A stretch of 64,000 bases of DNA, from positions 124,001 through 188,000 of the IMG/VR virus record IMGVR_UViG_3300024054_000362; one strand, 5' to 3'. A program made the position numbers and the translations under genes. The notes beneath the pieces were generated by a model. It ran no database searches, had not been told where the DNA came from, and was given only the letters and a program-made list of their open reading frames with translations. Origin of the DNA: a virus. Positions 1-64,000 of the stretch are shown one piece after another; position 1 is the stretch's first letter; each line of letters begins with the position of its first letter.

Positions 1-441
1 TGTGCACAGTGTCAAGGAGTGCTTCATCCAAACGATCTACGGTTCCCTGCGACGGGGCGGTTCAGTGGATCGATCTGTGATTCATGTGAACAGCGGCGCC
101 TCGCCGCGCCAAGCAGGCCGCCGCGAGGCGGCATCAGATCGGCGCTTGTGCGTGCGCGCCGAGCGCATCTTCCGGCGACGCTTACCGAGAAAGAATGGGC
201 ACGCACGGTCGAGTTTTTTGGTGATCGTTGTGCGCTTTGTGGTGGTGCTTGGTCCCTCGTCGAGCATGCGGTGCCTATCGATTTGGGGGGCGGCACGACG
301 GTAGGAAACTGTTTGCCGGCATGTGTCGGCTGCAACGTTCGCAAGGGCAAACGAGTTCTCGATGCCCTCAGCACACATGAATTTTCGTCGGAACGGCTTC
401 GCAACGCACGTGAATGGCTTCTCAGGAGTGAACATGGTTGA
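1..441 (+). CDS. HNH endonuclease, 5' end outside window
   Basis: The frame is open from base 1 and ends at 441, so the start is upstream of the window. The product has an N-terminal Cys pair (CAQC), a second pair (CDSC), then a C-terminal HNH/McrA-like core: CALCGG, VEHAVPIDLGG and CVGCNVRKGKR. That is the Cys4 zinc plus His-metal arrangement of phage HNH nucleases. The first 60 residues are Arg-rich and less convincing. It may be a free-standing homing nuclease or a packaging-associated HNH protein; context does not decide. Confidence 0.75.
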   Translation, partial: CAQCQGVLHPNDLRFPATGRFSGSICDSCEQRRLAAPSRPPRGGIRSALVRARRAHLPATLTEKEWARTVEFFGDRCALCGGAWSLVEHAVPIDLGGGTTVGNCLPACVGCNVRKGKRVLDALSTHEFSSERLRNAREWLLRSEHG

Positions 442-700
442 TGACGATGATCGGATCGCGGCCAAGGAGGCTCTTCGAAGGGCTCAGCTCGAAGCCGCAA
501 GAAACCTGGAGCCGGACTGCGCCTACGGGGCCGTCGGCGCCGGGCGGTATCGTGCGGACAACGAGCGTAGGCGGGCGACCGCCGGCATTGACCCAGCAGC
601 GACCCCGCAGGCCGGCGACTTTATCGCTGTGTACCCCAACGAGCAGATGTACTTGTTCGAGGACGAGCGCGGGCGTCGCGCGCTTCGGATGAAGGAGTAG
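434..700 (+). CDS. Small acidic protein of unknown function
   Basis: An 88-residue product I do not recognise. The start ATG follows AGGAG at 5-6 nt and overlaps the HNH gene by 8 bases. The N-terminus is acidic (MVDDDDR), followed by an Arg/Ala-rich helical stretch. It heads a run of eight small genes with overlapping or touching ends that reads as one operon. Confidence 0.7.
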   Translation: MVDDDDRIAAKEALRRAQLEAARNLEPDCAYGAVGAGRYRADNERRRATAGIDPAATPQAGDFIAVYPNEQMYLFEDERGRRALRMKE

Positions 701-703
701 TCG

Positions 704-943
704 ATGAACACACCCACGAAGCAGCGTCGTCGCCACGAGATCTACGAAGCCACCAAGCCGTGCAAGAACCACAAAGGCTGTGCTTTGTACGGTGAGTGTG
801 CCGATCCACCGTGTGAGATCACCGTCGTCGACATGATCGAGTACGTCCCCAAGGAGAACTGGGAGGATTTCGAGAAGCAACGCCTTGCGAACTACGTCAG
901 GCAGACGGGCCGCTTTGCCAATGGAAGGAGCCGACCAATATGA
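704..943 (+). CDS. Small Cys-rich protein of unknown function
   Basis: A 79-residue product with four cysteines in a KPCKNHKGCALYGEC-type cluster and a nearby PPC, suggesting one bound metal. The rest is charged and probably helical. It begins 3 nt after the previous stop and overlaps the next start (ATGA). No family recognised. Confidence 0.7.
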   Translation: MNTPTKQRRRHEIYEATKPCKNHKGCALYGECADPPCEITVVDMIEYVPKENWEDFEKQRLANYVRQTGRFANGRSRPI

Positions 944-1317
944 ACGTCGCCGACACTAAGAAGTGGCTTCTCGTCGCCGGGCGCGCTTACGTGCGAGCGA
1001 TGGAAGCCAAGTCGTGTTCTCTCGCCACCACGAACCTTCGGCTCGGTCAGCAAGCCGAGCAGCGTGCTCGTGAAGGTCTACGTGAACATCTTCCTCGTAA
1101 GCTGGAGCCCCGGTTTTATTCGTCAGTGCAGCGCGAGTTGAGCAAGCTTGATGCACAACTCCCCAACGCGGAGATGAACGCGCACCTGCACCGCCTCGAA
1201 CGGTGCGGCATCACGCAGATGCAACACGAACAGCGTACCGCGAAGGAACGTCAGGCTGTCGACGACAATCGGGCGCGTGATCGTCACGATCGCAAGCGCC
1301 CCAAGGTCAGGAAGTGA
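940..1317 (+). CDS. Basic helical protein of unknown function
   Basis: 125 residues, rich in Arg, Gln and Glu, and predicted largely helical with a very basic C-terminal third (HDRKRPKVRK). No recognisable domain. ATGA overlap with the upstream gene supports this start and translational coupling. Confidence 0.65.
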   Translation: MNVADTKKWLLVAGRAYVRAMEAKSCSLATTNLRLGQQAEQRAREGLREHLPRKLEPRFYSSVQRELSKLDAQLPNAEMNAHLHRLERCGITQMQHEQRTAKERQAVDDNRARDRHDRKRPKVRK

Positions 1318-1859
1318 TGAACAAACGCGACAAGGAGCGCCTGAAGGCGGCCTACGAGATGGAAGGCGACGCTACGATTGGTGCGGGCGCCGGTTTCGAC
1401 AAGTACACCAAGGAGGTCGCGATGCGTATCCGTTGGCGCGGCACCAAGTTTGATCCGCGGTGCGGTTCACAGGGCGTCGACGGCGACGGTCACTGTATGC
1501 GTTGCGGCCTGCGTGTTCACGAAGACGCCGATGAGAACTGTCCTCCAGGTTTCCTGCCGGCGCCGCCGACAGAAGCCAAGACCGAGGCCGCGCCCGTCGA
1601 ACGCATCGTCGCAGCCGCGATCAATTTCGATGACATCACCATGTCCATGCCGCCGCCTGCGCGGCACCACACGATCTTGTGGAAACTGGTCGAGCTGAAC
1701 CTACCCGAAGGCTTCATGGACATTCGCAACCAGGGCTTCGTGACAAGCACGGGCCGCTTCGTCGATCGCTACGAAGCGTGCAAGATCGCGCGTGCTGCAC
1801 GGCAGCTGGTTCGAGAGCCGACGCCGAAGGACGTGTTGACCTCGGAGGACGTCTGGTGA
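1317..1859 (+). CDS. Zinc-ribbon-like protein of unknown function
   Basis: 180 residues. A central CGSQGVDGDGHCMRCGL segment with a further Cys in DENCPPG looks like a small zinc ribbon. The C-terminal third (KLVELNLPEGF, STGRFVDRYEACKIARAA) resembles short phage proteins that track residue use with an 'F-V-x-R-x-EA' pattern. ATG 1317 is chosen; GTG 1314 is in frame and possible. Confidence 0.65.
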   Translation: MNKRDKERLKAAYEMEGDATIGAGAGFDKYTKEVAMRIRWRGTKFDPRCGSQGVDGDGHCMRCGLRVHEDADENCPPGFLPAPPTEAKTEAAPVERIVAAAINFDDITMSMPPPARHHTILWKLVELNLPEGFMDIRNQGFVTSTGRFVDRYEACKIARAARQLVREPTPKDVLTSEDVW

Positions 1860-2107
1860 GTCGCTTCGAAGACCGAAATCACGCCATTTCCGGTTTGCGT
1901 AACGCGAACGGCTCAGCCTTACGCGAGATGTACGACGCAGGACGTTCCCTCGACGAGATGCGTGAGTATCTGCGCCATCACATTGATCTGGCCTGGCTAC
2001 CGGACGATCTCGCCGACAAGTACGCCGTGTCTGATCGTGCCTGGAATCGATTTTTGAACGACATCATTCGGGATGTCGTGCCGTACGCATTTCGAGGGCA
2101 ATCGTGA
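1856..2107 (+). CDS. Small helical protein of unknown function
   Basis: 83 residues starting at a GTG that overlaps the previous stop as GTGA. Content is charged and aromatic (DEMREYLRHHIDL, DRAWNRFLNDIIRD), consistent with a helical DNA- or protein-binding domain. No family recognised. Confidence 0.6.
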   Translation: MSRFEDRNHAISGLRNANGSALREMYDAGRSLDEMREYLRHHIDLAWLPDDLADKYAVSDRAWNRFLNDIIRDVVPYAFRGQS

Positions 2108-2394
2108 TCCTACTTCGGGTCATCACGCCGCAGGATCCGGCGCGCGCGATCTACGACCGCCACGAACACGAAGGCATGATCATCTGTCGTGAGTGTCTCG
2201 TTCAGCTCGACACAGATCCAACGTGCGATGAGATTCCGGCCGAGCAGGTCGAGTTCTGGGGCTACACGTGCCTCATGTGCAACACCAAGCCGTCGCCGGG
2301 ACGGACGTGCGGCAACGAAGACTGCCTTCGACCGCTCCATCCACAATGGCCAGCCGTCTACTGCACCAACCGCTGCGCCATGTTGGATGTATGA
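2104..2394 (+). CDS. Small zinc-binding protein with four Cys pairs
   Basis: 96 residues with successive cysteine pairs CREC, CLMC, CGNEDC and CTNRC. This is enough for two zinc sites and resembles double zinc ribbons. The GTG start overlaps the previous stop (GTGA). Function unknown; nucleic-acid binding is a guess. Confidence 0.65.
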   Translation: MILLRVITPQDPARAIYDRHEHEGMIICRECLVQLDTDPTCDEIPAEQVEFWGYTCLMCNTKPSPGRTCGNEDCLRPLHPQWPAVYCTNRCAMLDV

Positions 2395-2645
2395 ACTGTC
2401 CACACTGCGATGAGAGTTGCGATCGCGAATCGGCCGATGTCGGCATCGGCATCATGTACGGCCCATGGGGCTGTCCGCGATGCGGCTGGTCGGAGAACGA
2501 AGAGTACGACAGTCGTGAAGGCATCCGTCGCGATGGTGCCGACCGTGTCCTCGACCAGTACGGTGTCAGCCATCACGTCAGTCGTGTCGACGGCGTTGCC
2601 GTCCTCGCAGGCTTCAACGTCGAGGACCGCGGAGCGACCAAGTGA
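2391..2645 (+). CDS. Small zinc-ribbon protein
   Basis: 84 residues beginning NCPHCDESC with a second knuckle WGCPRCGW, giving a classical CxxC...CxxC ribbon. The C-terminal half (GVSHHVSRVDGVAVLAGF) looks like a small beta domain. Starts and ends overlap neighbouring genes by 4 nt. Confidence 0.65.
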   Translation: MNCPHCDESCDRESADVGIGIMYGPWGCPRCGWSENEEYDSREGIRRDGADRVLDQYGVSHHVSRVDGVAVLAGFNVEDRGATK

Positions 2646-2956
2646 ACTACGGACGTGCGATCAGGACGCTCTGCGCGCTTCGCGAGATGTCGCAGCAGGA
2701 TCTCGCCAAAGCGATGGGCGTCGAAGAAAGTTTCGTGTCACGGACCTTGTCGAAGGGTGCTTCACCGACGATGAAGACCCTCGAAAAGGTCGCGACGGTG
2801 TTCGACGCGCCCGTGTTCCTGATCGTACTTCTTGCAACGGACGACTTGCCAGCGTTTGAGAAGGCGCAAGCAGAAGCCCTTGGTGCGTTGTTCTTGGAGC
2901 TACTTGTACCCAAACAGAAGATCAGCGCCAGAAACGCACCGGTGCGCCGACGGTGA
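2642..2956 (+). CDS. XRE-family HTH transcriptional regulator
   Basis: 104 residues. Residues about 5-60 form a Cro/CI-type helix-turn-helix: IRTLCALREMSQQDLAKAMG, then the recognition helix EESFVSRTLSKGASP, then the third-helix pattern TMKTLEKVATVFD. The C-terminus is hydrophobic and may mediate dimerisation. The start is GTG. Its last 35 bases overlap the convergent DUF192 gene. It is the only XRE-type protein seen in the window and so a candidate ligand for one of the genome-wide DNA motifs described below. Confidence 0.8.
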   Translation: MNYGRAIRTLCALREMSQQDLAKAMGVEESFVSRTLSKGASPTMKTLEKVATVFDAPVFLIVLLATDDLPAFEKAQAEALGALFLELLVPKQKISARNAPVRRR

Positions 2957-3281
2957 TGCCGTTCTTTGCTGCCCAGCCACCGTTCACTTCGAGAACGTAC
3001 GATGACGGTCGACCGACGCCGCGAAGTGTTTCCGTCAACGGGGTCGCGTTCGATACGACTCCAACCACACGCAGATCGCGTCCAATGAAGATCATGTCGA
3101 GAGGGATGAGCGTGTTCCGCATGAAGAACTTGTGGTCCGACTCATGAGGCAGCACGAACAGCATCCCCGCGTCGGGCGCGAGCTGCGTACGGAACATGAG
3201 GCCCCGTTGGATGGTTTCTGGGGTCGACACGACCTCGGCGAGGACGCCGTGGTTGCCGATCATCACCAACCAGCGTTGCAT
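2922..3281 (-). CDS. DUF192 family protein
   Basis: 119 residues matching the DUF192 family pattern: RGLMFRTQLAPDAGMLFVLP, then FFMRNTLIPLDMIFI, then a C-terminal YVLEVNGGWAAKNGI. Cellular members are usually exported, but no signal peptide is visible here, so it may act in the cytoplasm or virion. The start ATG 3281 has GGAGG almost touching it, and a palindrome half-site lies 8-20 nt upstream. It converges with the XRE gene, overlapping by 35 bases. Biochemical role of the family is not settled. Confidence 0.8.
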   Translation of the reverse strand: MQRWLVMIGNHGVLAEVVSTPETIQRGLMFRTQLAPDAGMLFVLPHESDHKFFMRNTLIPLDMIFIGRDLRVVGVVSNATPLTETLRGVGRPSSYVLEVNGGWAAKNGITVGAPVRFWR

Positions 3282-3287
3282 CCCTCC

Positions 3288-3304
3288 ACGATACGCGATC
3301 GAGG
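3288..3304 (-). promoter_or_regulatory. Imperfect copy of the GATCGC palindrome between divergent genes
   Basis: The short intergenic gap between the divergent genes starting at 3281 (-) and 3311 (+) holds ACGATACGCGATCG, a weaker relative of the palindrome at 6730, 7963 and elsewhere. Position, not match quality, is the main support. Confidence 0.4.
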
Positions 3305-3310
3305 TGCCTC

Positions 3311-3628
3311 GTGAGTTTTTGTCTTGGCCTCTTTCACGTCGACGTGTTCCCAGATGGAGCACGTTTTGAAGACGTATGTGCGGCGATCTCGGCGGCGTGG
3401 CTGGCAGGACACCGAATTCTGGCGAAGGACATCGCACAGAGGTACGGCCTCTTTGACCAAGTTTGTTTGCGTTGCGCAAGTGAGTTCATCTCCGGGGCAC
3501 CGGTTCACGTTGAACGTCGTCAGCAGTTTTCGGAACTGCTCTATCAGCTTTGTACGGACTGTCTATTCAAAGAGACGATCGACGAACGTATGGAGGCTGT
3601 TCATAAATATTTCAGGCGGCCATCCTAA
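3311..3628 (+). CDS. Member of a three-copy Cys-containing protein family
   Basis: 105 residues starting at GTG. The core (FEDVCAAISAAWLAG, AKDIAQRYGL, CLRCASEF, then C-terminal CTDC) recurs in the genes at 23400-23825 and 56677-56946. All three share the order: helix, I/M-A-x-R-Y/H-G, CLxCA, variable spacer, CxxC. This suggests a helical domain capped by one zinc site. Function unknown. Intergenic sequence to the convergent collagen-like gene is 12 nt and holds no evident terminator. Confidence 0.65.
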   Translation: MSFCLGLFHVDVFPDGARFEDVCAAISAAWLAGHRILAKDIAQRYGLFDQVCLRCASEFISGAPVHVERRQQFSELLYQLCTDCLFKETIDERMEAVHKYFRRPS

Positions 3629-3640
3629 TCATACATCACA

Positions 3641-4864
3641 TCAATATCCCACGTAGAAGATGTGCTTGACTCCCGTCCCGCCGTTGCCGCCGGCCGCGCC
3701 GGGGCCGCCGCCGCCACTCTGTGCGCCACCGGCGCCGCCCGTACCGCCCGTGACGTCTACGCGCGAGGAAGGGAAGTCCGTCGACGTGGTCGTCGTGACG
3801 ACGACGGCGATGCCGCCGGCACCACCGCCACCGCCGCCGCCGCCGCCATTCTGACCACCCACGCCGTTGCCGCCGTTGCCGCCGTTGCCGCCCTTCGACT
3901 GGATGGGCGTCGTCGATGTACCGGCGATGAGCCGCAAGGCCGCCACCGTGTAGCCGCCCGCCGAGCCGCCACCACCGCCGGCTCCCTGTGTTCCGGCTCC
4001 GCCAAGTCCGCCATTACCGCCACCGCCGCCGCCGGTTCCCGCGCCGAGCGTCGTGCCTGTGCTGCGAACCTGCGCGCCGATGTAGGCCGTCAGGATCTCG
4101 GCCGTGTCGCTGCCGAGCCTGACGCCGCCGAGCGTCACGGCGCCGCCGCTGCCGCCGGCTCCACCCGTGCCAGTGAGATGACCGCCACCGCCGCCGGCGC
4201 CGCCACCCTGACCGACGCCGCCATTGGTACCAACGGTTCCGGCTCCTGCTGCAATCCCACCAGCTCCACCGGCGACCGATCCTGCCGTCAGGCGACGCGA
4301 GCCCGTCGCCTGAGCGCCGCCATTGTTACTGCCTCCTGCTCCACCTGCGACACCATTCGCGAGGAGCTGATTCGTGCCACGTGCGGCGGCGCCTGCAGCT
4401 CCGGCGATGTTCGCCACAGCATTCCCACCGTTGTTACCGTTGCGAGAGATGTTGCCGGTGCCGTTGATCGTGCACGTGCCATTATCGAAGTAGCGATAGC
4501 CCGCCGTATCGACGGTGACGCCATTGTTGATCGTCGAGTTGACCACCATCACGTCGCGCGTGAGCGTGTACACGTTGGCCACGGGAACGAAACCGAGGAT
4601 CGTGGTGGCGCCGTCCCAGGTCACCGTGCCGTCGGATCCGTCGCCGAACCAACCGATGGCCTGCGGCGTCGTGTTCGTGGGACCAGTTGGACCTGTCGGA
4701 CCTGTCGGACCTGTAGCGCCTGCAGCTCCAGCTGGACCTGTCGGACCTGTCGGACCTGTAGCGCCTGCAGCTCCAGCTGGACCTGTCGGACCTGTCGGAC
4801 CTGTCGGACCTGTCGGACCTGTTGTTCCGTCGGACCCGCAGCAGCACGCATTCAAAATCGGCAC
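3641..4864 (-). CDS. Collagen-like, glycine-rich spike or fibre protein
   Basis: 407 residues. After an N-terminal Cys triplet (NACCCGSDG) come about 45 residues of G-P-T/G-A-A collagen triplets, then a non-repetitive beta-rich segment (about 62-140), then a long Gly/Ala/Asn-rich C-terminal region with GGAGG and GGGGG runs. Collagen triplets in phage proteins normally form trimeric stalks of receptor-binding fibres, so an external virion appendage is likely. It starts at a GTG with TAGCGT ending 6 nt upstream and two palindromes beyond, suggesting a leaderless message. The 2OG-Fe(II) oxygenase at 45258 could in principle modify its prolines; this is speculation. Confidence 0.75.
4689..4778 (-). 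repeat. Two exact 45-bp direct repeats in the collagen-like stalk
   Basis: Two adjacent 45-bp units (4689-4733 and 4734-4778) are identical by eye. Each encodes 15 residues, that is five G-X-Y triplets. Shorter GGACCTGTC units continue to about 4830. Such repeats can expand or contract by slippage, altering stalk length. Confidence 0.8.
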
Positions 4865-4870
4865 CTACCG

Positions 4871-4915
4871 ACGCTACCACGATCGCTGCTGCGATCGACG
4901 ATCGCCATAGCGATC
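4871..4915 (-). promoter_or_regulatory. Double palindrome and -10-like box between divergent genes
   Basis: Two palindromes lie in tandem: GATCGCTGCTGCGATC (4881-4896) and GATCGCCATAGCGATC (4900-4915). On the minus strand TAGCGT (4876-4871) follows, then 6 nt to the GTG start of the collagen-like gene. Arrangement matches the other palindromic promoters of this genome. Confidence 0.65.
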
Positions 4916-4972
4916 GAGGTCGGACCGTAGAGCTGTACGTTTTCAAAACGGTGCGGTACCCCTGGGGTAGCG

Positions 4973-5533
4973 ATGGCGCGATCACTAAAGCCGCTCGGAC
5001 CCGGCACGGCACGGTTCAGTGCATGTAGAACCTGGCGATACGAACTGACGCGAGATCTATCAGGCTACCCGCGTCCTGCGGATCAGTTTCCGCCGAAGGG
5101 TGTACTCGTGTCGATTGGCCTCAACCCGTCGACGGCGACCGGTGACGACGACGATCCGACCGTTCACAAGGAATCGTTCTACACGATCTGGTGGGGCTAC
5201 GAACGCTTCATCAAGCTGAACGCGTACGCTTACCGCGCGACGAAGCCCGTCCACATGTTCGAGGCGCGAGACCGCGGCATCGACATCGTCGGACCTGAGA
5301 ACGACGCTGCCATCCGGTGCGCCGTCCAACTCGTCCGCCGGAACGGCGGACGCTTACTCGTGGCCTGGGGGAAAAACATCGAGCCCGAGCGTCAACGACG
5401 GATCGCGCAGCTGATTGGGCGCGACGTGCAAGCGTACTGCGTGGCCGTTAACAAGAACGGCACGCCAAAACACACATGCTATACCCGAGGTGACGCTGTC
5501 CCGATCCGGTGGATTTGTCCATATGGCGCGTAA
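4973..5533 (+). CDS. DUF1643 family protein
   Basis: 186 residues with the hallmarks of DUF1643: VLVSIGLNPSTA near residue 50, an FIKLNAYAYRAT segment, DIVGPENDAAI, and VAWGKNI near 130. The family is found in phages and mobile elements and its activity is not established. The N-terminal 25 residues before YELTRDLSGYP are less typical, so the true start could be later. Overlaps the following HNH-AP2 gene by 11 nt. Confidence 0.75.
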   Translation: MARSLKPLGPGTARFSACRTWRYELTRDLSGYPRPADQFPPKGVLVSIGLNPSTATGDDDDPTVHKESFYTIWWGYERFIKLNAYAYRATKPVHMFEARDRGIDIVGPENDAAIRCAVQLVRRNGGRLLVAWGKNIEPERQRRIAQLIGRDVQAYCVAVNKNGTPKHTCYTRGDAVPIRWICPYGA

Positions 5534-6047
5534 AAAGAAGCTCGCTGCTGATGGTACCATTAGGCTATGGCTCGCCTACAAACGGCGTCGCGGTGAGAAA
5601 CCGCTGTTCGCCTTGATCGATCCCGAAGACTGGAAGTTAGCGGCGATTCCTTGGCGTGCCCAACGATCACACACTGGAGATTTTTACGCCGTCCGCGCGG
5701 TGTCCCTTGGGAAAGATCAAAAGACGCGGATGTTGTATCTGCATCGGGAAGTATTACAGGCACCCGAGAACGTGCAGGTAGATCACAAGAATGGCAATAC
5801 GCTAGACTGTCGTCGCGCCAATCTGCGCCCAGCGACGCATAAACAGAATCTTCAGAACGCGCGAAAGCCTCGACACAACACCTCAGGGTTTAAGGGCGTC
5901 GCACGCAGTGCCAACAACCGCTGGCGGGCGTACATCAAAGGCAAGTACCTTGGCCTGTTCGATTCGCCTGAGGAGGCCGCGCGTGCGTACGATCGCGCGG
6001 CCCGCGCGCAGTTTCAAAATTTCGCGCGGTGCAACTTTTCAGTGTAG
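5523..6047 (+). CDS. HNH endonuclease with AP2 DNA-binding domain
   Basis: 174 residues. An HNH core (LHREVLQAPENVQVDHKNGN, CRRANLRPAT, KQNLQNARK) is followed by an AP2/ERF-type domain (SGFKGVARSANNRWRAYI, YLGLFDSPEEAARAYDRAA). This domain order is typical of free-standing phage homing nucleases, which cut a target lacking the gene and promote their own spread. The ATG at 5523 is chosen because the basic MARKKK start follows directly; an RBS is weak. Confidence 0.9.
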   Translation: MARKKKLAADGTIRLWLAYKRRRGEKPLFALIDPEDWKLAAIPWRAQRSHTGDFYAVRAVSLGKDQKTRMLYLHREVLQAPENVQVDHKNGNTLDCRRANLRPATHKQNLQNARKPRHNTSGFKGVARSANNRWRAYIKGKYLGLFDSPEEAARAYDRAARAQFQNFARCNFSV

Positions 6048-6048
6048 C

Positions 6049-6414
6049 TCAGCCGCACGGAGGTCCGTCGGGACCTGACGGTGCGAGCAGATCGCAAGGT
6101 GGCATCTGATTGCCGTCGAAGATGTCTTGCATCTTCGAGAACAAATCGCTGACGTCACCGAAACCCGACTTTTCTTCATCGACAGGCTTGGGTTCTGGAA
6201 CGCCGAGCTTCTCGCGAAGCGTCTTCTTGACGTCGGCAAGCTCGCTCTGAACCTTGCGATGCTCCTCAGCGAGACGTCGCTCGGCCTCTTCAAATTCGCG
6301 TCGCCGCGCTTCAGATCGCAAGCGAAACGCGAATTCGGCGCCTTGAAGCAGCTGCAGTCGCTCGACGAGCTTGTAGATCTCGGCGCCCTGCAGCTTGATG
6401 AACGGGTCGCTCAC
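6049..6414 (-). CDS. Coiled-coil protein of unknown function
   Basis: 121 residues. Residues about 20-70 are a charged heptad-like helix (RLRSEARRREFEEAERRLAE) followed by an acidic linker and a Pro/Gly-rich C-terminus with two Cys. Overlaps the upstream gene's stop by 4 nt, so the two are an operon. Scaffolding or structural roles are possible; no family recognised. Confidence 0.65.
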   Translation of the reverse strand: MSDPFIKLQGAEIYKLVERLQLLQGAEFAFRLRSEARRREFEEAERRLAEEHRKVQSELADVKKTLREKLGVPEPKPVDEEKSGFGDVSDLFSKMQDIFDGNQMPPCDLLAPSGPDGPPCG

Positions 6415-6671
6415 GATGGATCCTGCCGTTGGCGAATCTCGTCGAGCTTGGCGAGAATCGCTTGGGCGAACGGTTGTAGTGCCTCCATGAAGCGATCGAC
6501 GTCGCTCTCGTCACCACCATCTGAAGGCCGCGCCGGAGGCACGTGACTGGAATCGAATTTTGTCGTCAAGGTGATCTTGATCGGCCCGGCGATCTCGATC
6601 GTCTTGACCTGCGTTGACGTGTACGGGGTCTTGGTGGCGTCGGTGTCGCCATCGGAAGCTGGCTTGGCCAT
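6411..6671 (-). CDS. Small protein with beta N-terminus, unknown function
   Basis: 86 residues from ATG 6671. A TIEIAGPIKITLTTKFDS beta segment is followed by a C-terminal helix (DRFMEALQPFAQAILAKLDE). ATG 6671 lies 8 nt after a strong sigma70-type promoter, so a leaderless start here is preferred over the in-frame ATG at 6698, which would lie inside the promoter. Confidence 0.6.
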   Translation of the reverse strand: MAKPASDGDTDATKTPYTSTQVKTIEIAGPIKITLTTKFDSSHVPPARPSDGGDESDVDRFMEALQPFAQAILAKLDEIRQRQDPS

Positions 6672-6679
6672 AAGGCGTT

Positions 6680-6708
6680 TCGATAATGCTCGCGACAAGC
6701 GCTGTCAA
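6680..6708 (-). promoter_or_regulatory. Sigma70-type promoter for 6671-6049 operon
   Basis: On the minus strand TTGACA (6708-6703), a 17-bp spacer and TATCGA (6685-6680) make the best consensus promoter I see. The predicted transcript starts around 6673, next to the ATG at 6671. Confidence 0.65.
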
Positions 6709-6729
6709 GGCGGCTTGTTAGGCCGACCC

Positions 6730-6755
6730 GATCGCTCGCGCGATCGTGGTAATCT
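6730..6755 (+). promoter_or_regulatory. Palindrome plus -10 box for the 6765 gene
   Basis: GATCGCTCGCGCGATC (6730-6745) is followed by GTGGTAATCT, giving an extended -10 (TGGTAATCT, hexamer 6750-6755). Only 9 nt separate it from the ATG at 6765, predicting a leaderless or nearly leaderless mRNA. Confidence 0.7.
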
Positions 6756-6764
6756 TACATCACC

Positions 6765-7649
6765 ATGCTCACAGTCTATCGACAGCAAGGGTTCGGCTTA
6801 CCGCTGGGCCAAGGAGCGGCGCCGTCGTCGGCGATTGATCAGGCCGCCGCGACGCTCATGGTTGCGCTCGAAGATGGGACCGTTCCCGAGGGCGTCGTTG
6901 CGATGCTTCGAAATTTCTCAGCCCTCGATCTGACCTTGATCGCCGGTCGCGCCATCGGCCTGGGGGCGAACGCGGCTCTGGTGCGGCAAGCAGTCGAGGC
7001 AGCTGCCGGAGCGGGGACGGCGAGCCCGACAGCTCAAGCCGACCCAACCACCATCCGACTACTACAGGCGCAGATCAATCGATTCTTCGTCGGTTCATTC
7101 GGCATCGCGCAACAGATGGCCGAGACTGGCGTTATCGATGCTGAGACCGTCGCGCAGCTACCCCGCGCGGCACAGATCGCATTGGACATAGCAGGCCCGT
7201 TGGATCTTAGCGCGATCGCAACGCTGGCTCCTGCCGCGGCCGCCAATCTAAACGCACAGGGAATCGCGCAGAATGCGTCCGCGCTCGTCGACGCCTTCAC
7301 GCGAATCATAATTCCGGCTGCAGAAGACGCCGCGATCGCGGAGCAAGCTACCGTCGAGCTGGTTCACGAAGACATCTCCGCCGAGCAACGTCCGAAGATC
7401 GTCGCCGCGGCGGCGCAGGCAGCAGCTCAGGTCAAAGCGCAGGGCGGCTCGCAGGCTGAGCAGCAAGCAGCCGCCCGGACGGCTGCACAGCAAGCTGTCG
7501 TCGCCACCAAGAAGAAGTTTTTCGACGTGAAGAATCCGAAGTTCTGGGTCGCCGTCGGTGGTGGCGTCGCTGCCGTGGTCGTGATCGGCGCAGCGATCAA
7601 GTTGTTCGCCCGCCGCCCCGCCGTCATGGTGACACGCGCCGCGCGCTAG
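6765..7649 (+). CDS. Alanine-rich protein with C-terminal membrane anchor, putative virion protein
   Basis: 294 residues. The long N-terminal region is Ala/Gln-rich and helical. Near the C-terminus a Lys-rich turn (KKKFF) precedes one transmembrane helix (FWVAVGGGVAAVVVIGAAIK) and a short basic tail (FARRPAVMVTRAAR). The N-terminus MLTVYRQQGFGLPLG resembles those of the proteins at 50332 and 43122. The same helix-plus-basic-tail ending occurs on several hydrolases here. A virion membrane protein is inferred. Confidence 0.7.
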   Translation: MLTVYRQQGFGLPLGQGAAPSSAIDQAAATLMVALEDGTVPEGVVAMLRNFSALDLTLIAGRAIGLGANAALVRQAVEAAAGAGTASPTAQADPTTIRLLQAQINRFFVGSFGIAQQMAETGVIDAETVAQLPRAAQIALDIAGPLDLSAIATLAPAAAANLNAQGIAQNASALVDAFTRIIIPAAEDAAIAEQATVELVHEDISAEQRPKIVAAAAQAAAQVKAQGGSQAEQQAAARTAAQQAVVATKKKFFDVKNPKFWVAVGGGVAAVVVIGAAIKLFARRPAVMVTRAAR

Positions 7650-7945
7650 CAGGTCGGCTTGCGTCGTGCGTAGAACCGACCGCCAATCGCGCCCACAGTG
7701 ACGGCACCTGCCGCGGCGAGGCCTGCTTTGAGGCCTGGCTTTGGTGCAGGAGCGCCAGCGACTTTTTGAAGTTGACGATCGCGCGTTGTGGCGATGAAGA
7801 ACCCCGCGGTTGCGGCTACTAGGCCGATAGCACCGCCCGCGAGCATGCCGTAGATGCCGCGTTCTTTCTTTGGCGTGAACGAGCACTCGGCGTCCGCCAA
7901 GGCGTCATCGTGGTTCCGTCGGCGTCCGAGCGTGGCCTTCTTCAT
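7646..7945 (-). CDS. Small protein with two transmembrane helices
   Basis: 99 residues from ATG 7945. After a basic N-terminus (MKKATLGRRRNHDD) there are two hydrophobic spans (GIYGMLAGGAIGLVAATAGF and GLAAAGAVTVGAIGG) and a basic C-terminus. Transcribed from a palindromic promoter: TAACTT ends 7 nt before the ATG. Overlaps the convergent 6765 gene by 4 nt. Confidence 0.65.
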   Translation of the reverse strand: MKKATLGRRRNHDDALADAECSFTPKKERGIYGMLAGGAIGLVAATAGFFIATTRDRQLQKVAGAPAPKPGLKAGLAAAGAVTVGAIGGRFYARRKPTC

Positions 7946-7952
7946 GTCGTTG

Positions 7953-7978
7953 AAGTTACCACGATCGCGCGAGCGATC
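7953..7978 (-). promoter_or_regulatory. Palindrome plus -10 box for the 7945 gene
   Basis: GATCGCGCGAGCGATC (7963-7978) is followed on the minus strand by GTGGTAACTT (hexamer 7958-7953). It is nearly identical in layout to the copy at 6730 and may also affect the divergent gene at 8034. Confidence 0.7.
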
Positions 7979-8021
7979 GACACACCCAGAACGGCCGTGC
8001 GCAGATGTCAAGACGATCTGT

Positions 8022-8027
8022 TAGGCT
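8022..8027 (+). promoter_or_regulatory. -10-like box for the 8034 gene
   Basis: TAGGCT within TGTTAGGCT (an extended -10) ends 6 nt before the ATG at 8034, so transcription would begin at or next to the start codon. Confidence 0.5.
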
Positions 8028-8033
8028 GCGGAT

Positions 8034-8246
8034 ATGGCGAAACGAAAGCGCGCTCTTGCCGGCCTGATGGACACGGTTCGTGCGGGATGCCGCGTCACGA
8101 TCGTCGATCGTTTCGGCGCGCAACGAACGGGTCGTGCCGTCATGAAGGGACCGCACGGCTGGGTGTTGAATCTCGGAGGACGACACGGAACCCCTGGGAT
8201 CGCGAGCGCGGATAACATCGTCAAGGTCAGCTGTTCGAAGAGGTAA
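8034..8246 (+). CDS. Small basic SH3-like protein, paralogue of the 54346 protein's N-terminus
   Basis: 70 residues. RVTIVDRFGAQRTGRAVM, then HGWVLNLGGRHGTPGIA, closely matches RVTIVTPQGQQRTGTAVM and GGWVLNMGGKHGTPGIA in the N-terminal half of the protein encoded at 53831-54346. The strand pattern suggests a small barrel. Role unknown; the partner lies in the Arg-rich virion-like block, so this may also be a virion component. Confidence 0.7.
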   Translation: MAKRKRALAGLMDTVRAGCRVTIVDRFGAQRTGRAVMKGPHGWVLNLGGRHGTPGIASADNIVKVSCSKR

Positions 8247-8255
8247 GCTCCGCGG

Positions 8256-8680
8256 ATGGCGACCGATTCAGAGATCGCGTGGGCGGCTGGCCTGTTCGAA
8301 GGCGAAGGTAGTTGCTACGGCACCGTACGCAGCGATCGTTACAACACGAGGCGAATCCGTATGAACTTGCGGATGACGGATCAAGATGTCGTTGAACGCT
8401 TCGCGAAGGTTGTCGGTGTCGGCTCCGTATACGGCCCCATTCAACACGTGCGCGCCAGCGACGGCGTCCGGTTGAAGGACGTGTACGAATGGGGAACGGG
8501 TAGTTGGCACGTCGTCGTTGATCTGTACGCGTGTTCAAGCCGTGGTTGTGCACACGACGGCGTGGACAATTTGAACACGCGCTTCAGACAGCAAAACCGA
8601 AGTCGCCGGTTCGGCGCGCACACAAACTTGGTCCCAGACAAAATTTCAACTACAAGCAACGTACCGAAGTGACGCGATGA
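8256..8680 (+). pseudogene. LAGLIDADG homing endonuclease with a -1 frameshift
   Basis: From ATG 8256 the first ~90 residues read as a single-motif LAGLIDADG nuclease (IAWAAGLFEGEGSCYGTV, then MTDQDVVERFAKVVGVGSVY). Around 8531 the expected reading moves to the -1 frame, where VFKPWLCTRRRGQFEHALQT and KLGPRQNFNYKQRTEVTR continue the usual C-terminus to a stop at 8680. In the original frame the tail is uncharacteristic and ends at 8672. One missing base near 8531 explains this. Real inactivation, a sequencing indel and programmed slippage cannot be separated here. Confidence 0.75.
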
Positions 8681-8722
8681 TCCTCAACATCACCAACGTT
8701 CGTTGCAGAAAGAAGAAGTGAC

Positions 8723-9025
8723 ATGGCGCGCAAGTTCGACGAGACGGTTCGCAAGATCGCCGATCGTATCGCCGACGGTCGGATCATCCTGACCGAACGT
8801 GTTCGACAGGGTCGCAAACGGAACATCTCCGTCGGTCCCTACCGAACCGCGACGTCGTCCAAGCGCCAGTACGCGATGTGCACGCTGCCAGCGCTTCCAG
8901 GCTCCGACGACTGCCAGGTATCCCTGAACCCCAACCGTGTCGCGAAGCAATTCGTTCGCCTCGTCGGCACGGACAACGCGCAGAACGCGCTTGTTCGCGA
9001 ATCGCAGAAGCGTCACGGTAGATAG
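8723..9025 (+). CDS. Small basic protein of unknown function
   Basis: 100 residues, Arg/Lys-rich (RVRQGRKRNISVGPYR) with two Cys. AAGAAGAAGTGACATGG supplies a plausible RBS. Its stop shares one base with the NUDIX start. Resembles the Arg-rich Cys proteins at 51-56 kb in composition, not in clear sequence. Confidence 0.6.
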   Translation: MARKFDETVRKIADRIADGRIILTERVRQGRKRNISVGPYRTATSSKRQYAMCTLPALPGSDDCQVSLNPNRVAKQFVRLVGTDNAQNALVRESQKRHGR

Positions 9026-9408
9026 TGTCGACGTACGGCGCCGCCGTCATCATCGAAGACGACCGCGGACGCGTGTTGCTTCTCAAGCGCAGTCCCACGA
9101 TGTCGTGGAAGCCGGGTCGCTGGAATCTTCCTGCCGGTCACGTCGAGCCAGGTGAGTTGGCCGCGGAGGCGGCCGTCCGGGAGGCATACGAGGAGGCGGG
9201 TCTTCGTGTGGCCAAAGTGATGCCAGTCGTGCGCGTGCACTTTGCGCCGTTCGTCGTCGACGTCTACCACTCGGTCGATTGGACCGGACGTGTTCGTCTG
9301 AACGCCGAGAGCATCGCCTTCAAGTGGGTTCCCGTCGGGGATGCGTGCCGGGATGACCTTCTGCGGACGCATCGTGATGCTCTTCGATGGTTTGCTGATC
9401 GTTACTAG
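9025..9408 (+). CDS. NUDIX hydrolase
   Basis: 127 residues with a full NUDIX box (G-x5-E-x7-R-E-x-x-E-E-x-G-L) at about 38-60: GHVEPGELAAEAAVREAYEE then AGL. The beta strands before it (AAVIIEDDRGRVLLLKRS) are typical. The family hydrolyses nucleoside diphosphates linked to another moiety, and phage members are linked to nucleotide housekeeping or mRNA cap-like chemistry. Substrate is not deducible. Starts at GTG, overlapping the previous TAG. Confidence 0.9.
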   Translation: MSTYGAAVIIEDDRGRVLLLKRSPTMSWKPGRWNLPAGHVEPGELAAEAAVREAYEEAGLRVAKVMPVVRVHFAPFVVDVYHSVDWTGRVRLNAESIAFKWVPVGDACRDDLLRTHRDALRWFADRY

Positions 9409-9583
9409 GTTGGGTGTCCGTTTGCGTCTTGGTCGCCGGAGGTCGACCCCGTTTTTTCGACGGCCGCGTGTTCACGCGAGGGTCATCCACCGGCCGAACG
9501 TCTCCGTTCACGATGATCCATGACGAGCGAATTTTCACGAGAAGCAAGTAGCACAACCGCCGCGTCCACGCGCGGCTCTTCAT
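9320..9583 (-). CDS. Possible small basic protein with AT-hook-like motif
   Basis: Up to 87 residues if read from ATG 9583. The segment SKKRGRPPATKTQTD has an AT-hook-like RGRP core. The last 89 bases overlap the NUDIX gene on the opposite strand and no convincing RBS is seen. It fills a gap with no plus-strand gene, but may not be real. Confidence 0.3.
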   Translation of the reverse strand: MKSRAWTRRLCYLLLVKIRSSWIIVNGDVRPVDDPRVNTRPSKKRGRPPATKTQTDTQPSNDQQTIEEHHDASAEGHPGTHPRREPT

Positions 9584-9623
9584 ATTGTCGGATGCATGTA
9601 GCTCCTCCGTTTGTCGTCGAGGA

Positions 9624-10175
9624 TCAGCGTGCGAGCGCGTGCGCACACCAGAACGCGTCGGCCGCTTCACGCTTCTTGCGGAGCGCGACGATCTTTCCGT
9701 AGACCTCGGGATCGAGTCGCGCGCGTTCGTTTTCGTCGGAGAGGCCCATGCCGGGATCGGGCTCGCCACGCATCGAACGTTCGCGACGCAGCTTCTCGAC
9801 AGCTTCGAGCTGCTGACGAACGTCGCCCGGCTCCTGTGGCGCCAACGGACCGCCGTACACCGTGTAGACGATGCACGCGTGCCCGTCGTGCGGACCCGCG
9901 ATCACCGTCAACGTCCGAACCTGGCGCACCGGCCACTCGACGAGCCGTGACTTCCACGTCCGCGCGCCTCGCGGCGCGGCTACCACACTGGCGTCGTCGA
10001 CGGGCGCATCGCCCATGATCGGGCCGTAGAGGCCGCACGGGACGGTGCCCAGCTCCTCGGGCAGTTCGATCGTTTCGACGAAGAACGCGTCGCGATCCGC
10101 GAAGCGCTTCATCACGTGTTCGATCTGTGCCTCAGTGAGACCATGATCGAAGTGACTTTCCTTGTGCCTCTTCAC
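9624..10175 (-). CDS. Conserved-looking protein of unknown function
   Basis: 183 residues from GTG 10175, preceded by GGAG and overlapping the upstream stop as GTGA. An N-terminal helix (LTEAQIEHVMKRFAD) leads into a beta-rich core (GTVPCGLYGPIMGDAPV, TLTVIAGPHDGHACIVYTVYG) and a charged helical C-terminus. I cannot name the family; the beta core looks well conserved in style. Confidence 0.7.
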   Translation of the reverse strand: MKRHKESHFDHGLTEAQIEHVMKRFADRDAFFVETIELPEELGTVPCGLYGPIMGDAPVDDASVVAAPRGARTWKSRLVEWPVRQVRTLTVIAGPHDGHACIVYTVYGGPLAPQEPGDVRQQLEAVEKLRRERSMRGEPDPGMGLSDENERARLDPEVYGKIVALRKKREAADAFWCAHALAR

Positions 10176-10522
10176 TGCTCTTCTACTCCTTCCTCGTCGG
10201 ACGCGACGAGCCGTTGTTCGTAGGTCGCGCGCAGTAGCTCTTCCGGCGCGGCGAGAACGAGCCATCCACCGGGCTGCGCGCGATGTTGATCGAGCCACTG
10301 CTCGTAGCTCTCAGACGTCGTGCTCGACGACTTCTGACAGTTCACGATTTGAAAACGCGTCCGCTTGAACGCGCGCATCGTCGAACCACATTGGCAGCGC
10401 GGGGTCCCGTCCGAGTCGAAGCTCGCGACGATCTGACCGCGGCGCCAGTTGCGACCCTCACGGAAGCCGCACCCGCCGGCCGGGGCTTCACAGATCGCGA
10501 GCTGTTTTCCGATTTTCGACAT
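10172..10522 (-). CDS. Small Cys-containing protein of unknown function
   Basis: 116 residues. Cysteines at ICEAP, GGCGFR, RCQCGS and NCQK could make one zinc site. The C-terminal half is helical (EELLRATYEQRLVASDEE). It is first in a two-gene minus-strand operon driven from the 10601 motif. Confidence 0.65.
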   Translation of the reverse strand: MSKIGKQLAICEAPAGGCGFREGRNWRRGQIVASFDSDGTPRCQCGSTMRAFKRTRFQIVNCQKSSSTTSESYEQWLDQHRAQPGGWLVLAAPEELLRATYEQRLVASDEEGVEEQ

Positions 10523-10600
10523 CCGTCCCTTTCAAAGGACCAGACGCCGCGCAGCTCAGGATCTGACAGGTCGACCGCCCGTTCCCGACGAATCTCGGGT

Positions 10601-10627
10601 AAGTTATTGCAAAGCGAGAGCTTTTTT
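10601..10627 (-). promoter_or_regulatory. CTCTCGCTTTG motif, minus orientation
   Basis: Read on the minus strand: AAAAAAGCTCTCGCTTTG followed by CAATAACTT. It faces the minus-strand operon starting at 10522 and is the mirror partner of the 10721 copy. Confidence 0.6.
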
Positions 10628-10720
10628 ACATCGCGACGAGTCCTACCGTTTGGATCATCCCGACCAGTCGCCCCAGGGATCGCATCTTTTTTCGCTGGCC
10701 GTGCTCCTATTTGCGAAATA

Positions 10721-10740
10721 GCTCTCGCTTTGTCGAATAA
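10721..10740 (+). promoter_or_regulatory. CTCTCGCTTTG motif, plus orientation
   Basis: GCTCTCGCTTTGTCGAATAA lies 54 nt before the ATG at 10795. It matches the 13263 and 40923 copies almost base for base. Downstream GTCTGACGT recurs beyond the 13263 copy, so the conserved unit may be bipartite. Confidence 0.65.
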
Positions 10741-10794
10741 GGTCGTTTAGTCTGACGTCTGTATCCACGAACCAAGCAAGCAGGGAGCAGAGAG

Positions 10795-11007
10795 ATGACC
10801 CAGGAGAACATCCGTTACCGCCGTGACGTCGCGATCCAGGCCTACCTCAAGGCGCGCAAGGGCAAGCGCCGCTCGCGTCACCTGCTGCAGCCGGTGCAGG
10901 TGTACGTCTCGATGCTGCGAGAGGCACGCTCGACGCGGGTCATGACCCGAGAGCAGTTGGTGCAGCAGGAGGTCTCGGCGTACTTCGCCGGTCAGCGCGC
11001 GGCTTGA
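10795..11007 (+). CDS. Small basic protein of unknown function
   Basis: 70 residues, Arg/Gln-rich and helical (YRRDVAIQAYLKARKGKRRS). AGGGAGCAGAGAG lies just upstream of the ATG as RBS. First gene after a CTCTCGCTTTG motif. Could bind nucleic acid; no family recognised. Confidence 0.65.
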   Translation: MTQENIRYRRDVAIQAYLKARKGKRRSRHLLQPVQVYVSMLREARSTRVMTREQLVQQEVSAYFAGQRAA

Positions 11008-11041
11008 GATGGAACGCCCGCGGGTGCACAACCCGCACGAT

Positions 11042-11108
11042 GGCTCTGCCGAGCACGGTGCCGGCCGAGGTTTGAATCCCAGTGGTGGTTCGATCCCACC
11101 CAGAGCCA
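11042..11108 (+). tRNA. tRNA-like structure, degenerate
   Basis: GGCTCTG (11042-11048) pairs perfectly with CAGAGCC (11101-11107), and just inside it GGTGG-TTCGATC-CCACC is a textbook T arm. The 35 nt in between are about five too few for normal D and anticodon arms, and I cannot fold a convincing anticodon stem. No CCA is encoded. It could be a decayed tRNA, a tRNA-mimicking RNA, or a host tRNA 3' end kept as an attachment site. A separate hairpin GCGGGT-GCACA-ACCCGC sits upstream at about 11020-11036. Confidence 0.4.
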
Positions 11109-11198
11109 CGAAGTGTCCGGTCTACGGGAAGTACCCCATGGGGCAACTGGGCTGTTAGGTCCGGCCGGACGCTGCCTGATTTCGACGAGGAGCATCAC
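11109..11198 (+). other. Gene-free stretch with short palindromes
   Basis: Between the tRNA-like element and the next gene are CCCCATGGGG and GTCCGGCCGGAC palindromes. Together with the upstream structures they may form a longer structured leader RNA. Confidence 0.3.
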
Positions 11199-11408
11199 GT
11201 GAAGAAGACCTGGTTGTTCAACTGGATCGGCGGTGGCTACAACACCGTCTCCGCCGAGACGCGCGATGAAGCGCTGCGACTGGCGCGCAAGAAGGGCGCG
11301 CCGTCGAGCACCTTCAAGGGTCTCACCGTCGACGAGAGCACGCTCCACGTCGCGACGCCCGCCGAGATCTCCAAGTGGGATCGTTGGGGCGCGAGCATGT
11401 TCAACTGA
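11199..11408 (+). CDS. Small protein with DUF-like 'x-A-x-T-R-D-E-A' fold
   Basis: 69 residues from a GTG preceded by GAGGAG. The beta-hairpin then helix layout (FNWIGGGYNTVSAETRDEAL, RLARKKG) resembles small domains that decorate many phage genomes. Function unknown. It heads a tightly overlapping operon that runs to 12998. Confidence 0.7.
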   Translation: MKKTWLFNWIGGGYNTVSAETRDEALRLARKKGAPSSTFKGLTVDESTLHVATPAEISKWDRWGASMFN

Positions 11409-11421
11409 GGAGTCGCACATC

Positions 11422-11895
11422 ATGACGATCCACAAGCAACCCGAAGACATCGCCGACGAGGCCGCCAGGGCCAGTTGGGACGGTGATCATCGTGGCGCTG
11501 AGAGGCTGTACTTGTTGGCCGCCGCACGCGGCGCGGCGTACACGAACCAGCCGACGAGACAGAAGAAGGTCGCGCAGTGGGACAAGGCCGCTTCGCGTGA
11601 GCGTCGTCTCGCTGAGCTGACTAAGGGCTCGGGCGGCGGTAACGGTTCGACGCCGACACAGAAGCCGCTGCCCGACTGGGCGTCTGGGAGCGACGGGCTC
11701 ACTTTCGTGGATCATCCGAAGCTCGCGGACGGACACAAGCACAGCGAGCCGCACACGGTGAGCGATCGTCCGTTCACCGTCGAGAGCGCCTACGCCGACA
11801 TTGCGGCCATTCTCGGGAACGTCGAGCGTGTGTTCGGTCGCCCGGCGTCCCACGAGATCGTCAAAACACTTCACCGCGAACGCGAGGAGTCATGA
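11422..11895 (+). CDS. Protein of unknown function
   Basis: 157 residues. The N-terminal part (DEAARASWDGDHRGAERLYL, LAAARGAAYT) looks like a single TPR-like hairpin, followed by a Gly/Ser/Thr linker and a helical C-terminus. GAGGAG upstream of the ATG; ATGA overlap with the next gene. Confidence 0.65.
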   Translation: MTIHKQPEDIADEAARASWDGDHRGAERLYLLAAARGAAYTNQPTRQKKVAQWDKAASRERRLAELTKGSGGGNGSTPTQKPLPDWASGSDGLTFVDHPKLADGHKHSEPHTVSDRPFTVESAYADIAAILGNVERVFGRPASHEIVKTLHREREES

Positions 11896-12320
11896 CCAAG
11901 CTCAACGCCACCAAGATCGTGTTCGAACGCGCCGAAGGCCGCGTTGAGGAGTGCACGAGGCACGTCTTCGAGGGTCCGACGTGCTGGGACGATGTCGAGG
12001 CGCACATCCGCAAGGCGCGCATGACCGCACCGGCGACGGGCGGCTACGACAAGTGCGACGTCGAGATCACGTGGGAGCCGGACGCGACGGGCGACCCGCT
12101 CACGTACACGCTGCGCTACGACATGGTGCACCCGGATCGCACCGGTGTCTTCGACACGCTCGCGAAGCACGTCCGCAGCAGCTGGCTGTTCTACTCGATG
12201 CGCGAGACGCCGGTGCACCTCACGCGTGAGCGACACGCGGCGGTGCTCAAGAGCATGGGCGCCGACACGGCCGAATGGGGTCGGCTGATCGACAACTACA
12301 CGGTGCCGGGGCTGTCGTGA
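11892..12320 (+). CDS. Protein of unknown function
   Basis: 142 residues with mixed alpha/beta pattern: TKIVFERAEGRVEECTRHVF, CDVEITWEPDATGDPLTYTL, then a C-terminal helix. No motif I recognise. Overlaps both neighbours by 4 nt. Confidence 0.65.
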   Translation: MTKLNATKIVFERAEGRVEECTRHVFEGPTCWDDVEAHIRKARMTAPATGGYDKCDVEITWEPDATGDPLTYTLRYDMVHPDRTGVFDTLAKHVRSSWLFYSMRETPVHLTRERHAAVLKSMGADTAEWGRLIDNYTVPGLS

Positions 12321-12529
12321 CCAAGCGTCCTCGCAGCCTCTATCACAAGGCGATCGTAGCGGCGACGAGCTGCTCCGACGATGAAGTCCCGTACATCGAG
12401 GCTTTGATGCGAGATGCACACGGCGGCACGCTCGATCACCTGACGTCGGTTCGGTTCAACGTCGCCGCGAGGACAGCCCACAAGGCGTATCCGGCGATGA
12501 AAGCGGCAGATCCGGACTGGGTGCCGTGA
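12317..12529 (+). CDS. Small protein of unknown function
   Basis: 70 residues from GTG in a GTGA overlap. SLYHKAIVAATSCSDDEVPYI and ARTAHKAYPAMKAADPDWVP are suggestive of a compact helical domain. Not recognised. Confidence 0.6.
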   Translation: MTKRPRSLYHKAIVAATSCSDDEVPYIEALMRDAHGGTLDHLTSVRFNVAARTAHKAYPAMKAADPDWVP

Positions 12530-12759
12530 CGGATTTGTTTCACGGAAAAACGCCGACGGATCGCGAGATTGCGATCGCGCTGATCAGTGAAGCGCGCAAC
12601 GCGCTCCTGCCCGCGCAGTATCGACTCAAGCAGTCAGCCGCCGCGACGCTACAGGCGAGACGCGAACCGGACAGTCGCGTCGCGTTGGCGTTGGTAGAGA
12701 TCCAACGCGTCCTCGACTTCGCCACTGAGTGCGCCGAACACCTAAACAAAGGCGGATGA
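12526..12759 (+). CDS. Small helical protein of unknown function
   Basis: 77 residues, GTG start overlapping the previous stop. Mostly helix (DREIAIALISEARNALLPA, LALVEIQRVLDFATECAE). Not recognised. Confidence 0.6.
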   Translation: MTDLFHGKTPTDREIAIALISEARNALLPAQYRLKQSAAATLQARREPDSRVALALVEIQRVLDFATECAEHLNKGG

Positions 12760-12998
12760 CCATGGCCTGCTTCTGCTTTCAGAATCCGAACGACGGTTAC
12801 CCGATGGTTCTCATCGAACGACACGGTGATAGCGAACCCGTCGTCGAGCCCGCCGATGTCGATGCGTGCGACCCACAGCCGAGCGAGAACACCCTCAAGG
12901 ACGCCAAGAACATGACCCGCGCGGTGCGCGGCTTGAAGCTTCGTGACGCCGCCAAGCTGCTCAAGCGCGAATTCGGCGCGGCCGACATCTTCGACTGA
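12756..12998 (+). CDS. Small protein of unknown function
   Basis: 80 residues. N-terminal beta segment with two Cys (MACFCFQNPNDGYPMVLIE), acidic middle, C-terminal helix (VRGLKLRDAAKLLKREFG). ATG in an ATGA overlap. Not recognised. Confidence 0.6.
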   Translation: MTMACFCFQNPNDGYPMVLIERHGDSEPVVEPADVDACDPQPSENTLKDAKNMTRAVRGLKLRDAAKLLKREFGAADIFD

Positions 12999-13006
12999 GC
13001 CGTGCG

Positions 13007-13309
13007 ATGACCAGCAAGAAGATCATCTCGGACGCCGAATTTGGGGCTTGGTGCGAGCGCAACAAGCCTTGCCGCTACTGCCAGACCTGGTTCGTCGGGC
13101 CTAAATGTCCCTCGTGCGAAGGCCCCAAGGCCCCGGCGATGTTCAAGCCCCTACCGGCTCTGCCGATCCCGGGAGCGATCGACCAACCCCGTAAGTCCGC
13201 GAAACCCCAAGGGAACCCTTCAGCCTCCAAACCCGGACCGATCCCGGCAGCGATCAAATCGCAAGTTACTCTCGCTTTGTCGAATAAACGGCGCCGCCCG
13301 CGCGTCTGA
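13007..13309 (+). CDS. Small zinc-knuckle protein, C-terminus overlapping a regulatory motif
   Basis: 100 residues. CRYCQTWFVGPKCPSCEG forms a four-Cys zinc site, followed by a Pro-rich linker and basic tail. The codons for its last residues (SQVTLALSNKR) are the CTCTCGCTTTG motif itself at 13263-13288, so the regulatory element and the coding end share DNA. The protein end may therefore be unconstrained. Confidence 0.6.
   Translation: MTSKKIISDAEFGAWCERNKPCRYCQTWFVGPKCPSCEGPKAPAMFKPLPALPIPGAIDQPRKSAKPQGNPSASKPGPIPAAIKSQVTLALSNKRRRPRV
13263..13288 (+). promoter_or_regulatory. TTACTCTCGCTTTGT motif
   Basis: AAGTTACTCTCGCTTTGT followed by CGAATAAA, 67 nt before the ATG at 13355. GTCTGACGTATG further downstream echoes the GTCTGACGTCTG after the 10721 copy. 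Confidence 0.65.
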
Positions 13310-13354
13310 CTCAACGAAGCGCGAGACACGAGACGATTCTAAACTGTCTGACGT

Positions 13355-13987
13355 ATGATTCTGAACATGAGCAACCTCAAGGGCTACCAAGTGCGCCTCG
13401 CGTCCGATCAGAAGGACGAGATCCGTGCTCTGTATCTCGGCGGAACGCCGTATCAGAAGATCATCAAGCAGTTCAAGTGCAGCCCGAGCAGCTTCTGGAA
13501 CGTGGTTCGCGGTCTCCAGTTGCAGGTGCGCGACGAGAAGTTTCAACAGGGCGTCGTACAGATGCAGGCGCTCGCCGACGCACAGAAAGGCTGGATCGCC
13601 GGGATCGTTGACGGCGAAGGCTACGTTGGGCTTGTCGAGAACGCGACGCCGAACCGCGCAACGTCGCTGACGCCTCGGATCGATGTACACAGTGCGACGA
13701 GGTGTATGCAATTAGAGCTGCGACGCCTAACAGGCATCGGCTATATCGGCCGTAAGCAGCGACCTGAAAACCAACGAGACGTCTTCGGTTGGTCGCTGTG
13801 GGCTGTCGAAACAGTTGGACCGTTCCTTGAAGTCATCACCCCGTATCTGATCGTCAAGCGACGCGTGGCGCACGTCGTTTTGGAGTTCTGTTCGCGCCGC
13901 CGCGCGTTGCGCGGCCAACCGTACGACGCTCGCGACTGGCACGCTCTCAAGCGTGTTCGTGAGCTGAACAAGCGAGGTCGATCGTGA
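13355..13987 (+). CDS. LAGLIDADG-type homing endonuclease with N-terminal HTH
   Basis: 210 residues. An N-terminal helical segment (KDEIRALYLGGTPYQKIIKQ, FKCSPSSFWNVV) looks like a resolvase-type HTH. The nuclease core begins at WIAGIVDGEGYVGLVEN, the LAGLIDADG-like motif with its acidic D-G-E, followed by an alpha/beta domain to the end. It probably cuts a phage allele lacking the gene. Start could be 13355 or the in-frame ATG at 13367. Overlaps the GHKL gene by 4 nt, possibly co-transcribed with it. Confidence 0.8.
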   Translation: MILNMSNLKGYQVRLASDQKDEIRALYLGGTPYQKIIKQFKCSPSSFWNVVRGLQLQVRDEKFQQGVVQMQALADAQKGWIAGIVDGEGYVGLVENATPNRATSLTPRIDVHSATRCMQLELRRLTGIGYIGRKQRPENQRDVFGWSLWAVETVGPFLEVITPYLIVKRRVAHVVLEFCSRRRALRGQPYDARDWHALKRVRELNKRGRS

Positions 13988-15291
13988 GCAAAATCGAGCT
14001 TTCCATCAAAGTGGACTACCTTCCTGAATGGGGGGCATGGCAGGGAATTCGCGAGCTGATTCAGAACGGCAAGGATGCGGAGACGGAGTTCAACGCTCCG
14101 CTCGACGTCTCGTTCCACAACGGCACGCTCCGCATCGAGAACGACGGTGCGGAGATGCCGCGCGAGTCGCTGCTCTTCGGCGCCACGACCAAGGCGGACC
14201 GCAAGGACATGATCGGCAAGTTCGGCGAGGGGCTCAAGCTCGGCACGCTGGCGCTGGTCCGCAACGGTCACGAGGTCAAGATCCGGACGGGCAACGAGGT
14301 CTGGACGGCTTTCATCGAGCGCAGCGAGAAGTACGACGCGGATGTCCTCAAGTTCGACTGCGTCGGTGGTCGCGAGCCCAAGAAGCGTGTTCGCGTCGAG
14401 ATCGGGAACGTCTCCGAGGAGGTCTGGAACGAGCTGCGCGAGCGTTTCCTGTTCCTCGCCAAGTTCAAGAAGGACGAGCGGGTCAAGACGGGTCGCGGCG
14501 ATCTCCTCATCGGCGATCGGTTCCGCGGGCGCATCTACGTCAAGGGCATTTTCGTTCAGACCGACAAGCGCCTCAACTACGGCTACAATTTCTACGACGC
14601 CACGGTCGATCGCGACCGCAAGATGGTCTCCTCGTGGGAGTTGGAGTACAAGACCAGTGCGATCTGGGGTGAGGCAGCGGAGGCGCGTCCCGATCTCCTC
14701 AAGGCGTACTTCCAGCTGATCTCCGACGGTGACGCCGACATCAGGTCGGAAGCCGTCTACGCCCCCAAGAAGGTTCGCGAGGCGGTCGCGACCAAGTTCG
14801 TGAAGCAGTTCGGCAAGGACGTCGTGCCTGTCGCGAATCTGGCCGAGTCGCACGAGGTCGAACACCTCGGCAAGCGCGGTGTTGTCGTCAACAAGAGCCT
14901 TGCCTCGATCCTCGCCGACACGCTCGGTACGAAGGACACGATCATGAAGGCGATGCGCGAGGAGGTCACGCGCAAGCTCGCCTGGGGTGATCTCGACGAG
15001 ACGCAGCGCACGAACCTGTTCGATGCGCTCACGATCACCGGCGCGGTCCGTCCCGAGTGCACGCTCGATCTCGTCGACGTCGTCGACTTCCGCTCAGAGA
15101 CGCTGCTCGGTCAGTTCAAGGACGGCCGCATCCTGCTCGCGGCGCGCATCCTGACCGACCGCGACGAAACGCTCGCCACGCTCGTGCACGAGTACTCGCA
15201 CAAGGTGGGCGGCGACGGCGAGAAGGACCACGTCATGGCGATCGAGAACCTCTGGCGCGACATCGTGAAGCACCTGCGCAAGGGTGCCTGA
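13984..15291 (+). CDS. GHKL ATPase fused to C-terminal HExxH metalloprotease
   Basis: 435 residues. The N-terminal domain has GHKL (gyrase/Hsp90/HisK/MutL) ATP-binding motifs: N box E24-x3-N28-x2-D31-A (RELIQNGKDA), G1 box N-D54-G (IENDGAEM), G2 box IGKFGEGLKLG at 78-88. A long middle region with conserved-looking beta structure follows. At 402-406 HEYSH, within LATLVHEYSH, is a zinc-protease motif. A second protein of this layout lies 4 kb downstream (19130). No family with this exact fusion is known to me. T4 rIIA and MORC proteins share the N-terminal fold. GTG start overlaps the nuclease gene. Confidence 0.8.
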   Translation: MSKIELSIKVDYLPEWGAWQGIRELIQNGKDAETEFNAPLDVSFHNGTLRIENDGAEMPRESLLFGATTKADRKDMIGKFGEGLKLGTLALVRNGHEVKIRTGNEVWTAFIERSEKYDADVLKFDCVGGREPKKRVRVEIGNVSEEVWNELRERFLFLAKFKKDERVKTGRGDLLIGDRFRGRIYVKGIFVQTDKRLNYGYNFYDATVDRDRKMVSSWELEYKTSAIWGEAAEARPDLLKAYFQLISDGDADIRSEAVYAPKKVREAVATKFVKQFGKDVVPVANLAESHEVEHLGKRGVVVNKSLASILADTLGTKDTIMKAMREEVTRKLAWGDLDETQRTNLFDALTITGAVRPECTLDLVDVVDFRSETLLGQFKDGRILLAARILTDRDETLATLVHEYSHKVGGDGEKDHVMAIENLWRDIVKHLRKGA

Positions 15292-15520
15292 TGCGAACCT
15301 GGGCGGAACTACAGACGCGCCTTGCGGTCTTTGGGACGAGACGCACCCGACGAACGTCCGGTGGAAGCAGCGCGACATGGATGGCCGTGAGTGCGATCGC
15401 AAGCGGCTCGAAGAACGTGCGGCGCTCGAAGCCGAAGTGCTCGAAGAAGAGGCGCGCGAAGCCAAGTGTGATGTCGCGAAGCGCGCACAAGAGGCGCGTA
15501 GGAACGAGGTGAGGTCATGA
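15284..15520 (+). CDS. Small acidic coiled-coil protein
   Basis: 78 residues from GTG, overlapping the GHKL stop by 8 nt. The C-terminal half (KRLEERAALEAEVLEEEARE) is a charged single helix. Not recognised; may be an accessory partner of neighbouring proteins. Confidence 0.6.
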   Translation: MPDANLGGTTDAPCGLWDETHPTNVRWKQRDMDGRECDRKRLEERAALEAEVLEEEAREAKCDVAKRAQEARRNEVRS

Positions 15521-15819
15521 AGCCTGCAACGGTACATGCGACGTTCAAGACGCCGAACGGCGAGATTACGGCGCGTGCACACTGGATCATCGAACGTCGC
15601 GGCGACGTTCCGGTGGCACGGTCATCTGCGATCGCACACATGACCGATGTACACGTTCACGGCGACTGGACGGTGATTCTCGCGTCGACGGATGAGCGCA
15701 TCGAATGGCGCCACGAGGGCGCCATCGTCGGCGCACCGTTCGATCACCAACTGCCGTCAGAGCTGCGCACGGAGTTGCTCAGGACCGCGCGCGTGATGCT
15801 CGCATGGTGGACGTCGTGA
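15517..15819 (+). CDS. Small beta protein, first of a tandem paralogous pair
   Basis: 100 residues. Beta-rich start (VHATFKTPNGEITARAHWII) and a C-terminal helix LRTELLRTARVMLAWWTS that parallels VQNALINAARAMLAWVS in the next gene. The two therefore look like diverged tandem duplicates. Function unknown. Confidence 0.65.
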   Translation: MKPATVHATFKTPNGEITARAHWIIERRGDVPVARSSAIAHMTDVHVHGDWTVILASTDERIEWRHEGAIVGAPFDHQLPSELRTELLRTARVMLAWWTS

Positions 15820-16136
15820 GCACGGTCATCGTCAAGGCAACGTTTTGGGTGTTGGCGGTCGGCGAAATCGACGCACGCGTGACACGCACCGACGACGGTG
15901 TTTGGATCTCTGCGTACTGTCTCGGCGACGGCAGCCCCGGAACGCACGACTATCAAGACTGGAGCCTCTTGCGGAAGGTGGGGCCGAACGATCGCGATCT
16001 TCCGCCCGACGAGCTGGCCGAATGGACGCTCGGAGGAGAAAAGTTTCAGTGGACGCCGTCCGAGGACGATCTTCCTCGCAACGTTCAGAACGCACTCATC
16101 AACGCCGCGCGCGCCATGCTCGCGTGGGTTTCCTAA
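15816..16136 (+). CDS. Small beta protein, second of a tandem paralogous pair
   Basis: 106 residues from GTG in a GTGA overlap. Same layout as the preceding gene: beta strands (VIVKATFWVLAVGEIDARVT), an acidic DDLP turn and the terminal AARAMLAWVS helix. Function unknown. Confidence 0.65.
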   Translation: MSTVIVKATFWVLAVGEIDARVTRTDDGVWISAYCLGDGSPGTHDYQDWSLLRKVGPNDRDLPPDELAEWTLGGEKFQWTPSEDDLPRNVQNALINAARAMLAWVS

Positions 16137-16163
16137 ACGAATCGAGCAAGGGGTAGACGAGTC

Positions 16164-17219
16164 ATGGTCGATAAGAAGTCGAAGAAGAGCGACAAGCGTG
16201 GGCGCACCGAAGCGTCGCGCGGCAACCTGTGGGGCTTCGATCCGAACGCCCTCTGTATCATCGGCGGCCAGAAGATCCGCAACAAGGACGAGATCGGTCC
16301 CCTCGACACCGACGACGGTGAAGAGCACGACCACTGGGACGAGCGTCTACTGACGCCGATCACCGAGGAGGAGATCGCGCACGCCGACGCGTTTGGAATC
16401 GACGGCGTCGCGTACATCGCCAAGAAGAACGGGATCGACGTCGTCGTCGCCGGCCGCCGCAAGACGCGCGTGGGTCGCCTCGTCAACAAGCGTCGCAAGG
16501 AACGTGGCGGAGATCCGCTCGTCATCGACTGCAAGGTCGTGCGCGGCTCCGATCTCGATCTCATGGGCAAGGCTGTCAGCGAGAACGAGATGCGCGTCAA
16601 CGACGGCGTCTTGGTCAAGATCGCAAAGGCCAAGCGCCTCAAGAACAAGGGCCTCTCCGACGAGAAGATCGCGCTGCGCTTCGGCATCAAGCGTCCCGTG
16701 CTCGACGGCTGGTGGAAGTTCGACGATCAGGCGATCGACGAGACCAAGCGCGCGGCCGAGATGGATCGCTTGTCGCCGACGGCGGCAGCCCGTATCGCGT
16801 CCATCAAGGATCCCGTCGCGCAGAAGAAGGCGCTCGACGAAACGCTCGCCTTCGAGGGCAAGGCGTCGTCACGTACGGCGCGTGTCATCGCCGGCAAGCA
16901 CGGTTCGGGCGGGATCGTCGGGATCACCGACAAGAAGACGCAGCGCCGCCTGATCTCGTACATCGAGGAGACCCCGGAGCGCTCGAACACGAGCGAGGAA
17001 ACGATCGCGCGGCGTGAGGGTATGATCGCGGCCCTGAAGGCGGTCGTCGGCGACGAGATCAACGATCCGTGGCTCTCCAAGAAGATCGACGAAGTCTACG
17101 GCCTCATGAAGACCGAGGCGCGTGCGAAGCGTCTGGAGAAGGTCCAGAAGCAGGCGAAGAAGGCGAAGAAGGCGAAGGCGGAGGCGGAAGCCGCCGAAGT
17201 CGAGGTCGAGGTCGAGTAG
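16164..17219 (+). CDS. ParB/Spo0J-like partition protein
   Basis: 351 residues. Residues about 90-105 carry the ParB nuclease-like motif with an Arg patch (VVVAGRRKTRVGRLVNKRRK). SENEMRVN follows near 140, matching the ENxxR box that binds CTP in ParB. An HTH follows (GLSDEKIALRFGIKRPVLDG). The C-terminus is a Lys/Ala/Glu coiled coil. Family members bind parS-like sites or act as nucleases/regulators. No ParA is seen beside it, so a DNA-organising or regulatory role is as likely as partition. Confidence 0.8.
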   Translation: MVDKKSKKSDKRGRTEASRGNLWGFDPNALCIIGGQKIRNKDEIGPLDTDDGEEHDHWDERLLTPITEEEIAHADAFGIDGVAYIAKKNGIDVVVAGRRKTRVGRLVNKRRKERGGDPLVIDCKVVRGSDLDLMGKAVSENEMRVNDGVLVKIAKAKRLKNKGLSDEKIALRFGIKRPVLDGWWKFDDQAIDETKRAAEMDRLSPTAAARIASIKDPVAQKKALDETLAFEGKASSRTARVIAGKHGSGGIVGITDKKTQRRLISYIEETPERSNTSEETIARREGMIAALKAVVGDEINDPWLSKKIDEVYGLMKTEARAKRLEKVQKQAKKAKKAKAEAEAAEVEVEVE

Positions 17220-17222
17220 ACC

Positions 17223-17645
17223 ATGCCGTCGATTCGCAAAGACAGCGGCTGGGTGAAGGTCCCGCGCGATCCCGCGGTGTCCGTCGACCCCGACCGGCTC
17301 GGCGTCGAGAACTACGTACGCACGGTTCAGTTCGGGACCTCGTTGAACCAGGCGCAGTTCGAAGCGTTCCGACGTCAGCTGGAAGAGAACAGCTCCTGCC
17401 CTGGGCTCCGCGTCGACGGTGAGCTGATGTTCGGCACCAACTCCACACCGGCCGAGTATCGCTTCGTCACCGTCTACAGTCCTGCACGGCATCCGTCGAT
17501 GCTGCACCTCACGGCGGTAACGCCATCGGGCATGAGTCTTCTCTTCGGCTCGCCTGAAGCAGAGAAGTTGCACGACAAGTTCATCGCCAAGGGATGCCAT
17601 CCCGACGAGTTCGTCGAACAGCTTCACAAGTTCGTGGCGGCATGA
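17223..17645 (+). CDS. Protein of unknown function
   Basis: 140 residues, beta-rich with a helical C-terminus (SPEAEKLHDKFIAKGCHPDE). Starts 3 nt after the ParB-like stop and overlaps the next gene by 4 nt. Not recognised. Confidence 0.65.
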   Translation: MPSIRKDSGWVKVPRDPAVSVDPDRLGVENYVRTVQFGTSLNQAQFEAFRRQLEENSSCPGLRVDGELMFGTNSTPAEYRFVTVYSPARHPSMLHLTAVTPSGMSLLFGSPEAEKLHDKFIAKGCHPDEFVEQLHKFVAA

Positions 17646-18259
17646 AGCGTACGTCGATCTGGATCGTCGAGCCGAACCGAATCGACAACCTATCGGAACG
17701 GGTCGACTTCGACGAGAACGATGCCCACGAATGGGCGCGGTACGCGATCAAACAAAGCGCGTGGCAGGTTGCGTGCGAGATCGGACCGTCATCCCAAAAA
17801 CCCGTCTGGACCGGACTGTTTCGAACCGAGGTCGCCATGGTGATCGCGTCGCCAGACGGTCGCGCTGCTGTGTGGTACGGCGTCACGTTAGGCGGTGCCA
17901 CGCAGCCACATGCCGCGCGTGAAGTTACCTATGTTGAAGCCGCATTCGCAGCGACGCGCTCGGAAGCAGCATCGCGCTTCTTCGACAGTAAGACCACGCG
18001 AGGCGGCGATCGCGACGTCTCGCCGCTCGCACTCGCCGCGTGTCGCGTCCTCCACGCGAAGGCGTTCGCCTACGAGCCGGCACAACGCGATCTGTTGCTG
18101 GCCGAGTTCGCCGTTCTCATGGGGCCGCGCCGGCCCGACACCACCCATCTTGTTCGCGCCGACAACACGACGCTCGAAGCAGCGTCCGCGCTCGTCACCA
18201 TCAACCAGTACGCCGCCGCGCGGCGACTACTCGCTGGCAAGGGAGTCCACGCACCGTGA
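17642..18259 (+). CDS. Protein of unknown function
   Basis: 205 residues. N-terminal beta region (TSIWIVEPNRIDNL, VAMVIASPDGRAAVWYGVTL) and an Ala-rich helical C-terminal half (LALAACRVLHAKAFAYEPAQ). ATGA overlap with the upstream gene. Not recognised. Confidence 0.65.
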   Translation: MKRTSIWIVEPNRIDNLSERVDFDENDAHEWARYAIKQSAWQVACEIGPSSQKPVWTGLFRTEVAMVIASPDGRAAVWYGVTLGGATQPHAAREVTYVEAAFAATRSEAASRFFDSKTTRGGDRDVSPLALAACRVLHAKAFAYEPAQRDLLLAEFAVLMGPRRPDTTHLVRADNTTLEAASALVTINQYAAARRLLAGKGVHAP

Positions 18260-18546
18260 GGATCACGATTCTGAAGTACGACCACCGTCACGGCTGTGAC
18301 CTCAGCGCGTTCGCGGACTACGAGCTGGCGAACCTTGCACGCGCCGAGATCTGTGCGAACGGCATCGACGAACGCGTCTACGTGCCGACGCCGATGATCG
18401 ACGAGGATCCCACGATCACGGTCAGCGAACGCGTGAAGCAGCTCTTCGAGGCAGGCGACTACGACGAGTGCGTCCGCGTCTACCTCCACTACAACCAAGA
18501 CGAGTCGTTCTCCCTCGAAGAGGTCGACGTGCAGGGGCTCCAGTGA
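18256..18546 (+). CDS. Small acidic protein of unknown function
   Basis: 96 residues from GTG in a GTGA overlap. Mixed fold with an acidic C-terminus (YNQDESFSLEEVDVQGL). Not recognised. Confidence 0.6.
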   Translation: MRITILKYDHRHGCDLSAFADYELANLARAEICANGIDERVYVPTPMIDEDPTITVSERVKQLFEAGDYDECVRVYLHYNQDESFSLEEVDVQGLQ

Positions 18547-19100
18547 GAGATCCCAACCACATCCGTCTCGATCGCTTCGCCGTCGGCAACGGCGGCTTTA
18601 CCAGCGCCTCGACGGCACTCATCGCCGAAGAGGGCAGCCAAGCGATCAACTGGGGCAACGCGAGTCATCGAGGTGACCTGAGCCCGATCGTGACGGTCAA
18701 GATCGGCTTCTTGTCCGTCACCGTCGACGAGGACGTCGTCGGTCGCGACAAGCTCTGCGCGCTGCGAGACAGCTACCACTTCAAGGCCCGCGAACGACGC
18801 GAGAAGTTGCACGCTGCAATGCAAACATCGGCGACGAATCGTTTCGAGGCCGCCGTCGCGGCAGTACTTGCCGGTCAGTACGTCGTGGCGTGCGAGACGA
18901 ATCCATCCGTCGTGTTCAACATGGTCGTCGTGATCGTTCTGCGTGAATTCGCGCAGCAGCTCACGCCCGAACACATCGTCGACATCTTGAAGGCCGCGGA
19001 GTCGGCAGGTGCCGACTGTCGTCGTGAAGGCTACGCGAAGGCCAAGGAAGAGCTGCGACGCTGGTTGCACGACGACTTCGGCGGCGTCTGGTCCGCTTGA
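18543..19100 (+). CDS. Protein of unknown function
   Basis: 185 residues from GTG in a GTGA overlap. N-terminal beta layer (IVTVKIGFLSVTVDEDVVG) then mostly helix, with a hydrophobic helix NMVVVIVLREFAQQL that is probably buried, not membrane-spanning. Ends 1 nt before the 19101 motif, closing the operon. Confidence 0.65.
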   Translation: MRDPNHIRLDRFAVGNGGFTSASTALIAEEGSQAINWGNASHRGDLSPIVTVKIGFLSVTVDEDVVGRDKLCALRDSYHFKARERREKLHAAMQTSATNRFEAAVAAVLAGQYVVACETNPSVVFNMVVVIVLREFAQQLTPEHIVDILKAAESAGADCRREGYAKAKEELRRWLHDDFGGVWSA

Positions 19101-19120
19101 CAAGTTACTCTCGCTTTGTT
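19101..19120 (+). promoter_or_regulatory. TTACTCTCGCTTTGT motif before the second GHKL gene
   Basis: CAAGTTACTCTCGCTTTGTT lies right after the stop at 19100 and only 9 nt before ATG 19130. The GAATAA tail is replaced by ACAACCGATA. So close a spacing suggests a leaderless start or a start at 19151. Confidence 0.6.
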
Positions 19121-19129
19121 ACAACCGAT

Positions 19130-20662
19130 ATGCGAAACCAACGAGCACCCATGCAGAAGAACTGGTTCGACGTCGACCGTAAAGGTCTCGCCAAGCTGAT
19201 CGAACGGCGCGGCAAGATCGCGCTGCTCTTCGAGCTGGTCGGCAACGCACTCGATGCGGACGGCGTGACAACGGTCGAAGTTGTGTTGGAGCCCGTAGAA
19301 GGTGTTCCACACGTCGAGGTGACCGTGTCCGACGACGCCCCCGACGGCTTCACGAACATGTCCCACGCGTGGACGTTGTTTGCAGAGTCGAGCCGGAAGA
19401 GCTACGCCAACAAGCGCGGTCGCTTCAACCTCGGCGAGAAGCTGGTCCTGGCACTCTGCAATGAGGCGTCGATCATCTCAACCAAGGATGCCGTGATGTT
19501 CGATGCACGTGGGCGTACGACCATGAAAGCGCGGCGTCCGCGTGGCACCGAGTTCTACGGCATCGCGCGCATCACGCGCACCGAGCTGGCCGAGATCACG
19601 CTCGGTCTTCGACGATTGATCGTCCCGGAGGACGTGACGATCATCGTCAACACGGAGAAGATCCCGACGCGTAAGCCGATCAAGACCGTCGAGGCTACAC
19701 TCGCCACCGAGATCGCCGACGAAGACGGCAACCTGAAGCGCAGCACACGCAAGACCACGGTGAACATCTACGAGCCGCTGCCTGGCGAGACGGCCTACCT
19801 GTACGAGATGGGGATCCCGGTCGTCGAGACCGGCGACCGGTGGCACGTCGACGTCCAACAGAAGATCCCGCTCAACATGGATCGCGACAACGTCACGCCC
19901 GCGTACTTGCGTGACGTCCGTACGCTCGTCGTCAACGCGCTTCACGAACAACTCTCGCCGGACGACGCCAACGCGACGTTCCTCAACGAGGCGCTCGCGG
20001 ATGAGAACGCCACGCCGGAGACGGTCGCGAAAGCGCTCGACCTGAAGTACGGCGAGAAGCGTGCGATCTTCGACCCGAACGACGCCGAAGCGAACATGAA
20101 TCTCACGTCGCAGGGCTACACGTTGATCAAGGGCGCGCAGCTCACCAAGGAACAGTGGACGAACGTCAAGAAGCACGACAGCGAGCGCACCAAACCGGCA
20201 GGACAGATCGCGCCGACGAAGAAGGCGCGGTTCTCACCTGACGGTGTGGACCGTTGGGTGCCGCGTGAGAAGTGGACGGCGAACATGGTGCGCGTTATCA
20301 ACTACACGCGCGACGTCGCGACGGAGTTGCTCGGTGCTCCGGTCGCCGTCAACGTTCTCTCCGACGTCACCGAGAGTTACGCCGCGTGCTTCGGTGATCT
20401 CGGCTTCGTGTTCAACCTCGGTCGGCTCGGTCACAAGTTCTTCGACCGCGCGATGAACGAGTACGCGCCAAACGACGAGGCCCCGTCGGGATCGTATCGC
20501 CCGTCCGTCGAGCTGAACCAGCTCATCATCCACGAGCTGGGACATCACTTCGAACACAATCACCTCGACGAGAAGTACCACGAGGCGCTTTGCGATCTCG
20601 GCGCACGAATGGTCAAGCTCGCACTCACCAGGCCGACGCTGTTCTACCGAGGCGTGAACTGA
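19130..20662 (+). CDS. rIIA-like GHKL ATPase fused to HExxH metalloprotease
   Basis: 510 residues from ATG 19130 (19151 also possible). GHKL motifs: N box E35-LVG-N39-AL-D42-A, G1 acidic VSDDAPDG at 67-73, G2 GRFNLGEKLVLAL at 97-109. A middle transducer-like region follows (PLNMDRDNVTPAYL). Near the C-terminus HELGHH at 468-473, with Glu near 485, is a gluzincin-like zinc site. The fold order matches the 13984 protein, though sequences are diverged. T4 rIIA, a membrane-associated phage exclusion factor, shares the ATPase part. Function of the protease half is unknown. Confidence 0.8.
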   Translation: MRNQRAPMQKNWFDVDRKGLAKLIERRGKIALLFELVGNALDADGVTTVEVVLEPVEGVPHVEVTVSDDAPDGFTNMSHAWTLFAESSRKSYANKRGRFNLGEKLVLALCNEASIISTKDAVMFDARGRTTMKARRPRGTEFYGIARITRTELAEITLGLRRLIVPEDVTIIVNTEKIPTRKPIKTVEATLATEIADEDGNLKRSTRKTTVNIYEPLPGETAYLYEMGIPVVETGDRWHVDVQQKIPLNMDRDNVTPAYLRDVRTLVVNALHEQLSPDDANATFLNEALADENATPETVAKALDLKYGEKRAIFDPNDAEANMNLTSQGYTLIKGAQLTKEQWTNVKKHDSERTKPAGQIAPTKKARFSPDGVDRWVPREKWTANMVRVINYTRDVATELLGAPVAVNVLSDVTESYAACFGDLGFVFNLGRLGHKFFDRAMNEYAPNDEAPSGSYRPSVELNQLIIHELGHHFEHNHLDEKYHEALCDLGARMVKLALTRPTLFYRGVN

Positions 20663-21233
20663 TGGACCGCATCGAAGACGGATCGATCGATCGACAGGAG
20701 CAGCGCATCTGGCGTACGTCGGAGGTCGACACAACGTCGCGTGTCGCATCAACGACCACGGACGCACTTGCGATCGCATCGGCATGCCGGAAGAACGGCT
20801 CGCGCTATGGGCGCACCTCGTGTCCGAGCACGCGTCGGCGATCTCGATGGACACGCCGCTCGAAGTGCTCATCGACATGCACACGAACGAGCACAAGGGT
20901 CCCGGTACGATTCGGAATCACGACGCGACGTTCCGCGGTGCCACGCACGTCAAGCTCGTCGAGGTGCTTAGCGAGCGCGATGACGTTTTCGAAAACATGT
21001 CCGAGGGCCAGCTTCGCGCCTTCACGAAGCGTCTGCAGGCTGAGATCGCGCGTCGACTGGGTCAGGCCATCAACGAGATCAGCGCCGACACTGAGATCGA
21101 CGAGATCTACTGGAAGGCGGCACGTGACATGTGGGAGCAAGTCTCCAAGCTCGTCGACGACTGTCGTTCCAAGATGGCGTCGCTCTCGAAGACGCTCACC
21201 AAGCCCTTCTCCGAAGAGAGCCCCAACACGTGA
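20662..21233 (+). pseudogene. Protein of unknown function, 5' end out of frame at a GATC repeat
   Basis: ATG 20662 overlaps the GHKL stop as TGATG, as genes here usually begin. The coding-like frame downstream is different, however. HLAYVGGRHNVACRINDH leads into MPEERLALWAHLVSEH (ATG 20784) and runs to 21233. Adding one more GATC to the GATC x3 tract at 20681 restores a single frame of about 190 residues beginning MDRIEDGSIDRSTGAAHL. Without it, translation can begin only at 20784 (149 aa). The C-terminal part is helical with a heptad-like stretch. Confidence 0.6.
20681..20694 (+). repeat. Tetranucleotide repeat (GATC)3 at a frame break
   Basis: GATCGATCGATCGA. One extra unit restores the reading frame of the gene around it, the arrangement of a slippage-driven on/off switch. 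A collapsed repeat in assembly would look the same. Confidence 0.55.
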
Positions 21234-21430
21234 CCGCTGCACAACGTCAAGCGGCCCTCGCTCGCGTCGAGAAGCTCGCCCGACAAGCACGCAACCTCGT
21301 CGCAGAGGACCACCTGGGGCCACCCGACTGGCGGCCGTTCATCGCAGAGCTGGCCGACGAGGTCGCCCTGCTCTGGACGTTATTGCTCAATCCGCCTGTG
21401 GCACGGACACGCGCGAAGCGAGGCAAGTAA
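21230..21430 (+). CDS. Small helical protein of unknown function
   Basis: 66 residues from GTG in a GTGA overlap. Helical throughout (RQAALARVEKLARQARNLVA, FIAELADEVALLWTLLLNPP) with a basic end. Could be membrane-peripheral. Not recognised. Confidence 0.6.
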   Translation: MTAAQRQAALARVEKLARQARNLVAEDHLGPPDWRPFIAELADEVALLWTLLLNPPVARTRAKRGK

Positions 21431-21431
21431 C

Positions 21432-21692
21432 TTGGCGAAGTACGAATTTGATATCCATATTCTGCCCAAAGACGTCGACAAGCGGCGGACGTTCACGAGC
21501 CGCCTCGACGTCGCCCTTGCGATCAACGGTTGCCGTATTACGGCCGGCGAGTACATGGTCACCATCGAACGCAAGAGCGCGGCGCAGGTTCGCAGCGAAG
21601 CCAGGTCTGCGCAGTGTCTCGGCTGCGGACGGTGGGACTGTGATCGTCCTGAATGCAAGACCAATCACAACGCCGACGGTTCAGATCCCTGA
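21432..21692 (+). CDS. Small zinc-binding protein of unknown function
   Basis: 86 residues, TTG start 1 nt after the previous stop. N-terminal beta (YEFDIHILPKDVDKRRTFTS) and a C-terminal CLGCGRWDCDRPEC cluster. Not recognised. Confidence 0.55.
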   Translation: MAKYEFDIHILPKDVDKRRTFTSRLDVALAINGCRITAGEYMVTIERKSAAQVRSEARSAQCLGCGRWDCDRPECKTNHNADGSDP

Positions 21693-21913
21693 TGCACACC
21701 GAGTACTTCATCGTCTACGACGACGGCGTTCGAGCGCGCGTCTACGGAACGCGCGAACGAACGCGTGAAGTCGCATCCGGTCGCTACGAAGATGCGCTCA
21801 GCGAACAAGGGCGGCTGCTGGGCCTTGTCGGCTGGCGCCGTCGCGAGTTCGCCGAACGTCACTACAAGCGGTTCCACTTCCCCGTGAAGATCATCGAGCT
21901 GGAGATCGCATGA
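21692..21913 (+). CDS. Small protein of unknown function
   Basis: 73 residues; ATG overlaps the previous TGA by one base. YFIVYDDGVRARVYGTRERT is a beta hairpin region; the C-terminus is beta (HFPVKIIELEIA). Not recognised. Confidence 0.6.
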   Translation: MHTEYFIVYDDGVRARVYGTRERTREVASGRYEDALSEQGRLLGLVGWRRREFAERHYKRFHFPVKIIELEIA

Positions 21914-22323
21914 AACGTATGGCCAGTTCGAAGAAGACAACGCGAACGCCTCGGCGCGACCGGGTGCGAAGTACCGAACAGCGGCGATTCACTGCGACCG
22001 CTCAACGACAAGAAGAGCAACTCCGACAACTCAACGTCGTCGCCGCAACTACCATCGGCTTCAGTCGTGCAGCGGCCGAAGTTCTTCCTCCACCAACGGT
22101 GGCGTTCCACTTCGGGCTCGTAGGACACGGCTTCGAGATTCACTTCTTGGTCTTCTTCACAGCTTGGCTGTGCGGCCTTACTGCGTGCGATGAACCAGAA
22201 CAGCCCGATCCGCGACTTCCAGGCGTGGGAATTCTTCCGCGCCGGTTGGGAGGCCAAGGAGGCCGCCGACGAGCGCGGGAAGCACACGACGCGCCGTTGA
22301 TCGCAGGCAAGGGGATCCCGTGA
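21910..22323 (+). CDS. Putative protein of unknown function, poorly supported C-terminus
   Basis: 137 residues fitting exactly between neighbours by ATGA and GTGA overlaps. The N-terminus is basic and helical, then a hydrophobic stretch (IHFLVFFTAWLCGLTAC). The last 40 residues are Gly/Arg-rich and may be out-of-frame reading, because a better-looking short frame (22190-22300) overlaps them. Confidence 0.45.
   Translation: MKRMASSKKTTRTPRRDRVRSTEQRRFTATAQRQEEQLRQLNVVAATTIGFSRAAAEVLPPPTVAFHFGLVGHGFEIHFLVFFTAWLCGLTACDEPEQPDPRLPGVGILPRRLGGQGGRRRAREAHDAPLIAGKGIP
22190..22300 (+). CDS. Possible 36-residue protein overlapping the 21910 gene
   Basis: MNQNSPIRDFQAWEFFRAGW followed by a charged helix, in a different frame from the larger ORF. 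Residue composition looks natural, but no RBS is evident. Either this or the end of the 21910 gene is likely not real. Confidence 0.35.
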   Translation: MNQNSPIRDFQAWEFFRAGWEAKEAADERGKHTTRR

Positions 22324-22835
22324 GCGCTGAGATCGACACCAGCAAGGTCGCCGTCAAGCCGGCATGCCCCAAGCCGTGCAGCTCGTGCCCGTGGCGTCTC
22401 GCGAACCAAGGCTCCAAGCCCGATCCGCACAAGTTCTACACGAAGGCCAACCTCGCGCGACTATGGCGCGGCCTTCGCGACGGTGCGCGGATGTCGTGTC
22501 ACCCGACCGATCCGCGCATAAGCGAATTCGCCGGCTACGAAGCGCTCGCCGATCGCGAGGACACGCACGAGTGCGCGGGTGCGTTGACGTTACAGCAGCG
22601 CGAGCTGGTGGAATTTCAGGACATGGCAGCGGCCGATCCGAAAGGTCCGACGATGAAGACCTACCGCAAGCTCCGTTCGAAGGGCCTGACGCGGAACGGC
22701 CTCGTCGCGATCTTCGAACGCGCCATGTTCAACGGCACCGGGCTCGCCGGTACGAAGATGTCCACGCCGGATCTGAACGACCAAGAGATCGGCTACGACG
22801 TCCTCGGCGTGTGGAAAGCTCGAAAGGCGCCGTGA
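22320..22835 (+). CDS. CPWR-motif protein (DUF6283-like)
   Basis: 171 residues from GTG in a GTGA overlap. N-terminal PCSSCPWR, then RMSCHP and ECAG, the spaced Cys/His set of a phage family I associate with DUF6283. A second member is at 28941. The cysteines probably hold a metal, possibly an Fe-S cluster. Role unknown. Confidence 0.65.
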   Translation: MSAEIDTSKVAVKPACPKPCSSCPWRLANQGSKPDPHKFYTKANLARLWRGLRDGARMSCHPTDPRISEFAGYEALADREDTHECAGALTLQQRELVEFQDMAAADPKGPTMKTYRKLRSKGLTRNGLVAIFERAMFNGTGLAGTKMSTPDLNDQEIGYDVLGVWKARKAP

Positions 22836-23200
22836 TGGCTCTTGATGCGTGGCGTCCGCATCGAGAGCTTTCCCATGAAGCGGGTAGCAGTTGGTATCCC
22901 TTCGTGATGCGACTCAAGCTGAGTTGTTGGCCCGAGACCGAACGAACGATGCTCCGCGGTCAGGACGGTTGGGCCTTCAACGCCGCTGTTCGATTTCAAG
23001 AAGCGGCTTGCAAACTGGCCGAAACCGACGAGCAGGTCTTCTGGTCCAGCTACTACCTACTCGCGTGCCTCATCGAGCGTGCACGTACCGACATGACCTT
23101 CCTCGAAGCACTTGAAGCCTTGGCGATTGCTCACCTCTATGGTGGACTGACCGTATCGCAGGTGACGCAGCAATTTCGATCGTTGGAGGTGTGGCCATGA
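22835..23200 (+). CDS. Helical protein of unknown function
   Basis: 121 residues from ATG 22835 (GTG 22832 also in frame). Helical with many aromatics (WYPFVMRLKLSCWPETERTM, QVFWSSYYLLACLIERARTD). Not recognised. Confidence 0.6.
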   Translation: MALDAWRPHRELSHEAGSSWYPFVMRLKLSCWPETERTMLRGQDGWAFNAAVRFQEAACKLAETDEQVFWSSYYLLACLIERARTDMTFLEALEALAIAHLYGGLTVSQVTQQFRSLEVWP

Positions 23201-23400
23201 AGCTGTTCAAGGGACGACTGACCGAGTGCGAGCACGGCAACTTGATCCTGACGGATATCGAGCCAGTTCGTGACAGCGACGTCGCGTACAGCGCACCTGA
23301 CGCTGACAGGATCTTGGGTTCGTCGACGATTCACTGGAGCCGTGCGTACGTCGACAACTGGGATGCGAACTTCGGTGAGAAGACCGACGTCGTGAACTGA
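23197..23400 (+). CDS. Small protein of unknown function
   Basis: 67 residues, ATGA overlap with the preceding gene. CEHGNLILTDIEPV and a Trp-containing C-terminus. Not recognised. Confidence 0.55.
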   Translation: MKLFKGRLTECEHGNLILTDIEPVRDSDVAYSAPDADRILGSSTIHWSRAYVDNWDANFGEKTDVVN

Positions 23401-23825
23401 TGAAATCGCTCGTCTTCCAGACCGACGCGACGACCTACGAGCTGGGCTTACAAGAACAGCACAAGCTCGTCACCGGACCGCGCGGTTTGGAAGTTCGAAC
23501 GCGTGTGGTGTTGATCGTCCCGCGTCGAACGCTGACGAGCATGCTCACCGAAGTCGACGACGGCACGCAAGAAGATGACATCCGTGAAGCGATCAAAGCG
23601 GCATCTCTCGCCGACAACTGGACACTCGCCAGTGAGATTGCACAGCGCTACGGTCTGGTTGTTTGTTTGGCGTGCGCTGCTGACGTCGGTCAGCGGCCGA
23701 CATGGCGTCTCCATCGACTGATGCGCGAGCTACGCGATCTCGACAACCAACCGGCGTTCGCCGCAGACTGGGGCGAGATCTGCGGCTCGTGTGCCGTCCA
23801 ACTCAAGGAGCAATACAGTGGGTAA
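23400..23825 (+). CDS. Member of a three-copy Cys-containing protein family
   Basis: 141 residues. EDDIREAIKAASLADNWTLA then SEIAQRYGL and CLACAADV, with a C-terminal CGSC, match the pattern in the genes at 3311 and 56677. An N-terminal beta domain (VVLIVPRRTLTSML) is extra here. One zinc site is likely. Function unknown. Confidence 0.65.
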   Translation: MKSLVFQTDATTYELGLQEQHKLVTGPRGLEVRTRVVLIVPRRTLTSMLTEVDDGTQEDDIREAIKAASLADNWTLASEIAQRYGLVVCLACAADVGQRPTWRLHRLMRELRDLDNQPAFAADWGEICGSCAVQLKEQYSG

Positions 23826-24147
23826 AGAGTGGCCGTACATTCAGTCGAGCGGCGCCGATGTCAGCGCCAAGAAGGCGCGCGAGCGTTTCACGTCGCTCGA
23901 AGCCGAACTGGCTGCGGTCGGCGCCAAGATCAACGTGCCGATCCTGATGATCCACGACGAGATTCGTTTCGATGTCGATGTTCCCGAGGGCATGGAGGCG
24001 CAGGTCGCCGCGATCATGGACAAGTACTTCCCGAATCCGACGCTGGGGCTACGCGAGCGCGTCGGTCAGATCATGTCGCAGGTCGGCCCTACTCCGTTGA
24101 CCCTCGATGTCACCCCCAGGCACGGTCAAACGTGGGAGCGTCTTCAC
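23818..24147 (+). CDS. Stand-alone C-terminal palm fragment of a family A DNA polymerase
   Basis: From GTG 23818, with AAGGAG 8 nt upstream, about 110 residues align with the end of PolA: IQSSGADVSAKKA (compare IQASGADLINLG in the 61080 polymerase), motif C as MIHDEIRFDVDVPEG with the catalytic H-D-E, and the terminal PLTLDVTPRHGQTW. No thumb, fingers or exonuclease is attached. After TWERLH the frame stays open but reads as the shadow of the next gene and runs into the LuxR-type gene at 24310, so the true end is unclear. It may be a relic of a second polymerase. Confidence 0.65.
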
Positions 24148-24313
24148 CGGTCTGCTCGACACGCTTCGTGGCGGGTTTCCGAAACTGCATCTGTACGTCG
24201 AGAACGTCTTCGAAGACCGTTTCCAGAGCTTCCTCAAGGGCTACGGATTCGTGTTGGTCGACGAGACCTCGTGGCCGCCGTCGTTCATTCTGCCGGCAGG
24301 AGTTCCGTCATGA
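24107..24313 (+). CDS. Small protein of unknown function
   Basis: 68 residues. Helix then beta pattern (FTGLLDTLRGGFPKLHLYV, YGFVLVDETSWPPSFILP). ATGA overlap with the LuxR-type gene supports it. It overlaps the end of the polymerase fragment in another frame. Confidence 0.55.
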   Translation: MSPPGTVKRGSVFTGLLDTLRGGFPKLHLYVENVFEDRFQSFLKGYGFVLVDETSWPPSFILPAGVPS

Positions 24314-24723
24314 GCCTAGAGCACGACGATCGTCACAACCCGCGCGGCTTCGAGAACCCAAACGACGTCGCGCGCATGCACGGCGAACAGTTCTGCGGTG
24401 CCGTCCCCGAAGGCGAGGGTAGTTACCCGCGCCACTGTTTCCACGGCACAGGCGAGAACCTTGCGTGCTGCTGGTGCGGTGACTGCTTCGTCGGCGACAA
24501 CGCACACAGCGTCCACGGCGACAACTTCCACCCATTGACGCCTCGCGAGGTCGAGGTCGTCACGTTGATGGCCGAGGGTCTTTCGAACAAGCTGATCGCC
24601 GAGCGCCTCGACATCAGCGACCACACAGCCAAGTTCCACGTGCGCGCGGTAACCAAGAGGCTCGGGCAACAGACGCGTACGGGTGCAGCTGTCGCTGCGA
24701 TTCGTCGAGGGATCGTTCCATGA
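24310..24723 (+). CDS. LuxR/NarL-type HTH protein with Cys-rich N-terminus
   Basis: 137 residues. The C-terminal 60 form a GerE-type HTH (LTPREVEVVTLMAEGLSNKL, IAERLDISDHTAKFHVRAVT). The N-terminal part has CGAVPEG and CCWCGDC, probably a metal site in place of the usual receiver domain. Likely a DNA-binding regulator of phage genes. Confidence 0.75.
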   Translation: MSLEHDDRHNPRGFENPNDVARMHGEQFCGAVPEGEGSYPRHCFHGTGENLACCWCGDCFVGDNAHSVHGDNFHPLTPREVEVVTLMAEGLSNKLIAERLDISDHTAKFHVRAVTKRLGQQTRTGAAVAAIRRGIVP

Positions 24724-24989
24724 CCGCCGAGAACAAACCGAACCGCGCGGCCAGCAAGTCGATCCAGGCACTGGTCACGCCTGAAGAAGCGGACGCCATC
24801 GAAGTGATCCGCCGCGATCGCAAGATGAGCTTGCGAGACCTCGTCGTCAGCACGATTCTTGGTTCAAAACCGAGCGACGAGATCAAGCGCATCTGCGAGC
24901 TGGAAGCGGCTGTCGTCAACCTCAAAGCCGAGATCGCCGAGCTGCGTCAGACGGTGCTCTATTCATCCTATGGATCGAGGAACCCATGA
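24720..24989 (+). CDS. Small helical, possibly RHH-like DNA-binding protein
   Basis: 89 residues. SIQALVTPEEADAIEVIRRD then KMSLRDLVVSTILG resembles a ribbon-helix-helix unit, followed by a leucine-zipper-like helix (ICELEAAVVNLKAEIAELRQ). A dimeric DNA-binding protein is plausible. Confidence 0.5.
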   Translation: MTAENKPNRAASKSIQALVTPEEADAIEVIRRDRKMSLRDLVVSTILGSKPSDEIKRICELEAAVVNLKAEIAELRQTVLYSSYGSRNP

Positions 24990-25447
24990 TCACCGATGAA
25001 GCGCGCATGACCGTGGAGGCGTTGAACGCGCTCTGCGAAGACGCTCTCGCCGATGATGTTCGAGCTACGCCCGGCCCGTGGGAGTGGTGGACGAGCAACT
25101 CGGTTCGACGTCTGAGTGCGCGGGGCGACGGTGATGTTCTTCATGGATCGAAGCATCCGCTCGACGGTGTCGTCGACATCGTCGGCAACGACCATGACAA
25201 GAACTTCATCGCAGCAGTGCGTACGCGTGAACCGCAAATCGCACAGGCACTTCGCGGCATCTTGCAGATCTTCGAGCACTGCTTCGAGCGCAACCAACTG
25301 TCAGCCGACGGGTTCATTGAGATTCTCGAAGCGAACCGTCGGCTACGTCTCAAGCTCCTCGAAGCTTGCGACCTCGCCGAGAAACTCATCGGGGACCGCG
25401 ATGACCCTCGCATCATCGCACTTCGCCAGGAGGCAGCAAAACGATGA
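24986..25447 (+). CDS. Ead/Ea22-like phage protein
   Basis: 153 residues. The pattern TPGPWEWW near the start, then a central KNFIAAVRTREPQIAQALR, is the layout of small phage proteins of the Ead/Ea22 type, whose function is not established. C-terminus helical. Overlaps neighbours by 4 nt each side. Confidence 0.55.
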   Translation: MITDEARMTVEALNALCEDALADDVRATPGPWEWWTSNSVRRLSARGDGDVLHGSKHPLDGVVDIVGNDHDKNFIAAVRTREPQIAQALRGILQIFEHCFERNQLSADGFIEILEANRRLRLKLLEACDLAEKLIGDRDDPRIIALRQEAAKR

Positions 25448-26232
25448 CGAGCCCACTTCGACTTGGTGTAGCGCTGCCAGCATATGGTTTTCAACTCGAC
25501 GTCGGTCACGCTGCCATGTGGGTGGGCGTGGGCGCCGCCCTCTTCCAGGCTGCGGACAAGGTCGAGTTGGTATCGTTCGTCGAGTACCACGTCAACGGTG
25601 TCGATCTTTGTCGTAACACGGCGCTGTACGACGCGATCGAGGCGGGTTGCGACTGGGTATTCATGATCGACGCGGACACGTTTCATCGTTCGCGTGTTGA
25701 AGGCATCGCTGATGCAGGTGTCGACATCGTTCAAATGATTCGCGACGCTGATCGCAACGCGACGGCCAAGGTCAACGACAAGGGCGACGTCGTGTTGACG
25801 CCGATCCAAGAGCTTTCGAATCGAAACGGTGTCGCGCTCGTGGGGGCACCCGTTCGAGGACGCGGCGGGGACGCGGGCGGTGTTTGCGTCAAATCGGTTC
25901 GCAGCGCGCCGAGCCCGGACGAACCTGGTAGGGACTACTGGGCGACGGGCGAATCGATGGACCTCCAAGATCTCGTCGGCAAGGTCCAGCCTGTTGGCCG
26001 AATCGGCGGGGCCTGCATCGCCGTCAACTGTGGCTGGTTTCGTCGGTTCTGGCCCAAGGCTCCGTGGTTCGTGATGGAGCACGAGTATGCCGAGGGTCGA
26101 CCCTTCAACAAGCGCGGCGAGGACTACTCGATCTGCGACGGCATCTGGTCGCGCGGCGGCGTCGTACTCTGCGATGGTCGCTTCGTGCCGTCGCACGTTG
26201 CGCGTCGCAAGCTCGTCGGAGAGGACTCGTGA
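25444..26232 (+). CDS. Putative GT-A-fold glycosyltransferase
   Basis: 262 residues. LRLGVALPAYGFQLDVG, a VDLCRNTALYDAIEAGCDWV helix and FMIDADTFH with a D-A-D metal/nucleotide-sugar motif near residue 77 match phage glycosyltransferase-like proteins of the GT-A fold. VMEHEYAEGRPFNKRGEDYS supplies the distal acidic region. Substrate unknown: candidates are host surface sugars, virion proteins or modified DNA bases. Confidence 0.65.
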   Translation: MTSPLRLGVALPAYGFQLDVGHAAMWVGVGAALFQAADKVELVSFVEYHVNGVDLCRNTALYDAIEAGCDWVFMIDADTFHRSRVEGIADAGVDIVQMIRDADRNATAKVNDKGDVVLTPIQELSNRNGVALVGAPVRGRGGDAGGVCVKSVRSAPSPDEPGRDYWATGESMDLQDLVGKVQPVGRIGGACIAVNCGWFRRFWPKAPWFVMEHEYAEGRPFNKRGEDYSICDGIWSRGGVVLCDGRFVPSHVARRKLVGEDS

Positions 26233-26528
26233 AGCTCGTCCGGCTTTGGCTGATCGGCTGCCTAGCCGCAGGCGGCTGCAACCTCCTGTTCGAGGCGACG
26301 GCAGCCATCGACGCAACACCTGACGGCGACGGTGCTGCAACGCTGATCGATGCTTCACCGGATGGTCCTGTCGACGCCGGCCCGGACGCTCCACCGGACG
26401 CTTTTGCGTGCACGGTGCACTCTCAGTGCAGCTCGCAGACGCCCGGTACGTGTTGTGTCAGCCCGGGACCCGGCGGCATCTGTGCTGAGGGCATCGTCAT
26501 CGGTGGTGTTTGCGTTCCGCCCACCTGA
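26229..26528 (+). CDS. Lipoprotein with Asp/Pro/Ala linker
   Basis: 99 residues from GTG. A signal peptide ends in the lipobox LAAGGC (VRLWLIGCLAAGGC), so it should be lipid-anchored. The linker is built of D-A-x-P-D-G units (DASPDGPVDAGPDAPPDA), then a Cys-rich C-terminus (CSSQTPGTCCVSPGPGGICA). That linker style is common in Myxococcota lipoproteins and is the best host clue here. A surface-exclusion or lysis role is possible. Confidence 0.75.
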   Translation: MKLVRLWLIGCLAAGGCNLLFEATAAIDATPDGDGAATLIDASPDGPVDAGPDAPPDAFACTVHSQCSSQTPGTCCVSPGPGGICAEGIVIGGVCVPPT

Positions 26529-26602
26529 TCGCGCACACGATCGGCCATCGCAACACGCTCTTGACTTGTTTAGCTATACCCGGCATCCTTCTTGTCAAGA
26601 GC
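26528..26602 (+). promoter_or_regulatory. Palindrome and long inverted repeat before 26640 gene
   Basis: GATCGCGCACACGATC (26528-26543) is a variant palindrome at the end of the lipoprotein gene. Downstream, GCTCTTGAC (26558-26566) and GTCAAGAGC (26594-26602) form a perfect 9-bp inverted repeat with a 27-nt loop. Either operator pair or terminator-like stem; no T-tract follows. Confidence 0.5.
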
Positions 26603-26639
26603 AGAAAGGGCCGCCTTCCAGCATCGCGGCGTTGCGCGC

Positions 26640-27167
26640 ATGAGTAGTACCGTTCGAGTTTTGAATTCCGTTGAGACCTTACGTACGACCGCTCACGACG
26701 TCGCGAACGTCTTGTGCACCAGCGACATCGTAGGAGAGTGCTACCTCGGCGGTAAGCACACCTGCTTCGCAAGGCAGGGACGGAAGCCGTTGCCCTTGTA
26801 CAAGGTCGCCGAGTTGTGCGAGCGCTGCGCGGCGACATGGCATGCCGTCATGGCCGCATCACTACTCGACTCGGTCGTGATCGGTCAGCAGTTCCTCGTC
26901 GGAGACAGCGTGACCGTTATGGCGTCGACCGGCGTTGCCGTCCACGGAAAGTCCGTGCCAGGACGTCACAAGCCCGGATCTGAAAACAGTGATCTAGTTC
27001 TGCCTGTCGAGATTCGCGCGATCGCGCCGAATCCTGCGGGCGCATACACGTCTGAAGAGCGCCGCCTGCTCGCAAAGTTCTACCAATCTGCACCACGCGC
27101 TGCGAAGTCAGCGTTCAACGCACGCTTCCACGTCAAGGCCTGGCAGATGCGGGACTGGGCGAAATAG
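26640..27167 (+). CDS. Protein of unknown function with Cys pair
   Basis: 175 residues. CTSDIVGECYLGGKHTCFAR and ELCERCAATW suggest a metal site in the first half; the C-terminus is helical and basic. Starts a new operon after the 26528-26602 control region. Not recognised. Confidence 0.6.
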   Translation: MSSTVRVLNSVETLRTTAHDVANVLCTSDIVGECYLGGKHTCFARQGRKPLPLYKVAELCERCAATWHAVMAASLLDSVVIGQQFLVGDSVTVMASTGVAVHGKSVPGRHKPGSENSDLVLPVEIRAIAPNPAGAYTSEERRLLAKFYQSAPRAAKSAFNARFHVKAWQMRDWAK

Positions 27168-27176
27168 GGAGAGACC

Positions 27177-27584
27177 ATGCCGAACCTCAAGCACCTCGCG
27201 ACGAATTCTCGCGTCCGAAACATTTTTCAGAAGCACCTCAGCGCGCTGACGCGCGATCTCGTCGCACTTTCGCAGATGCAGACGCAAGAGCTAACCGAAG
27301 AGCTGACAACTGCGATGCTCGCGAACTGGGGGCTCACGAACGAAGATCTGCAGCTCCAATCTGTCGGTCCGGTGGTGGAGTTGCATGCGCTCGTGCCATC
27401 GGCGTTGATCTACGACACCGAAACGCGACGATGGACGTGCCCGCGCTGTCACGTGTTCTCGGATCACCGACGAAGATCCGTGACAGCGCACCTGCGTTTC
27501 TGCAAGGCTGAGCCTCCTGTGGCATCGATCCCGCTGCGAAATGTGCCGCGGAAGAAGCCCCGCCCCGTCAAGAAGACCACATGA
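27177..27584 (+). CDS. C2H2-type zinc-finger-like protein
   Basis: 135 residues. Helical N-terminal 80 residues, then a CPRCHVFSDHRRRSVTAHLR finger ending in FC, and a Pro/Lys-rich tail. Lies immediately before the recombinase-like gene with ATGA overlap, so it may be a DNA-binding partner. Confidence 0.6.
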   Translation: MPNLKHLATNSRVRNIFQKHLSALTRDLVALSQMQTQELTEELTTAMLANWGLTNEDLQLQSVGPVVELHALVPSALIYDTETRRWTCPRCHVFSDHRRRSVTAHLRFCKAEPPVASIPLRNVPRKKPRPVKKTT

Positions 27585-28516
27585 CCACACTCGAAACGGC
27601 TGTCACGCGAAGCAGAAACCTCCGGCCTCGGACGAAGCAGTTGTACTTGCAACACGTCCGTGCGTTCCTGACCTTCGTTCGCGAAACGAAGGCGGGTACG
27701 GATACTCAGAAGGACATCGCCGAGGTTGCGATCACGGATGCTGACTTCACGCAGGAAGTTGTTGTCGCGTGGTGCGACGACATGCGCAGCCGGAAGATCA
27801 AGCCACAGAGCGTCAACGTCGCGCTCAACGCACTTCGTTACGCGGCAGATCGCGCCGACTGCAAGAAGTTCGTCGACGGTGTCGACCGTCTTCCTGTGCG
27901 ACAACATCGAACGCCTTCACAAGCGAAGGCTGCTCGTGCTCTCACGTGGAGCGAAGGCAAGCGTTTGGTCGCCGCGTGTGACGGGTTGCGAGGCCGGGAT
28001 CTTCGCGACAACGCCATCATCACTCTCGGTTTGCGCACAGGAATGTTGCGTTTTTCGATGTGTCAACTCACGTTCGAGGATATCGAGGACAACTCGTTGA
28101 CCTTCACCAAGAAAGGCGGCGGACGGCACTCGATCGTTCTCGACGCCGTAACCTATGCTGCCTTGCGTGCGTGGATGGACTGGCTGACCGCGCGTGATGA
28201 GGAACAAGGACCCGTGTTTCGTTCTCTCGGACGGCAACGCATCAGCCTCGACGACGACGTGTCGATCGGAGCGCAGCTGACGCCCGACGGGCTATACCGC
28301 GCACTTCAACTACGCGCCAAGGAAGCAGGTCTCGGGGATCTTCGACCACACGTTTTTCGAAAGACGTTTTTGGCATGGGTCAAGCGTGCAGGCGCGAGGC
28401 CACAACAGATCGAGGCAGTGACGGGTCACAAGTCTGACGGTATCGGCGATAGCGACGACGCGGGTGAAGAGGCAGCAAACCTGCTGCTGCCCGATTGGGA
28501 CGGAAACCTCAAGTGA
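27581..28516 (+). CDS. Tyrosine-recombinase-fold protein lacking the catalytic tyrosine
   Basis: 311 residues. An N-terminal SAM-like core-binding domain (YLQHVRAFLTFVRETKAG) is followed by the catalytic fold: TGMLRFSM around Arg I, FTKKGGGRHSIVL with the Lys strand, HVFRKTFLAWVK for H-x-x-R, and TGHKS for the second His. Where the nucleophilic Tyr should follow there is only GIGDSDDAGEEAANLLLPDW, with no Tyr to the end. It may be a dead integrase, a DNA-binding protein, or act with a Tyr supplied in trans. Confidence 0.8.
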   Translation: MTTLETAVTRSRNLRPRTKQLYLQHVRAFLTFVRETKAGTDTQKDIAEVAITDADFTQEVVVAWCDDMRSRKIKPQSVNVALNALRYAADRADCKKFVDGVDRLPVRQHRTPSQAKAARALTWSEGKRLVAACDGLRGRDLRDNAIITLGLRTGMLRFSMCQLTFEDIEDNSLTFTKKGGGRHSIVLDAVTYAALRAWMDWLTARDEEQGPVFRSLGRQRISLDDDVSIGAQLTPDGLYRALQLRAKEAGLGDLRPHVFRKTFLAWVKRAGARPQQIEAVTGHKSDGIGDSDDAGEEAANLLLPDWDGNLK

Positions 28517-28944
28517 GACCACAAGGTGGTGGCAAAGAGGCCGAGACGACTCCCTACCGTAAGGTGAAGTTGATCGGCCACCCGTTAGCACACGCCGATG
28601 GCGTGGTTTACCTCCATCGGCTCAACCTGTGGAACAAGATCGGCGCCGGTATCCACCCTTGTCATTGGTGTGGAACCGCCGTCGTGTGGAACGGTGACTA
28701 CAAGGAGCGCTTGGTCACGGACCATCTCGATGGAGATGGTTGGAACAACGTTCCGAGCAACTTAGTTCCGTCATGCATCGGTTGCAATGTTGCACGATTG
28801 ATGCGTGCGTCGTCTGCGTGCGAGAACGGCCATCCTTGGACTGAGAAGAGCACGTACATTCGTACCGATGGGGGTCGTATGTGCCGTCTTTGTGCACGCG
28901 TTCGAGACGCGCGTCGTCGAGCGCGCAGAAAGCTGGCAACGTGA
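28513..28944 (+). CDS. HNH endonuclease
   Basis: 143 residues from GTG. HPCHWCGTAVVWNG, then LVTDHLDGDGWNNVPSNLVP and SCIGCNVAR, form a Cys4-HNH core. A C-terminal extra zinc site (CENGHPWTEKSTYIR, CRLCARVR) resembles DNA-binding modules of homing nucleases. Overlaps the recombinase gene by 4 nt. Confidence 0.85.
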   Translation: MRPQGGGKEAETTPYRKVKLIGHPLAHADGVVYLHRLNLWNKIGAGIHPCHWCGTAVVWNGDYKERLVTDHLDGDGWNNVPSNLVPSCIGCNVARLMRASSACENGHPWTEKSTYIRTDGGRMCRLCARVRDARRRARRKLAT

Positions 28945-29690
28945 AGTTGCGCAAGCCATGTGAGTCGTGTCCTTGGCGCGTCGACGCACCGAGAGCGCAC
29001 TGGGATCCGACGCACTTCGAGGAGATCTGGCGCAACTGTCAAGACGACGGCATGAACATGATGCTGTGCCACAAGGCGAACAAGATGCCGGAGGGGGCAC
29101 CATCGACAGAGAAGCCAATCTGCCAAGGCTGGATTCGTGTGATGGGGTTCGATGCGATCGGCGTTCGTCTTGCTGCCATGGGTGGTCGCGTGACGCTCGC
29201 CGAGGTCGAAGACAAGACGTCCGTCGAACTGTTCCCGACGTTCGCGGCGATGCTCGAAGCGAATCGCATCGCCCCGCCGCGTCGCAATCGTTGGGGCAAC
29301 GACATCGTCGATGCACTCCAGAACCGTTGGGTGCATCGACGACAGTACACCCGCGAAGAAACCCCCGAGGAAGATCTTCCCGTGAAGAACAAGACGAAGA
29401 ACAGCCAGCCGATCGACATCCAGACCGGATCGCGTTGGAAGCATCGGAAGAACAAGCGCGTGGCGACGGTCGTCTCCGGCTTCCGACCGGAACCGTCGAT
29501 GTTGCTCTACGAACTGGACAGCCGTCGAGCGTCTCGTGACGACGGCGACGACGCGTACGAGGAGCTGGCGAAGACGGCGCGCGAGCTTCGTCAGCAGATC
29601 CTCTACAAGTGCATCAAGAAAACCGGCCGACATGTAGCAACGTGCTCGATCACCGTCGAGAAGTTCCTTCAAACGTTTACGCCGGCCTGA
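28941..29690 (+). CDS. CPWR-motif protein (DUF6283-like), longer copy
   Basis: 249 residues from GTG. The first 75 residues repeat the 22320 pattern: PCESCPWR, MMLCHKANK, ICQGW. The remaining two thirds are unrelated: a basic region, a beta segment RWKHRKNKRVATVV and a helical C-terminus. Function unknown. Confidence 0.65.
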   Translation: MKLRKPCESCPWRVDAPRAHWDPTHFEEIWRNCQDDGMNMMLCHKANKMPEGAPSTEKPICQGWIRVMGFDAIGVRLAAMGGRVTLAEVEDKTSVELFPTFAAMLEANRIAPPRRNRWGNDIVDALQNRWVHRRQYTREETPEEDLPVKNKTKNSQPIDIQTGSRWKHRKNKRVATVVSGFRPEPSMLLYELDSRRASRDDGDDAYEELAKTARELRQQILYKCIKKTGRHVATCSITVEKFLQTFTPA

Positions 29691-29692
29691 CC

Positions 29693-29887
29693 ATGCATCG
29701 CATCGGTCAAGTTGCACATCTTGCCTTCATCGACATCGACCGCGAGTCGCTTCGGCGCGGCGGTACGACTCGGTTCGCGACTTGTTGTTGCGGCTGGCGA
29801 GGTCCGTCGCGCGCGACGTTGGAGCTTGCCACCGACGATGCTTTGCAGCATGAAGGCTCCGACATGTGGATCACTTCCAAGCCGTAG
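29693..29887 (+). CDS. Small Cys-containing protein
   Basis: 64 residues with FATCCCGWRG, a possible half zinc site. ATG two nt after the previous stop. Not recognised. Confidence 0.5.
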   Translation: MHRIGQVAHLAFIDIDRESLRRGGTTRFATCCCGWRGPSRATLELATDDALQHEGSDMWITSKP

Positions 29888-29897
29888 AAAGGGAACC

Positions 29898-30425
29898 ATG
29901 GGCGCGCACATCGTTGGTGGACAGTTTCAGAGTGACAAGTACCCGACCTGCCCGCCGGGCAAGGTCCCGCTGAGCGTCAAGGACAAGACGGCGCAAGATC
30001 TTCTTTGGGAGTACTCACACCGTCGTCGGTCCGTCGATCCGGAATTCTCCGACGATCTCCAGACGGCGCTTCTCGCGGCGGGCTACAAACCACCGACGAA
30101 CGAGAGCGTACTTGCGACGGCGGTTCGCGCCGTCCTCAAGGAGTGGGACGAGGGGACGTTGAGCAAGGGTGCTTTCGAGCACCGCATGCGCGAGACGATC
30201 AGTCACTTCGCGCGCGTGTACTTCCACAAGGACGGCGATCTGGATAAGCTCGTCCTCGTCGCTAAGCTCGCCTACAAGTTCAAGCGCGGCATGCAGGCGT
30301 TCTTCATCGGCGGCAAAGGTGTCACGCCGTTCTGGGAGGCGATCGAGAACCTCCCCAGCAGCCTTCTCAACGAGGCGTTCCGCGAGATTCAGGAAGCCGA
30401 AGCATCGAAAGAGAACGTGCCGTGA
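29898..30425 (+). CDS. Helical protein of unknown function
   Basis: 175 residues. AAAGGGAACC precedes the ATG. Mostly helical (TAQDLLWEYSHRRRSVD, LDKLVLVAKLAYKFKRGMQA). Not recognised. Overlaps the next gene by GTGA. Confidence 0.65.
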   Translation: MGAHIVGGQFQSDKYPTCPPGKVPLSVKDKTAQDLLWEYSHRRRSVDPEFSDDLQTALLAAGYKPPTNESVLATAVRAVLKEWDEGTLSKGAFEHRMRETISHFARVYFHKDGDLDKLVLVAKLAYKFKRGMQAFFIGGKGVTPFWEAIENLPSSLLNEAFREIQEAEASKENVP

Positions 30426-30619
30426 AGCGTCGACGCACCAGCTGGGCGAACGAACTGCCGTACTACGTCATCACCAAGGGCGGCAAGATCATGCGAATCC
30501 CGTACGAAGAATTCAAGCCGATCGACCCGACGCGGCCGTTCCACACGTACGACTACGCGACTGTGGAGAAGCTCATGCTGGAGAGACTTCGAGGAGGAAA
30601 GATCAATGGCGGTACGTGA
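30422..30619 (+). CDS. Small protein of unknown function
   Basis: 65 residues from GTG. ELPYYVITKGGKIMRIPYEE is a beta hairpin region. Overlaps the next gene by 14 nt; AGGAGG for that gene lies within its end. Confidence 0.6.
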   Translation: MKRRRTSWANELPYYVITKGGKIMRIPYEEFKPIDPTRPFHTYDYATVEKLMLERLRGGKINGGT

Positions 30620-30986
30620 AGACCAGGCGGTTACCATGACCGCGAAGGCGCCGATGCGTCTCGACGACAAGTTCCACGCTCTCACACGGTTCGTGACGCG
30701 CTGGTGGCCGTTGACGGCGACCGAACGCCGGCACGGGCACGCGCGGGACAAGGCCATGAAGCTTCGCGCCGACGAGCTAATGGCGGCCGTCTGCAGTCGC
30801 GCGGTCTTCGTCGAGACCGTTCCCGACGAGTGCCAGAGCATCTGGTCGTTCGTCGTCTGTGCTGGCCCCAACAAGGGTCGCACCGCGCTCATGGTCGTGT
30901 CGTTCGACGGGACCGTTCGAACGGTGCTACCGCCGGACACGCGTCGGCCGACGCGCTACCGACCGAAGAAAGCCAAGTCGAAGTGA
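30606..30986 (+). CDS. Protein of unknown function
   Basis: 126 residues. AGGAGG is 7-8 nt before the ATG. Beta-rich C-terminal half (IWSFVVCAGPNKGRTALMVV) with a basic tail (RYRPKKAKSK). Not recognised. Confidence 0.6.
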   Translation: MAVREDQAVTMTAKAPMRLDDKFHALTRFVTRWWPLTATERRHGHARDKAMKLRADELMAAVCSRAVFVETVPDECQSIWSFVVCAGPNKGRTALMVVSFDGTVRTVLPPDTRRPTRYRPKKAKSK

Positions 30987-31171
30987 TGACCCTGGCGATC
31001 GGATGGGTCGTGCTGCACAGCGCGATCTGGACTTCGCGACGTCTTCGTCGCCGGCATGGCCACGAGCCGCGACTCTGGCCGGTTCGCGTTCGCGACGTTC
31101 CGACTGGGGTCGTCCGCCACGAACTGTGGAAGTACGACGACAAGCTTCAAAGAGAGGTTCCGCGATGCTGA
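30986..31171 (+). CDS. Small basic protein with N-terminal hydrophobic segment
   Basis: 61 residues. LAIGWVVLHSAIW may be a short membrane segment, followed by RRLRRRHGHEPR. ATG overlaps the previous TGA by one base. Not recognised. Confidence 0.5.
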   Translation: MTLAIGWVVLHSAIWTSRRLRRRHGHEPRLWPVRVRDVPTGVVRHELWKYDDKLQREVPRC

Positions 31172-31635
31172 TCGAGCGCAAGTACACGTTGGAGCGCGAC
31201 GACGAGAACGGCTACTGGATGCTGCTCCACGACGGCGTCGGGATGGCCAAAAGCAAGTCGCGGAACGTGCTCAAGCGAATACGCGATGCACTCGAAGCCG
31301 TTGAGGGCGGTGGCGTCTACGGCCTTACCGTGGAGGCGGCATACGATCACAGACGCGGCGTCGTGCTCGCGTTGCAAGGCGCCCACCTCATCGTTCGTAC
31401 GTCGACCGGCCAGCTCGAAGACTGGAACGCGACCGGTTGTCACGTCGTCGAGCCTGCACGTCCCGACAAAGCCACGCCGTGGAACGATCCCGCGATCGGG
31501 GTGCTGTCTGCTGTTGCCCTGCTCAAACGTTGCCTCGCGTATGGCATCAGCACGCAACACGCCGAGGGCCAGGAAATCGTCGATGACGTGCGAGCGTTTC
31601 TGAAGGCCCGCGAGGACGCGCAACCCGTACCATGA
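31165..31635 (+). CDS. Protein of unknown function
   Basis: 156 residues, preceded by AAAGAGAGG. Beta start (YTLERDDENGYWMLLHDGV), a central strand pair (GVVLALQGAHLIVRTSTGQ) and a helical C-terminus. Not recognised. Confidence 0.65.
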   Translation: MLIERKYTLERDDENGYWMLLHDGVGMAKSKSRNVLKRIRDALEAVEGGGVYGLTVEAAYDHRRGVVLALQGAHLIVRTSTGQLEDWNATGCHVVEPARPDKATPWNDPAIGVLSAVALLKRCLAYGISTQHAEGQEIVDDVRAFLKAREDAQPVP

Positions 31636-32039
31636 AAGACCCGATGTCCGAAGCTGCCACGAGAGTCACGCAGAAGATCAAGCCGGCGAAGTCTCGCGAC
31701 TCCGCTGCGAACCTGTCGACGGCGCAACACCCGCCGCAGCTCACGTTCGAACAGCTGACCGATGTCGTCAGTGAGGCGGCGGGTTACAGCAACGGCGCCG
31801 ACATCACGTTCGTGGCGTCGAGATCGTTGCCTCGCACGGTTCGTGCGACGGTGACGATCCACGGCACCACGACTGTTCTGGCGGCGGGAGGAACCGATCA
31901 TCGACAAGCGCTCATCGCGCTGTTGACGGTCATCGAGAAACACCATCGGGACTCGCTCCAGTGGCACAAGGAGCGCTGCACAGGGGCGCGTGCGCTGCTC
32001 GACAGGTACGGGCTCTTCTACCAGAAGAGCAACCTGTGA
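31632..32039 (+). CDS. Protein of unknown function
   Basis: 135 residues in ATGA overlap with the upstream gene. Thr/Val-rich central strands (VRATVTIHGTTTVLAAGG) flanked by helices. Not recognised. Confidence 0.6.
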   Translation: MKDPMSEAATRVTQKIKPAKSRDSAANLSTAQHPPQLTFEQLTDVVSEAAGYSNGADITFVASRSLPRTVRATVTIHGTTTVLAAGGTDHRQALIALLTVIEKHHRDSLQWHKERCTGARALLDRYGLFYQKSNL

Positions 32040-32239
32040 GCACCGAAGAGACTCCAGACGGATGGGTGTTCTACACGCAGGCGAGCCGACTGATCCATCA
32101 GTATGGCCGCGACGGCGCGCTCAAGGCCGTCAAGAAGAACGTCAAGAAGGCCGTTAGCGAAGCTCAGGAAGATTTCTGGATCGCCGTCGGTGATCTGATC
32201 GAAGAGACCTGTACCCGAACCAGCGAGGAGCTTGCATGA
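32036..32239 (+). CDS. Small helical protein of unknown function
   Basis: 67 residues from GTG in a GTGA overlap. Helical with Lys repeats (DGALKAVKKNVKKAVSEAQE). Not recognised. Confidence 0.55.
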   Translation: MSTEETPDGWVFYTQASRLIHQYGRDGALKAVKKNVKKAVSEAQEDFWIAVGDLIEETCTRTSEELA

Positions 32240-32940
32240 CCGAACCGAAGAAGACCGAACTGATCGTCGCACTCGACGTTTCCTCCTACAACGAAGCCGT
32301 CGACCTCGTCACCGATCTCGCCAGGATGCAGGAACCTCGCGTCACATGGTTCAAGGTCGGCTTGGAGCTGTTCATCGCTGACGGCGATCGCATCGTTCGG
32401 ACGCTCAAGAACATCGACCACAAGATCATGCTGGATCTCAAGCTGCACGACATCCCGGAGACGGTCGCGCGGGCGACCAAGAAAGCCGTGGAGCGCGGCG
32501 TGGACATGCTGACCGTTCACGCAGCGGGCGGTCCCGAGATGATGGAAGCAGCCGTCAAAGGTGCCAACAACAAGGCTACGATCCTCGCCGTGACGGTTCT
32601 GACGTCGCTCGACGAGGAGCGCCTCCGACAGCTCGGCATCAACATGACTCCGCGCGAGTGGGCGTTCCGCCTCGCGAACTTTGCGAGCCTGTCGGGCGTT
32701 CCTGGCCTCGTCTGTTCGGCGCATGAAGCTGCCGAACTTCACGACTTCTTCCCGAGCATGTTGCTCGTAACGCCAGGGATTCGACCGACCGGTAGTGTTG
32801 TCGGCGACCAGAAGCGCGTCGCGACGCCAGCTGATGCGCGTGCGGCGGGCGCCGACTTCATCGTTGTCGGTCGGCCAATCCGCGACGCTCCTGATCGTGC
32901 TGCTGCTGCCAAGGCAATCATGGCAGAGTTGACAGGATGA
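32236..32940 (+). CDS. pyrF: Orotidine 5'-phosphate decarboxylase
   Basis: 234 residues, full length for OMP decarboxylase, which converts OMP to UMP in the last step of de novo pyrimidine synthesis. The TIM-barrel motifs are present: IVALDVSS at 10-17, WFKVGLELF with Lys40, the catalytic DLKLHDIP array (Asp67, Lys69, Asp72), TVHAAGG near 95, TPGIRP and VVGRPI. It sits inside the phage operon with 4-nt overlaps on both sides, so it is not host contamination. Phage pyrF is uncommon; it would raise UMP/UTP or dTTP supply, fitting the thymidylate kinase at 58304. Confidence 0.92.
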   Translation: MTEPKKTELIVALDVSSYNEAVDLVTDLARMQEPRVTWFKVGLELFIADGDRIVRTLKNIDHKIMLDLKLHDIPETVARATKKAVERGVDMLTVHAAGGPEMMEAAVKGANNKATILAVTVLTSLDEERLRQLGINMTPREWAFRLANFASLSGVPGLVCSAHEAAELHDFFPSMLLVTPGIRPTGSVVGDQKRVATPADARAAGADFIVVGRPIRDAPDRAAAAKAIMAELTG

Positions 32941-33149
32941 ACTGGCACGTCATCAACGTATTTGGAGCCTTTGGACTGTGCCTACTCGCCTGGCTTCACT
33001 GTCGCCGTAACTACCGTGACCAGATCCGCGACCTGAAGGGCTGGCTCGAAACCGAGCGCGATCGTCGCATCGAGGCTGAAGAACGCGTCGATCGTCTCAC
33101 CGAAGCGCTCTACAAGCGTCAGCACAAACATATCAGCAAGTGGAACTGA
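32937..33149 (+). CDS. Small membrane-anchored coiled-coil protein
   Basis: 70 residues in ATGA overlap with pyrF. A hydrophobic N-terminus (VINVFGAFGLCLLAWL) is followed by a long charged helix (YRDQIRDLKGWLETERDRR). Resembles Rz- or spanin-like layouts, but evidence is only topology. Confidence 0.6.
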   Translation: MNWHVINVFGAFGLCLLAWLHCRRNYRDQIRDLKGWLETERDRRIEAEERVDRLTEALYKRQHKHISKWN

Positions 33150-33152
33150 ACT

Positions 33153-33410
33153 ATGACCGACGAAGACAATCAGACCGGCAACCGACCTGCACGCGAAGGC
33201 TTCCTGTTCGTGTGCGGCGCATGCGGCAAGACCAGCACATGGCGTTACGGTTTCGCGAGCATCGGACAGTTCAATCTTCTCAACCCGGAAACACCGGTCG
33301 TGACTTCGCCCGGCTGGGATGAGTCGTGCATGCTCAACGCGTCCGAAGTCGAGATCGAGCGGATCGTCTACGAGAACGGTCGTCTCATCGAGGTTCTACC
33401 CATCCAATGA
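33153..33410 (+). CDS. Small zinc-binding protein of unknown function
   Basis: 85 residues. FVCGACGKTSTWRYGFASIG with a later Cys (DESCMLN). Small beta fold suspected. Not recognised. Confidence 0.6.
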   Translation: MTDEDNQTGNRPAREGFLFVCGACGKTSTWRYGFASIGQFNLLNPETPVVTSPGWDESCMLNASEVEIERIVYENGRLIEVLPIQ

Positions 33411-33619
33411 GGGGAGGCATCGGTCGGCTAGGCGAGTCCTGCGGACGACGGCGCTGCAGCTGTCCACAGTGTTTCATCGCGGCTCGATGGCGCGGCTGCA
33501 TCCACACCGCCGAGAACATGCGCAACGACGGTGGTGACGCGGATCGACCGGGACACCCGCTACCGCTCGGACGCGAGAACCCGGGCTATGTCGCGCTTCT
33601 CAAAGCACTTGGTCGATGA
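33407..33619 (+). CDS. Small Cys/Arg-rich protein
   Basis: 70 residues in ATGA overlap. CGRRRCSCPQC then RWRGCIHTAENM suggests a zinc site in a basic context. Gly/Asp-rich end. Not recognised. Confidence 0.5.
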   Translation: MRGGIGRLGESCGRRRCSCPQCFIAARWRGCIHTAENMRNDGGDADRPGHPLPLGRENPGYVALLKALGR

Positions 33620-33629
33620 GGAGGATCTG

Positions 33630-34112
33630 ATGAGCAGCAAGTCGTACGAAGGCAAGATGTTGATCGTCACGCCGGACATGGACAAGGGTTGGATCGTCTT
33701 CGCAAACAAGCACGTGATGGACGATATCGACCAGCTGGGATCGCACGCGATCGACGACATCCTCGGGAAAGAGCAGCCGCCTGAGCCCGGCGTCTGGATC
33801 TGGGAGGGCAAGGTCGTTTGGTCGTCACACCAGAGCTTCGAAGGCGACTACGATTGTGACGTCGACTACCGCAACGGCACGTGGCGTCGGCCGACCGACG
33901 AAGAGACTGCCATGCTCGTACGTGGCGAGTCGCCATGGCCGATCCCGCCGGAGAAAGAACCTTGGATCGATCCGAACCACAAACCGGAGGCACGGAACAT
34001 GTGCATCTGCTGCAACTGCAACGGTCATCAAGTCCCTATCGGTGACCTGAACAACACCTGTCCGTTTTGCGGACAGACGCAAGCAGAGATCAACAAGCTG
34101 GAGGGACCATGA
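33630..34112 (+). CDS. Protein with C-terminal rubredoxin-like zinc site
   Basis: 160 residues. Mixed N-terminal domain with aromatic strands (VWIWEGKVVWSSHQSF), C-terminal CICCNCNGHQ and CPFCGQTQ. GAGGATCTG precedes the ATG. Not recognised. Confidence 0.6.
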   Translation: MSSKSYEGKMLIVTPDMDKGWIVFANKHVMDDIDQLGSHAIDDILGKEQPPEPGVWIWEGKVVWSSHQSFEGDYDCDVDYRNGTWRRPTDEETAMLVRGESPWPIPPEKEPWIDPNHKPEARNMCICCNCNGHQVPIGDLNNTCPFCGQTQAEINKLEGP

Positions 34113-34273
34113 TCTCCGGGTTCCATGCGACGGTCGCAGCGTTCGTCGCGTTCGCGATCGCCTTGTCGCTTTACGCCGTCGGAGAGCCGTTGCTGCTTGC
34201 GGGCGTGTGTTGGTTCACGCTCAGCTGGTTCATCAACGATCTCCTCGACGATCGACTGAAACAGTCGAAGTGA
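34109..34273 (+). CDS. Small two-helix membrane protein
   Basis: 54 residues. Two hydrophobic spans (ATVAAFVAFAIALSLYAV and LLLAGVCWFTLSWFI) separated by a short GEP turn, with a charged C-terminus. Size and topology fit a small class II-like holin, but no lysin is directly adjacent. Confidence 0.6.
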   Translation: MISGFHATVAAFVAFAIALSLYAVGEPLLLAGVCWFTLSWFINDLLDDRLKQSK

Positions 34274-34608
34274 TGCCTCCGACCCTGGCCTGCTATCTCT
34301 TGCGCGAAGACGGTGAGTGGTACGACCTCGGCAACGTCTACCTATGGCGATCAGCCTTCACGACGTTTCCTGGACCGGTAGACGGTTCTGTAGTGCTTCG
34401 CGGGGCCGAGGACACTCGCGTGCTCGGTCTTCGCCTCGACGGTTACGGTCACGACCAGGTCACATTGAACCGCATTGCGGCTGATATCGTTCGATGGGGT
34501 GATGGCAAGCGGATGCTCTTCGTGACTGAGTTGGACCCTGAAGTAGACCCCGACGTACGACCGTCGCCGATCATGGGCAGCGTGCGCGAAGCGCTCATGT
34601 CGTGCTAG
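34273..34608 (+). CDS. Protein of unknown function
   Basis: 111 residues; ATG shares a base with the previous TGA. Beta-rich (PTLACYLLREDGEWYDLGNV, TRVLGLRLDGYGHDQVTL). Not recognised. Confidence 0.6.
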   Translation: MPPTLACYLLREDGEWYDLGNVYLWRSAFTTFPGPVDGSVVLRGAEDTRVLGLRLDGYGHDQVTLNRIAADIVRWGDGKRMLFVTELDPEVDPDVRPSPIMGSVREALMSC

Positions 34609-34621
34609 GTTCCGCAGCTTC

Positions 34622-34804
34622 ATGCGGGAACTAGTTACTCCAGCGATCGCCACCGAAGCCGACCAGAACGAACTGGAGCTGCTCGTGCTCGAAATCGTCG
34701 AAGGTCAGCTCAACCGCGCACGGCTTGTGTATAGTCGAGAACAAGATGATTGCCGCGATCGAGCTACCAGACAAGCTGTGCGTGATCCGTTGGGTAGGTC
34801 GTGA
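34622..34804 (+). CDS. Possible small acidic protein
   Basis: 60 residues. Acidic helical first 40 residues (EADQNELELLVLEIVEGQLN). It overlaps the next gene by 59 nt, unusual here, and has a weak RBS. The alternative is that the region is mainly promoter for 34746 (TATAGT at about 34731). Confidence 0.35.
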   Translation: MRELVTPAIATEADQNELELLVLEIVEGQLNRARLVYSREQDDCRDRATRQAVRDPLGRS

Positions 34805-34997
34805 ACGTCTTCACGTAGCCGTAGTAACCGTCTGTGGCACCAAAATGAACGTCGACAGAGGCGTAGTGCAAGTACCGGACTTCGTTCTCGATGGTCGGCC
34901 CGTCATGAGCTTCTCCGACTTCGACGGCCAGGGCCGTCGTCCGCTCAAGATCTGCGAAACCTGCAAGAACGCGATCGCGGCTGCGATCAAGGGCTGA
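34746..34997 (+). CDS. Small protein of unknown function with Cys pair
   Basis: 83 residues. Beta start (VIRWVGRERLHVAVVTVCG) and CETCKNAIAAAI at the end. Converges with the SGNH hydrolase gene, overlapping by 11 nt. Confidence 0.6.
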   Translation: MIAAIELPDKLCVIRWVGRERLHVAVVTVCGTKMNVDRGVVQVPDFVLDGRPVMSFSDFDGQGRRPLKICETCKNAIAAAIKG

Positions 34998-35742
34998 CGC
35001 GCGGGTTCAGTAGTCGATCGCGCAGCGCCAGTTGCTTGGCGGCGCGAAGCGCTAGGGCGCTGATGCCGATGACGGCGACGAGGCCGAGTGTGCCGATGGC
35101 CAACTTGGTGTTGGGCGACATGCCTGCGATCGGTGTCGGGGTTGCGGTCGTCAGGACTGCGTTGGCGAGCTGAGGGCCTGCATTCGCGGCACCGGCCACG
35201 GTGAAATGAACGCCGTCGGAGGTGTGCTCAGCGTCGCGTGTCAGGTTGCGTGCATCGATCGTGTGATCGACACCGAAGACGTTTTGCATCACCTGCAACA
35301 GGGTCGGTGCCCCTTGCGTGTAATGGTCGTTTGTGTACGACGGTGGCCCGATCGCGAAGACCTCTGCTCCCATCGCGCGATACGCATCGCGGATCTTCGT
35401 CATCGCGTTCGTAGTTTGTGCAAGCGCGGCAGCCGTCAGGCCTTGATCGATATCGTTCGTACCGAGCATGACGATGACCTTGCTCGGACGAAACGTACGG
35501 TCGCTTGCGAGAAGGCCCGCGCTGTCTTCGTTTGAGAAGAAGCTCTGTGCCGAGCGACCGACGCGCGCATCGATGCGGACAGCTTGCGCGCCACCGTTGA
35601 GCAACTGCTGACCTACGATCTCGCCGGGCGCCGACGACGCCGTAACACGTTTGGCGAGATCGACGATCGTCGGGCCGCTATCGCTGCCTGGATGCGACAA
35701 GCTGTCGCCGAAGATGATGATGCGTTCACCGACGACGTTCAC
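34987..35742 (-). CDS. SGNH hydrolase with C-terminal membrane anchor
   Basis: 251 residues from GTG 35742, 4 nt after GGGAGG. The GDSL/SGNH blocks are present: IIFGDSLS (Ser), VIVMLGTNDI (Gly-x-Asn), SDGVHFT (Asp-x-x-His). The family deacylates or de-esterifies lipids, glycans and cell-wall polymers. After a linker the chain ends with a single membrane helix (IGTLGLVAVIGISALALRAA) and a short basic tail. Last gene of a minus-strand operon of four anchored proteins. Likely a virion enzyme acting on the host envelope. Confidence 0.85.
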   Translation of the reverse strand: MNVVGERIIIFGDSLSHPGSDSGPTIVDLAKRVTASSAPGEIVGQQLLNGGAQAVRIDARVGRSAQSFFSNEDSAGLLASDRTFRPSKVIVMLGTNDIDQGLTAAALAQTTNAMTKIRDAYRAMGAEVFAIGPPSYTNDHYTQGAPTLLQVMQNVFGVDHTIDARNLTRDAEHTSDGVHFTVAGAANAGPQLANAVLTTATPTPIAGMSPNTKLAIGTLGLVAVIGISALALRAAKQLALRDRLLNPRVSP

Positions 35743-36694
35743 GGCGCCTCCCACGCAACACCGCCGTGGTGGCGAACTTTTTTGCGAGACGGATAGCACC
35801 GTAACCAAGGCCGACGAAGCCGCCTACGAGAAGGAGGCCCGCAAGAAACTGTCGACCGCTCGTTTGTGCGGGCTGCCCAGGTACGTTTGTGCAGATCGGC
35901 AGACTGGCGGACCAAACTGGACGCAGGCTTTGCGCAATGATGCCGTTGGCGTCGTAGACCGGATTGCCGAAGACCTTGCGAGCGCGTTCGATCAGTTGCT
36001 GACCTTCGAACGAATTTGCGTCCAAACCAAGCTTTCGAAACTGCGCCGTCTTCCAGTGATCGACACCGGGAATTGGCCCAACCCAGTAACTGCCGCCCGA
36101 CTGCGTGCAACCTGTCCGTTTTTTGCCGAATGCCTCACACAAAACTCGTTCCATCGGAACCGGGAAGAACGCGCGAAACTCAAGGCCGTCCTGATCGTCG
36201 GCGCCGAGGTTGATGTTCTCGCTCTTGCCGCTCATGACGAGATCGGCGAGTAGAGTTGTCAGAACGCTTGGATCGCGACTTGTTGCTGCGAAGCGGTTGC
36301 CGATGTTGCCGTGACCGGGAACGTTGATCTCGCCGTAGAGTTTGGACGGCTGTGTAAACAGGAGCAGGCCGTTGACGTCCGTCTTGCGGCGCGCGGCCTG
36401 GTTGACGGCGACCTCGCCGACGGCGACACGTTCTTCGACGGTGCCGTCACCGACCTCGCTGTGCATATAGCGCGCGAGCGTATACGTCAACAGTGTGAGC
36501 GGCTTGTCAGCAGGCCAGAAGCCAGATGCTTGGAGCTGTTTCTCCGCGCTCGCACGCATGGCTTCCGGGTCGCAGCGAATCTCTCCTAGCTCGTCGGTAC
36601 GACAGCCCGAATTCAGGATTCGAAGATCGGCGGGACCACCGCGCATCGGCGCGAACTTCGGGTGCCACGTCGGGTAGCAATCAAGCACGGCCAT
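35726..36694 (-). CDS. Putative cell-wall hydrolase (SleB-like) with C-terminal membrane anchor
   Basis: 322 residues from ATG 36694, preceded by GGAGG. Residues about 65-115 (LARYMHSEVGDGTVEERVAV, GEVAVNQAARR) match the start of SleB-type hydrolases, which carry the conserved Glu in an A-x-x-x-x-E-x-x-G helix. Several Cys in the C-terminal half. Ends with a membrane helix (FLAGLLLVGGFVGLGYGAIR) and tail RGRRRERRR. Overlaps neighbours by 14-17 nt. The catalytic assignment is tentative. Confidence 0.65.
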   Translation of the reverse strand: MAVLDCYPTWHPKFAPMRGGPADLRILNSGCRTDELGEIRCDPEAMRASAEKQLQASGFWPADKPLTLLTYTLARYMHSEVGDGTVEERVAVGEVAVNQAARRKTDVNGLLLFTQPSKLYGEINVPGHGNIGNRFAATSRDPSVLTTLLADLVMSGKSENINLGADDQDGLEFRAFFPVPMERVLCEAFGKKRTGCTQSGGSYWVGPIPGVDHWKTAQFRKLGLDANSFEGQQLIERARKVFGNPVYDANGIIAQSLRPVWSASLPICTNVPGQPAQTSGRQFLAGLLLVGGFVGLGYGAIRLAKKFATTAVLRGRRRERRR

Positions 36695-37379
36695 AGCGCC
36701 TCCGTCGACCAAGCGTCATCGCGGCGCCTTTGGCGAAGCGCAGTGCGAGCCAGCTGAGTCCAACGAGTGTACCGAGCGCAGCGACGCCGACGAAGAAATC
36801 GCGTGTCGCGTGGCTTGTCTCTTGAACGGTGACCGCCGTCTGAGGACGATCGCGGAACAGCGGAATGCCGAGTGTCTTCGCGTTCGCGACCACCGATGCC
36901 GAATAACCGTCGACAGGGAGCCACGGCTCGGCGGGGATTCCAACGCCGAAACCGAAATCAGAGAAGAAGCCCGTCGACGGCTTGCCAACGGCCTGTACGA
37001 CAGCTGCGGTCAACGATTGCGGCACGAACAGATCGAAGTGGAGATGCGGTCCACCAGAGAGACCCGTCGAGCCTGAAAGGCCAATCTGTTGGCCCTTGGT
37101 GACCGCTTGACCTTGAGAGATCTGTGCTTGCGAAAGGTGCAGGTAGCGCGAGACGACGCCATCGGCGTGTGTGAGCGCGATGAAGATGCCAGCATCACTA
37201 GAGTCGGTTGGGACGACGCGCGTTGCAACGCCGTCAGCTGCAGCAAGGATCGGTGTCCCGACGGCCAACGGAATGTCAAGCGCGGGATGAAGTCCGGTCG
37301 CGCGCTGCGACCAACCGTCCAGCACTGTCAACGTGACGTTGCTGGGGGCGACGCGACCGAGATCGGGATCGAAAGCCAT
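36681..37379 (-). CDS. M23 peptidase with C-terminal membrane anchor
   Basis: 232 residues from ATG 37379. A lysostaphin/M23 zinc peptidase: HPALDIP supplies H-x3-D, SRYLHLS and the PHLHFDL motif supply the remaining ligands. It would cleave peptidoglycan cross-bridges or stem peptides. The C-terminus has a helix with GTLVGLSWLALRFAKGA, almost identical to GSVVGLSWLALRLARSA in the other M23 protein at 41919, and ends in RRRRYGRA. The shared anchor suggests a common targeting function. Confidence 0.85.
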   Translation of the reverse strand: MAFDPDLGRVAPSNVTLTVLDGWSQRATGLHPALDIPLAVGTPILAAADGVATRVVPTDSSDAGIFIALTHADGVVSRYLHLSQAQISQGQAVTKGQQIGLSGSTGLSGGPHLHFDLFVPQSLTAAVVQAVGKPSTGFFSDFGFGVGIPAEPWLPVDGYSASVVANAKTLGIPLFRDRPQTAVTVQETSHATRDFFVGVAALGTLVGLSWLALRFAKGAAMTLGRRRRYGRA

Positions 37380-37380
37380 T

Positions 37381-38019
37381 TCATGCTCGACGACGGAAGT
37401 ACTTGGGCGTGCGGTGGTTGCGACTGAAGCGACGGCGGCCGAATCCTGCCCGATGCTTGGGTTTGCCGAAACCTTGAGCAATCGCAATCGTCGGCGTGAT
37501 GATGGGGAACAAGGCTCCGAAGATACCCCAGACGATCGCCCAGCCCACGCTGTCGTTGCGTTTGTAGCCGTGATAGACGCTCGCCGCGAACGACGCCGTT
37601 GCGAGGACGCTCCAGATTATACGAACGGGCGTTGGTAGTCGCTTGAAGATCGTCGTGATACCGTTCGCCTTGGCAAGTGCCGCGTTGATCTGATTCGCCT
37701 GCGCGCCAAGCTTCACGGCACGCAGAGCGACATCAGAGCGATCACTGGCGTCGGGGATTGTCTGAAGAACCGCAACGGCTTGATCGAAGTTTTCAGTAGT
37801 CCCGAACTGTGTAATCAGGTCCAAAAGTCGTTTCGCGAGCGTATTCTTGTCGTCTTCGGTAAGCGCTCCTAAACCATTGAAGTGAACATCACCGTCGGGC
37901 GGCAGATCCCACGGGACTTTCTGAATGCTTCCGCCCCCGCCGGTGACGAAGACCGTCTCGTGCGGATGGACGGGGTAGAGGGTCTCGATACCAAGGGGCG
38001 TCGACACGGCGGCGAGCAT
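37381..38019 (-). CDS. Membrane protein with basic tail
   Basis: 212 residues. N-terminal domain of mixed structure, then two hydrophobic spans (IIWSVLATASFAASVYHGY and VGWAIVWGIFGALFPIITPT) and a long basic tail (FGRRRFSRNHRTPKYFRRR). First gene of the anchored-hydrolase operon. Probably a virion or host-membrane protein; family not recognised. Confidence 0.7.
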   Translation of the reverse strand: MLAAVSTPLGIETLYPVHPHETVFVTGGGGSIQKVPWDLPPDGDVHFNGLGALTEDDKNTLAKRLLDLITQFGTTENFDQAVAVLQTIPDASDRSDVALRAVKLGAQANQINAALAKANGITTIFKRLPTPVRIIWSVLATASFAASVYHGYKRNDSVGWAIVWGIFGALFPIITPTIAIAQGFGKPKHRAGFGRRRFSRNHRTPKYFRRRA

Positions 38020-38052
38020 GTTGCCTCAATCCTACACCGGAAACAGCACCTT

Positions 38053-38080
38053 GATCGCGCGAACGATCGCGCAGTAAGGT
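38053..38080 (+). promoter_or_regulatory. Palindrome and divergent -10 boxes
   Basis: GATCGCGCGAACGATC (38053-38068). On the plus strand CAGTAAGGT ends 6 nt before ATG 38087. On the minus strand GTGTAGGAT lies 9 nt before ATG 38019, next to a GAGG. One palindrome therefore sits between two divergent promoters. Confidence 0.7.
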
Positions 38081-38086
38081 CCCGCG

Positions 38087-38341
38087 ATGCCACGAGGTAA
38101 GAAGCCGGACACCGACGAAGCGTGGGGATTCTACGGCGGTCCGCCGCACGAAGAGGGACGTTCGGCGCGAGCGCTCGCCGAGCTGGTTCGCAACACGAAG
38201 CTACGCACGCTGCACGACATGTCCGAACGTGAGATCCGTGCGCTGGAACGCTTCTACGGCTGTCCTGTGATCAGACCGGCTAGACTGCCGAAATCGTCGC
38301 GTCAACGCAACCGCGCTGTCCTCGCGGCTCTCGTAGCTTGA
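38087..38341 (+). CDS. Small basic protein of unknown function
   Basis: 84 residues, predicted leaderless start. WGFYGGPPHEEGRSARALAE then a helical C-terminus (MSEREIRALERFYGCPVIRP). Not recognised. Overlaps the convergent 38520 gene by 40 nt. Confidence 0.6.
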   Translation: MPRGKKPDTDEAWGFYGGPPHEEGRSARALAELVRNTKLRTLHDMSEREIRALERFYGCPVIRPARLPKSSRQRNRAVLAALVA

Positions 38342-38520
38342 ACTAGACGCGGGCTGTCGCGTCGTAGCTCGCGGGCCATTGCGTGATCACCGCGTCGCTC
38401 GGCACCACGCGCGAGTGCTTCGATGACTCGTGCGTGGAGTCGATCGGCCGAGGGGCTCGGCAAACGCAGCTGCAAAAAGATCGTCGATCGTGGGGTCGGA
38501 CGGGACTGTTTGGGAGGCAT
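38302..38520 (-). CDS. Small Arg-rich helical protein
   Basis: 72 residues. PSADRLHARVIEALARGAER then RGDHAMARELRRD are helical and arginine-rich, like small DNA-binding proteins. No RBS stands out. Fills the only gap between the two plus-strand operons. Confidence 0.5.
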   Translation of the reverse strand: MPPKQSRPTPRSTIFLQLRLPSPSADRLHARVIEALARGAERRGDHAMARELRRDSPRLVQATRAARTARLR

Positions 38521-38634
38521 ACCTGACGTATCGAGCGTCTCAGGGATGGGTCAGGATCTACTTGATCTAGGCCCCAGAACCGGCTAGATCCTCGAAAATA
38601 CGCTCAAATTCGCCCTAGGAAATCGCATACTTAC

Positions 38635-38662
38635 AAGTTACTCTCGACAAGTCTGAATAAAC
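38635..38662 (+). promoter_or_regulatory. Diverged TTACTCTCG motif, upstream copy
   Basis: AAGTTACTCTCGACAAGT followed by CTGAATAAAC. The CTTTG centre is changed but both flanks are kept, showing which positions matter. Confidence 0.55.
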
Positions 38663-38697
38663 TGGTGATCTGAGGCGTCGTTCCTGGCAGAGTTGCC

Positions 38698-38721
38698 AAG
38701 TAGCTCTCGCTATTTTAATCC
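38698..38721 (+). promoter_or_regulatory. Diverged CTCTCGCT motif, downstream copy
   Basis: AAGTAGCTCTCGCTATTTTA, 29 nt before ATG 38750. Here the CTCTCGCT half is kept and the GAATAA half is lost. Confidence 0.5.
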
Positions 38722-38749
38722 ACGGCGATTCGCCGCTTCGGAGGATACC

Positions 38750-39196
38750 ATGTCGGCAGGGCAGATTACGGACGGCGCGCAGGCACGCAAGTTCATCTTG
38801 GGCGGTAACGCGCGGGTGACCCTCGTCTCCCAAAGGACGGGCACACGGTTCACGTTCCGTGTCAAGGCGAAGGACATCCCCAAGGCGGGCGCGCCCGAGG
38901 CCCCGTGGTTTGTCTCGCTGCTGCGCGGCCCGGAGAACACCACGGACTACACGTTTCTGGGGACGATCTTCGAGGACCAGACCACATACCGTCACGGGCG
39001 TAAGTCGACCGTCTCGGACGGGGCGCCGAGCGCCAAGGGCTGGGCGTGGGCCTGGTCCTTCCTGGCGAAGGGCGAACTGCCGCCGGGCTGCGAAGTCTGG
39101 CACGAGGGCCGGTGCGGCCGGTGCGGTCGGGCACTCACGGTGCCCGAGTCGATCGAGGCGGGTCTGGGTCCCGAGTGCGCCACGGCGGGGTTCTAG
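38750..39196 (+). CDS. DUF6011-like protein
   Basis: 148 residues, preceded by GGAGG. The C-terminal GRCGRCGRALTVPESIEAGL then GPECA is the zinc motif of phage DUF6011-type proteins. The N-terminal beta domain (ARVTLVSQRTGTRFTFRVKA, SLLRGPENTTDYTFLGTI) matches the region usually found before it. Function unknown. Confidence 0.75.
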   Translation: MSAGQITDGAQARKFILGGNARVTLVSQRTGTRFTFRVKAKDIPKAGAPEAPWFVSLLRGPENTTDYTFLGTIFEDQTTYRHGRKSTVSDGAPSAKGWAWAWSFLAKGELPPGCEVWHEGRCGRCGRALTVPESIEAGLGPECATAGF

Positions 39197-39198
39197 TC

Positions 39199-39357
39199 AT
39201 GTCCAAGCCCAAGTCCAACAAGAAGTGCACGTGCGAGGGCAAGCTGCTCCCTGCACGGCTCAGTCTAGCACCGCCCTCGATGATCACTGCCTTCTTCAAG
39301 AAGCGCGCGAAGCAGAACAAGCGTCGCGCCGAGCTTCGTCGTCAGAAGGGACGCTAA
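39199..39357 (+). CDS. Small basic Cys protein
   Basis: 52 residues, ATG 2 nt after the previous stop. KKCTCEGK near the start and a basic helix at the end (FFKKRAKQNKRRAELRRQKG). Not recognised. Confidence 0.55.
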   Translation: MSKPKSNKKCTCEGKLLPARLSLAPPSMITAFFKKRAKQNKRRAELRRQKGR

Positions 39358-39360
39358 GCC

Positions 39361-39726
39361 GTGAAGTACTCAGTCCGCTACGTTCACAAGGTCACGCAGA
39401 CGTGCAGCTGCAAGCACGTCGAGGGAAGCCACTACAGCTACGTCGCCGATGCGAAGGCGCCGAACGGTCTGCAATGGACCCGCGGCAAGTGCACCGTGCG
39501 TGACTGTCGTTGTGAGGGCTACGAGCCCGACGTCGAGCACCACGATCTGCCAGACGGCGTGCCGGGCGATCGCAACGCGGTTACCAAGATCCTGTGCGAG
39601 CACCGGCTGCTCAGCGGTGGCCAGAAGCTGCAGGAAGTCCGTCGCAACAACGCCGGCCAGGTCGTGTGCTTCCTCAAGAACAGCACGTTTCACTCGATCA
39701 TCCTCACCCGCTCGAAGGGAGCCTGA
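39361..39726 (+). CDS. Small Cys-rich protein of unknown function
   Basis: 121 residues from GTG. CSCKHVEGSHYSYV and KCTVRDCRCEGYEP resemble a metal-binding beta module; C-terminal half is beta/alpha (GGQKLQEVRRNNAGQVVCFL). Not recognised. Confidence 0.6.
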   Translation: MKYSVRYVHKVTQTCSCKHVEGSHYSYVADAKAPNGLQWTRGKCTVRDCRCEGYEPDVEHHDLPDGVPGDRNAVTKILCEHRLLSGGQKLQEVRRNNAGQVVCFLKNSTFHSIILTRSKGA

Positions 39727-39728
39727 AC

Positions 39729-40922
39729 ATGAAGATCACGTCTTTCACGCTCGGCGGCGCGTTCGGCATCGACGCGATTCCGGTCTACATCACGTGCACT
39801 GTCGACGCCGATCGGCTCGATGCGTTCAAGATCACCGGTGTATCGCCGGTGCGCGCCAAGGAAATCGAGGTGCGTGTTCGTTCTGCGATCACGTCAGTCG
39901 GGCTGTGCGCGTGGCCAGTCGGTCAGGTGACGGTCGATGTCGATACCCGAGGCGCCAAGTTCCCTTCGGCAGCGCTCGATCTGCCGGTTGCTTGTGCGAT
40001 CGCGGGCGTGAACGTCGACGGACTGCTCGTCGCGGGCGAGCTTGGACTCGACGGGCGCACGCGTCCCGTGCGCGGCATCGTGCAGGCGACGCTCCTCGCC
40101 AAGAGCCTCGGGCTGCGCGGCGTGCTGATTCCTGCCGACAACGAACGTGACGCGAAGGAAACGATCGGCGATGCGATCGACGTCTATGTGCTCTCGCATC
40201 TCGTCGACTTGAACGGCGACATCGACGTTCTGAAGCTCGAATACACGGTGCGAACGTCGCGCACGAGGGCGACGTGTGACTTCTCCGAAGTCCGTGGACA
40301 GTCGGATGCGGTCTTGGCAATTGCAAACGCAGTCCGCACGCGCAGCAACGTGCTCCTGTCAGGACCGCCGGGCGTCGGAAAGACCATGATCGCGCGCCGG
40401 ATCCCAACGGTGCTCTCCGCGATGACCAAGGACGAACAGATCGACGTGACGGAAGCCTACAGCGCGGTCGGCATGTCCGACGGGCTCGTGACCGAGCGTC
40501 CGTTTCGCGCTCCGCACCATACGGTCTCGGTTTCTGCCTTGACGGGCGGCGGGATCGCGCCGCGTCCGGGCGAGGTTCAACTCGCAACCCACGGCGTGCT
40601 GTTCCTCGACGAAGTCGACCAGTTCTCGCGCGGCGCGATCGATGGTCTGGTCTCGACGCTGAATGCGATGCCGGTGGCGTCGCGGCCCCTCGTGGTCGCA
40701 GCTGCGAACCCCTGCCCGTGCGGCTGGCACGGTTCGACGGTGCGTCCCTGTGCGTGTTCCCCGGGGTCGATCAAGCGGCACGAGACGCGGGTCAACGAAG
40801 TGGCCGGGAAGTTGCGCCTGACGGTTCGTGTGGAGCTGCAGCATGTGGATCTCGCCCAGCTTCGTACGGCGCCGGTCGGCGAGTCGAGCGCGACGATTGC
40901 CGCCCGAATCGCCGGCTGCTAG
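39729..40922 (+). CDS. ComM/YifB-like Mg-chelatase-type AAA+ ATPase
   Basis: 397 residues. The N-terminal 190 form the Lon-protease-like ChlI domain (GVSPVRAKEIEVRVRSAI, KFPSAALDLPVACAI, GELGLDGRTRPVRG). The AAA+ core has Walker A GPPGVGKT, Walker B GVLFLDEVD and the family signature AANPCPCGWHG with CAC downstream. ComM is a branch-migrating helicase acting in natural transformation. The usual C-terminal lid domain is missing or very short (family about 500 residues). On a phage, a role in recombination of injected or homologous DNA is plausible. Confidence 0.85.
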   Translation: MKITSFTLGGAFGIDAIPVYITCTVDADRLDAFKITGVSPVRAKEIEVRVRSAITSVGLCAWPVGQVTVDVDTRGAKFPSAALDLPVACAIAGVNVDGLLVAGELGLDGRTRPVRGIVQATLLAKSLGLRGVLIPADNERDAKETIGDAIDVYVLSHLVDLNGDIDVLKLEYTVRTSRTRATCDFSEVRGQSDAVLAIANAVRTRSNVLLSGPPGVGKTMIARRIPTVLSAMTKDEQIDVTEAYSAVGMSDGLVTERPFRAPHHTVSVSALTGGGIAPRPGEVQLATHGVLFLDEVDQFSRGAIDGLVSTLNAMPVASRPLVVAAANPCPCGWHGSTVRPCACSPGSIKRHETRVNEVAGKLRLTVRVELQHVDLAQLRTAPVGESSATIAARIAGC

Positions 40923-40947
40923 ATTTACTCTCGCTTTGTTGAATAAG
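40923..40947 (+). promoter_or_regulatory. TTACTCTCGCTTTGT motif
   Basis: TTTACTCTCGCTTTGT followed by TGAATAAG starts at the stop codon of the ComM-like gene and lies about 40 nt before ATG 40988. It is one of the three best copies. Confidence 0.65.
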
Positions 40948-40987
40948 ATGCCTTCCTCAGGCGTCTACTGTCATGAAAGACAGAAGA

Positions 40988-41155
40988 ATGAGCGACGAGA
41001 ACAACGACAAAGCTCCCTGGGCAGACGACGTGTGGCGTGCCATCTGGGCCCGAATCACGACGCGGCGTGAATGGCGTCGAAAGCGTAACGAGCGTCGCGT
41101 ACAGCGTCGCCTTTGCGCGTTTGCTGAACCCTTCAAAGCTGAAGGGAAAGGATAG
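40988..41155 (+). CDS. Small basic protein of unknown function
   Basis: 55 residues (ATG 40973 is an in-frame alternative). Trp/Arg-rich (WADDVWRAIWARITTRREWR). First gene after a TTACTCTCG motif. Not recognised. Confidence 0.55.
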   Translation: MSDENNDKAPWADDVWRAIWARITTRREWRRKRNERRVQRRLCAFAEPFKAEGKG

Positions 41156-41161
41156 AAATCG

Positions 41162-41716
41162 ATGCGCGAGCGAGCAGTCGGTGGGTACGAGCCGGATGAC
41201 GTCGAACAGCGTGAGCTGGTCGAGCTGTGGCACCTCTCGCGGGGGATGGCGCCGTTCAGTGTCGAGCTGCTTTCGAAGCACGGCACGCCGCGCGGCGTCC
41301 GAATCGCGTGGGTGGTCGATGAGTACATGAAGCAGCACGAGGGCAAGCCGAACGTCAAGCGCAAGTGGATCTACGTCTGGTGTGAGGCTGCACTCGGTCA
41401 CTTGGTCGATCGCACGGTCACCGAGGTCGACTCACGCGGGCGCGGCGGCGTGGTCGCCGCTCAGCAGTGGATGTCGTGCTGCACGCATCACGCGACCGGT
41501 GGACCGACAACGGTCGCGTGCTCCGACGAAGTCTGGCACCGCCGCGCGCGAGTTCGCGTCCACGGTGGTGAAGTCACCGTCGGCGTGACTCGTATCTCGG
41601 ACGTCGTGCCGCGCGATGATCTCAAGGTCTGCAAGGAGTGCAAGCTGCCGCGCCTCATGCACGGCACGCCGATGACCAACTGTACTGCGATGACGTCGTC
41701 ACCGAGGAGCAAGTGA
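41162..41716 (+). CDS. Protein of unknown function with C-terminal Cys pair
   Basis: 184 residues. Helical first half (DDVEQRELVELWHLSRGMAP), CCTHH in the middle and CKECKLPRLMHG near the end. Not recognised. Confidence 0.6.
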   Translation: MRERAVGGYEPDDVEQRELVELWHLSRGMAPFSVELLSKHGTPRGVRIAWVVDEYMKQHEGKPNVKRKWIYVWCEAALGHLVDRTVTEVDSRGRGGVVAAQQWMSCCTHHATGGPTTVACSDEVWHRRARVRVHGGEVTVGVTRISDVVPRDDLKVCKECKLPRLMHGTPMTNCTAMTSSPRSK

Positions 41717-42069
41717 TGCGAGGCCGACGGAAGCAGTCACCACCGCCTCCCCAGTCACCGCCTTTCCAAAAGGGTATTACGGCGTGGCTTGCAGCGAAGA
41801 CGCAGATGGATACGGACGGACTTACCGTTAATCTATTTCGTCAAGTCGCGAAATGTATGTACGCGGAGTTGGCGGAGGAAGTTTCACCTACGCTCGGTGG
41901 CCGTCAACGTTGGCGGCATCACCCGACGCTTCGAACAGCGGCGCTTCGTGCGAGGCGCAACGCGAGCCAACTGAGTCCGACGACGCTCCCGACTACAACT
42001 AGACCGGCGGCGACCTTTGCACCCGTCGATGACGTCGGCGGCGCGGCTGGCTTCACGAGCGCGAGTTGA
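41716..42069 (+). CDS. Possible protein of unknown function
   Basis: 117 residues. The first 55 (Pro-rich start, then a helix with ITAWLAAKTQMDTDGLTVNL) look natural. The last 50 lie opposite the M23 gene and look like its shadow. The real stop may be lost, or the gene may extend by convergent overlap. Confidence 0.4.
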   Translation: MRGRRKQSPPPPQSPPFQKGITAWLAAKTQMDTDGLTVNLFRQVAKCMYAELAEEVSPTLGGRQRWRHHPTLRTAALRARRNASQLSPTTLPTTTRPAATFAPVDDVGGAAGFTSAS

Positions 42070-42506
42070 TCTTTCAACCACTGGTTTGGATCGATCGTGT
42101 TCGGTGGGATGACCCCAAGACGTTGCTTGCGGACCTCCCAGTGCGTGTGCCCAGTGGCCGCGTCGAATTTCGCGAGGAGCGTGCCCTCAAGCACCGTCTG
42201 ACCAGGACGCACCGTGATCGAATTGAAATCGAGATGCGAGAGCAGGTGGAAGAAGCCACTCTTGCCCTGCATTAGTACAACGCCGGGACCGTAGCCGACA
42301 AACGGCGCTGAGTTGCCGTCGGCAACATCGATGACGGTACCGTCCTCGGGTGCGAACACCTGCGGCGCGGTCGCGAACATGTCGACCCCGAAGTGCTGAC
42401 ACGGGAACGTCCCGATGCCGCACGAGCCGTCGGCAGGCGTTTGTCGAACGCACCCGAAGCAACCCGTCCGGTGCGTGTCGAACGGTCCGGTCGGGAAGCG
42501 CGCCAC
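41919..42506 (-). CDS. M23 peptidase with C-terminal membrane anchor, second copy
   Basis: 195 residues from GTG. M23 fold: QHFGVDMF supplies H-x3-D, HLLSHLD and GHTHWEV supply the H-x-H pair. Three Cys in the N-terminal 35 residues could form a disulphide. C-terminus has GSVVGLSWLALRLARSA, nearly the same helix as in the 36681 peptidase. The peptidase domains themselves are diverged. Downstream partner of the C39 peptidase gene. Confidence 0.8.
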   Translation of the reverse strand: MARFPTGPFDTHRTGCFGCVRQTPADGSCGIGTFPCQHFGVDMFATAPQVFAPEDGTVIDVADGNSAPFVGYGPGVVLMQGKSGFFHLLSHLDFNSITVRPGQTVLEGTLLAKFDAATGHTHWEVRKQRLGVIPPNTIDPNQWLKDQLALVKPAAPPTSSTGAKVAAGLVVVGSVVGLSWLALRLARSAAVRSVG

Positions 42507-42507
42507 G

Positions 42508-43122
42508 TTACGCCGCCCTGCGACGACGCGCCATCACGACGCCGACGGTGATCGAAGCCGCAACGATCGCGCCTGTGATCACGAGTGCGAAGAAGCGCTT
42601 GGGAGGCGATGGCGTCGCATCGGCGAGCATCATCTTCTTGCGCCGGGGGATTACAACCACGCCGACGCGGTCACGGAACTGCCAGCGCTGATCGAATTCG
42701 CGGCGTGAGATCGTGCGACGATTGCCGCGAACGTTCGGGTCCATAACGACCACGTTGGTCGGCTTCACCTTGGTGGCGACGACGAAGTGGCCTTGGCCTG
42801 GACGTGTGAAGCTGCGGATCGCTACGATCACTGGAACATCGCTGTTGGTGTACGACCCCAACTCGTCGATGTTGCTGAAGCGCCGTGTCTGTGCGAAGTA
42901 GTTGCGTCGACGGGCGGCCATCGTGACCTGCCATGCCGTGGAGCCCGCCTTGGGATCGATGCCGATTTCGCGGATCAGAGTCGACTCGTCGACGTGATCG
43001 CCCCAGTGTCCCATCACCGCCTTGAGTGCGGCGGCACCGCACGAGTATGGCTGGATCTGTTGGTAGGGCGCTACCTCACCCAACCCAGCATCACCAAGAC
43101 CTTGGGATTGTAGTGCCAACAT
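42508..43122 (-). CDS. C39-like cysteine peptidase with C-terminal membrane anchor
   Basis: 204 residues. Catalytic Cys in QPYSCGAAALKAVMGHWG near residue 28, His in GHFVVATK, Asp in VVMDPN. C39 peptidases cut after double-Gly leader motifs. C-terminus is a membrane helix (LVITGAIVAASITVGVVMAR) ending in RRRRAA. The protein's own N-terminus, MLALQSQGLGDAGLG, resembles those of 50332 and 6765. It could process virion proteins or attack host proteins. Confidence 0.8.
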   Translation of the reverse strand: MLALQSQGLGDAGLGEVAPYQQIQPYSCGAAALKAVMGHWGDHVDESTLIREIGIDPKAGSTAWQVTMAARRRNYFAQTRRFSNIDELGSYTNSDVPVIVAIRSFTRPGQGHFVVATKVKPTNVVVMDPNVRGNRRTISRREFDQRWQFRDRVGVVVIPRRKKMMLADATPSPPKRFFALVITGAIVAASITVGVVMARRRRAA

Positions 43123-43154
43123 TGTCCGCGTACTTCGAATGGTATCATGCTGCG
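43123..43154. promoter_or_regulatory. Compact bidirectional promoter, no palindrome
   Basis: Between divergent starts 43122 (-) and 43155 (+). AATGGTATCATGC contains TATCAT ending 6 nt before GTG 43155 and TACCAT on the other strand. Unlike most late-type promoters here, it has no GATCGC palindrome. Confidence 0.5.
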
Positions 43155-43730
43155 GTGCCGCGCCACGTGATCACCGCGCCGGACGATCCTCCGACGATGA
43201 CCTGTCCTTCGGGACCGATGGTCTATCTCGCAGGCCCGATCCAGGGCTCGGCGAACTGGCAGATGGAGGCGATCCAAATTCTTGATGATCTGGCGCCTGA
43301 GCTTCACGTCGCGTCGCCGCGGGCGAAGGACTTCAAGGGTGGCGCCGAGAGGTTTCTTGCGTGGGAGCAGCAGGCACTTGTTCGTGCGGCGGCGGACGGC
43401 GTCGTGTTGTTCTGGTTGGCGAAGGAGACCAAGCATCACTGCAGTCGACCGTATGCTGCGAACGCACGCTTCGAACTGGGCGAGCTGGCCGTGAAGGCGG
43501 CCACAGGTCTTTTGTGCGTCGTCGTTGGAATCGAACAAGGTTTCCCGGGCGGGAAGTACTTGCAGCGTCGGTTGACACTCTCGTACCCACAGATTCCGAT
43601 CTGTCGAACACTTCGTCAGACGTGTGCGGTTGCGGCCGAGCGTGCTTGCGTCGACACGCTCTCAGCGGCGCTTCCACGATCGTTGGCCGAGCTGTTCGTG
43701 GTGCCGTCGTTCGGCCGGAACAACGGTTAG
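43155..43730 (+). CDS. Nucleoside 2-deoxyribosyltransferase-like protein
   Basis: 191 residues from GTG 43155 (ATG 43197 alternative). PMVYLAGPIQGSANWQ, then FLAWEQQALVRAAADGVVLF and a Glu in ARFELGELAVKA match the Nuc_deoxyri_tr2 family, which exchanges or hydrolyses nucleobases. Fits nucleotide remodelling with pyrF, NUDIX and thymidylate kinase. The C-terminal 60 residues are an extra region. Confidence 0.75.
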   Translation: MPRHVITAPDDPPTMTCPSGPMVYLAGPIQGSANWQMEAIQILDDLAPELHVASPRAKDFKGGAERFLAWEQQALVRAAADGVVLFWLAKETKHHCSRPYAANARFELGELAVKAATGLLCVVVGIEQGFPGGKYLQRRLTLSYPQIPICRTLRQTCAVAAERACVDTLSAALPRSLAELFVVPSFGRNNG

Positions 43731-44116
43731 AAGCCAGCGCGCTTGAGTGCTTCGTCGATCTCTTCTTCGACGGCTCTGGCGAGGTTGTGCTTCTGATCGA
43801 TGGTGAGGCGCTTCCACGCCTGTACAGTCATCCTTTCGGGCGACTGCCACTCGAACACGCCGACCATCTGCGTGAGCGCCGCGACCTTGCTCCTGCTTCG
43901 ACTGAATACAACGCGTTCCGCGAGCCACTTCGGGCCGAAGCCGTAGTTGCCTCCGAGCAACCAGCCAACTCGCTCCCCAACAATTTGGGGCGTATCGCGC
44001 ATGGCCTCGAAGAAGTCGTCGCGCGCTGCTTGTCGATCGACGAGCGGAGCTGCGTTGACTTCCTGGGCCTGCCTGCGCGCGATCGCGATCTCGCGCTTCT
44101 CGTAGTCACCGGACAT
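43727..44116 (-). CDS. Helical protein of unknown function
   Basis: 129 residues. Charged helices throughout (DYEKREIAIARRQAQEVNAA, IDQKHNLARAVEEEIDEALK) with a GGNYGFGPKW turn. Second gene after the basic Cys protein at 44380. Not recognised. Confidence 0.65.
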   Translation of the reverse strand: MSGDYEKREIAIARRQAQEVNAAPLVDRQAARDDFFEAMRDTPQIVGERVGWLLGGNYGFGPKWLAERVVFSRSRSKVAALTQMVGVFEWQSPERMTVQAWKRLTIDQKHNLARAVEEEIDEALKRAGF

Positions 44117-44119
44117 GAG

Positions 44120-44380
44120 TTACCGATGGCGACGGCGACGGGCGATCTTCTTGAGGGCCATCATCTTGCCGCCGCTTCCGACGACCTTGTACGACGTCTT
44201 GCGCCCGCGCTTCAGCGGACAGACGCGGATTTTGCCGACGGGGCAGTAGCGACCTTTGCCCTTGTAGCGGCGGCCACCGATCTTGATGCTGCAGTCGCTG
44301 GCCGTGAACGTTCGGCAGTAGGCCGACTTGCCGTGCCGAGCAGCCGTGAACCGACGACGACGCTTTCTGCGCTTTGCCAT
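44120..44380 (-). CDS. Small Arg/Lys-rich Cys protein, putative virion component
   Basis: 86 residues, basic at both ends (MAKRRKRRRRF and KKIARRRRHR). Four Cys in YCRTFTASDCSIKIGG, RYCPV and RVCPLK could form disulphides or a zinc site. Composition matches the Arg-tailed block at 51-56 kb. TATGGA ends 6 nt before the ATG, predicting a leaderless mRNA. Confidence 0.65.
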   Translation of the reverse strand: MAKRRKRRRRFTAARHGKSAYCRTFTASDCSIKIGGRRYKGKGRYCPVGKIRVCPLKRGRKTSYKVVGSGGKMMALKKIARRRRHR

Positions 44381-44386
44381 ACCCTA

Positions 44387-44446
44387 TCCATACCATCGAT
44401 CGCGCACGGGAAGCGAGTTGATCGCGCGAGCGATCGGGGGTACCGT
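44387..44446. promoter_or_regulatory. Divergent promoter pair with palindrome and half-site
   Basis: GATCGCGCGAGCGATC (44420-44435), then GGGGGTACCGT (hexamer 44441-44446) serving the plus-strand genes. A half-site GATCGCGC (44398-44405) precedes TATGGA (44392-44387) for the minus-strand gene at 44380. Confidence 0.7.
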
Positions 44447-44452
44447 TCAGGC

Positions 44453-44497
44453 ACCTCGCTCGACTTCGTCGAGCCCGGCTACGGCTAGGAGGCGATC
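44453..44497 (+). promoter_or_regulatory. Hairpin leader shared with the 49570 gene
   Basis: ACCTCG, a 6-bp hairpin (CTCGAC-TTC-GTCGAG, 44459-44473), then CCGGCTACGGC and AGGAGG before ATG 44498. The 49570 gene has the same order with a different stem sequence, so the pairing rather than the sequence is conserved. Confidence 0.65.
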
Positions 44498-44848
44498 ATG
44501 GCTCTGGTTCTGAAACGCGAAGGCGCGTCGCCCAATCTTCTGAAGTACAGCGTCGTGGCCGACGCCGAGGGCGGTGAAGTCGTGTTGAGCCGTGATGCCT
44601 TGATTCGAGACACCGTACGCGGACCCTTGCAGACGTACGTCGAACGCGGTGTTCGCGTCGACGATCCCTGCCGCTACCTCCTGTGCAACCCGTCGATGCG
44701 GACTTTCGTGACGCCACGGACGTTCGCGCGAGTTGCTGTCGACGCGGTCACCGAAGGTCCGTCGTCGGCAGTCGCCTTCAAGATCATGGCAGAGCCCAAC
44801 GCGACTGCGATCGTTGCGCTCGAATTTCGACACACACTCGCAGCGTAA
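44498..44848 (+). CDS. Putative virion structural protein
   Basis: 116 residues. Beta-rich (LLKYSVVADAEGGEVVLSRD, AVAFKIMAEPNATAIVALEF) with two Cys. It is first after a palindromic promoter and hairpin leader with a consensus RBS, signs of heavy expression, and precedes a candidate coat protein. Structural role inferred; family not recognised. Confidence 0.65.
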   Translation: MALVLKREGASPNLLKYSVVADAEGGEVVLSRDALIRDTVRGPLQTYVERGVRVDDPCRYLLCNPSMRTFVTPRTFARVAVDAVTEGPSSAVAFKIMAEPNATAIVALEFRHTLAA

Positions 44849-44857
44849 AGGGACCCC

Positions 44858-45250
44858 ATGAGCAAGAACGCAGGACAACTTCTTTGGAACCGCCAACGGA
44901 TCAATCTCCCGGCGGGAACGACGCAAGTCAACACCGGTCTCACCCAGATCAACCGGTCGTTCGAAAGCGAGTCGATCGGCGAACCACCACTCGGTGTGAC
45001 TGCGGCGCCTCCAGGGCCGGCGCCTGGCACGTTGCCGGCATCACGTGTCCAGGTCATCCCGCTCGCTCAGACGGACAAGTGGGCCAACGTCACCCACGGC
45101 GAGCCGTACCTCAACCCGGCGACGAACACGATTTTCGTCGCGTTTCAGAACGCCTCTGAGATTGGCATCACCGATCTCAACGTCCTGTTCTGGTTGCCGC
45201 ACTCGATGATCGGTCCGGGCGACGCCGATACGTACAACCTCGCGGACTAG
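44858..45250 (+). CDS. Candidate coat protein, paralogue of 49175-49570
   Basis: 130 residues. Shares with the 49570 protein its start (AGQLLWNRQR), middle (NRSFESESIGEPPLGVT) and end (PHSMIGPGDADTYN). The first half is extended; the second half (NTIFVAFQNASEIGITDLNV then LFW) looks like a single beta sandwich. Expression signals and duplication suggest a major, paired virion protein, as in double or single jelly-roll capsids. No database match was possible. Confidence 0.65.
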   Translation: MSKNAGQLLWNRQRINLPAGTTQVNTGLTQINRSFESESIGEPPLGVTAAPPGPAPGTLPASRVQVIPLAQTDKWANVTHGEPYLNPATNTIFVAFQNASEIGITDLNVLFWLPHSMIGPGDADTYNLAD

Positions 45251-45257
45251 TCGGAAC

Positions 45258-45749
45258 ATGCTCCGGCGGTATTGCTGGAACGATCCATCGACGTTCCTCG
45301 ACGCGCTTCGAGGGGAGGTTCTTCGTCGCGCATCACTCACGCCGTCGTTCTTCTCGCACAACGTCGGCGGTTGGCGCTCCGAAGACGATTTTTTCGAATG
45401 GCCGTTGGAGCAGGCGACACAGCTCCGTGTGCGCTTCGCCGAGATCGTCGGTGAGTTACCGTCGACCAAGGACCCTCATACGTACCGGTATCGTGCATGG
45501 GCGATCGTGAACCGCGCAGGTAGTTTCCACCGCAGACACGTCCACGGAGGATCTATCTGGTCGGGCGTCTTCTATGTCGACGCGGGCGGTCATCCGAGTG
45601 CGCGAACACTTTTCGAAATCGAAGGACGAGTCTTTCACATCGATCCAGAATCGGGCCTGATGACGGTGTTTCCGTCGTGCACACCTCACAGCGTAGAACC
45701 TCACCTCGGCGGCGGCGAACGCGTTACGATCGCCTTTGACGCATATTAG
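45258..45749 (+). CDS. 2OG-Fe(II) oxygenase-like protein
   Basis: 163 residues. The core resembles the phage/marine 2OG-Fe(II) oxygenase family 5 type: AIVNRAGSFHRRHVHGGSIW, then SGVFYVD, FHIDPESGLMTVFPSCTPHS and RVTIAFD. These supply the metal His residues and the C-terminal His-x-V and Arg. Likely modifies a protein or small molecule; substrate unknown. Adjacent to coat-like genes. The collagen-like stalk rich in Pro/Thr is a conceivable substrate. Confidence 0.7.
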   Translation: MLRRYCWNDPSTFLDALRGEVLRRASLTPSFFSHNVGGWRSEDDFFEWPLEQATQLRVRFAEIVGELPSTKDPHTYRYRAWAIVNRAGSFHRRHVHGGSIWSGVFYVDAGGHPSARTLFEIEGRVFHIDPESGLMTVFPSCTPHSVEPHLGGGERVTIAFDAY

Positions 45750-45758
45750 GAGGCACAC

Positions 45759-45941
45759 ATGTTAGCGATGACGTTTAGTGGTCCGCGTGGCGGACACGGT
45801 GGAGGGCACGGTGGTGGCGGACATGGCGGTGGACACGGCGGTGGCGGTTTCCGTCGCGGCGGCGGTTTTCGTCGCGGCGGTGGATGGTGGCCCAACTACT
45901 ACGGCTACGGTCCTGAGGTTGTAGTCCTCCCGCCCGTATAG
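45759..45941 (+). CDS. Gly/His-rich protein ending at a suspicious amber codon
   Basis: 60 residues. GGHGGGHGGGGHGGGHGG and FRRGGGFRRGGG repeats end in YYGYGPEVVVLPPV then TAG at 45939-45941. The same frame continues without break for another 36 codons to TGA at 46052, with natural-looking residues (CQFTIRMPTGEQIIVVGPCP). The pair reads like one protein split by an amber codon. Gly/His-rich chains may bind metal or form disordered coats. AGGAGG precedes the ATG. Confidence 0.6.
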   Translation: MLAMTFSGPRGGHGGGHGGGGHGGGHGGGGFRRGGGFRRGGGWWPNYYGYGPEVVVLPPV

Positions 45942-46038
45942 ACGGACTGTCAGTTCACGATCCGAATGCCGACCGGTGAGCAGATCATCGTGGTTGGTCC
46001 GTGTCCGACGGCGCTGACCCAACCCGTCAACGCGTTGA

Positions 46039-46728
46039 TCACGCCGCGCTGAGCGTTGTCAGCCGGCGTGCCGCGATCAACCAATCGGTGGCTTCATCCG
46101 GGATGGCTGTGTGTTCGGCGTGCGAGAGCGTGCGCCACGACGGTGGTACGTATCGTCGAGGGCTGGTGTTGTTGACGTGCGTCGATGCGATCAGGAAGGT
46201 CCGTGCAGGCATCGCTGGGCGTTCACGGTGTGCGTTGCACCAGAGGACGTCTTCGCCCGAGTCGACGTCATCGAAGGGATGCTTGTGCCAGAGGTCACGT
46301 AGGTATAGGAGCGACGCACCAACAGCTCCGGGAAGCTCGGCCGAATATGTGTACTGCCAGTAGTCGCCGGTTCGCAGGTCGAAGAACGGAAGTGTCCGTA
46401 GTCCTGAAACTGCGACACCGCCCGCACGAAGGACGCCAACCTGCTCTTGAAGTCGCCACGGTGCGTACCAATCGTCGTCATCCCAGTGCGCCACGATGGT
46501 GCCGCGAGCGTGCGTGAGCCCGAGGTTGCGTTTGGCGCCGAGTCTGAGGCCGTCTGTTTCGATGAACCGGATGCGTTCGTCGTTTGGCAGCAGTGACGCG
46601 ATTGGTCGTGGTCCGACGACGATCAGCTCACGATTGTCGTAGGTCTGTGCCTGCCAGCAGCGGAGCGTGAGAGGAATCCAGAGGGCGCGCCGAACGGTCG
46701 TCGGCATGATCGCACTTACGAGTGTCAT
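46039..46728 (-). CDS. Family 2 (GT-A) glycosyltransferase
   Basis: 229 residues. SAIMPTTVRRALWIPLTLRC start, LRLGAKRNLGLTHARG, the metal/nucleotide motif HWDDDDWYAPWRLQ near residue 84, and DVDSGEDVLWCN as the distal acidic region. Transfers a sugar from a nucleotide sugar to an unknown acceptor. Converges with the Gly/His-rich gene by 14 nt overlap. Confidence 0.8.
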   Translation of the reverse strand: MTLVSAIMPTTVRRALWIPLTLRCWQAQTYDNRELIVVGPRPIASLLPNDERIRFIETDGLRLGAKRNLGLTHARGTIVAHWDDDDWYAPWRLQEQVGVLRAGGVAVSGLRTLPFFDLRTGDYWQYTYSAELPGAVGASLLYLRDLWHKHPFDDVDSGEDVLWCNAHRERPAMPARTFLIASTHVNNTSPRRYVPPSWRTLSHAEHTAIPDEATDWLIAARRLTTLSAA

Positions 46729-46767
46729 CGTTGAAATCGGCGGTGAGGATCTTCATCATACCGTTCG

Positions 46768-47418
46768 ATGCAGGTGATCGTCAGCATGACGTCGATTCCG
46801 GCGCGCAACGGCCGACTCGCGTCGACGCTCGCCTCGTTGCAATCACAGACACGGCTGCCAGACGAGATTCGGCTCTACCTCGGGCCTGGATGTGCGCTCG
46901 TCGCAGACGTGACGTGCGTCGATGTTGAAGATCGCGGGCCGATCACCAAGTTGTCAGCGGTCGTGGATCCAGAAATTCCTGACGACGCGTTGATTGTTAC
47001 CGTCGACGACGACATCCTCTACGAACCGACTTGGCTGGAGACGTTGGTGGCTGCCGCTGAAGCGTCGCCGGGAGCGGTAGTTGGACGTTCGGGCTGGTTG
47101 GTTGCAGACTTCCTGCGTAGCGAGCATCACGGCTACTTCATCTGGGCGCAGGAAGACACGTGCGACGTCCTAGAAGGCTGGGCGGGCGTTGCCTATCGCA
47201 AGAGCTTCTTCGACGGATCCGTACTCGAACCGCCGCCGGAGTTTCGACTTGTCGATGACGTTTGGATCTCTGGTTACCTCTATCGGCGTGGTATCGAACG
47301 TCGCATCGTTCGTCCACCGATGGCCATCCCCGATCCGAAGGGTCTGCCGGGTCTTCACAACAGGTCTGACTTCGTCAAACTCAACCGCAAAGCCGCACGG
47401 ATCGCCTTCGCACCATGA
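46768..47418 (+). CDS. Glycosyltransferase-like protein
   Basis: 216 residues. IVSMTSIPARNGRLASTLAS, PITKLSAVVD, TVDDDILYEPTWLETLV with a D-D-D motif, and RLVDDVWISGYLYRRG resemble glycosyltransferases of the group often annotated in exopolysaccharide and capsule loci. Overlaps the next gene by 4 nt. Confidence 0.75.
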   Translation: MQVIVSMTSIPARNGRLASTLASLQSQTRLPDEIRLYLGPGCALVADVTCVDVEDRGPITKLSAVVDPEIPDDALIVTVDDDILYEPTWLETLVAAAEASPGAVVGRSGWLVADFLRSEHHGYFIWAQEDTCDVLEGWAGVAYRKSFFDGSVLEPPPEFRLVDDVWISGYLYRRGIERRIVRPPMAIPDPKGLPGLHNRSDFVKLNRKAARIAFAP

Positions 47419-48626
47419 ACCCTATCAAGCTGTCCATCTGCATCAGTTCGCTCAACAGTCGGCACGCAACGTTGCACCGTCTCGTACGGCAGCTCCAGAC
47501 ACAACCACGTAGCGACGAGATCGAGATCCTGATCGCTGCCGACGAGCGACGACATCCCACCGGTGCCAAGCGCAATCGGTTGGTGGCTTCTGCCGTTGGT
47601 GCCTACGTCGTTCACATCGACGACGATGACATGGTTGCGGTCGACTACGTCCCCAAGGTACTTGCTGCGATCGATGCGAATCGTGGCGTCGACGTCATCC
47701 TGCTTCGCGGTCGCCGTACGCATGTGGGTGGAGCTGCAGTCGTGTTCGACTATCGGCTCGGCGGTGAAGAAGGCGAAGTCGACAAGAACGGCGTCCTCTG
47801 GCGCAACCCGGCCCATTTGTGTCCCATCCGTGCGGACATCGCCAAGTCGGTTCCGTTTGAGGAGATCTGGTTCGCTGAAGATGTTCGTTGGCTCGAACAG
47901 GTCAAGCCTCTTCTCAAGACCGCTGCGCGCGCAGGCACACCTAACGAAGTGCTCTACAACTACCTATGGGAACCTAACAAGGACGTCTATATCTCCATGG
48001 TCACCGATCCGAAAGCCCCCAAGCCCGTCATGAAGATCGGCGGCGTCGTCATCGCAAACCCGGCAGCGACCGTCGACGTTTCCGATCACGAGTGCATCTT
48101 CGCGCCACAGTACGTCGAGCGATCAGGACCCGGCTCGACGGTCGAATTCAGTGCGCCGTACCGCGAGTTTCTGCGCAACTTCATCCGCGATCTGAAGATC
48201 CGTTCGATCGTCGATCTCGGCTGCGGTGACATGACCATCATGTCGAACGTCGACATGAACGACGCGCAATACCTAGGACTCGACGTCATTCCCGAACGCA
48301 TCAAGCGCAACCGCGTGAAGTGTCCGCAGCTGGCTTTCGAGCATCGCGACATTCACAAGGGGCCGTTCCCGGCTGCGGACCTCTTCATTTGCAAGGATGT
48401 CGTCCAACACTGGTCGAACGAGGACATCCAAGGCTGGCTCGTCGATCTGCGAAGGGCACACTTTCGCTTCGCGCTCGTTACAAACTGCAACTACGGGCCG
48501 ACGGTCAACACCAAGATCGCGACCGGCGGCTGGCGTGCAATCGACTTGACCAAATCGCCGTTCTCCGTCGGCGAAGTCGTCTTCACCTGGGGCAACAAGG
48601 ATGTCGTCCTACTGCGAGGCATGTGA
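47415..48626 (+). CDS. Glycosyltransferase-methyltransferase fusion
   Basis: 403 residues. The N-terminal half is GT-A family 2: LSICISSLNSRHATLHRLVR, GAKRNRLVASAVGAYVVHID then DDDM. The C-terminal half (from about 250) is a class I SAM methyltransferase: IVDLGCGDMTIM, YLGLDVIPE, LFICKDVVQHWSNEDIQGW. A sugar could be transferred and then methylated by one enzyme. ATGA overlap on both sides. Confidence 0.85.
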   Translation: MNPIKLSICISSLNSRHATLHRLVRQLQTQPRSDEIEILIAADERRHPTGAKRNRLVASAVGAYVVHIDDDDMVAVDYVPKVLAAIDANRGVDVILLRGRRTHVGGAAVVFDYRLGGEEGEVDKNGVLWRNPAHLCPIRADIAKSVPFEEIWFAEDVRWLEQVKPLLKTAARAGTPNEVLYNYLWEPNKDVYISMVTDPKAPKPVMKIGGVVIANPAATVDVSDHECIFAPQYVERSGPGSTVEFSAPYREFLRNFIRDLKIRSIVDLGCGDMTIMSNVDMNDAQYLGLDVIPERIKRNRVKCPQLAFEHRDIHKGPFPAADLFICKDVVQHWSNEDIQGWLVDLRRAHFRFALVTNCNYGPTVNTKIATGGWRAIDLTKSPFSVGEVVFTWGNKDVVLLRGM

Positions 48627-49174
48627 TGCATCTCCACGAAATTCTCACTGCCGAGTTCAACCGTTTCGGCAACGCACCGCTCAACATCATCGAGACCGGT
48701 ACGATTCGCGGCGACAGTGAGGCGTCTCGCCTCGGTGACGGCTGGTCGACGCTCTGGTTCGCAGAGCGTCGTGCGCGATGCGGCGGTGAGCTGCTCTCGA
48801 TCGACCTGGACGTGTCGACGGCGGCAACGGTGCTCGCCGAGCACGGCGTCGCGGATGGCGTCGAACTGGAACAAGGCCACAGCATCGATCGTCTGGCGTT
48901 CCGTTGCCGTCGAGGTCGACGATGGGACGTCATCCTTCTCGACAGCGACAACGACGCACAGCTCATCCTGCACGAGTTTCTGATCGCGCAGCACCTCGTC
49001 ACCGATGGCGGTCTCGTCATGATCGATGACGTCCGTATGCCGAACCAACCGATCGGCGCCCTCAAGGGCGATCAGGTATGGCCCTACATCAAGAAGCGCG
49101 GTCTCGCGCATCACATCGTAGAGCGTGAAGGCTGGAACGGTTATCGCACGGGCGTACTCACCGTCCAGCTGTGA
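48626..49174 (+). CDS. Class I methyltransferase (FkbM/Methyltransf_24-like)
   Basis: 182 residues. LNIIETGTIRGDSEASRLGD, LLSIDLDVSTAATVL, WDVILLDSDNDAQLILHEFL and GGLVMIDDVRMP follow the Methyltransf_24 layout. Third gene of the glycan cluster. Probably O-methylates a glycan. Ends 1 nt from the convergent coat-like gene. Confidence 0.75.
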   Translation: MHLHEILTAEFNRFGNAPLNIIETGTIRGDSEASRLGDGWSTLWFAERRARCGGELLSIDLDVSTAATVLAEHGVADGVELEQGHSIDRLAFRCRRGRRWDVILLDSDNDAQLILHEFLIAQHLVTDGGLVMIDDVRMPNQPIGALKGDQVWPYIKKRGLAHHIVEREGWNGYRTGVLTVQL

Positions 49175-49570
49175 CTACTGGCCGGGGTTGTACGTGTCCG
49201 CGTCGCCGGGTCCCACGATCGAGTGTGGATCCCAGAAGAGCACGTTCGGTGTCACTGTCACCGGTGGCGAGCTGGTGTTGGTGAACGTGACCTTTACGGT
49301 GTTGGTCGCTGGGTCGACGAACGGCTCGCCGTGGGTGATGCCTGTCCAGTCCGATAGCGGCGCCATCGGGATCACCTGGATACGCGACGCCGGAAGGGTA
49401 CCGTCGGCAGGTCCCGGTGGTGCCACTGTCACACCGAGAGGCGGTTCGCCGATCGACTCGCTCTCGAACGACCTGTTGACCTGGGTGAGACCGGTGTCGA
49501 TGGTCGTCACGCCGCCCGCCAGCGTCATGCGCTGACGATTCCAGAGAAGCTGTCCTGCCTTCTTGCTCAT
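49175..49570 (-). CDS. Candidate coat protein, paralogue of 44858-45250
   Basis: 131 residues. Near-identical blocks to its paralogue (AGQLLWNRQR, INRSFESESIGEPPLGVT versus VNRSFESESIGEPPLGVT, VGPGDADTYN). The second half (TVKVTFTNTSSPPVTVTPN) looks like beta sandwich strands. AGGAG 5 nt before the ATG and the conserved hairpin leader suggest strong expression. The two copies are on opposite strands 4 kb apart. Confidence 0.65.
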   Translation of the reverse strand: MSKKAGQLLWNRQRMTLAGGVTTIDTGLTQVNRSFESESIGEPPLGVTVAPPGPADGTLPASRIQVIPMAPLSDWTGITHGEPFVDPATNTVKVTFTNTSSPPVTVTPNVLFWDPHSIVGPGDADTYNPGQ

Positions 49571-49579
49571 GGTTTCTCC

Positions 49580-49620
49580 TGTGCCGTAGCCGGATCCCGC
49601 AAAATGCGGGACGAGGTTCC
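49580..49620 (-). promoter_or_regulatory. Hairpin leader shared with the 44498 gene
   Basis: Minus strand: ACCTCGT, a hairpin CCCGCA-TTT-TGCGGG (49596-49610), CCGGCTACGGC, then AGGAG. The stem differs from the 44459 copy at most positions yet pairs fully. Confidence 0.65.
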
Positions 49621-49634
49621 ATGAAGCTACACCC

Positions 49635-49650
49635 GATCGCGCGAGCGATC
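49635..49650 (-). promoter_or_regulatory. Palindrome for the 49570 gene
   Basis: GATCGCGCGAGCGATC, followed on the minus strand by GGGTGTAGCTTC (-10-like TAGCTT). It overlaps the stop end of the 50332 gene. Confidence 0.65.
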
Positions 49651-50332
49651 AACGCCGCCTACGATAACGTCGACCTACGCCCGCGCTGCCGTGCCGCTTG
49701 GCGCGCCAACGGGACACGCCATACACGATTCCGGCACCGAGCCCAGCAAGCACAACGGCCGCGCCGGCTCCGACGAGGATCGGATGGTCGAGGGCGAACT
49801 GGGCCGCCGGATGCTTGTTGAGGAAGATCGCTGTGTCGAGGACAGGAATCAGCTTATCGACGCCGGAGCCCGTCGAAGTAGCTGGCGCAGAACCGTCAGC
49901 GGGTACGGGTGCCTTGGCAGCTTCTTGCGCCTTCAAGGTCTGAAGGCGTTCGATCACCTGTGGAAGTGCAGGGTCCTGTGCGATCTGAAGAATCGTGTCG
50001 AGGTGCGGTCCGGCTTGCGTGAGGATCTGTTGGAGCTTCGCAAGCAGCTCGGGAGCCTGCTGCACGATGGCGGCGATGTCGCTGGTGATGTCGCCAAGGC
50101 CGTTCGACATGAAAGGCAGCCGCGCAAGGCGGGACTGCAAATCGAAATCGTCATCGGTCGACCACACCGTCGGCCAGTTCTTGGGCTGACCTGGGATCGC
50201 GCCGACGCCGGCAAGGCCGGGGGGTTGCGGGATGAAATGGAAGACGCGACCAGCGCGTGCGATCGCGTCTTCTTGCGCATCGGTCGAGAGCACTCGCACG
50301 GAGCCGCCAAGCTGATGTTGAAGTGCGAGCAC
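49649..50332 (-). CDS. Helical protein with C-terminal membrane anchor and Arg tail
   Basis: 227 residues from GTG. N-terminus MLALQHQLGGSVRVL, central helices (ELLAKLQQILTQAGPHLD, LPQVIERLQTLKAQEAA), an Ala/Pro linker, then a membrane helix (LVGAGAAVVLAGLGAGIVYG) and RRYRRRR. Same architecture as 6765. Putative virion membrane protein; TAGGCT ends 6 nt before the GTG. Confidence 0.7.
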   Translation of the reverse strand: MLALQHQLGGSVRVLSTDAQEDAIARAGRVFHFIPQPPGLAGVGAIPGQPKNWPTVWSTDDDFDLQSRLARLPFMSNGLGDITSDIAAIVQQAPELLAKLQQILTQAGPHLDTILQIAQDPALPQVIERLQTLKAQEAAKAPVPADGSAPATSTGSGVDKLIPVLDTAIFLNKHPAAQFALDHPILVGAGAAVVLAGLGAGIVYGVSRWRAKRHGSAGVGRRYRRRR

Positions 50333-50338
50333 GGTCCA

Positions 50339-50365
50339 AGCCTATCATCGATCGCGCGAGCGATC
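50339..50365 (-). promoter_or_regulatory. Palindrome between divergent genes
   Basis: GATCGCGCGAGCGATC (50350-50365); minus-strand TAGGCT at 50344-50339. The plus-strand gene at 50419 has its own TAGGGT ending 7 nt before its ATG, 50 nt away. Confidence 0.65.
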
Positions 50366-50418
50366 ACGACTCAGCCTTTGTGCTTCCCCATCGCGGATCC
50401 CGTAGTAGGGTCGCCGAC

Positions 50419-51000
50419 ATGACGATCGAATCTCTCATCGTTGCGATCCTTGCCATCACGGGCACAGCAGCGCCGCACACGTCCAAGAATGCGCGCGTGC
50501 ACGCAGAGAGCGCACAGGCAGTCGCCACCGTCGATTTCCCGGTCGAAGTTCTCCTCGGTACGGCCTACGTCGAATCGCGCTTCTATCAGACGGCGCTGAG
50601 TCGGTTGGAGGATTGTACGGATCCGAAGGATCCTAAAACCTGCATTCGAAAGACCGGCGTGTGGGCCAGCCATGTACCGCCGCCGACGGCGCGACCGGAC
50701 TGGTACTGTGGGCCGCTACAGACGGGCGGCTGGGTCACGTGGGCCGAGTGTCAGCGGATGCGGACGGACGTGCTGTACGGTTACCAGCAGGGCGTGCGCG
50801 AGCTGACGAAGTGGTGGAACGATCCGAGCTGTTCGCGACTACCGGATGACGATCGGCTGCGTTGTACGCTTGCCGGACACAACGCCGGGTATGCAGGTGC
50901 GGCGAACTACAAGGTCTCGCCGTACGTTCGTGACGTGTTCAAGGCGCGCGATCGGATCGTGAAGATCACCGAGCACGAAGAGTTGAAGCCGGGTAGCTAG
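50419..51000 (+). CDS. Lytic transglycosylase-like lysozyme with signal sequence
   Basis: 193 residues. A hydrophobic N-terminus (LIVAILAITGTAAPH) may be a signal peptide or anchor. VEVLLGTAYVESRFYQTALS carries the catalytic Glu, followed by CGPLQTGGWVTW and AGHNAGYAGAANY, the SLT goose-lysozyme pattern. Several Cys may form disulphides. Likely cleaves peptidoglycan during entry or lysis. Confidence 0.8.
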   Translation: MTIESLIVAILAITGTAAPHTSKNARVHAESAQAVATVDFPVEVLLGTAYVESRFYQTALSRLEDCTDPKDPKTCIRKTGVWASHVPPPTARPDWYCGPLQTGGWVTWAECQRMRTDVLYGYQQGVRELTKWWNDPSCSRLPDDDRLRCTLAGHNAGYAGAANYKVSPYVRDVFKARDRIVKITEHEELKPGS

Positions 51001-51326
51001 CGGCGCTTCTTGCGGCGGCTCTTGCGCTTGCGCGAGCGGCCGAGATTCGTGGGACAGAGACTGCCGTGGTAGAGCAGCGTGCCGGCAGGGTATCCACGGT
51101 TTTGCCGAGTCTGATTCCGCTCGGTGTACCAGTCGACGACCTTACGGTTCGTCGAGGACGAACACGGCACGTAGCATTGGATGTCGCCGCGCTGGCTCGG
51201 CTTCCCCGACGCCATCGCGACGTCGACGCACTCGCGCGTACTGAGGCCGTGGCGCTGCGCGGCGCGGCGCGCGCTTTTCATTGGGCCCTTGACGATCAAC
51301 GAGACGCTGTTCGCACGTGTCGCCAC
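50997..51326 (-). CDS. Arg-tailed small protein, paralogue of the 54346 protein's C-terminus
   Basis: 109 residues. VSLIVKGPMKSARRAAQRHG, CYVPCSSSTNRKVVDWYT, AGTLLYHGSLC then a tail of RKRKSRRKKRR match VSLIAKGPKKSVQREAARYG, CFTACTPSTRDRLDKWF and PGSLLYVGGSC with RRRKRRR in the 53831 gene. Probable virion or DNA-condensing protein. Confidence 0.7.
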   Translation of the reverse strand: MATRANSVSLIVKGPMKSARRAAQRHGLSTRECVDVAMASGKPSQRGDIQCYVPCSSSTNRKVVDWYTERNQTRQNRGYPAGTLLYHGSLCPTNLGRSRKRKSRRKKRR

Positions 51327-51328
51327 GG

Positions 51329-51766
51329 TTAGCGTCCTGCGGTGCGGTTCTTGGTGCGGCCCGCGTAGCGGTAGAGCGCGACGCCGAACACTGCGAGCGC
51401 ACCACCGACGGCGAGCGCGCCACCGGCGACGAGCATGTTCGAAACCGTCGGGCTCTGGTTCGCGAGGAACGAGTCGATGCCGCCGAACTGACGTCGGTAG
51501 GGGATCACGGTCTGGCCTCCGTTGATGGACGTGAAGTAGCTGGGGTCGCAGTAGTCGCAGACAGGTCCGCGTGCGGGGTAGCGGCGGCGGTACATCTGCG
51601 GCGTGCCGCCGGGGCCGTAGACCGGTGTCGCGACGCGGGTCGGTCCGACGATGGCCTGATGTGGCGCGAGCGGCTGACCAGCCGATGGAAAAGACACCGT
51701 GGGCTCGTCGCGCAGCCCTGCGAGCTGCGCGTCACTGAGACCTTCCAAGGTGAATACGTGGGGCAC
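51329..51766 (-). CDS. Protein with C-terminal membrane anchor and basic tail
   Basis: 145 residues from GTG, with AAGGAG upstream. Pro/Tyr/Arg-rich middle (YRRRYPARGPVCDYCDPSYF), then a membrane helix (MLVAGGALAVGGALAVFGVA) and YRYAGRTKNRTAGR. Promoted by the palindrome at 51798. Putative virion membrane protein. Confidence 0.7.
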   Translation of the reverse strand: MPHVFTLEGLSDAQLAGLRDEPTVSFPSAGQPLAPHQAIVGPTRVATPVYGPGGTPQMYRRRYPARGPVCDYCDPSYFTSINGGQTVIPYRRQFGGIDSFLANQSPTVSNMLVAGGALAVGGALAVFGVALYRYAGRTKNRTAGR

Positions 51767-51797
51767 TGGGTCAGCTCCTTGCTCTACAACCTACCAC

Positions 51798-51813
51798 GAT
51801 CGCGTGCGCGATC
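51798..51813 (-). promoter_or_regulatory. Palindrome for the 51766 operon
   Basis: GATCGCGTGCGCGATC followed on the minus strand by GTGGTAGGTT (extended -10). A 5' leader with its own RBS follows, so this mRNA is not leaderless. Confidence 0.65.
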
Positions 51814-51814
51814 G

Positions 51815-52348
51815 TTACTTACGTCGCCGCCCCCGTAGTGGCATGTCGGGCGGGAAATCGAACTTGCCGGTCGCGGCCCACGTGCCACAGGCGGCGTTTG
51901 CCTTGGCGACCGCATCCATGGGCGAGTCGACGTCGACGCGCACACCGGGCTGCTTGTCCGTGGTGCAGAAGCGCAAGAACGGTTGGCCCTTGTCGAATGC
52001 AAGTTGAACTGGGCAACCCTTGCGCTTGAGCGCACCTGCGCACGGCTTGGGACAGGGGCGTGGCTTTATCTTGCCCTTGTGCTTGCCCTTCTTGACTTCG
52101 TACTGGCCACACGACTTCCCGTCGACGGAATCGACGCTCTTGCTCGTCGAACGGAAGCTGCGGTTGAGGTCGAACTGCGTGACGGCAACGCGGCTCTCGC
52201 CAACGATCGTACACGCATTGGCGTCGACCTGTCCCGTTCGACCTGACTTGGCGCCGACAACGACACGAAGACAAGGCACGCTTGACGTGTCTGGCTTTGG
52301 CTTCTTGATCTTCTTGGGCTTGGTCGTGGTCGTTTGGGATTTCGCCAT
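51815..52348 (-). CDS. Lys/Arg-rich Cys protein, putative virion component
   Basis: 177 residues. Lys-rich N-terminus (KPKKIKKPKPDTSS), a beta core with several Cys (VPCLRVVVGAKSGRTGQVDA, PRPCPKPCAGALKRKGCPV) and RGRRRK end. Last gene of the long minus operon starting at 55796. Confidence 0.65.
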   Translation of the reverse strand: MAKSQTTTTKPKKIKKPKPDTSSVPCLRVVVGAKSGRTGQVDANACTIVGESRVAVTQFDLNRSFRSTSKSVDSVDGKSCGQYEVKKGKHKGKIKPRPCPKPCAGALKRKGCPVQLAFDKGQPFLRFCTTDKQPGVRVDVDSPMDAVAKANAACGTWAATGKFDFPPDMPLRGRRRK

Positions 52349-52356
52349 GGCGATCC

Positions 52357-53730
52357 TCAGTGAAGAGAGTAGTTGACGATCTCACCGGGAGCGATCCAAC
52401 AAGCGCGACAGCCCTTGCCGTCCGGTCCGCCGAGACCTGGCGGTGCTACGGCTTTGCGACACGTGTGCTTCGCGTCTTCGGTCGCATACGCTTGGCAGTT
52501 CCACGTGTAGCGAGGATCGGGACCCGTCATCTTCGGCTCGAAGCGTTGGGCATGTTGATAGACGTACTGCTCGCGCTCCGGCGTCATGCCGCGGTTCTGT
52601 TCGACTTGCAGTACGACCGTCGCGCCCGCCCAGCCAGGACCGAGATGCTGTCCGACGGGGTCGTAGCCTTCGATGCGACGATTCCAGCCGGGACCGGGTT
52701 CGTTCACTTCGTACGCGCTCGGTCGGATGATGAAGTTGCGCGGATCGCGGTTGATGTCATTGACCGCGTCGGTACCCCATTCGGTCGCCCAGATGCGCGA
52801 CGGCGCCCAGAACGTGATGTCAGGAAGGCGATCTGCGATCATCTTCCACTGCTGCAGGTATTCAGGTTCGAAGAAGTCGCCCGAGTCGTGGATCCGAAAG
52901 AAGCGCCGACCGGTCGGTTCAGATGGCAGCGCTTGCGTCTTCTCGACGACCTTCTCTTCACCGGTCTCGGTGTTGACGATCTTCACCTCTTCCTTCACCG
53001 TGCCGCCGTTCAGCTTGTAGTCCGCGTTGTTGATCGCGTAGACCATTGTCTCGACGAACGCGGTCGACGGTCCGTACGGGCCTTGAACATTGAACTTGAT
53101 CGCTTGCCGCGCCCACAGGAACCGAAGGATCTGCGCGAACTGCACTTGGCCCGTCGAGTACTGTCCACCCTGCGCGTAACAGAACTGGCAGATGGCCTGC
53201 GCCAGGTTGACAGGCGCGTTGTACGGTCGACCGAGACCGTAGTTGACGTACTTCGCTGCTTTGCGCAGTGCATCTGCGGGAACGAGGCTTTGTCCAGCGA
53301 CCGCACCAGGGCACGCGCCACCGACTTGCGGCGGTCCTGCAGGGATGCTCCACGACGGCGTGTTCATCTTCGACGTCCATGACAGAAGTTGGTACTGCTG
53401 GACGTTGGGGTTGGTTGCAGGATTCCACGCCGGGCCAGGCCCGATCGGCTGATCGAGCACGACGTAGACGTTGCTCGGATCCTTGCCGTGCACGTTGCCG
53501 GGACGGACGACAAACTGCTTGGTCTCCAGACTACGGATGACGGCGTCACGTACGAACATCATGCCGAGCAGCCCAGCATGCGCATCCGCGAGAACAGCAC
53601 TGGGCGCAGGACAGGCCGGATGATCCTCACCGAGGTACGCGCCGTTCATCGACCCGACGCACATATCGTACGCACGTTCGATGGCGGTGACGTCTTCGGT
53701 GACTTCGAGGTGCGGAATGATGGCTGCCAT
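52357..53730 (-). CDS. GP88-like protein
   Basis: 457 residues. The central part matches the phage 'gene product 88' pattern: AICQFCYAQGGQYST, then FFRIHDSGDFFEPEYLQQWK and ITFWAPSRIW. Further Cys are at the C-terminus (CRKAV, GCRACW). GP88 homologues occur in many phages and plasmids with unknown activity; the Cys/His pattern suggests a metal centre. It is the largest product of this operon. Confidence 0.75.
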   Translation of the reverse strand: MAAIIPHLEVTEDVTAIERAYDMCVGSMNGAYLGEDHPACPAPSAVLADAHAGLLGMMFVRDAVIRSLETKQFVVRPGNVHGKDPSNVYVVLDQPIGPGPAWNPATNPNVQQYQLLSWTSKMNTPSWSIPAGPPQVGGACPGAVAGQSLVPADALRKAAKYVNYGLGRPYNAPVNLAQAICQFCYAQGGQYSTGQVQFAQILRFLWARQAIKFNVQGPYGPSTAFVETMVYAINNADYKLNGGTVKEEVKIVNTETGEEKVVEKTQALPSEPTGRRFFRIHDSGDFFEPEYLQQWKMIADRLPDITFWAPSRIWATEWGTDAVNDINRDPRNFIIRPSAYEVNEPGPGWNRRIEGYDPVGQHLGPGWAGATVVLQVEQNRGMTPEREQYVYQHAQRFEPKMTGPDPRYTWNCQAYATEDAKHTCRKAVAPPGLGGPDGKGCRACWIAPGEIVNYSLH

Positions 53731-53735
53731 GGTGT

Positions 53736-53828
53736 TTACTCGGTGATGCGGTAGCGGTCGCGACCCCGACGATCGAACAAGTTCCCCGAGTTGGGGCGTA
53801 CGCCTTCGCGAAGATTTGGTGCACGCAT
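53736..53828 (-). CDS. 30-residue Arg-rich peptide
   Basis: Thirty residues beginning MRAPNLREGVRPNSG. GGAGG sits 8 nt before the ATG and the gene fits exactly between its neighbours (2 and 5 nt gaps). Too short to assign. Confidence 0.55.
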   Translation of the reverse strand: MRAPNLREGVRPNSGNLFDRRGRDRYRITE

Positions 53829-53830
53829 CT

Positions 53831-54346
53831 TCAGCGCCTCCGCTTGCGACGACGACGTGTGCCGTCGAGCGCGCTCAGGCACGAACCTCCGACGTACAGC
53901 AGCGAGCCGGGCGAACTCCAGGTCCGCTGCGTCGAACGGTTGGGACGGCTCGCCCTGAACCACTTGTCGAGGCGATCACGCGTCGATGGTGTGCAGGCGG
54001 TGAAGCACTGCACGTCCTTGCCGTGGGTCACGCACGACGACATCGGGATGCCGTAGCGCGCCGCCTCACGCTGGACGCTCTTCTTGGGGCCCTTCGCGAT
54101 CAGCGAGACGTGCTCGCGGCGCTTCGCGGTGCCGAGGCCGCGCGAGCCGCGCCCACCCTTGACTTTGACGGACACGACGTTGCGATCGTCGGCAATGCCG
54201 GGCGTACCGTGCTTGCCACCCATGTTGAGCACCCAGCCACCATGCGATGAACGCATGACGGCGGTGCCCGTGCGCTGTTGGCCTTGTGGCGTGACGATCG
54301 TAACGCGATCACCGGGCTTGATGACCTTGATCAGTGGATTCGCCAT
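53831..54346 (-). CDS. Fusion of two paralogous small domains with Arg tail
   Basis: 171 residues. Residues about 8-65 match the whole 8034 protein; residues about 70-171 match the 51326 protein. It is thus a two-domain version of two stand-alone proteins. Ends in TRRRRKRRR. Cys at CVTHG, CFTAC and SCLS. Putative virion core protein. Confidence 0.75.
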   Translation of the reverse strand: MANPLIKVIKPGDRVTIVTPQGQQRTGTAVMRSSHGGWVLNMGGKHGTPGIADDRNVVSVKVKGGRGSRGLGTAKRREHVSLIAKGPKKSVQREAARYGIPMSSCVTHGKDVQCFTACTPSTRDRLDKWFRASRPNRSTQRTWSSPGSLLYVGGSCLSALDGTRRRRKRRR

Positions 54347-54348
54347 GG

Positions 54349-54753
54349 CTAGCGCCTCGCTTTCCGACGGCGTCGACGGCCGAGACCGTTGTTGCGATTG
54401 ACGAGACAGTTCTCCGCGAACTCGCCCGCCGCTTTGCGGATCAGGCCTGCGTGCGACGGCGCGCTCGCACGACCGCCCGCGCTCTGGTGTGCGAGGTACT
54501 GACCGTAGTGCGTCATCATCTCGGCGTAGTCAGCCCACGCCGCACCGCACTTGCCGTTGCGCGACTTGTTGGTGACCATCGCGATCGAGTATCCGATGTC
54601 GTCGGACGCCTCGGTCATCTTCTTGGTGTGGATCGCCTCGGAGCTGCCAAGCCCGCGACGTGAACGCTTACGGCGTTGTGCATGGCCCTTCATACGACGC
54701 TCGTGCGCTTTGCGTTTGTGGAACGCGCGAGAACGCGTCTTCTTGTTCGCCAT
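54349..54753 (-). CDS. Arg-rich helical protein, putative virion core component
   Basis: 134 residues with both ends highly basic (KRKAHERRMKGHAQRRKRSR near the start, GRRRRRKARR at the end) and a helical middle (WADYAEMMTHYGQYLAHQSA). Two Cys. Looks like a nucleic-acid-condensing protein. Confidence 0.65.
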   Translation of the reverse strand: MANKKTRSRAFHKRKAHERRMKGHAQRRKRSRRGLGSSEAIHTKKMTEASDDIGYSIAMVTNKSRNGKCGAAWADYAEMMTHYGQYLAHQSAGGRASAPSHAGLIRKAAGEFAENCLVNRNNGLGRRRRRKARR

Positions 54754-54755
54754 GA

Positions 54756-55034
54756 CTAGCGCTTCGCCTTCCGGCGACGACGGCGACGACCGACGCCGCC
54801 GCCGACGTTGTAGCACTCGTTGCGGTTGCACTCGGCGATCGTCCGTTGCATGCCAGGCAGCCCTTCCTCGACGCGACAGACCGCGTTCGGGAACTGGCGC
54901 GAGCACGCGTGGCCGGCATCCATCGCTGCGCTGTATGACTTGTGGAGGCTGCGTCGATAGCCCGAAGGGCCGCTGACGACAAATCGTCCCGACGACGAGC
55001 CGAGTGACTTCCTACGACGACGTTTCTTCGCCAT
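54756..55034 (-). CDS. Arg-tailed Cys protein, putative virion core component
   Basis: 92 residues. MAKKRRRRKSLGSSSG start, Cys at HACSRQ, AVCRVE, AECNRNECYN, and GRRRRRRKAKR end. Paired Cys with basic ends recur through this block. Confidence 0.65.
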   Translation of the reverse strand: MAKKRRRRKSLGSSSGRFVVSGPSGYRRSLHKSYSAAMDAGHACSRQFPNAVCRVEEGLPGMQRTIAECNRNECYNVGGGVGRRRRRRKAKR

Positions 55035-55036
55035 GG

Positions 55037-55276
55037 CTAGCGGCTCCTCTTCTTCTTCTTGCTCTTGCCCTTCTTGCGACGACGGCGCCCGAAGTTGACG
55101 GGGCACGCGCGCTCGTGGATGCGTGTGTCGACGTCGCCGACGTTGAGTCGGCGACGGCCGCCCGGGAGGATGACCGTGTGACGAGCGTCGACCTTGCGAC
55201 GCGTCGCCGTGATCGTCTCGGCGTCGAACGCGAAGCAGGCGCCGATCGGAAGCTGTCGGAACGTACGCGCTGGCAT
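55037..55276 (-). CDS. Arg/Lys-tailed small beta protein
   Basis: 79 residues. Short beta domain (PIGACFAFDAETITATRRKV, TVILPGGRRRLNVGDVDTRI) and an extreme basic tail GRRRRKKGKSKKKKRSR. ATG shares a base with the upstream TGA. Confidence 0.65.
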   Translation of the reverse strand: MPARTFRQLPIGACFAFDAETITATRRKVDARHTVILPGGRRRLNVGDVDTRIHERACPVNFGRRRRKKGKSKKKKRSR

Positions 55277-55539
55277 CAACGTCTCCTCTTTCGCGTGCGT
55301 CGACTGCGTCCGGCGATTTGGAGTAAACACACCGGACGAAGGCCGAAGGTCCGCTGGTACTTCTGCCGTAACTTGTCCTCCATCTTGATGCGTGCGTCGG
55401 TGCAGTCGGTCGCGGCCACGTCGACATAGACGTGTTCGGTCCCGACCGTCTTGACCTTGAGGCCTGCGCGACGAATCTTGCGACTCATCTCGACCACGGT
55501 GACGGGACCCGTGTGGACCTTCATTCGGAAGATCGGCAT
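55276..55539 (-). CDS. Arg-tailed small protein
   Basis: 87 residues. Alpha/beta core (VTVVEMSRKIRRAGLKVKTV, HVYVDVAATDCTDARIKMED) with C-terminal RSRRTRKRRR. Unknown function; same block. Confidence 0.65.
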   Translation of the reverse strand: MPIFRMKVHTGPVTVVEMSRKIRRAGLKVKTVGTEHVYVDVAATDCTDARIKMEDKLRQKYQRTFGLRPVCLLQIAGRSRRTRKRRR

Positions 55540-55575
55540 CAGCGACGCCTCCTGCGCGCACGCTTGCGTTTGCCG

Positions 55576-55600
55576 AGTCTGTAGGTAACGCCTACGGACT
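55576..55600 (-). terminator. Intercistronic stem-loop
   Basis: AGTC-T-GTAGG-TAACG-CCTAC-G-GACT folds into a 9-bp stem with one mismatch and a 5-nt loop, between the 55796 and 55539 genes. No T-tract follows on the minus strand, so it is more likely an attenuator or mRNA-processing stem than a full terminator. Confidence 0.45.
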
Positions 55601-55796
55601 AGCGACGGCGGCGCTTGCGCCAACGCGTGCCGCAGACCTTCGTGCCCCGCGCGGTGCGGATGCAGATCTTGCGACCCTTGCGGCGACCCTTGCGACCGCG
55701 GCGACGGCGACCGACGAGGGTGGGGAGAGCGCCCATGTGGCGACGACGACGGCGGCGACGCTTGCCGAGACCGTCGCCCTGATTCGAGGTGTCCAT
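55599..55796 (-). CDS. Arg-rich protamine-like protein
   Basis: 65 residues from ATG 55796: over one third Arg/Lys (KRRRRRRRHMG, GRRRRGRKGRRKGRK, RWRKRRRR), with two Cys. Protamine-like composition. ATG 55919 is in frame and would add a hydrophobic leader, but it would start inside the palindrome, so 55796 is preferred. Confidence 0.6.
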   Translation of the reverse strand: MDTSNQGDGLGKRRRRRRRHMGALPTLVGRRRRGRKGRRKGRKICIRTARGTKVCGTRWRKRRRR

Positions 55797-55895
55797 CTTC
55801 TTGGTCCTTGTTGAAGTTGCCCCACAAGTCGGCGACGCCGTCTCGATGGGTGTTTCTTTCAAGAAGATCCCACGAGCGATCGAGGTCGTCAAGAT

Positions 55896-55911
55896 GATCG
55901 CTGCTGCGATC
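55896..55911 (-). promoter_or_regulatory. Palindrome upstream of the Arg-rich block
   Basis: GATCGCTGCTGCGATC, the same arm-and-centre variant as at 4881, with an extra GAGCGATCG about 20 nt away (55874). Lies between the divergent genes at 55796 (-) and 55973 (+). Confidence 0.6.
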
Positions 55912-55972
55912 GGTGTCATGGAAGCAGACGCCCAACGGTCACGATTGAAGGTACAGTTACGGCTCCAAACCG

Positions 55973-56680
55973 ATGAAACCGTTCAAACCTGGTAGCGATC
56001 CGCGTAAAGTCTTCAAAGGAGAACACCGCGAACGAAAGCCAACTCGACTGTTCACGTTTGATGACCTTGCTACAGCGGCTGTCGAGGCGCCAGCAACGAC
56101 ACGCAAGAAGCTGCGAACGACGACGAACGCGAGGACCGTAGCGCTCTACATCGTTGACGCACTGGCCCGTGGCTCTGTCCGACTTTCGGACGAAGAAGCT
56201 GTGCAAGCGCTCGCAGGAGCCGCGACGTTGAAGGAATGGCGAGGTCGTTGGCCACGCTTCGATCTATATCGATGCGGCTACCCCGACTGCGTGAACACGC
56301 TCCTCGATGCTGGCCTGTGTGTTAGCCATGGTGGGTCGGCTCGGCCGACCGTGAAGATTGAGGGTGACCACTTCGTGATGTGGACGGGCCGAGCGTACAC
56401 ACCGATCTGTCGGGTGATTTTTGGCGTGATCGATTCGGGTGCGGTCGAGCACATTGATCAGAACAGCTGGAACAACCACCCCGACAACCTCATCGCGCCC
56501 GCCGACGTTCACGTCCGTTCGACGAGACGCAACCGTTGGTCGTATGGCTACGCCGAGCTGGGTGACCTGTTCGGCTTATCGGTCGACGGCACACGACAAG
56601 CTGCGTCGCGTGGACTCTTCGATCCGGCGTCGCTCGACAGCGTGACGAGCTTCTGGTTCCTTCGACAGACCCCGCGTTAG
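55973..56680 (+). CDS. HNH-type homing endonuclease
   Basis: 235 residues. CGYPDCVNTLLDAGLCVSHG zinc site, then AVEHIDQNSWNNHPDNLIAP, the HNH core with H-x-D/N...N. Basic helical N-terminus and a C-terminal HTH-like segment. TACAGT lies 15 nt before the ATG. It sits between the virion-like and replication blocks, a typical place for a mobile nuclease. Confidence 0.8.
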   Translation: MKPFKPGSDPRKVFKGEHRERKPTRLFTFDDLATAAVEAPATTRKKLRTTTNARTVALYIVDALARGSVRLSDEEAVQALAGAATLKEWRGRWPRFDLYRCGYPDCVNTLLDAGLCVSHGGSARPTVKIEGDHFVMWTGRAYTPICRVIFGVIDSGAVEHIDQNSWNNHPDNLIAPADVHVRSTRRNRWSYGYAELGDLFGLSVDGTRQAASRGLFDPASLDSVTSFWFLRQTPR

Positions 56681-56946
56681 CGCAGGGTCGTATCGTTGCC
56701 CTTGCACTTGCGGCAAATTCGAATCGAAAGACCGCGGTACGCGAAGTAGGTAATCTCCTGCTCGTTCAGGTTGGTCTTGGCGCACTTCAGGCAGAGCTTC
56801 TTCTGCATACCGTGGCGCTCTGCCATCTCGTACGCGGTATGCCACATGCCGATCTTGGTGGCAGCGACAACCGCGTCTCGAACGTTCCTGAGGGTCATCC
56901 CATCGGGGAAGACGTGATCGTCGGGCAGGGACGGTCGTTGCGCCAT
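56677..56946 (-). CDS. Member of a three-copy Cys-containing protein family
   Basis: 89 residues from ATG 56946, with AGGAGAG upstream. LRNVRDAVVAATKIGMWHTA, EMAERHGM, CLKCAKTN and CRKCKG follow the pattern of the proteins at 3311 and 23400. This is the shortest copy. Converges with the HNH gene by 4 nt. Confidence 0.65.
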   Translation of the reverse strand: MAQRPSLPDDHVFPDGMTLRNVRDAVVAATKIGMWHTAYEMAERHGMQKKLCLKCAKTNLNEQEITYFAYRGLSIRICRKCKGNDTTLR

Positions 56947-56947
56947 G

Positions 56948-57838
56948 TCACTCTCCTCCCAAGAACGTATCATCGGAAACGATCAGGACCGCCGGTCGAA
57001 GTCCTCGACGTTCAGCGGTAGCACCGACAGCGTGACGTTCGTGGACAGGCGCGATGGTCGCCCAGCTGTAGAGGTCGCGAACGTACTCATGGTCGCTGTT
57101 GGACGCGACGATTGTGGCACCGCGATCGTGTGCGGCACGAAGGGCCGTGGCGAGCGTGACGTGATCGTCGTCGGAGAAGCCTCCCGCCGTGTACTTGTCG
57201 AACGTCTCGTAGTAAGGCGAGTCGGCGTAGACGACGTCACCTGCTTGCGCGGCAGCGATCGTATCTCGGAAATCGGCGTGGCGAACGTCGGCGCCGCGAA
57301 GGGCGTGCGCGACGATCGCCAGGCTTTCGGCGGTGGGAACGCTCGCGCGACTGCGATCACCGCCGTGCGGGACGTTGAACTTGCCCTTGCTGTTTTCACG
57401 GTAGAGACCGTTGAAGCCGAACCGGTTCAGGTACAGGAACCGAGCCGCCGCGAGGACCGGGCTACGCGACTCCTCGGCGCGGATGCGGATGTAGCTCTCT
57501 TTGTCGGTGCCACGATCCACGAGCGTCTTCAGCGCCCACGCGACCGATGCGGAGGTCTTCCGGATCGTCTGATACATCGAGATCAGCGGCTTGCAGTTGT
57601 CGCCGAGCACCATGTCAGGAAGCCCGAGATCGAGCGCGACCGCACCGCCACCGAGGAACGGTTCGACGTAACGTCCTCGGGTGACGGCGAGTCGTGCATG
57701 AATCGCGGGCGCCAAGAGCGGGACCAGCCATCGTTTGCTTCCGACCCACTTGAGTGGCGGGGTGCAGCCGACGCGCGGTGGAAACACGTTCGCTGTGGGA
57801 ACGGTCGATAGCGGGTTGGGCGTTGCGGTCGTCATCAT
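56948..57838 (-). CDS. DNA adenine N6-methyltransferase (Dam/D12 class)
   Basis: 296 residues from ATG 57838, 8 nt after AGGGGG. LKWVGSKRWLVPLLAPAI (motif X), VEPFLGGGAVALDLGLPD (motif I, SAM binding) and YADSPYYE (motif IV) define a D12-class adenine methylase. Motif IV reads D-S-P-Y instead of D-P-P-Y. The genome is rich in GATC, also the core of the regulatory palindromes, so a GATC-methylating role is attractive: methylation could gate late promoters. Target is not proven. Confidence 0.88.
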   Translation of the reverse strand: MMTTATPNPLSTVPTANVFPPRVGCTPPLKWVGSKRWLVPLLAPAIHARLAVTRGRYVEPFLGGGAVALDLGLPDMVLGDNCKPLISMYQTIRKTSASVAWALKTLVDRGTDKESYIRIRAEESRSPVLAAARFLYLNRFGFNGLYRENSKGKFNVPHGGDRSRASVPTAESLAIVAHALRGADVRHADFRDTIAAAQAGDVVYADSPYYETFDKYTAGGFSDDDHVTLATALRAAHDRGATIVASNSDHEYVRDLYSWATIAPVHERHAVGATAERRGLRPAVLIVSDDTFLGGE

Positions 57839-57846
57839 AGAGCCCC

Positions 57847-58008
57847 CTAGAGCTGTGCGAACAGGTACAGCGCGAGCACGATCAAGGTCAGCGTGACAGC
57901 GTAGCGTAGAAGCTGTTCGAGTAGACCTGGACTTTGTAGATACGGATCGCTGCTGCGAACGAGCAAGTCGCGCCACAGGTGGTTACGGGTCTCGCGGCTG
58001 AGTTTCAC
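57847..58008 (-). CDS. Small single-span membrane protein
   Basis: 53 residues from GTG 58008, overlapping the previous stop as GTGA. A charged N-terminal half (LSRETRNHLWRDLLVRSSDP) is followed by a hydrophobic C-terminal helix (YAVTLTLIVLALYLFAQL). Ends 8 nt before the methylase start. Unknown function. Confidence 0.65.
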   Translation of the reverse strand: MKLSRETRNHLWRDLLVRSSDPYLQSPGLLEQLLRYAVTLTLIVLALYLFAQL

Positions 58009-58307
58009 GTTGCCGAGCCTTCGTAGTCCATGCCGAGCTTTAGCTGGTCACGAAGATCCAGGTAGAAGCTGACCGCGGCACGAACGTCGTCGAAAAATTC
58101 TTCGTCGACAGCCACGCCGTCGGCCCTGTATTGACGCGAGACGCGGAAACGACCGTCTTCGACGCGGTCGATCCAAAAATCTGCGAACAGCTCGATGCCG
58201 AAGCCTGCTGGATGCGTCAAGACAACCGCGAACGCGGCCATGAGCTGCTCGGCTTGGGCACGTTCGCGTTCTGGATCGATGTCAGCCATAGGGCGCCGAA
58301 GGTTCAC
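58005..58307 (-). CDS. Small protein of unknown function
   Basis: 100 residues from GTG 58307 (GTGA overlap) or 94 from ATG 58289. Helix then beta pattern (EQLMAAFAVVLTHPAGFGIE, FRVSRQYRADGVAVDEEFFD). Not recognised. Confidence 0.65.
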   Translation of the reverse strand: MNLRRPMADIDPERERAQAEQLMAAFAVVLTHPAGFGIELFADFWIDRVEDGRFRVSRQYRADGVAVDEEFFDDVRAAVSFYLDLRDQLKLGMDYEGSAT

Positions 58308-58984
58308 CCTCGGAGGACGTCCGTCAACACCTGATCGAGGAGCTTGTCGGTCGGCAAGGTTCCGTCGAGCAGCACCGTGTTGTCGAAGTGCTGGTAGGCG
58401 TACGCCAGGTAGCGAGCGCGCAGTCGCTGTTGGTAGGCGCGGTCTTTCTTCTCATACAGCTCGTTGCGCGTTTCGGCGCGTTTGGCGAAACGTTCCTCCA
58501 TGACTTCGGGCGGGATGTCGATGATGTACACGCGATCCGGACGAAGGAACTGGACGCGCTGCTGGAAGGCGTAGATCGCTTCGACGGGGTACTCCTCGGC
58601 CTGATACACGAGGCCGCTGACCTCGACGAGACGATCGGCGATGATGTAGCAGCCGCGATCGTAGGCGGCTTGGAGGTCCGGATCGCGTTCGACGCGATCG
58701 GCGACTAGTAGATACGCCATCCCGCGCGCGGACACGTGTTCGTGCTTGCTGAACACGCGACGGATCATCTGGCCCGGCGCTGACATCGAACTGGGGAAGT
58801 TGCAGGTGTAGATCCTGTCGGTCGTGACACCTTGCTTGTGCAGCGTCTCGGCGACAGCGCGCGAGAGGGTACTCTTGCCGCTACCGTCAGGGCCCTCGAA
58901 GGCGAGGAAGCGTGCACCGCCAGGGCGTGCCGCGAGGCGCTGTTGATCTTCGTAGTCCATGTGTGCGGTCTTGGTCTCGGTCAT
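58304..58984 (-). CDS. tmk: Thymidylate kinase
   Basis: 226 residues from ATG 58984, after GGAGAA. P-loop GPDGSGKST at 31-39, IYTCNFPSSMSAPGQMIRRV, and the D-R motif YIIADRLVEVS. Phosphorylates dTMP to dTDP for dTTP supply. A longer in-frame ORF starts upstream but reads as the shadow of the helicase gene. Placed between helicase and methylase genes in the replication operon. Confidence 0.88.
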   Translation of the reverse strand: MTETKTAHMDYEDQQRLAARPGGARFLAFEGPDGSGKSTLSRAVAETLHKQGVTTDRIYTCNFPSSMSAPGQMIRRVFSKHEHVSARGMAYLLVADRVERDPDLQAAYDRGCYIIADRLVEVSGLVYQAEEYPVEAIYAFQQRVQFLRPDRVYIIDIPPEVMEERFAKRAETRNELYEKKDRAYQQRLRARYLAYAYQHFDNTVLLDGTLPTDKLLDQVLTDVLRG

Positions 58985-58998
58985 GTTCTTCTCCGAAT

Positions 58999-61065
58999 CT
59001 ATCGTGAGGCTGATGCGAGGAACTTGCCTGCGTCGGCGAGGACTTTCGAAAAGCCGACGAACGGAAGCGAACGGCGCATCATGCCGCCGTACGACTTTGC
59101 GAGGATGCGCGTGTCGAGAAGCACGAACACACCGCGATCCGTCGTACTGCGAATCAGTCGACCGGCACCTTGCGCCAACTCGATGGCGGCGCGCGGGAAG
59201 TAGAAGTCGTCCCAGAAGGTGTCTGGGTGCTTCTGTTTCATCATGTCGACGAGCGGATCGTTGAACGATTCGAGGGGCAGCTTGTCGATCACGAGGCACG
59301 ATAGTGCTTCGCCTTGAATGTCCAGCCCGACCCAAAAGCTCTTAGTCGCGAGGAGGACCGAGTCGGTCTGTTCGCGGAACATGTGCGCGAGGGTCTTGTT
59401 GGGCGCGTCGCCCTGAACCAGCAACGGGTAGTCGATGTTGCCTTGCAACTGCTCCGCGACGTACTTCAGGCGCCGCCACGACGTGAACAGGACGAGCGTG
59501 CGCCCTTTGCAATCACGGATGAGCGTCTTGATCGCTTCAGCGGCCTTCTGGTTGTAGATCGCGTCGTTTTCTGGAATCGGCCACGGGATGCCGAGCGGTA
59601 CGATGAACTTGGCTTGTGTCGCGAAGTTGAAGGGGCTCGGTACACGCACACCGATGACGTTGGCGCCGGGGACGTTGGTGCCGCGTTGGGCGAACTGCCA
59701 GCTGTGCAGCCGGACGTCTTCGTTGCCGGCGTTGACTTTGTCGGTGCCGGGTAAAACCGCTTGGCGGACGAGGCCCAGCTCGTCGCGGATGAAGTCGAAC
59801 GTTCCGCCGCTCGTCATCGTCGCAGACACGCAGATCACCGACGGGTACCGTTCGAAGACGCGCTCGGAAAGATGCTGTCCGACGCGGTATGGGACGGCGC
59901 GAAGCCGGACGGTAGCAGCCGTGACGCGCTGATCGTCGTTTGGCTTGTCGATCCAGTACGCCGTCGTGTCGTTGAGCTGCCCTGCAAATTCCTTGATTTG
60001 GACGACGAACGTCTCAGCACGGTCGCGACAGGACTTTCGCATCGCACACGTTCCACAGAGCGCGGGCGTGTCACATCCACAGCCGCCCTGCGCAGCCCGC
60101 ATCGCATCGTCAAGCACGTCGACGATTTCGATCGTCGCCACGCAATCGACTTCAGCGACGCGGGGTGATTCCATGTTGAGCGCGTAGCGCGCGACGTCTT
60201 CGAAGAAGGGGCTCGCGGTGTCGCGCAACGCCTTGGCGAGTCCGCGATCGCCGAGATACTTCGAGATGTCGGATGCGAGCTGGTTGATGTGGGTCAGGCC
60301 CAGTTCGCGACCGAAACATCGCCGCGCGATGTTGGCAGCCTCGTGAGCCTCATCGAAGATGACGGTCTGGAAGTTCGTCCACGTCGGATCAGTTGTGTGG
60401 AGCAACTTGGAGAAGAACAGGTCGTAGTTGGCGACCACCACGGTGGCGTTCTCTGCGTTGTCGGCGGCGCGTTCGGCGAAGCACGACTCGTAGTAGGCAC
60501 ACGCGCGACGCCCGCAGCGTTCACCAGACACCGAGAAGACGTTCCACGTCCGTTGTGAGACAGCCGGTGGCGCCTCGGACTGATCGCCGGTAGGGGTGGC
60601 TGTTCCCCATGCGCTGAGCGCTTGCGCTTCGATGTTTCCGTCGAGATCGAGTCCCGGAATCGGTGCACCACTGTCGAACATCGCCATCTCGCGCTGGCAG
60701 AGGTAGTTCGCACGGCCCTTGAGGAGCGCGAAACTGAAGTCAATCTCTTCGTCGGCGGCGGCGAAGGCTTTCTCGACGACCGGAAGATCCTTGTCGATCA
60801 GCTGCTCCTGCAGCGCCTTGTTCGCCGTGACGACGAGGACGCGTCGACCCTTGTGGACGGCGTGCCGGATGGCCGGAATCAAGTACGCCATCGTTTTGCC
60901 GGTTCCAGTCGGTGCTTCTCCAAGGAGAACGAGGCGACCTTCGATCGCCTCGTCGACGGCCTGTGCAAGCTGCACTTGACCTTCACGCTTGGAGTACCCC
61001 GGGATCACGGTCGCAAGCGCACCCGTGAAGTCGTCGAACATGTTGTCGATGTAGTTCGTGCTCAT
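58999..61065 (-). CDS. DinG/XPD-family superfamily 2 helicase
   Basis: 688 residues. Walker A in LLGEAPTGTGKTMAYLIPAI near 50, a Cys cluster CGRRACAYYESC for the 4Fe-4S site, DEAH in VIFDEAHEAANIARR, and motif VI QGAGRLIRSTTDRGVF near the end. A second Cys set (GGCGCDTPALCGTC, CRD) lies in the arch region. Iron-sulphur 5'-3' helicases of this family unwind forks, D-loops or R-loops. Ends 14 nt before tmk and follows the polymerase by 14 nt. Confidence 0.9.
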   Translation of the reverse strand: MSTNYIDNMFDDFTGALATVIPGYSKREGQVQLAQAVDEAIEGRLVLLGEAPTGTGKTMAYLIPAIRHAVHKGRRVLVVTANKALQEQLIDKDLPVVEKAFAAADEEIDFSFALLKGRANYLCQREMAMFDSGAPIPGLDLDGNIEAQALSAWGTATPTGDQSEAPPAVSQRTWNVFSVSGERCGRRACAYYESCFAERAADNAENATVVVANYDLFFSKLLHTTDPTWTNFQTVIFDEAHEAANIARRCFGRELGLTHINQLASDISKYLGDRGLAKALRDTASPFFEDVARYALNMESPRVAEVDCVATIEIVDVLDDAMRAAQGGCGCDTPALCGTCAMRKSCRDRAETFVVQIKEFAGQLNDTTAYWIDKPNDDQRVTAATVRLRAVPYRVGQHLSERVFERYPSVICVSATMTSGGTFDFIRDELGLVRQAVLPGTDKVNAGNEDVRLHSWQFAQRGTNVPGANVIGVRVPSPFNFATQAKFIVPLGIPWPIPENDAIYNQKAAEAIKTLIRDCKGRTLVLFTSWRRLKYVAEQLQGNIDYPLLVQGDAPNKTLAHMFREQTDSVLLATKSFWVGLDIQGEALSCLVIDKLPLESFNDPLVDMMKQKHPDTFWDDFYFPRAAIELAQGAGRLIRSTTDRGVFVLLDTRILAKSYGGMMRRSLPFVGFSKVLADAGKFLASASR

Positions 61066-61079
61066 GCTGCTCCCCTAGT

Positions 61080-64000
61080 TCAGTTGACTTCCGCCCAAGT
61101 TTTTCCGGCCTTGGCGTCGACGGGAAAATTCATCTTGTTGCCGTTGTACTCGACCTCGCGCGTGAAGCACTTCACGACGAGGGCCTTGAGCAGATCCTGA
61201 TCGTCTTCGTCGCACTCGAAGACTACGGCATCGTGGATCTGAAGGATCGGCCACGCGCCCTCGGGCAGGAGCGGCATGATATCCGCGAGCCCCAGGTTGA
61301 TAAGGTCAGCGCCCGACGCCTGAATCGGGAAGTTGACGACTTCGGTCAGGTCGAACTGCTTGATCGGAAAACATCGACGACGTCCGAGGATCATGCTTCG
61401 GATCTCGCCTTGCTGATCCGCCATCCGTTGCATGTCCTGGTGCCACTTGGTGACGCCCGGCATGCGGGTCTTCATCACCTGCACCATCTTGCCGATCATG
61501 CCGATGGTGACCTGCGGGTAGTCGCGGACGACGGCCTTCCACAACGTCTCGATCGAGCCGGCGTAGAACGCGCCGTACTCCGGGCGCTTGATCAGGTCGC
61601 GGCGGACCTTGCGTTCGTCGACAGGAACCGTGTCGAAGTCCGGCCAGACGATGCGCGCGAACTCGCTATGGATGTCCTTGTCCTTGTGGAAGATGTCGAG
61701 GAGGAACGGGTCACCTGACATGAGCGCGATCAGGCGTGCTTCGAGTTGCTTCGCATCGAAAGCGACGAACGCACGCCCGTACGGTGCGACCACCTGGCTA
61801 CGGAGGTTGGGGCGTCCCTTCTTTTTGTCGGCCTTGGGCCAGTTCTGTGCTTGTGGTCCTTCGGAGCGCCATCGTCCAGTGATGGCGTGGACGCTCCATC
61901 GTGGGTGAACACGCAGCCACGGATCGGCGAAGCCGTAACGGATCTTGCCGGGGATCGGTCGGCCTTCCTTGTCGAGGACCGGGCGATCGAGCATGCGTTC
62001 ACAGAACGTCGACAGGAGCTTTGCGTTCTCGCGGTAGTTGAGGAGCGCTTGGATTTCCGGGTACTGCGAGAACGCTTCGAGGACGTCTTTCTTTGTCGAG
62101 ATTCGACCACTGGCCGTCTGAAGACTGAGCGGCACACCGCAGGCCTTGAGGAAGGCCACGATGTGATCGCCCGAGTCGATCATGAAGTTGAACTTGCTAG
62201 CCTCGATCTCGCCGAGGCGTTTCGAAATACGTTCGTCAAGATCGATCGGATCGTGCTTTCGCGTACGCCGCGCCTGTTCGAAGGCGAGCCGTTCCTTGAA
62301 GCGCGCCAGGATCGTCGGATCCTGAATTTTGTCGTCCAGCTCTTTTTTGGCCGCATCGATGTTGGCGCGGAAGCCTTTGCGGAGTTGCCCGTTGATTTCT
62401 GGATCGATCGGGACGCCCTTCATGTGCATCACGCTGGCGGCGTGCGCCATCGCGAGATCCACCTTGTAGGTCTTCTCGGCGTTCGACTCCTTGATGATGA
62501 GCGCGATCGGACCTTCGATACGTGCCGTCGCAAGCGTGTCGCGTGCGTTGTAGGGCAGCAGCTCGTCGAGCGTTCCTTGACCATGGCGGTATTCGGCCTT
62601 CCACGGCGGAGCGGCGTAGAACTGCGTCAGGACACGCTGAAGGTTGTGTGCGAGGCCTGGGAACGCACTGTGATGCATGAGCATCGTGCAGTGGATTTCG
62701 CCGTTGATCTGAAAACCGTGACGTTCCAAGACAGGTACGTCGTAGATCCGGTTGTGGAAGATCTTGACGACGGACTCGTCGGCGAACAGTTTGTCGAGCG
62801 GTTCGAGAACCTCCGGGATGCACAGCTCCCACGCGATGCTGATCGCGCGCTCGAACGTGGCGAGCCCGAGCGCCGACATGTTGGCGTTGTAAGGTGAGAG
62901 CGCGGTGTGTTGCTTCGTGTTTTCGACGAAGGTCTCGGTGTCACACGCGAACCGACCTGAACGGTATGCGTCGACGACGAAGTCGGCGACGAGCTTCTTC
63001 GCCCGCTGCCAATCTTCTAGTTCGACCTGAATGTCGTCGGTGAACTTGATGTCGGCGCCCTGCGAGATCAGGTTCACCTTGGCCGTGTCGTAGAGCAGGT
63101 TCCAGAAGGCGAGGTCGACCGTGTGTGACCCACCACCGCCACTCGCACCGCCGCCACGAAGGATCGCAGCGGGGTGAATGCTCGGGATCACCGCACGCGT
63201 CCGTCCGCTGTTGTCGCAGTCGACCTCGTGGTACGAGCCCGCCATCTGCGTGATCGAGAACTTCTCGTTGCCAGTGAGTTGTTGGGCGGCGTGAGCCCCG
63301 AGGGCGAGGACGGGCACGCCGGGGAACTGTGCGATCTCTTGTTTGAGTCGGTCGCCACAAGCTTGACGTGCTTGCTTCTTGATGGCGTCGGAGGCGCCGT
63401 GCGGCGGTTGGCAGTTGTGAACGACGGCTCCGGGCGTGAGGAAGTTGTGCGTGCCTTCCACTTCGAGGCAGTACACGGTCGCGCCTTCGCCTTTTCGTCG
63501 GGGGCTCGTACAGACGCTCTCGGCCTGATCGTAAAAGGCCGCTGCTGGAATGGGCTCGTATGTTTGCGGGTCGTACTTGCCGCGATCTTCAGGTCGAAGT
63601 TTGTACGCCATCACAGGTGGAACGTAAGTCGCGATCGCAGCACTGAATCGCGCAGTCCCTTCGACCGTGAATCGGATACGGCCGCGCCGAACGCGGTTTT
63701 CGAAACCGCGTGCACGTAGTACTGCAGAGGCGTGAAGAAGATCTGGTTCGGGAAAGGCGACGCCACAAATCTCGGCGAGCGGACGGTGCCCGTTGCGGAT
63801 CTGCATGTACCCATCGTCTAGGTACCAGACGGCAAACAACAGCTCGTCCGCCGAAGCGAGAACAGTCGATGGGATTCGTTTCTTGCCTTCGGGGTAGAAG
63901 AGGTCGCGTGTTGCATGTCCCCATGCACCGGCAGCTGTACGGAACCCGTACTTAGCTTGCTCATTTTGTCGGGGTGGCTGTTGGAACAGTGACACGCCGA
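61080..64000 (-). CDS. DNA polymerase I with N-terminal uracil-DNA glycosylase domain split by an intein; 5' end outside window
   Basis: At least 971 residues; the frame is still open at base 64000. Residues 1-194 are the C-terminal end of an intein: a LAGLIDADG-type motif (LFAVWYLDDGYMQ) and the splice block VYCLEVEGTHNFL ending VVHN, then Cys195. The extein resumes CQPPHGAS, the motif C-x-P-P of family 4 UDG, with VLALGAHAA and IPSIHPAAIL. The exonuclease is DEDDy type: CDTET (351), HNRIYD (414), YNARDT (482). The polymerase has motif A FDAKQLEARLIA, motif B RRDLIKRPEYGAFYAG and motif C QIHDAVVFE, where canonical HDE reads HDA. UDG-PolA fusions are known in SPO1-like phages. Confidence 0.88.
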   Translation of the reverse strand, partial: GVSLFQQPPRQNEQAKYGFRTAAGAWGHATRDLFYPEGKKRIPSTVLASADELLFAVWYLDDGYMQIRNGHRPLAEICGVAFPEPDLLHASAVLRARGFENRVRRGRIRFTVEGTARFSAAIATYVPPVMAYKLRPEDRGKYDPQTYEPIPAAAFYDQAESVCTSPRRKGEGATVYCLEVEGTHNFLTPGAVVHNCQPPHGASDAIKKQARQACGDRLKQEIAQFPGVPVLALGAHAAQQLTGNEKFSITQMAGSYHEVDCDNSGRTRAVIPSIHPAAILRGGGASGGGGSHTVDLAFWNLLYDTAKVNLISQGADIKFTDDIQVELEDWQRAKKLVADFVVDAYRSGRFACDTETFVENTKQHTALSPYNANMSALGLATFERAISIAWELCIPEVLEPLDKLFADESVVKIFHNRIYDVPVLERHGFQINGEIHCTMLMHHSAFPGLAHNLQRVLTQFYAAPPWKAEYRHGQGTLDELLPYNARDTLATARIEGPIALIIKESNAEKTYKVDLAMAHAASVMHMKGVPIDPEINGQLRKGFRANIDAAKKELDDKIQDPTILARFKERLAFEQARRTRKHDPIDLDERISKRLGEIEASKFNFMIDSGDHIVAFLKACGVPLSLQTASGRISTKKDVLEAFSQYPEIQALLNYRENAKLLSTFCERMLDRPVLDKEGRPIPGKIRYGFADPWLRVHPRWSVHAITGRWRSEGPQAQNWPKADKKKGRPNLRSQVVAPYGRAFVAFDAKQLEARLIALMSGDPFLLDIFHKDKDIHSEFARIVWPDFDTVPVDERKVRRDLIKRPEYGAFYAGSIETLWKAVVRDYPQVTIGMIGKMVQVMKTRMPGVTKWHQDMQRMADQQGEIRSMILGRRRCFPIKQFDLTEVVNFPIQASGADLINLGLADIMPLLPEGAWPILQIHDAVVFECDEDDQDLLKALVVKCFTREVEYNGNKMNFPVDAKAGKTWAEVN

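What the first reader, a model, noticed from the sequence alone, without database searches (positions are those of the whole stretch)
23818..24147. Free-standing DNA polymerase I palm fragment with an intact catalytic motif C
A gene with a good RBS encodes only the last ~110 residues of a PolA: IQSSGADVSAKKA, MIHDEIRFDVDVPEG and PLTLDVTPRHGQTW. It keeps the canonical H-D-E, which the full polymerase at 61080 has changed to H-D-A. It could be a relic of a replaced polymerase, or a trans-acting palm module. Its frame runs on into a LuxR-type gene without a stop, another oddity.
Basis: partly seen in the sequence, partly recalled or inferred. Interest (0 to 1): 0.7.

Follow-up and report, generated by a model that had tools for sequence, protein, structure and literature searches.

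The report
Leftover tail end of polymerase gene
A large bacteriophage that has a complete DNA polymerase also carries, in a variable stretch of its genome, only the last hundred or so residues of a second, distantly related polymerase; it is most likely a stranded remnant that cannot copy DNA.

Summary
The observation mostly holds. Window 23818-24147 (+) encodes about 107 residues resembling the C-terminal end of the family A polymerase palm: IQSSGAD, the motif C hairpin with HDE, a helix, and a final G-x-T-W. Stock libraries see this weakly (Pfam E 0.021), but a profile of 22 phage PolA palms scores it 25.6 bits; the next unrelated ORF of the 221-kb record reaches 7.5 and shuffled/reversed ORFs 9.4 at most. 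The only other PolA sequence in the record is the complete polymerase at 61080.

Both 'oddities' dissolve. The main polymerase's HDA is shared by its relatives, and that position varies widely among phage PolAs, so nothing needs rescue. The run into the LuxR-type gene is a chance open frame: codon usage leaves the fragment's frame at about 24112-24142 and runs in the +1 frame to TGA 24311-24313; the LuxR-type gene has its own start, as in a relative.

In the closest syntenic relative the slot holds 13.85 kb of other genes. Best explanation: a truncated, probably chimeric polA remnant with a borrowed ribosome-binding site, perhaps translated, not catalytic. A trans-acting palm module is not excluded but has no positive support.

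The parts
23805..23810 (+). Ribosome-binding site AAGGAG, 7 nt before GTG; lies in the conserved end of the preceding gene (23400-23825)
   Evidence: Sequence; the homologous gene end in G004 also carries AAGGAAG before its own, different next gene
23818..24147 (+). PolA palm C-terminal fragment, about 107 residues, GTG start, no stop of its own
   Evidence: Palm profile 25.6 bits, residues 8-107 to model 10-90 of 93; hhalign 95.5%; Pfam DNA_pol_A E 0.021
23839..23859 (+). IQSSGAD: start of PolA homology, residue 8 of the ORF (N-x-x-IQ-x-x-x-x-D region of PolA)
   Evidence: Profile alignment; alignment A1
23947..23991 (+). Motif C hairpin MIHDEIRFDVDVPEG (HDE at 23953-23961)
   Evidence: Profile alignment; predicted strand-turn-strand in the AF2 model
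24094..24135 (+). PLTLDVTPRHGQTW: PolA-like last strand and C-terminal G-x-T-W
   Evidence: Profile alignment; weak on its own, about 3 bits
24112..24142 (+). Zone where the coding frame changes by +1; holds a C5 run (24113-24117) and CCC AGG C (24115-24121)
   Evidence: Codon-usage change point, 50 nats with one shift against 4.9 without; frame scan
24107..24313 (+). Small +1-frame ORF, coding-like, ends in TGA overlapping the next ATG; no known relatives
   Evidence: Frame scan; no family or phage match
24310..24723 (+). Independent GerE/LuxR-type helix-turn-helix gene, not fused to the fragment
   Evidence: Pfam GerE E 1.9e-15; 69% identical homologue in G004 with its own ATG
61080..63995 (-). 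The phage's complete polymerase (end of an intein with LAGLIDADG, UDG-like part, 3'-5' exonuclease, PolA), motif C HDA
   Evidence: Pfam and PHROGs; relatives share the HDA

Best explanation
The ORF is a remnant of the 3' end of a PolA-family polymerase gene that landed, by illegitimate recombination, in a hypervariable accessory slot of a large phage. It uses the ribosome-binding site at the end of the preceding gene, and probably the start and first few codons of the gene that once stood there, so it may be translated. It encodes only the last part of the palm (helix, motif C hairpin, helix, final strand), without exonuclease, thumb, fingers, motif A or motif B. It therefore cannot polymerise DNA and most likely does nothing or is on its way out; its frame has no stop of its own. 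Shown here: the homology, the absence of other polymerase pieces in the record, the synteny of the slot, and the change of coding frame. Inferred: the recombination origin, translation, and lack of function.
For: Palm homology over residues 8-107. No motif A or B: the Pfam model and a 902-position PolA profile find only the main polymerase elsewhere. In syntenic G004 the same slot holds 13.85 kb of other small genes. The first gene of that slot in G004 starts at the same place with MERPYNHES against VGKEWPYIQSS here (13/18 bases, 6e-5 of the window's 18-mers reach that), and PolA homology begins right there, at residue 8. The fragment's frame loses coding character at 24112-24142 with no stop. 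No copy in 25 related or pattern-matched records or in the collections searched.
Against: Within the fragment codon usage is as good as in real genes (0.31 nats per codon), motif C is intact, and it has a good ribosome-binding site; debris often looks worse, unless it is young. The start-codon match with G004 is short. Lack of relatives rests on pattern-based searches that miss distant copies.
Confidence: 0.57

Rival explanations
1. A retained, translated, non-catalytic small protein: a stand-alone half-palm acting in trans, for example as a decoy that disturbs a host or rival PolA, or as a DNA-binding accessory. It may carry a C-terminal extension if ribosomes shift +1 at CCC AGG C.
For: Ribosome-binding site, native codon usage, intact motifs. 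The +1 frame downstream is coding-like, and AGG is rare in this phage (1.8 per 1000 codons).
Against: No relative carries it; no known palm decoy; half a palm is unlikely to fold alone (AF2 pLDDT 52, though the alignment was almost empty). An indel explains the frame change equally well.
Confidence: 0.2
2. The C-terminal piece of a second, split PolA whose other part lies in the unsequenced portion of the genome, joined as a protein complex or by trans-splicing.
For: Split polymerases exist in phages: MEP401 gp13/gp15 (PMC10580990) and Aeromonas phage gp43A/B (PMC2988022). The record is linear and may be incomplete.
Against: No PolA N-terminal part in 221 kb. The break runs through the palm after motif B, unlike MEP401, whose C-terminal piece begins at motif A. 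No intron near the fragment in Rfam. A complete polymerase is present.
Confidence: 0.1
3. Not a polymerase relative at all: an orphan small protein that happens to resemble the palm motifs.
For: Curated libraries give only E 0.02-0.2. Foldseek with the low-confidence model shows no polymerase among the 50 matches listed. A chance HDE match of 13-14 bits exists in G004.
Against: Three collinear motifs in one profile alignment at 25.6 bits; 19.7 bits remain without the first 20 residues and 15.9 for the motif C stretch alone. Predicted secondary structure follows the palm order.
Confidence: 0.13

Closest known systems
Family A DNA polymerase (Pfam PF00476), C-terminal palm
   Same: IQ-x-x-x-x-D, motif C hairpin with HDE, following helix, last strand with G-x-T-W, in order and at similar spacing
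   Different: Everything before the IQ motif is missing, motifs A and B included; about 15 extra residues between motif C and the last strand
Split PolA of Methylophilales phage MEP401 (gp13 and gp15; PMC10580990)
   Same: The PolA C-terminal part is a separate gene
   Different: In MEP401 both parts are present and the cut lies before motif A, so gp15 (236 aa) keeps motifs A, B and C; here the partner is absent and the cut lies inside the palm
Split family B polymerase gp43A/gp43B of Aeromonas phages 25 and 44RR (reviewed in PMC2988022)
   Same: A polymerase piece encoded as a separate gene in a phage
   Different: Another polymerase family; the two pieces are complementary, and those of phage 25 co-purify with polymerase activity
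PolA of the phage in IMGVR_UViG_3300045974_000806 (L095/L096)
   Same: Closest local match around motif C: TIHDEISFDVD against MIHDEIRFDVD
   Different: A full-length polymerase (701-aa frame); little similarity outside motif C

Membership tests
Family A DNA polymerase (PF00476) | Palm C-terminal motifs, motif C included | tested here: met
   Palm profile 25.6 bits against 9.4-9.8 at most in controls; below Pfam's own cut-off (14.2 against 34.3 bits)
Family A DNA polymerase (PF00476) | Motif A aspartate and motif B (O-helix) present in the same protein | tested here: not met
   Homology begins at model position 706 of 902, after both
Split PolA (as in MEP401) | Complementary PolA N-terminal part elsewhere in the genome | tested here: not met
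   None in the 221-kb record; the record may be incomplete
Split PolA (as in MEP401) | Intron, intein or endonuclease at the break | tested here: not met
   No Rfam intron in 20000-28000; the flanking gene 23400 has no Pfam match
Gene remnant (pseudogene fragment) | Truncation and loss of a proper end of the frame | tested here: met
   Only the C-terminal part; coding frame lost at 24112-24142 without a stop
Gene remnant (pseudogene fragment) | Absence from the same place in relatives | tested here: met
   G004 has 13.85 kb of other genes there; only one syntenic relative available
Gene remnant (pseudogene fragment) | Relaxed selection | not testable with these tools
   No second copy was found, so substitution rates cannot be compared

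The most novel reading that the evidence does not exclude
A stand-alone PolA half-palm that is translated and acts in trans, for instance as a decoy against a host or rival PolA, possibly with a C-terminal extension made by +1 frameshifting at CCC AGG C.
Probability: 0.1. Interest if true: 0.6.

Novelty: new member of a known kind. Interest (0 to 1): 0.18.

Why it matters
As it stands this is gene debris in a phage accessory region, useful mainly as a caution: an intact catalytic motif in a small ORF does not show an active module, and in GC-rich phage DNA a long open frame does not show a gene fusion. If the fragment proved to be kept and translated it would be a minimal palm protein acting in trans, for which I know of no precedent.

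Tried and rejected
Missing polymerase parts: the Pfam model and a 902-position profile of phage PolAs found only the main polymerase in the record. A weak hit lying just before the fragment in model position (L004_12907-13167, 8.9 bits) lacks the GRRR motif and was rejected as chance.

A candidate second fragment in G004 (L039, PF00476 E 0.005) belongs to a family of small paralogues whose other members lack HDE, so chance.

HDE in the fragment making good the HDA of the main polymerase: rejected, since HDA is lineage-wide and E, A, S, Q and D all occur there in phage PolAs.

Fusion with the LuxR-type gene: rejected on codon usage and on the homologue's own start.

Group I intron near the fragment: none. 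Foldseek on the AlphaFold model: uninformative at pLDDT 52; a three-row alignment did not improve it. Scans for the +1 ORF found nothing.

Full report
Setting. The window is positions 124001-188000 of a linear 221,422-base IMG/VR virus record, 62% GC. A 797-aa protein of the record (L006:16524-18914) has its best GenBank matches in phages of about 130-160 kb (Aeromonas phiA8-29, Klebsiella May, Dickeya LIMEstone-type) and is 66-71% identical in two IMG/VR records, called here G004 (195.8 kb) and G003 (91.4 kb). This is a large tailed phage; its host is unknown.

Is the fragment real? Libraries point to PolA only weakly: Pfam DNA_pol_A E 0.021, profile 301-354 of 381; PHROG 17 E 0.017; NCBIfam E 0.21. 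Such values need a control. I took the palm C-terminus of 22 phage PolAs and built a profile. Against 4227 ORFs of the record the main polymerase scores 93 bits, the fragment's ORF 21.6 (E 3.7e-5) and the next ORF 7.5; eleven shuffled or reversed copies of the ORF set reach 9.4 at most. The 110-residue fragment alone scores 25.6 bits, residues 8-107 aligned to model 10-90 of 93. It keeps 19.7 bits without its first 20 residues, and hhalign gives 95.5%. A single-sequence AlphaFold2 model has low confidence (pLDDT 52), but its elements follow the palm order: helix 17-33, strand 37-45, HD at the turn, strand 48-54, helix 60-70. I put PolA homology at about 87%.

What is missing. A catalytic PolA needs motifs A and B besides C (established knowledge of the family). 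The fragment begins after both. The Pfam model, a full-length PolA profile and a palm alignment find no other polymerase piece in the record except the complete enzyme at 61080-63995; the one suggestive weak hit is chance. The record is linear, so an unsequenced part remains possible.

HDE against HDA. The complete polymerase reads IHDA. So do its closest relatives in G003 and G004 (IHDAVVFECDEDDQ) and the more distant L038 (IHDACVYECDEDD). Across the phage PolAs examined the third residue is E, A, S, Q or D. The change is old and tolerated, and does not call for another protein to supply a glutamate.

The run into the LuxR-type gene. Codon usage trained on 21 long genes of the record shows where coding lies: a reading with one +1 change of frame scores 50 nats, against 4.9 for reading straight on, with the best change points between 24112 and 24142. 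From there to TGA 24311-24313 the +1 frame looks coding, and the LuxR-type gene starts at its own ATG 24310. Its 69% identical homologue in G004 begins with its own ATG and no polymerase sequence before it. The long open frame is thus a coincidence, helped by high GC. The change itself may be a one-base indel (natural or from assembly) in the C5 run 24113-24117, a lost stop with an overlapping downstream gene, or a +1 shift at CCC AGG C; one record cannot decide. The last PolA-like residue, W at 24133-24135, still lies in the first frame, which favours a change after it; the codon data allow that too.

Surroundings. In G004 the genes before the fragment (22320, 22832, 23197, 23400) lie in the same order at L046 3703-5499, and three after it (24310, 25444, 27581) from L046 19349 to L047 2074. 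Between them G004 has 13.85 kb of other small genes, where the window has only the fragment and the small +1 ORF, about 0.5 kb. The slot is variable. The first gene of that slot in G004 starts at the same spot behind the conserved gene and reads MERPYNHES, close to VGKEWPYIQSS here (13 of 18 bases, a level reached by 6e-5 of the window's 18-mers). PolA homology begins at residue 8. The simplest history is that a polA 3' end was joined behind the start of a resident gene. The match is short; I treat it as suggestive only.

Relatives. No copy of the fragment was found in GenBank phages, plasmids, IMG/VR or GTDB species genomes. Of 25 related or pattern-matched virus records 15 have a palm match, each in a full-length polymerase frame; one further match (G004, 13.6 bits) sits in a small paralogous family whose other members lack HDE. 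These scans need exact short peptides or related records and would miss distant copies.

Reading. The fragment is best seen as gene debris: a truncated, probably chimeric polA end that may still be translated. Split polymerases are known in phages (MEP401, PMC10580990; Aeromonas phage 25, PMC2988022), but there both parts are present, and in MEP401 the C-terminal piece keeps motifs A, B and C. Here the cut runs through the palm, no partner is found, and a complete polymerase exists. Good codon usage and an intact motif within the fragment speak against old debris, hence 0.2 for a retained non-catalytic protein.

Noticed in passing
window 61080-63995 (-), continuing in L010 1-945 (-): The main polymerase carries an intein with a LAGLIDADG endonuclease in its UDG-like N-terminal part, where relatives L036 and L037 read straight through ATLCQPPSGATD; UDG-like, exonuclease and PolA domains are fused.
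   Followed up: partly
IMGVR_UViG_3300022719_000152 (G022) 122992-125415: A PolA that matches Pfam in four pieces within one open frame, with about 317 extra residues at profile position 127: probably an intein.
   Followed up: no
L005 19285-19678 (virus record 59285-59678): Five tRNA-Leu genes in tandem with different anticodons (taa, gag, cag, tag, caa).
   Followed up: no
L039 387-1674 (G004 about 52.8-54.1 kb): Three neighbouring small paralogous proteins sharing a GLxPADLDxxxG domain of unknown function; one has an HDE by chance, which gives a false DNA_pol_A hit.
   Followed up: yes
L006 16524-18914 (virus record 76524-78914): A 797-aa protein of PHROG 2426 (unknown function; called von Willebrand factor A type in Dickeya phages), 49-71% identical in 12 IMG/VR records of up to 436 kb: a good marker for this phage group.
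   Followed up: partly
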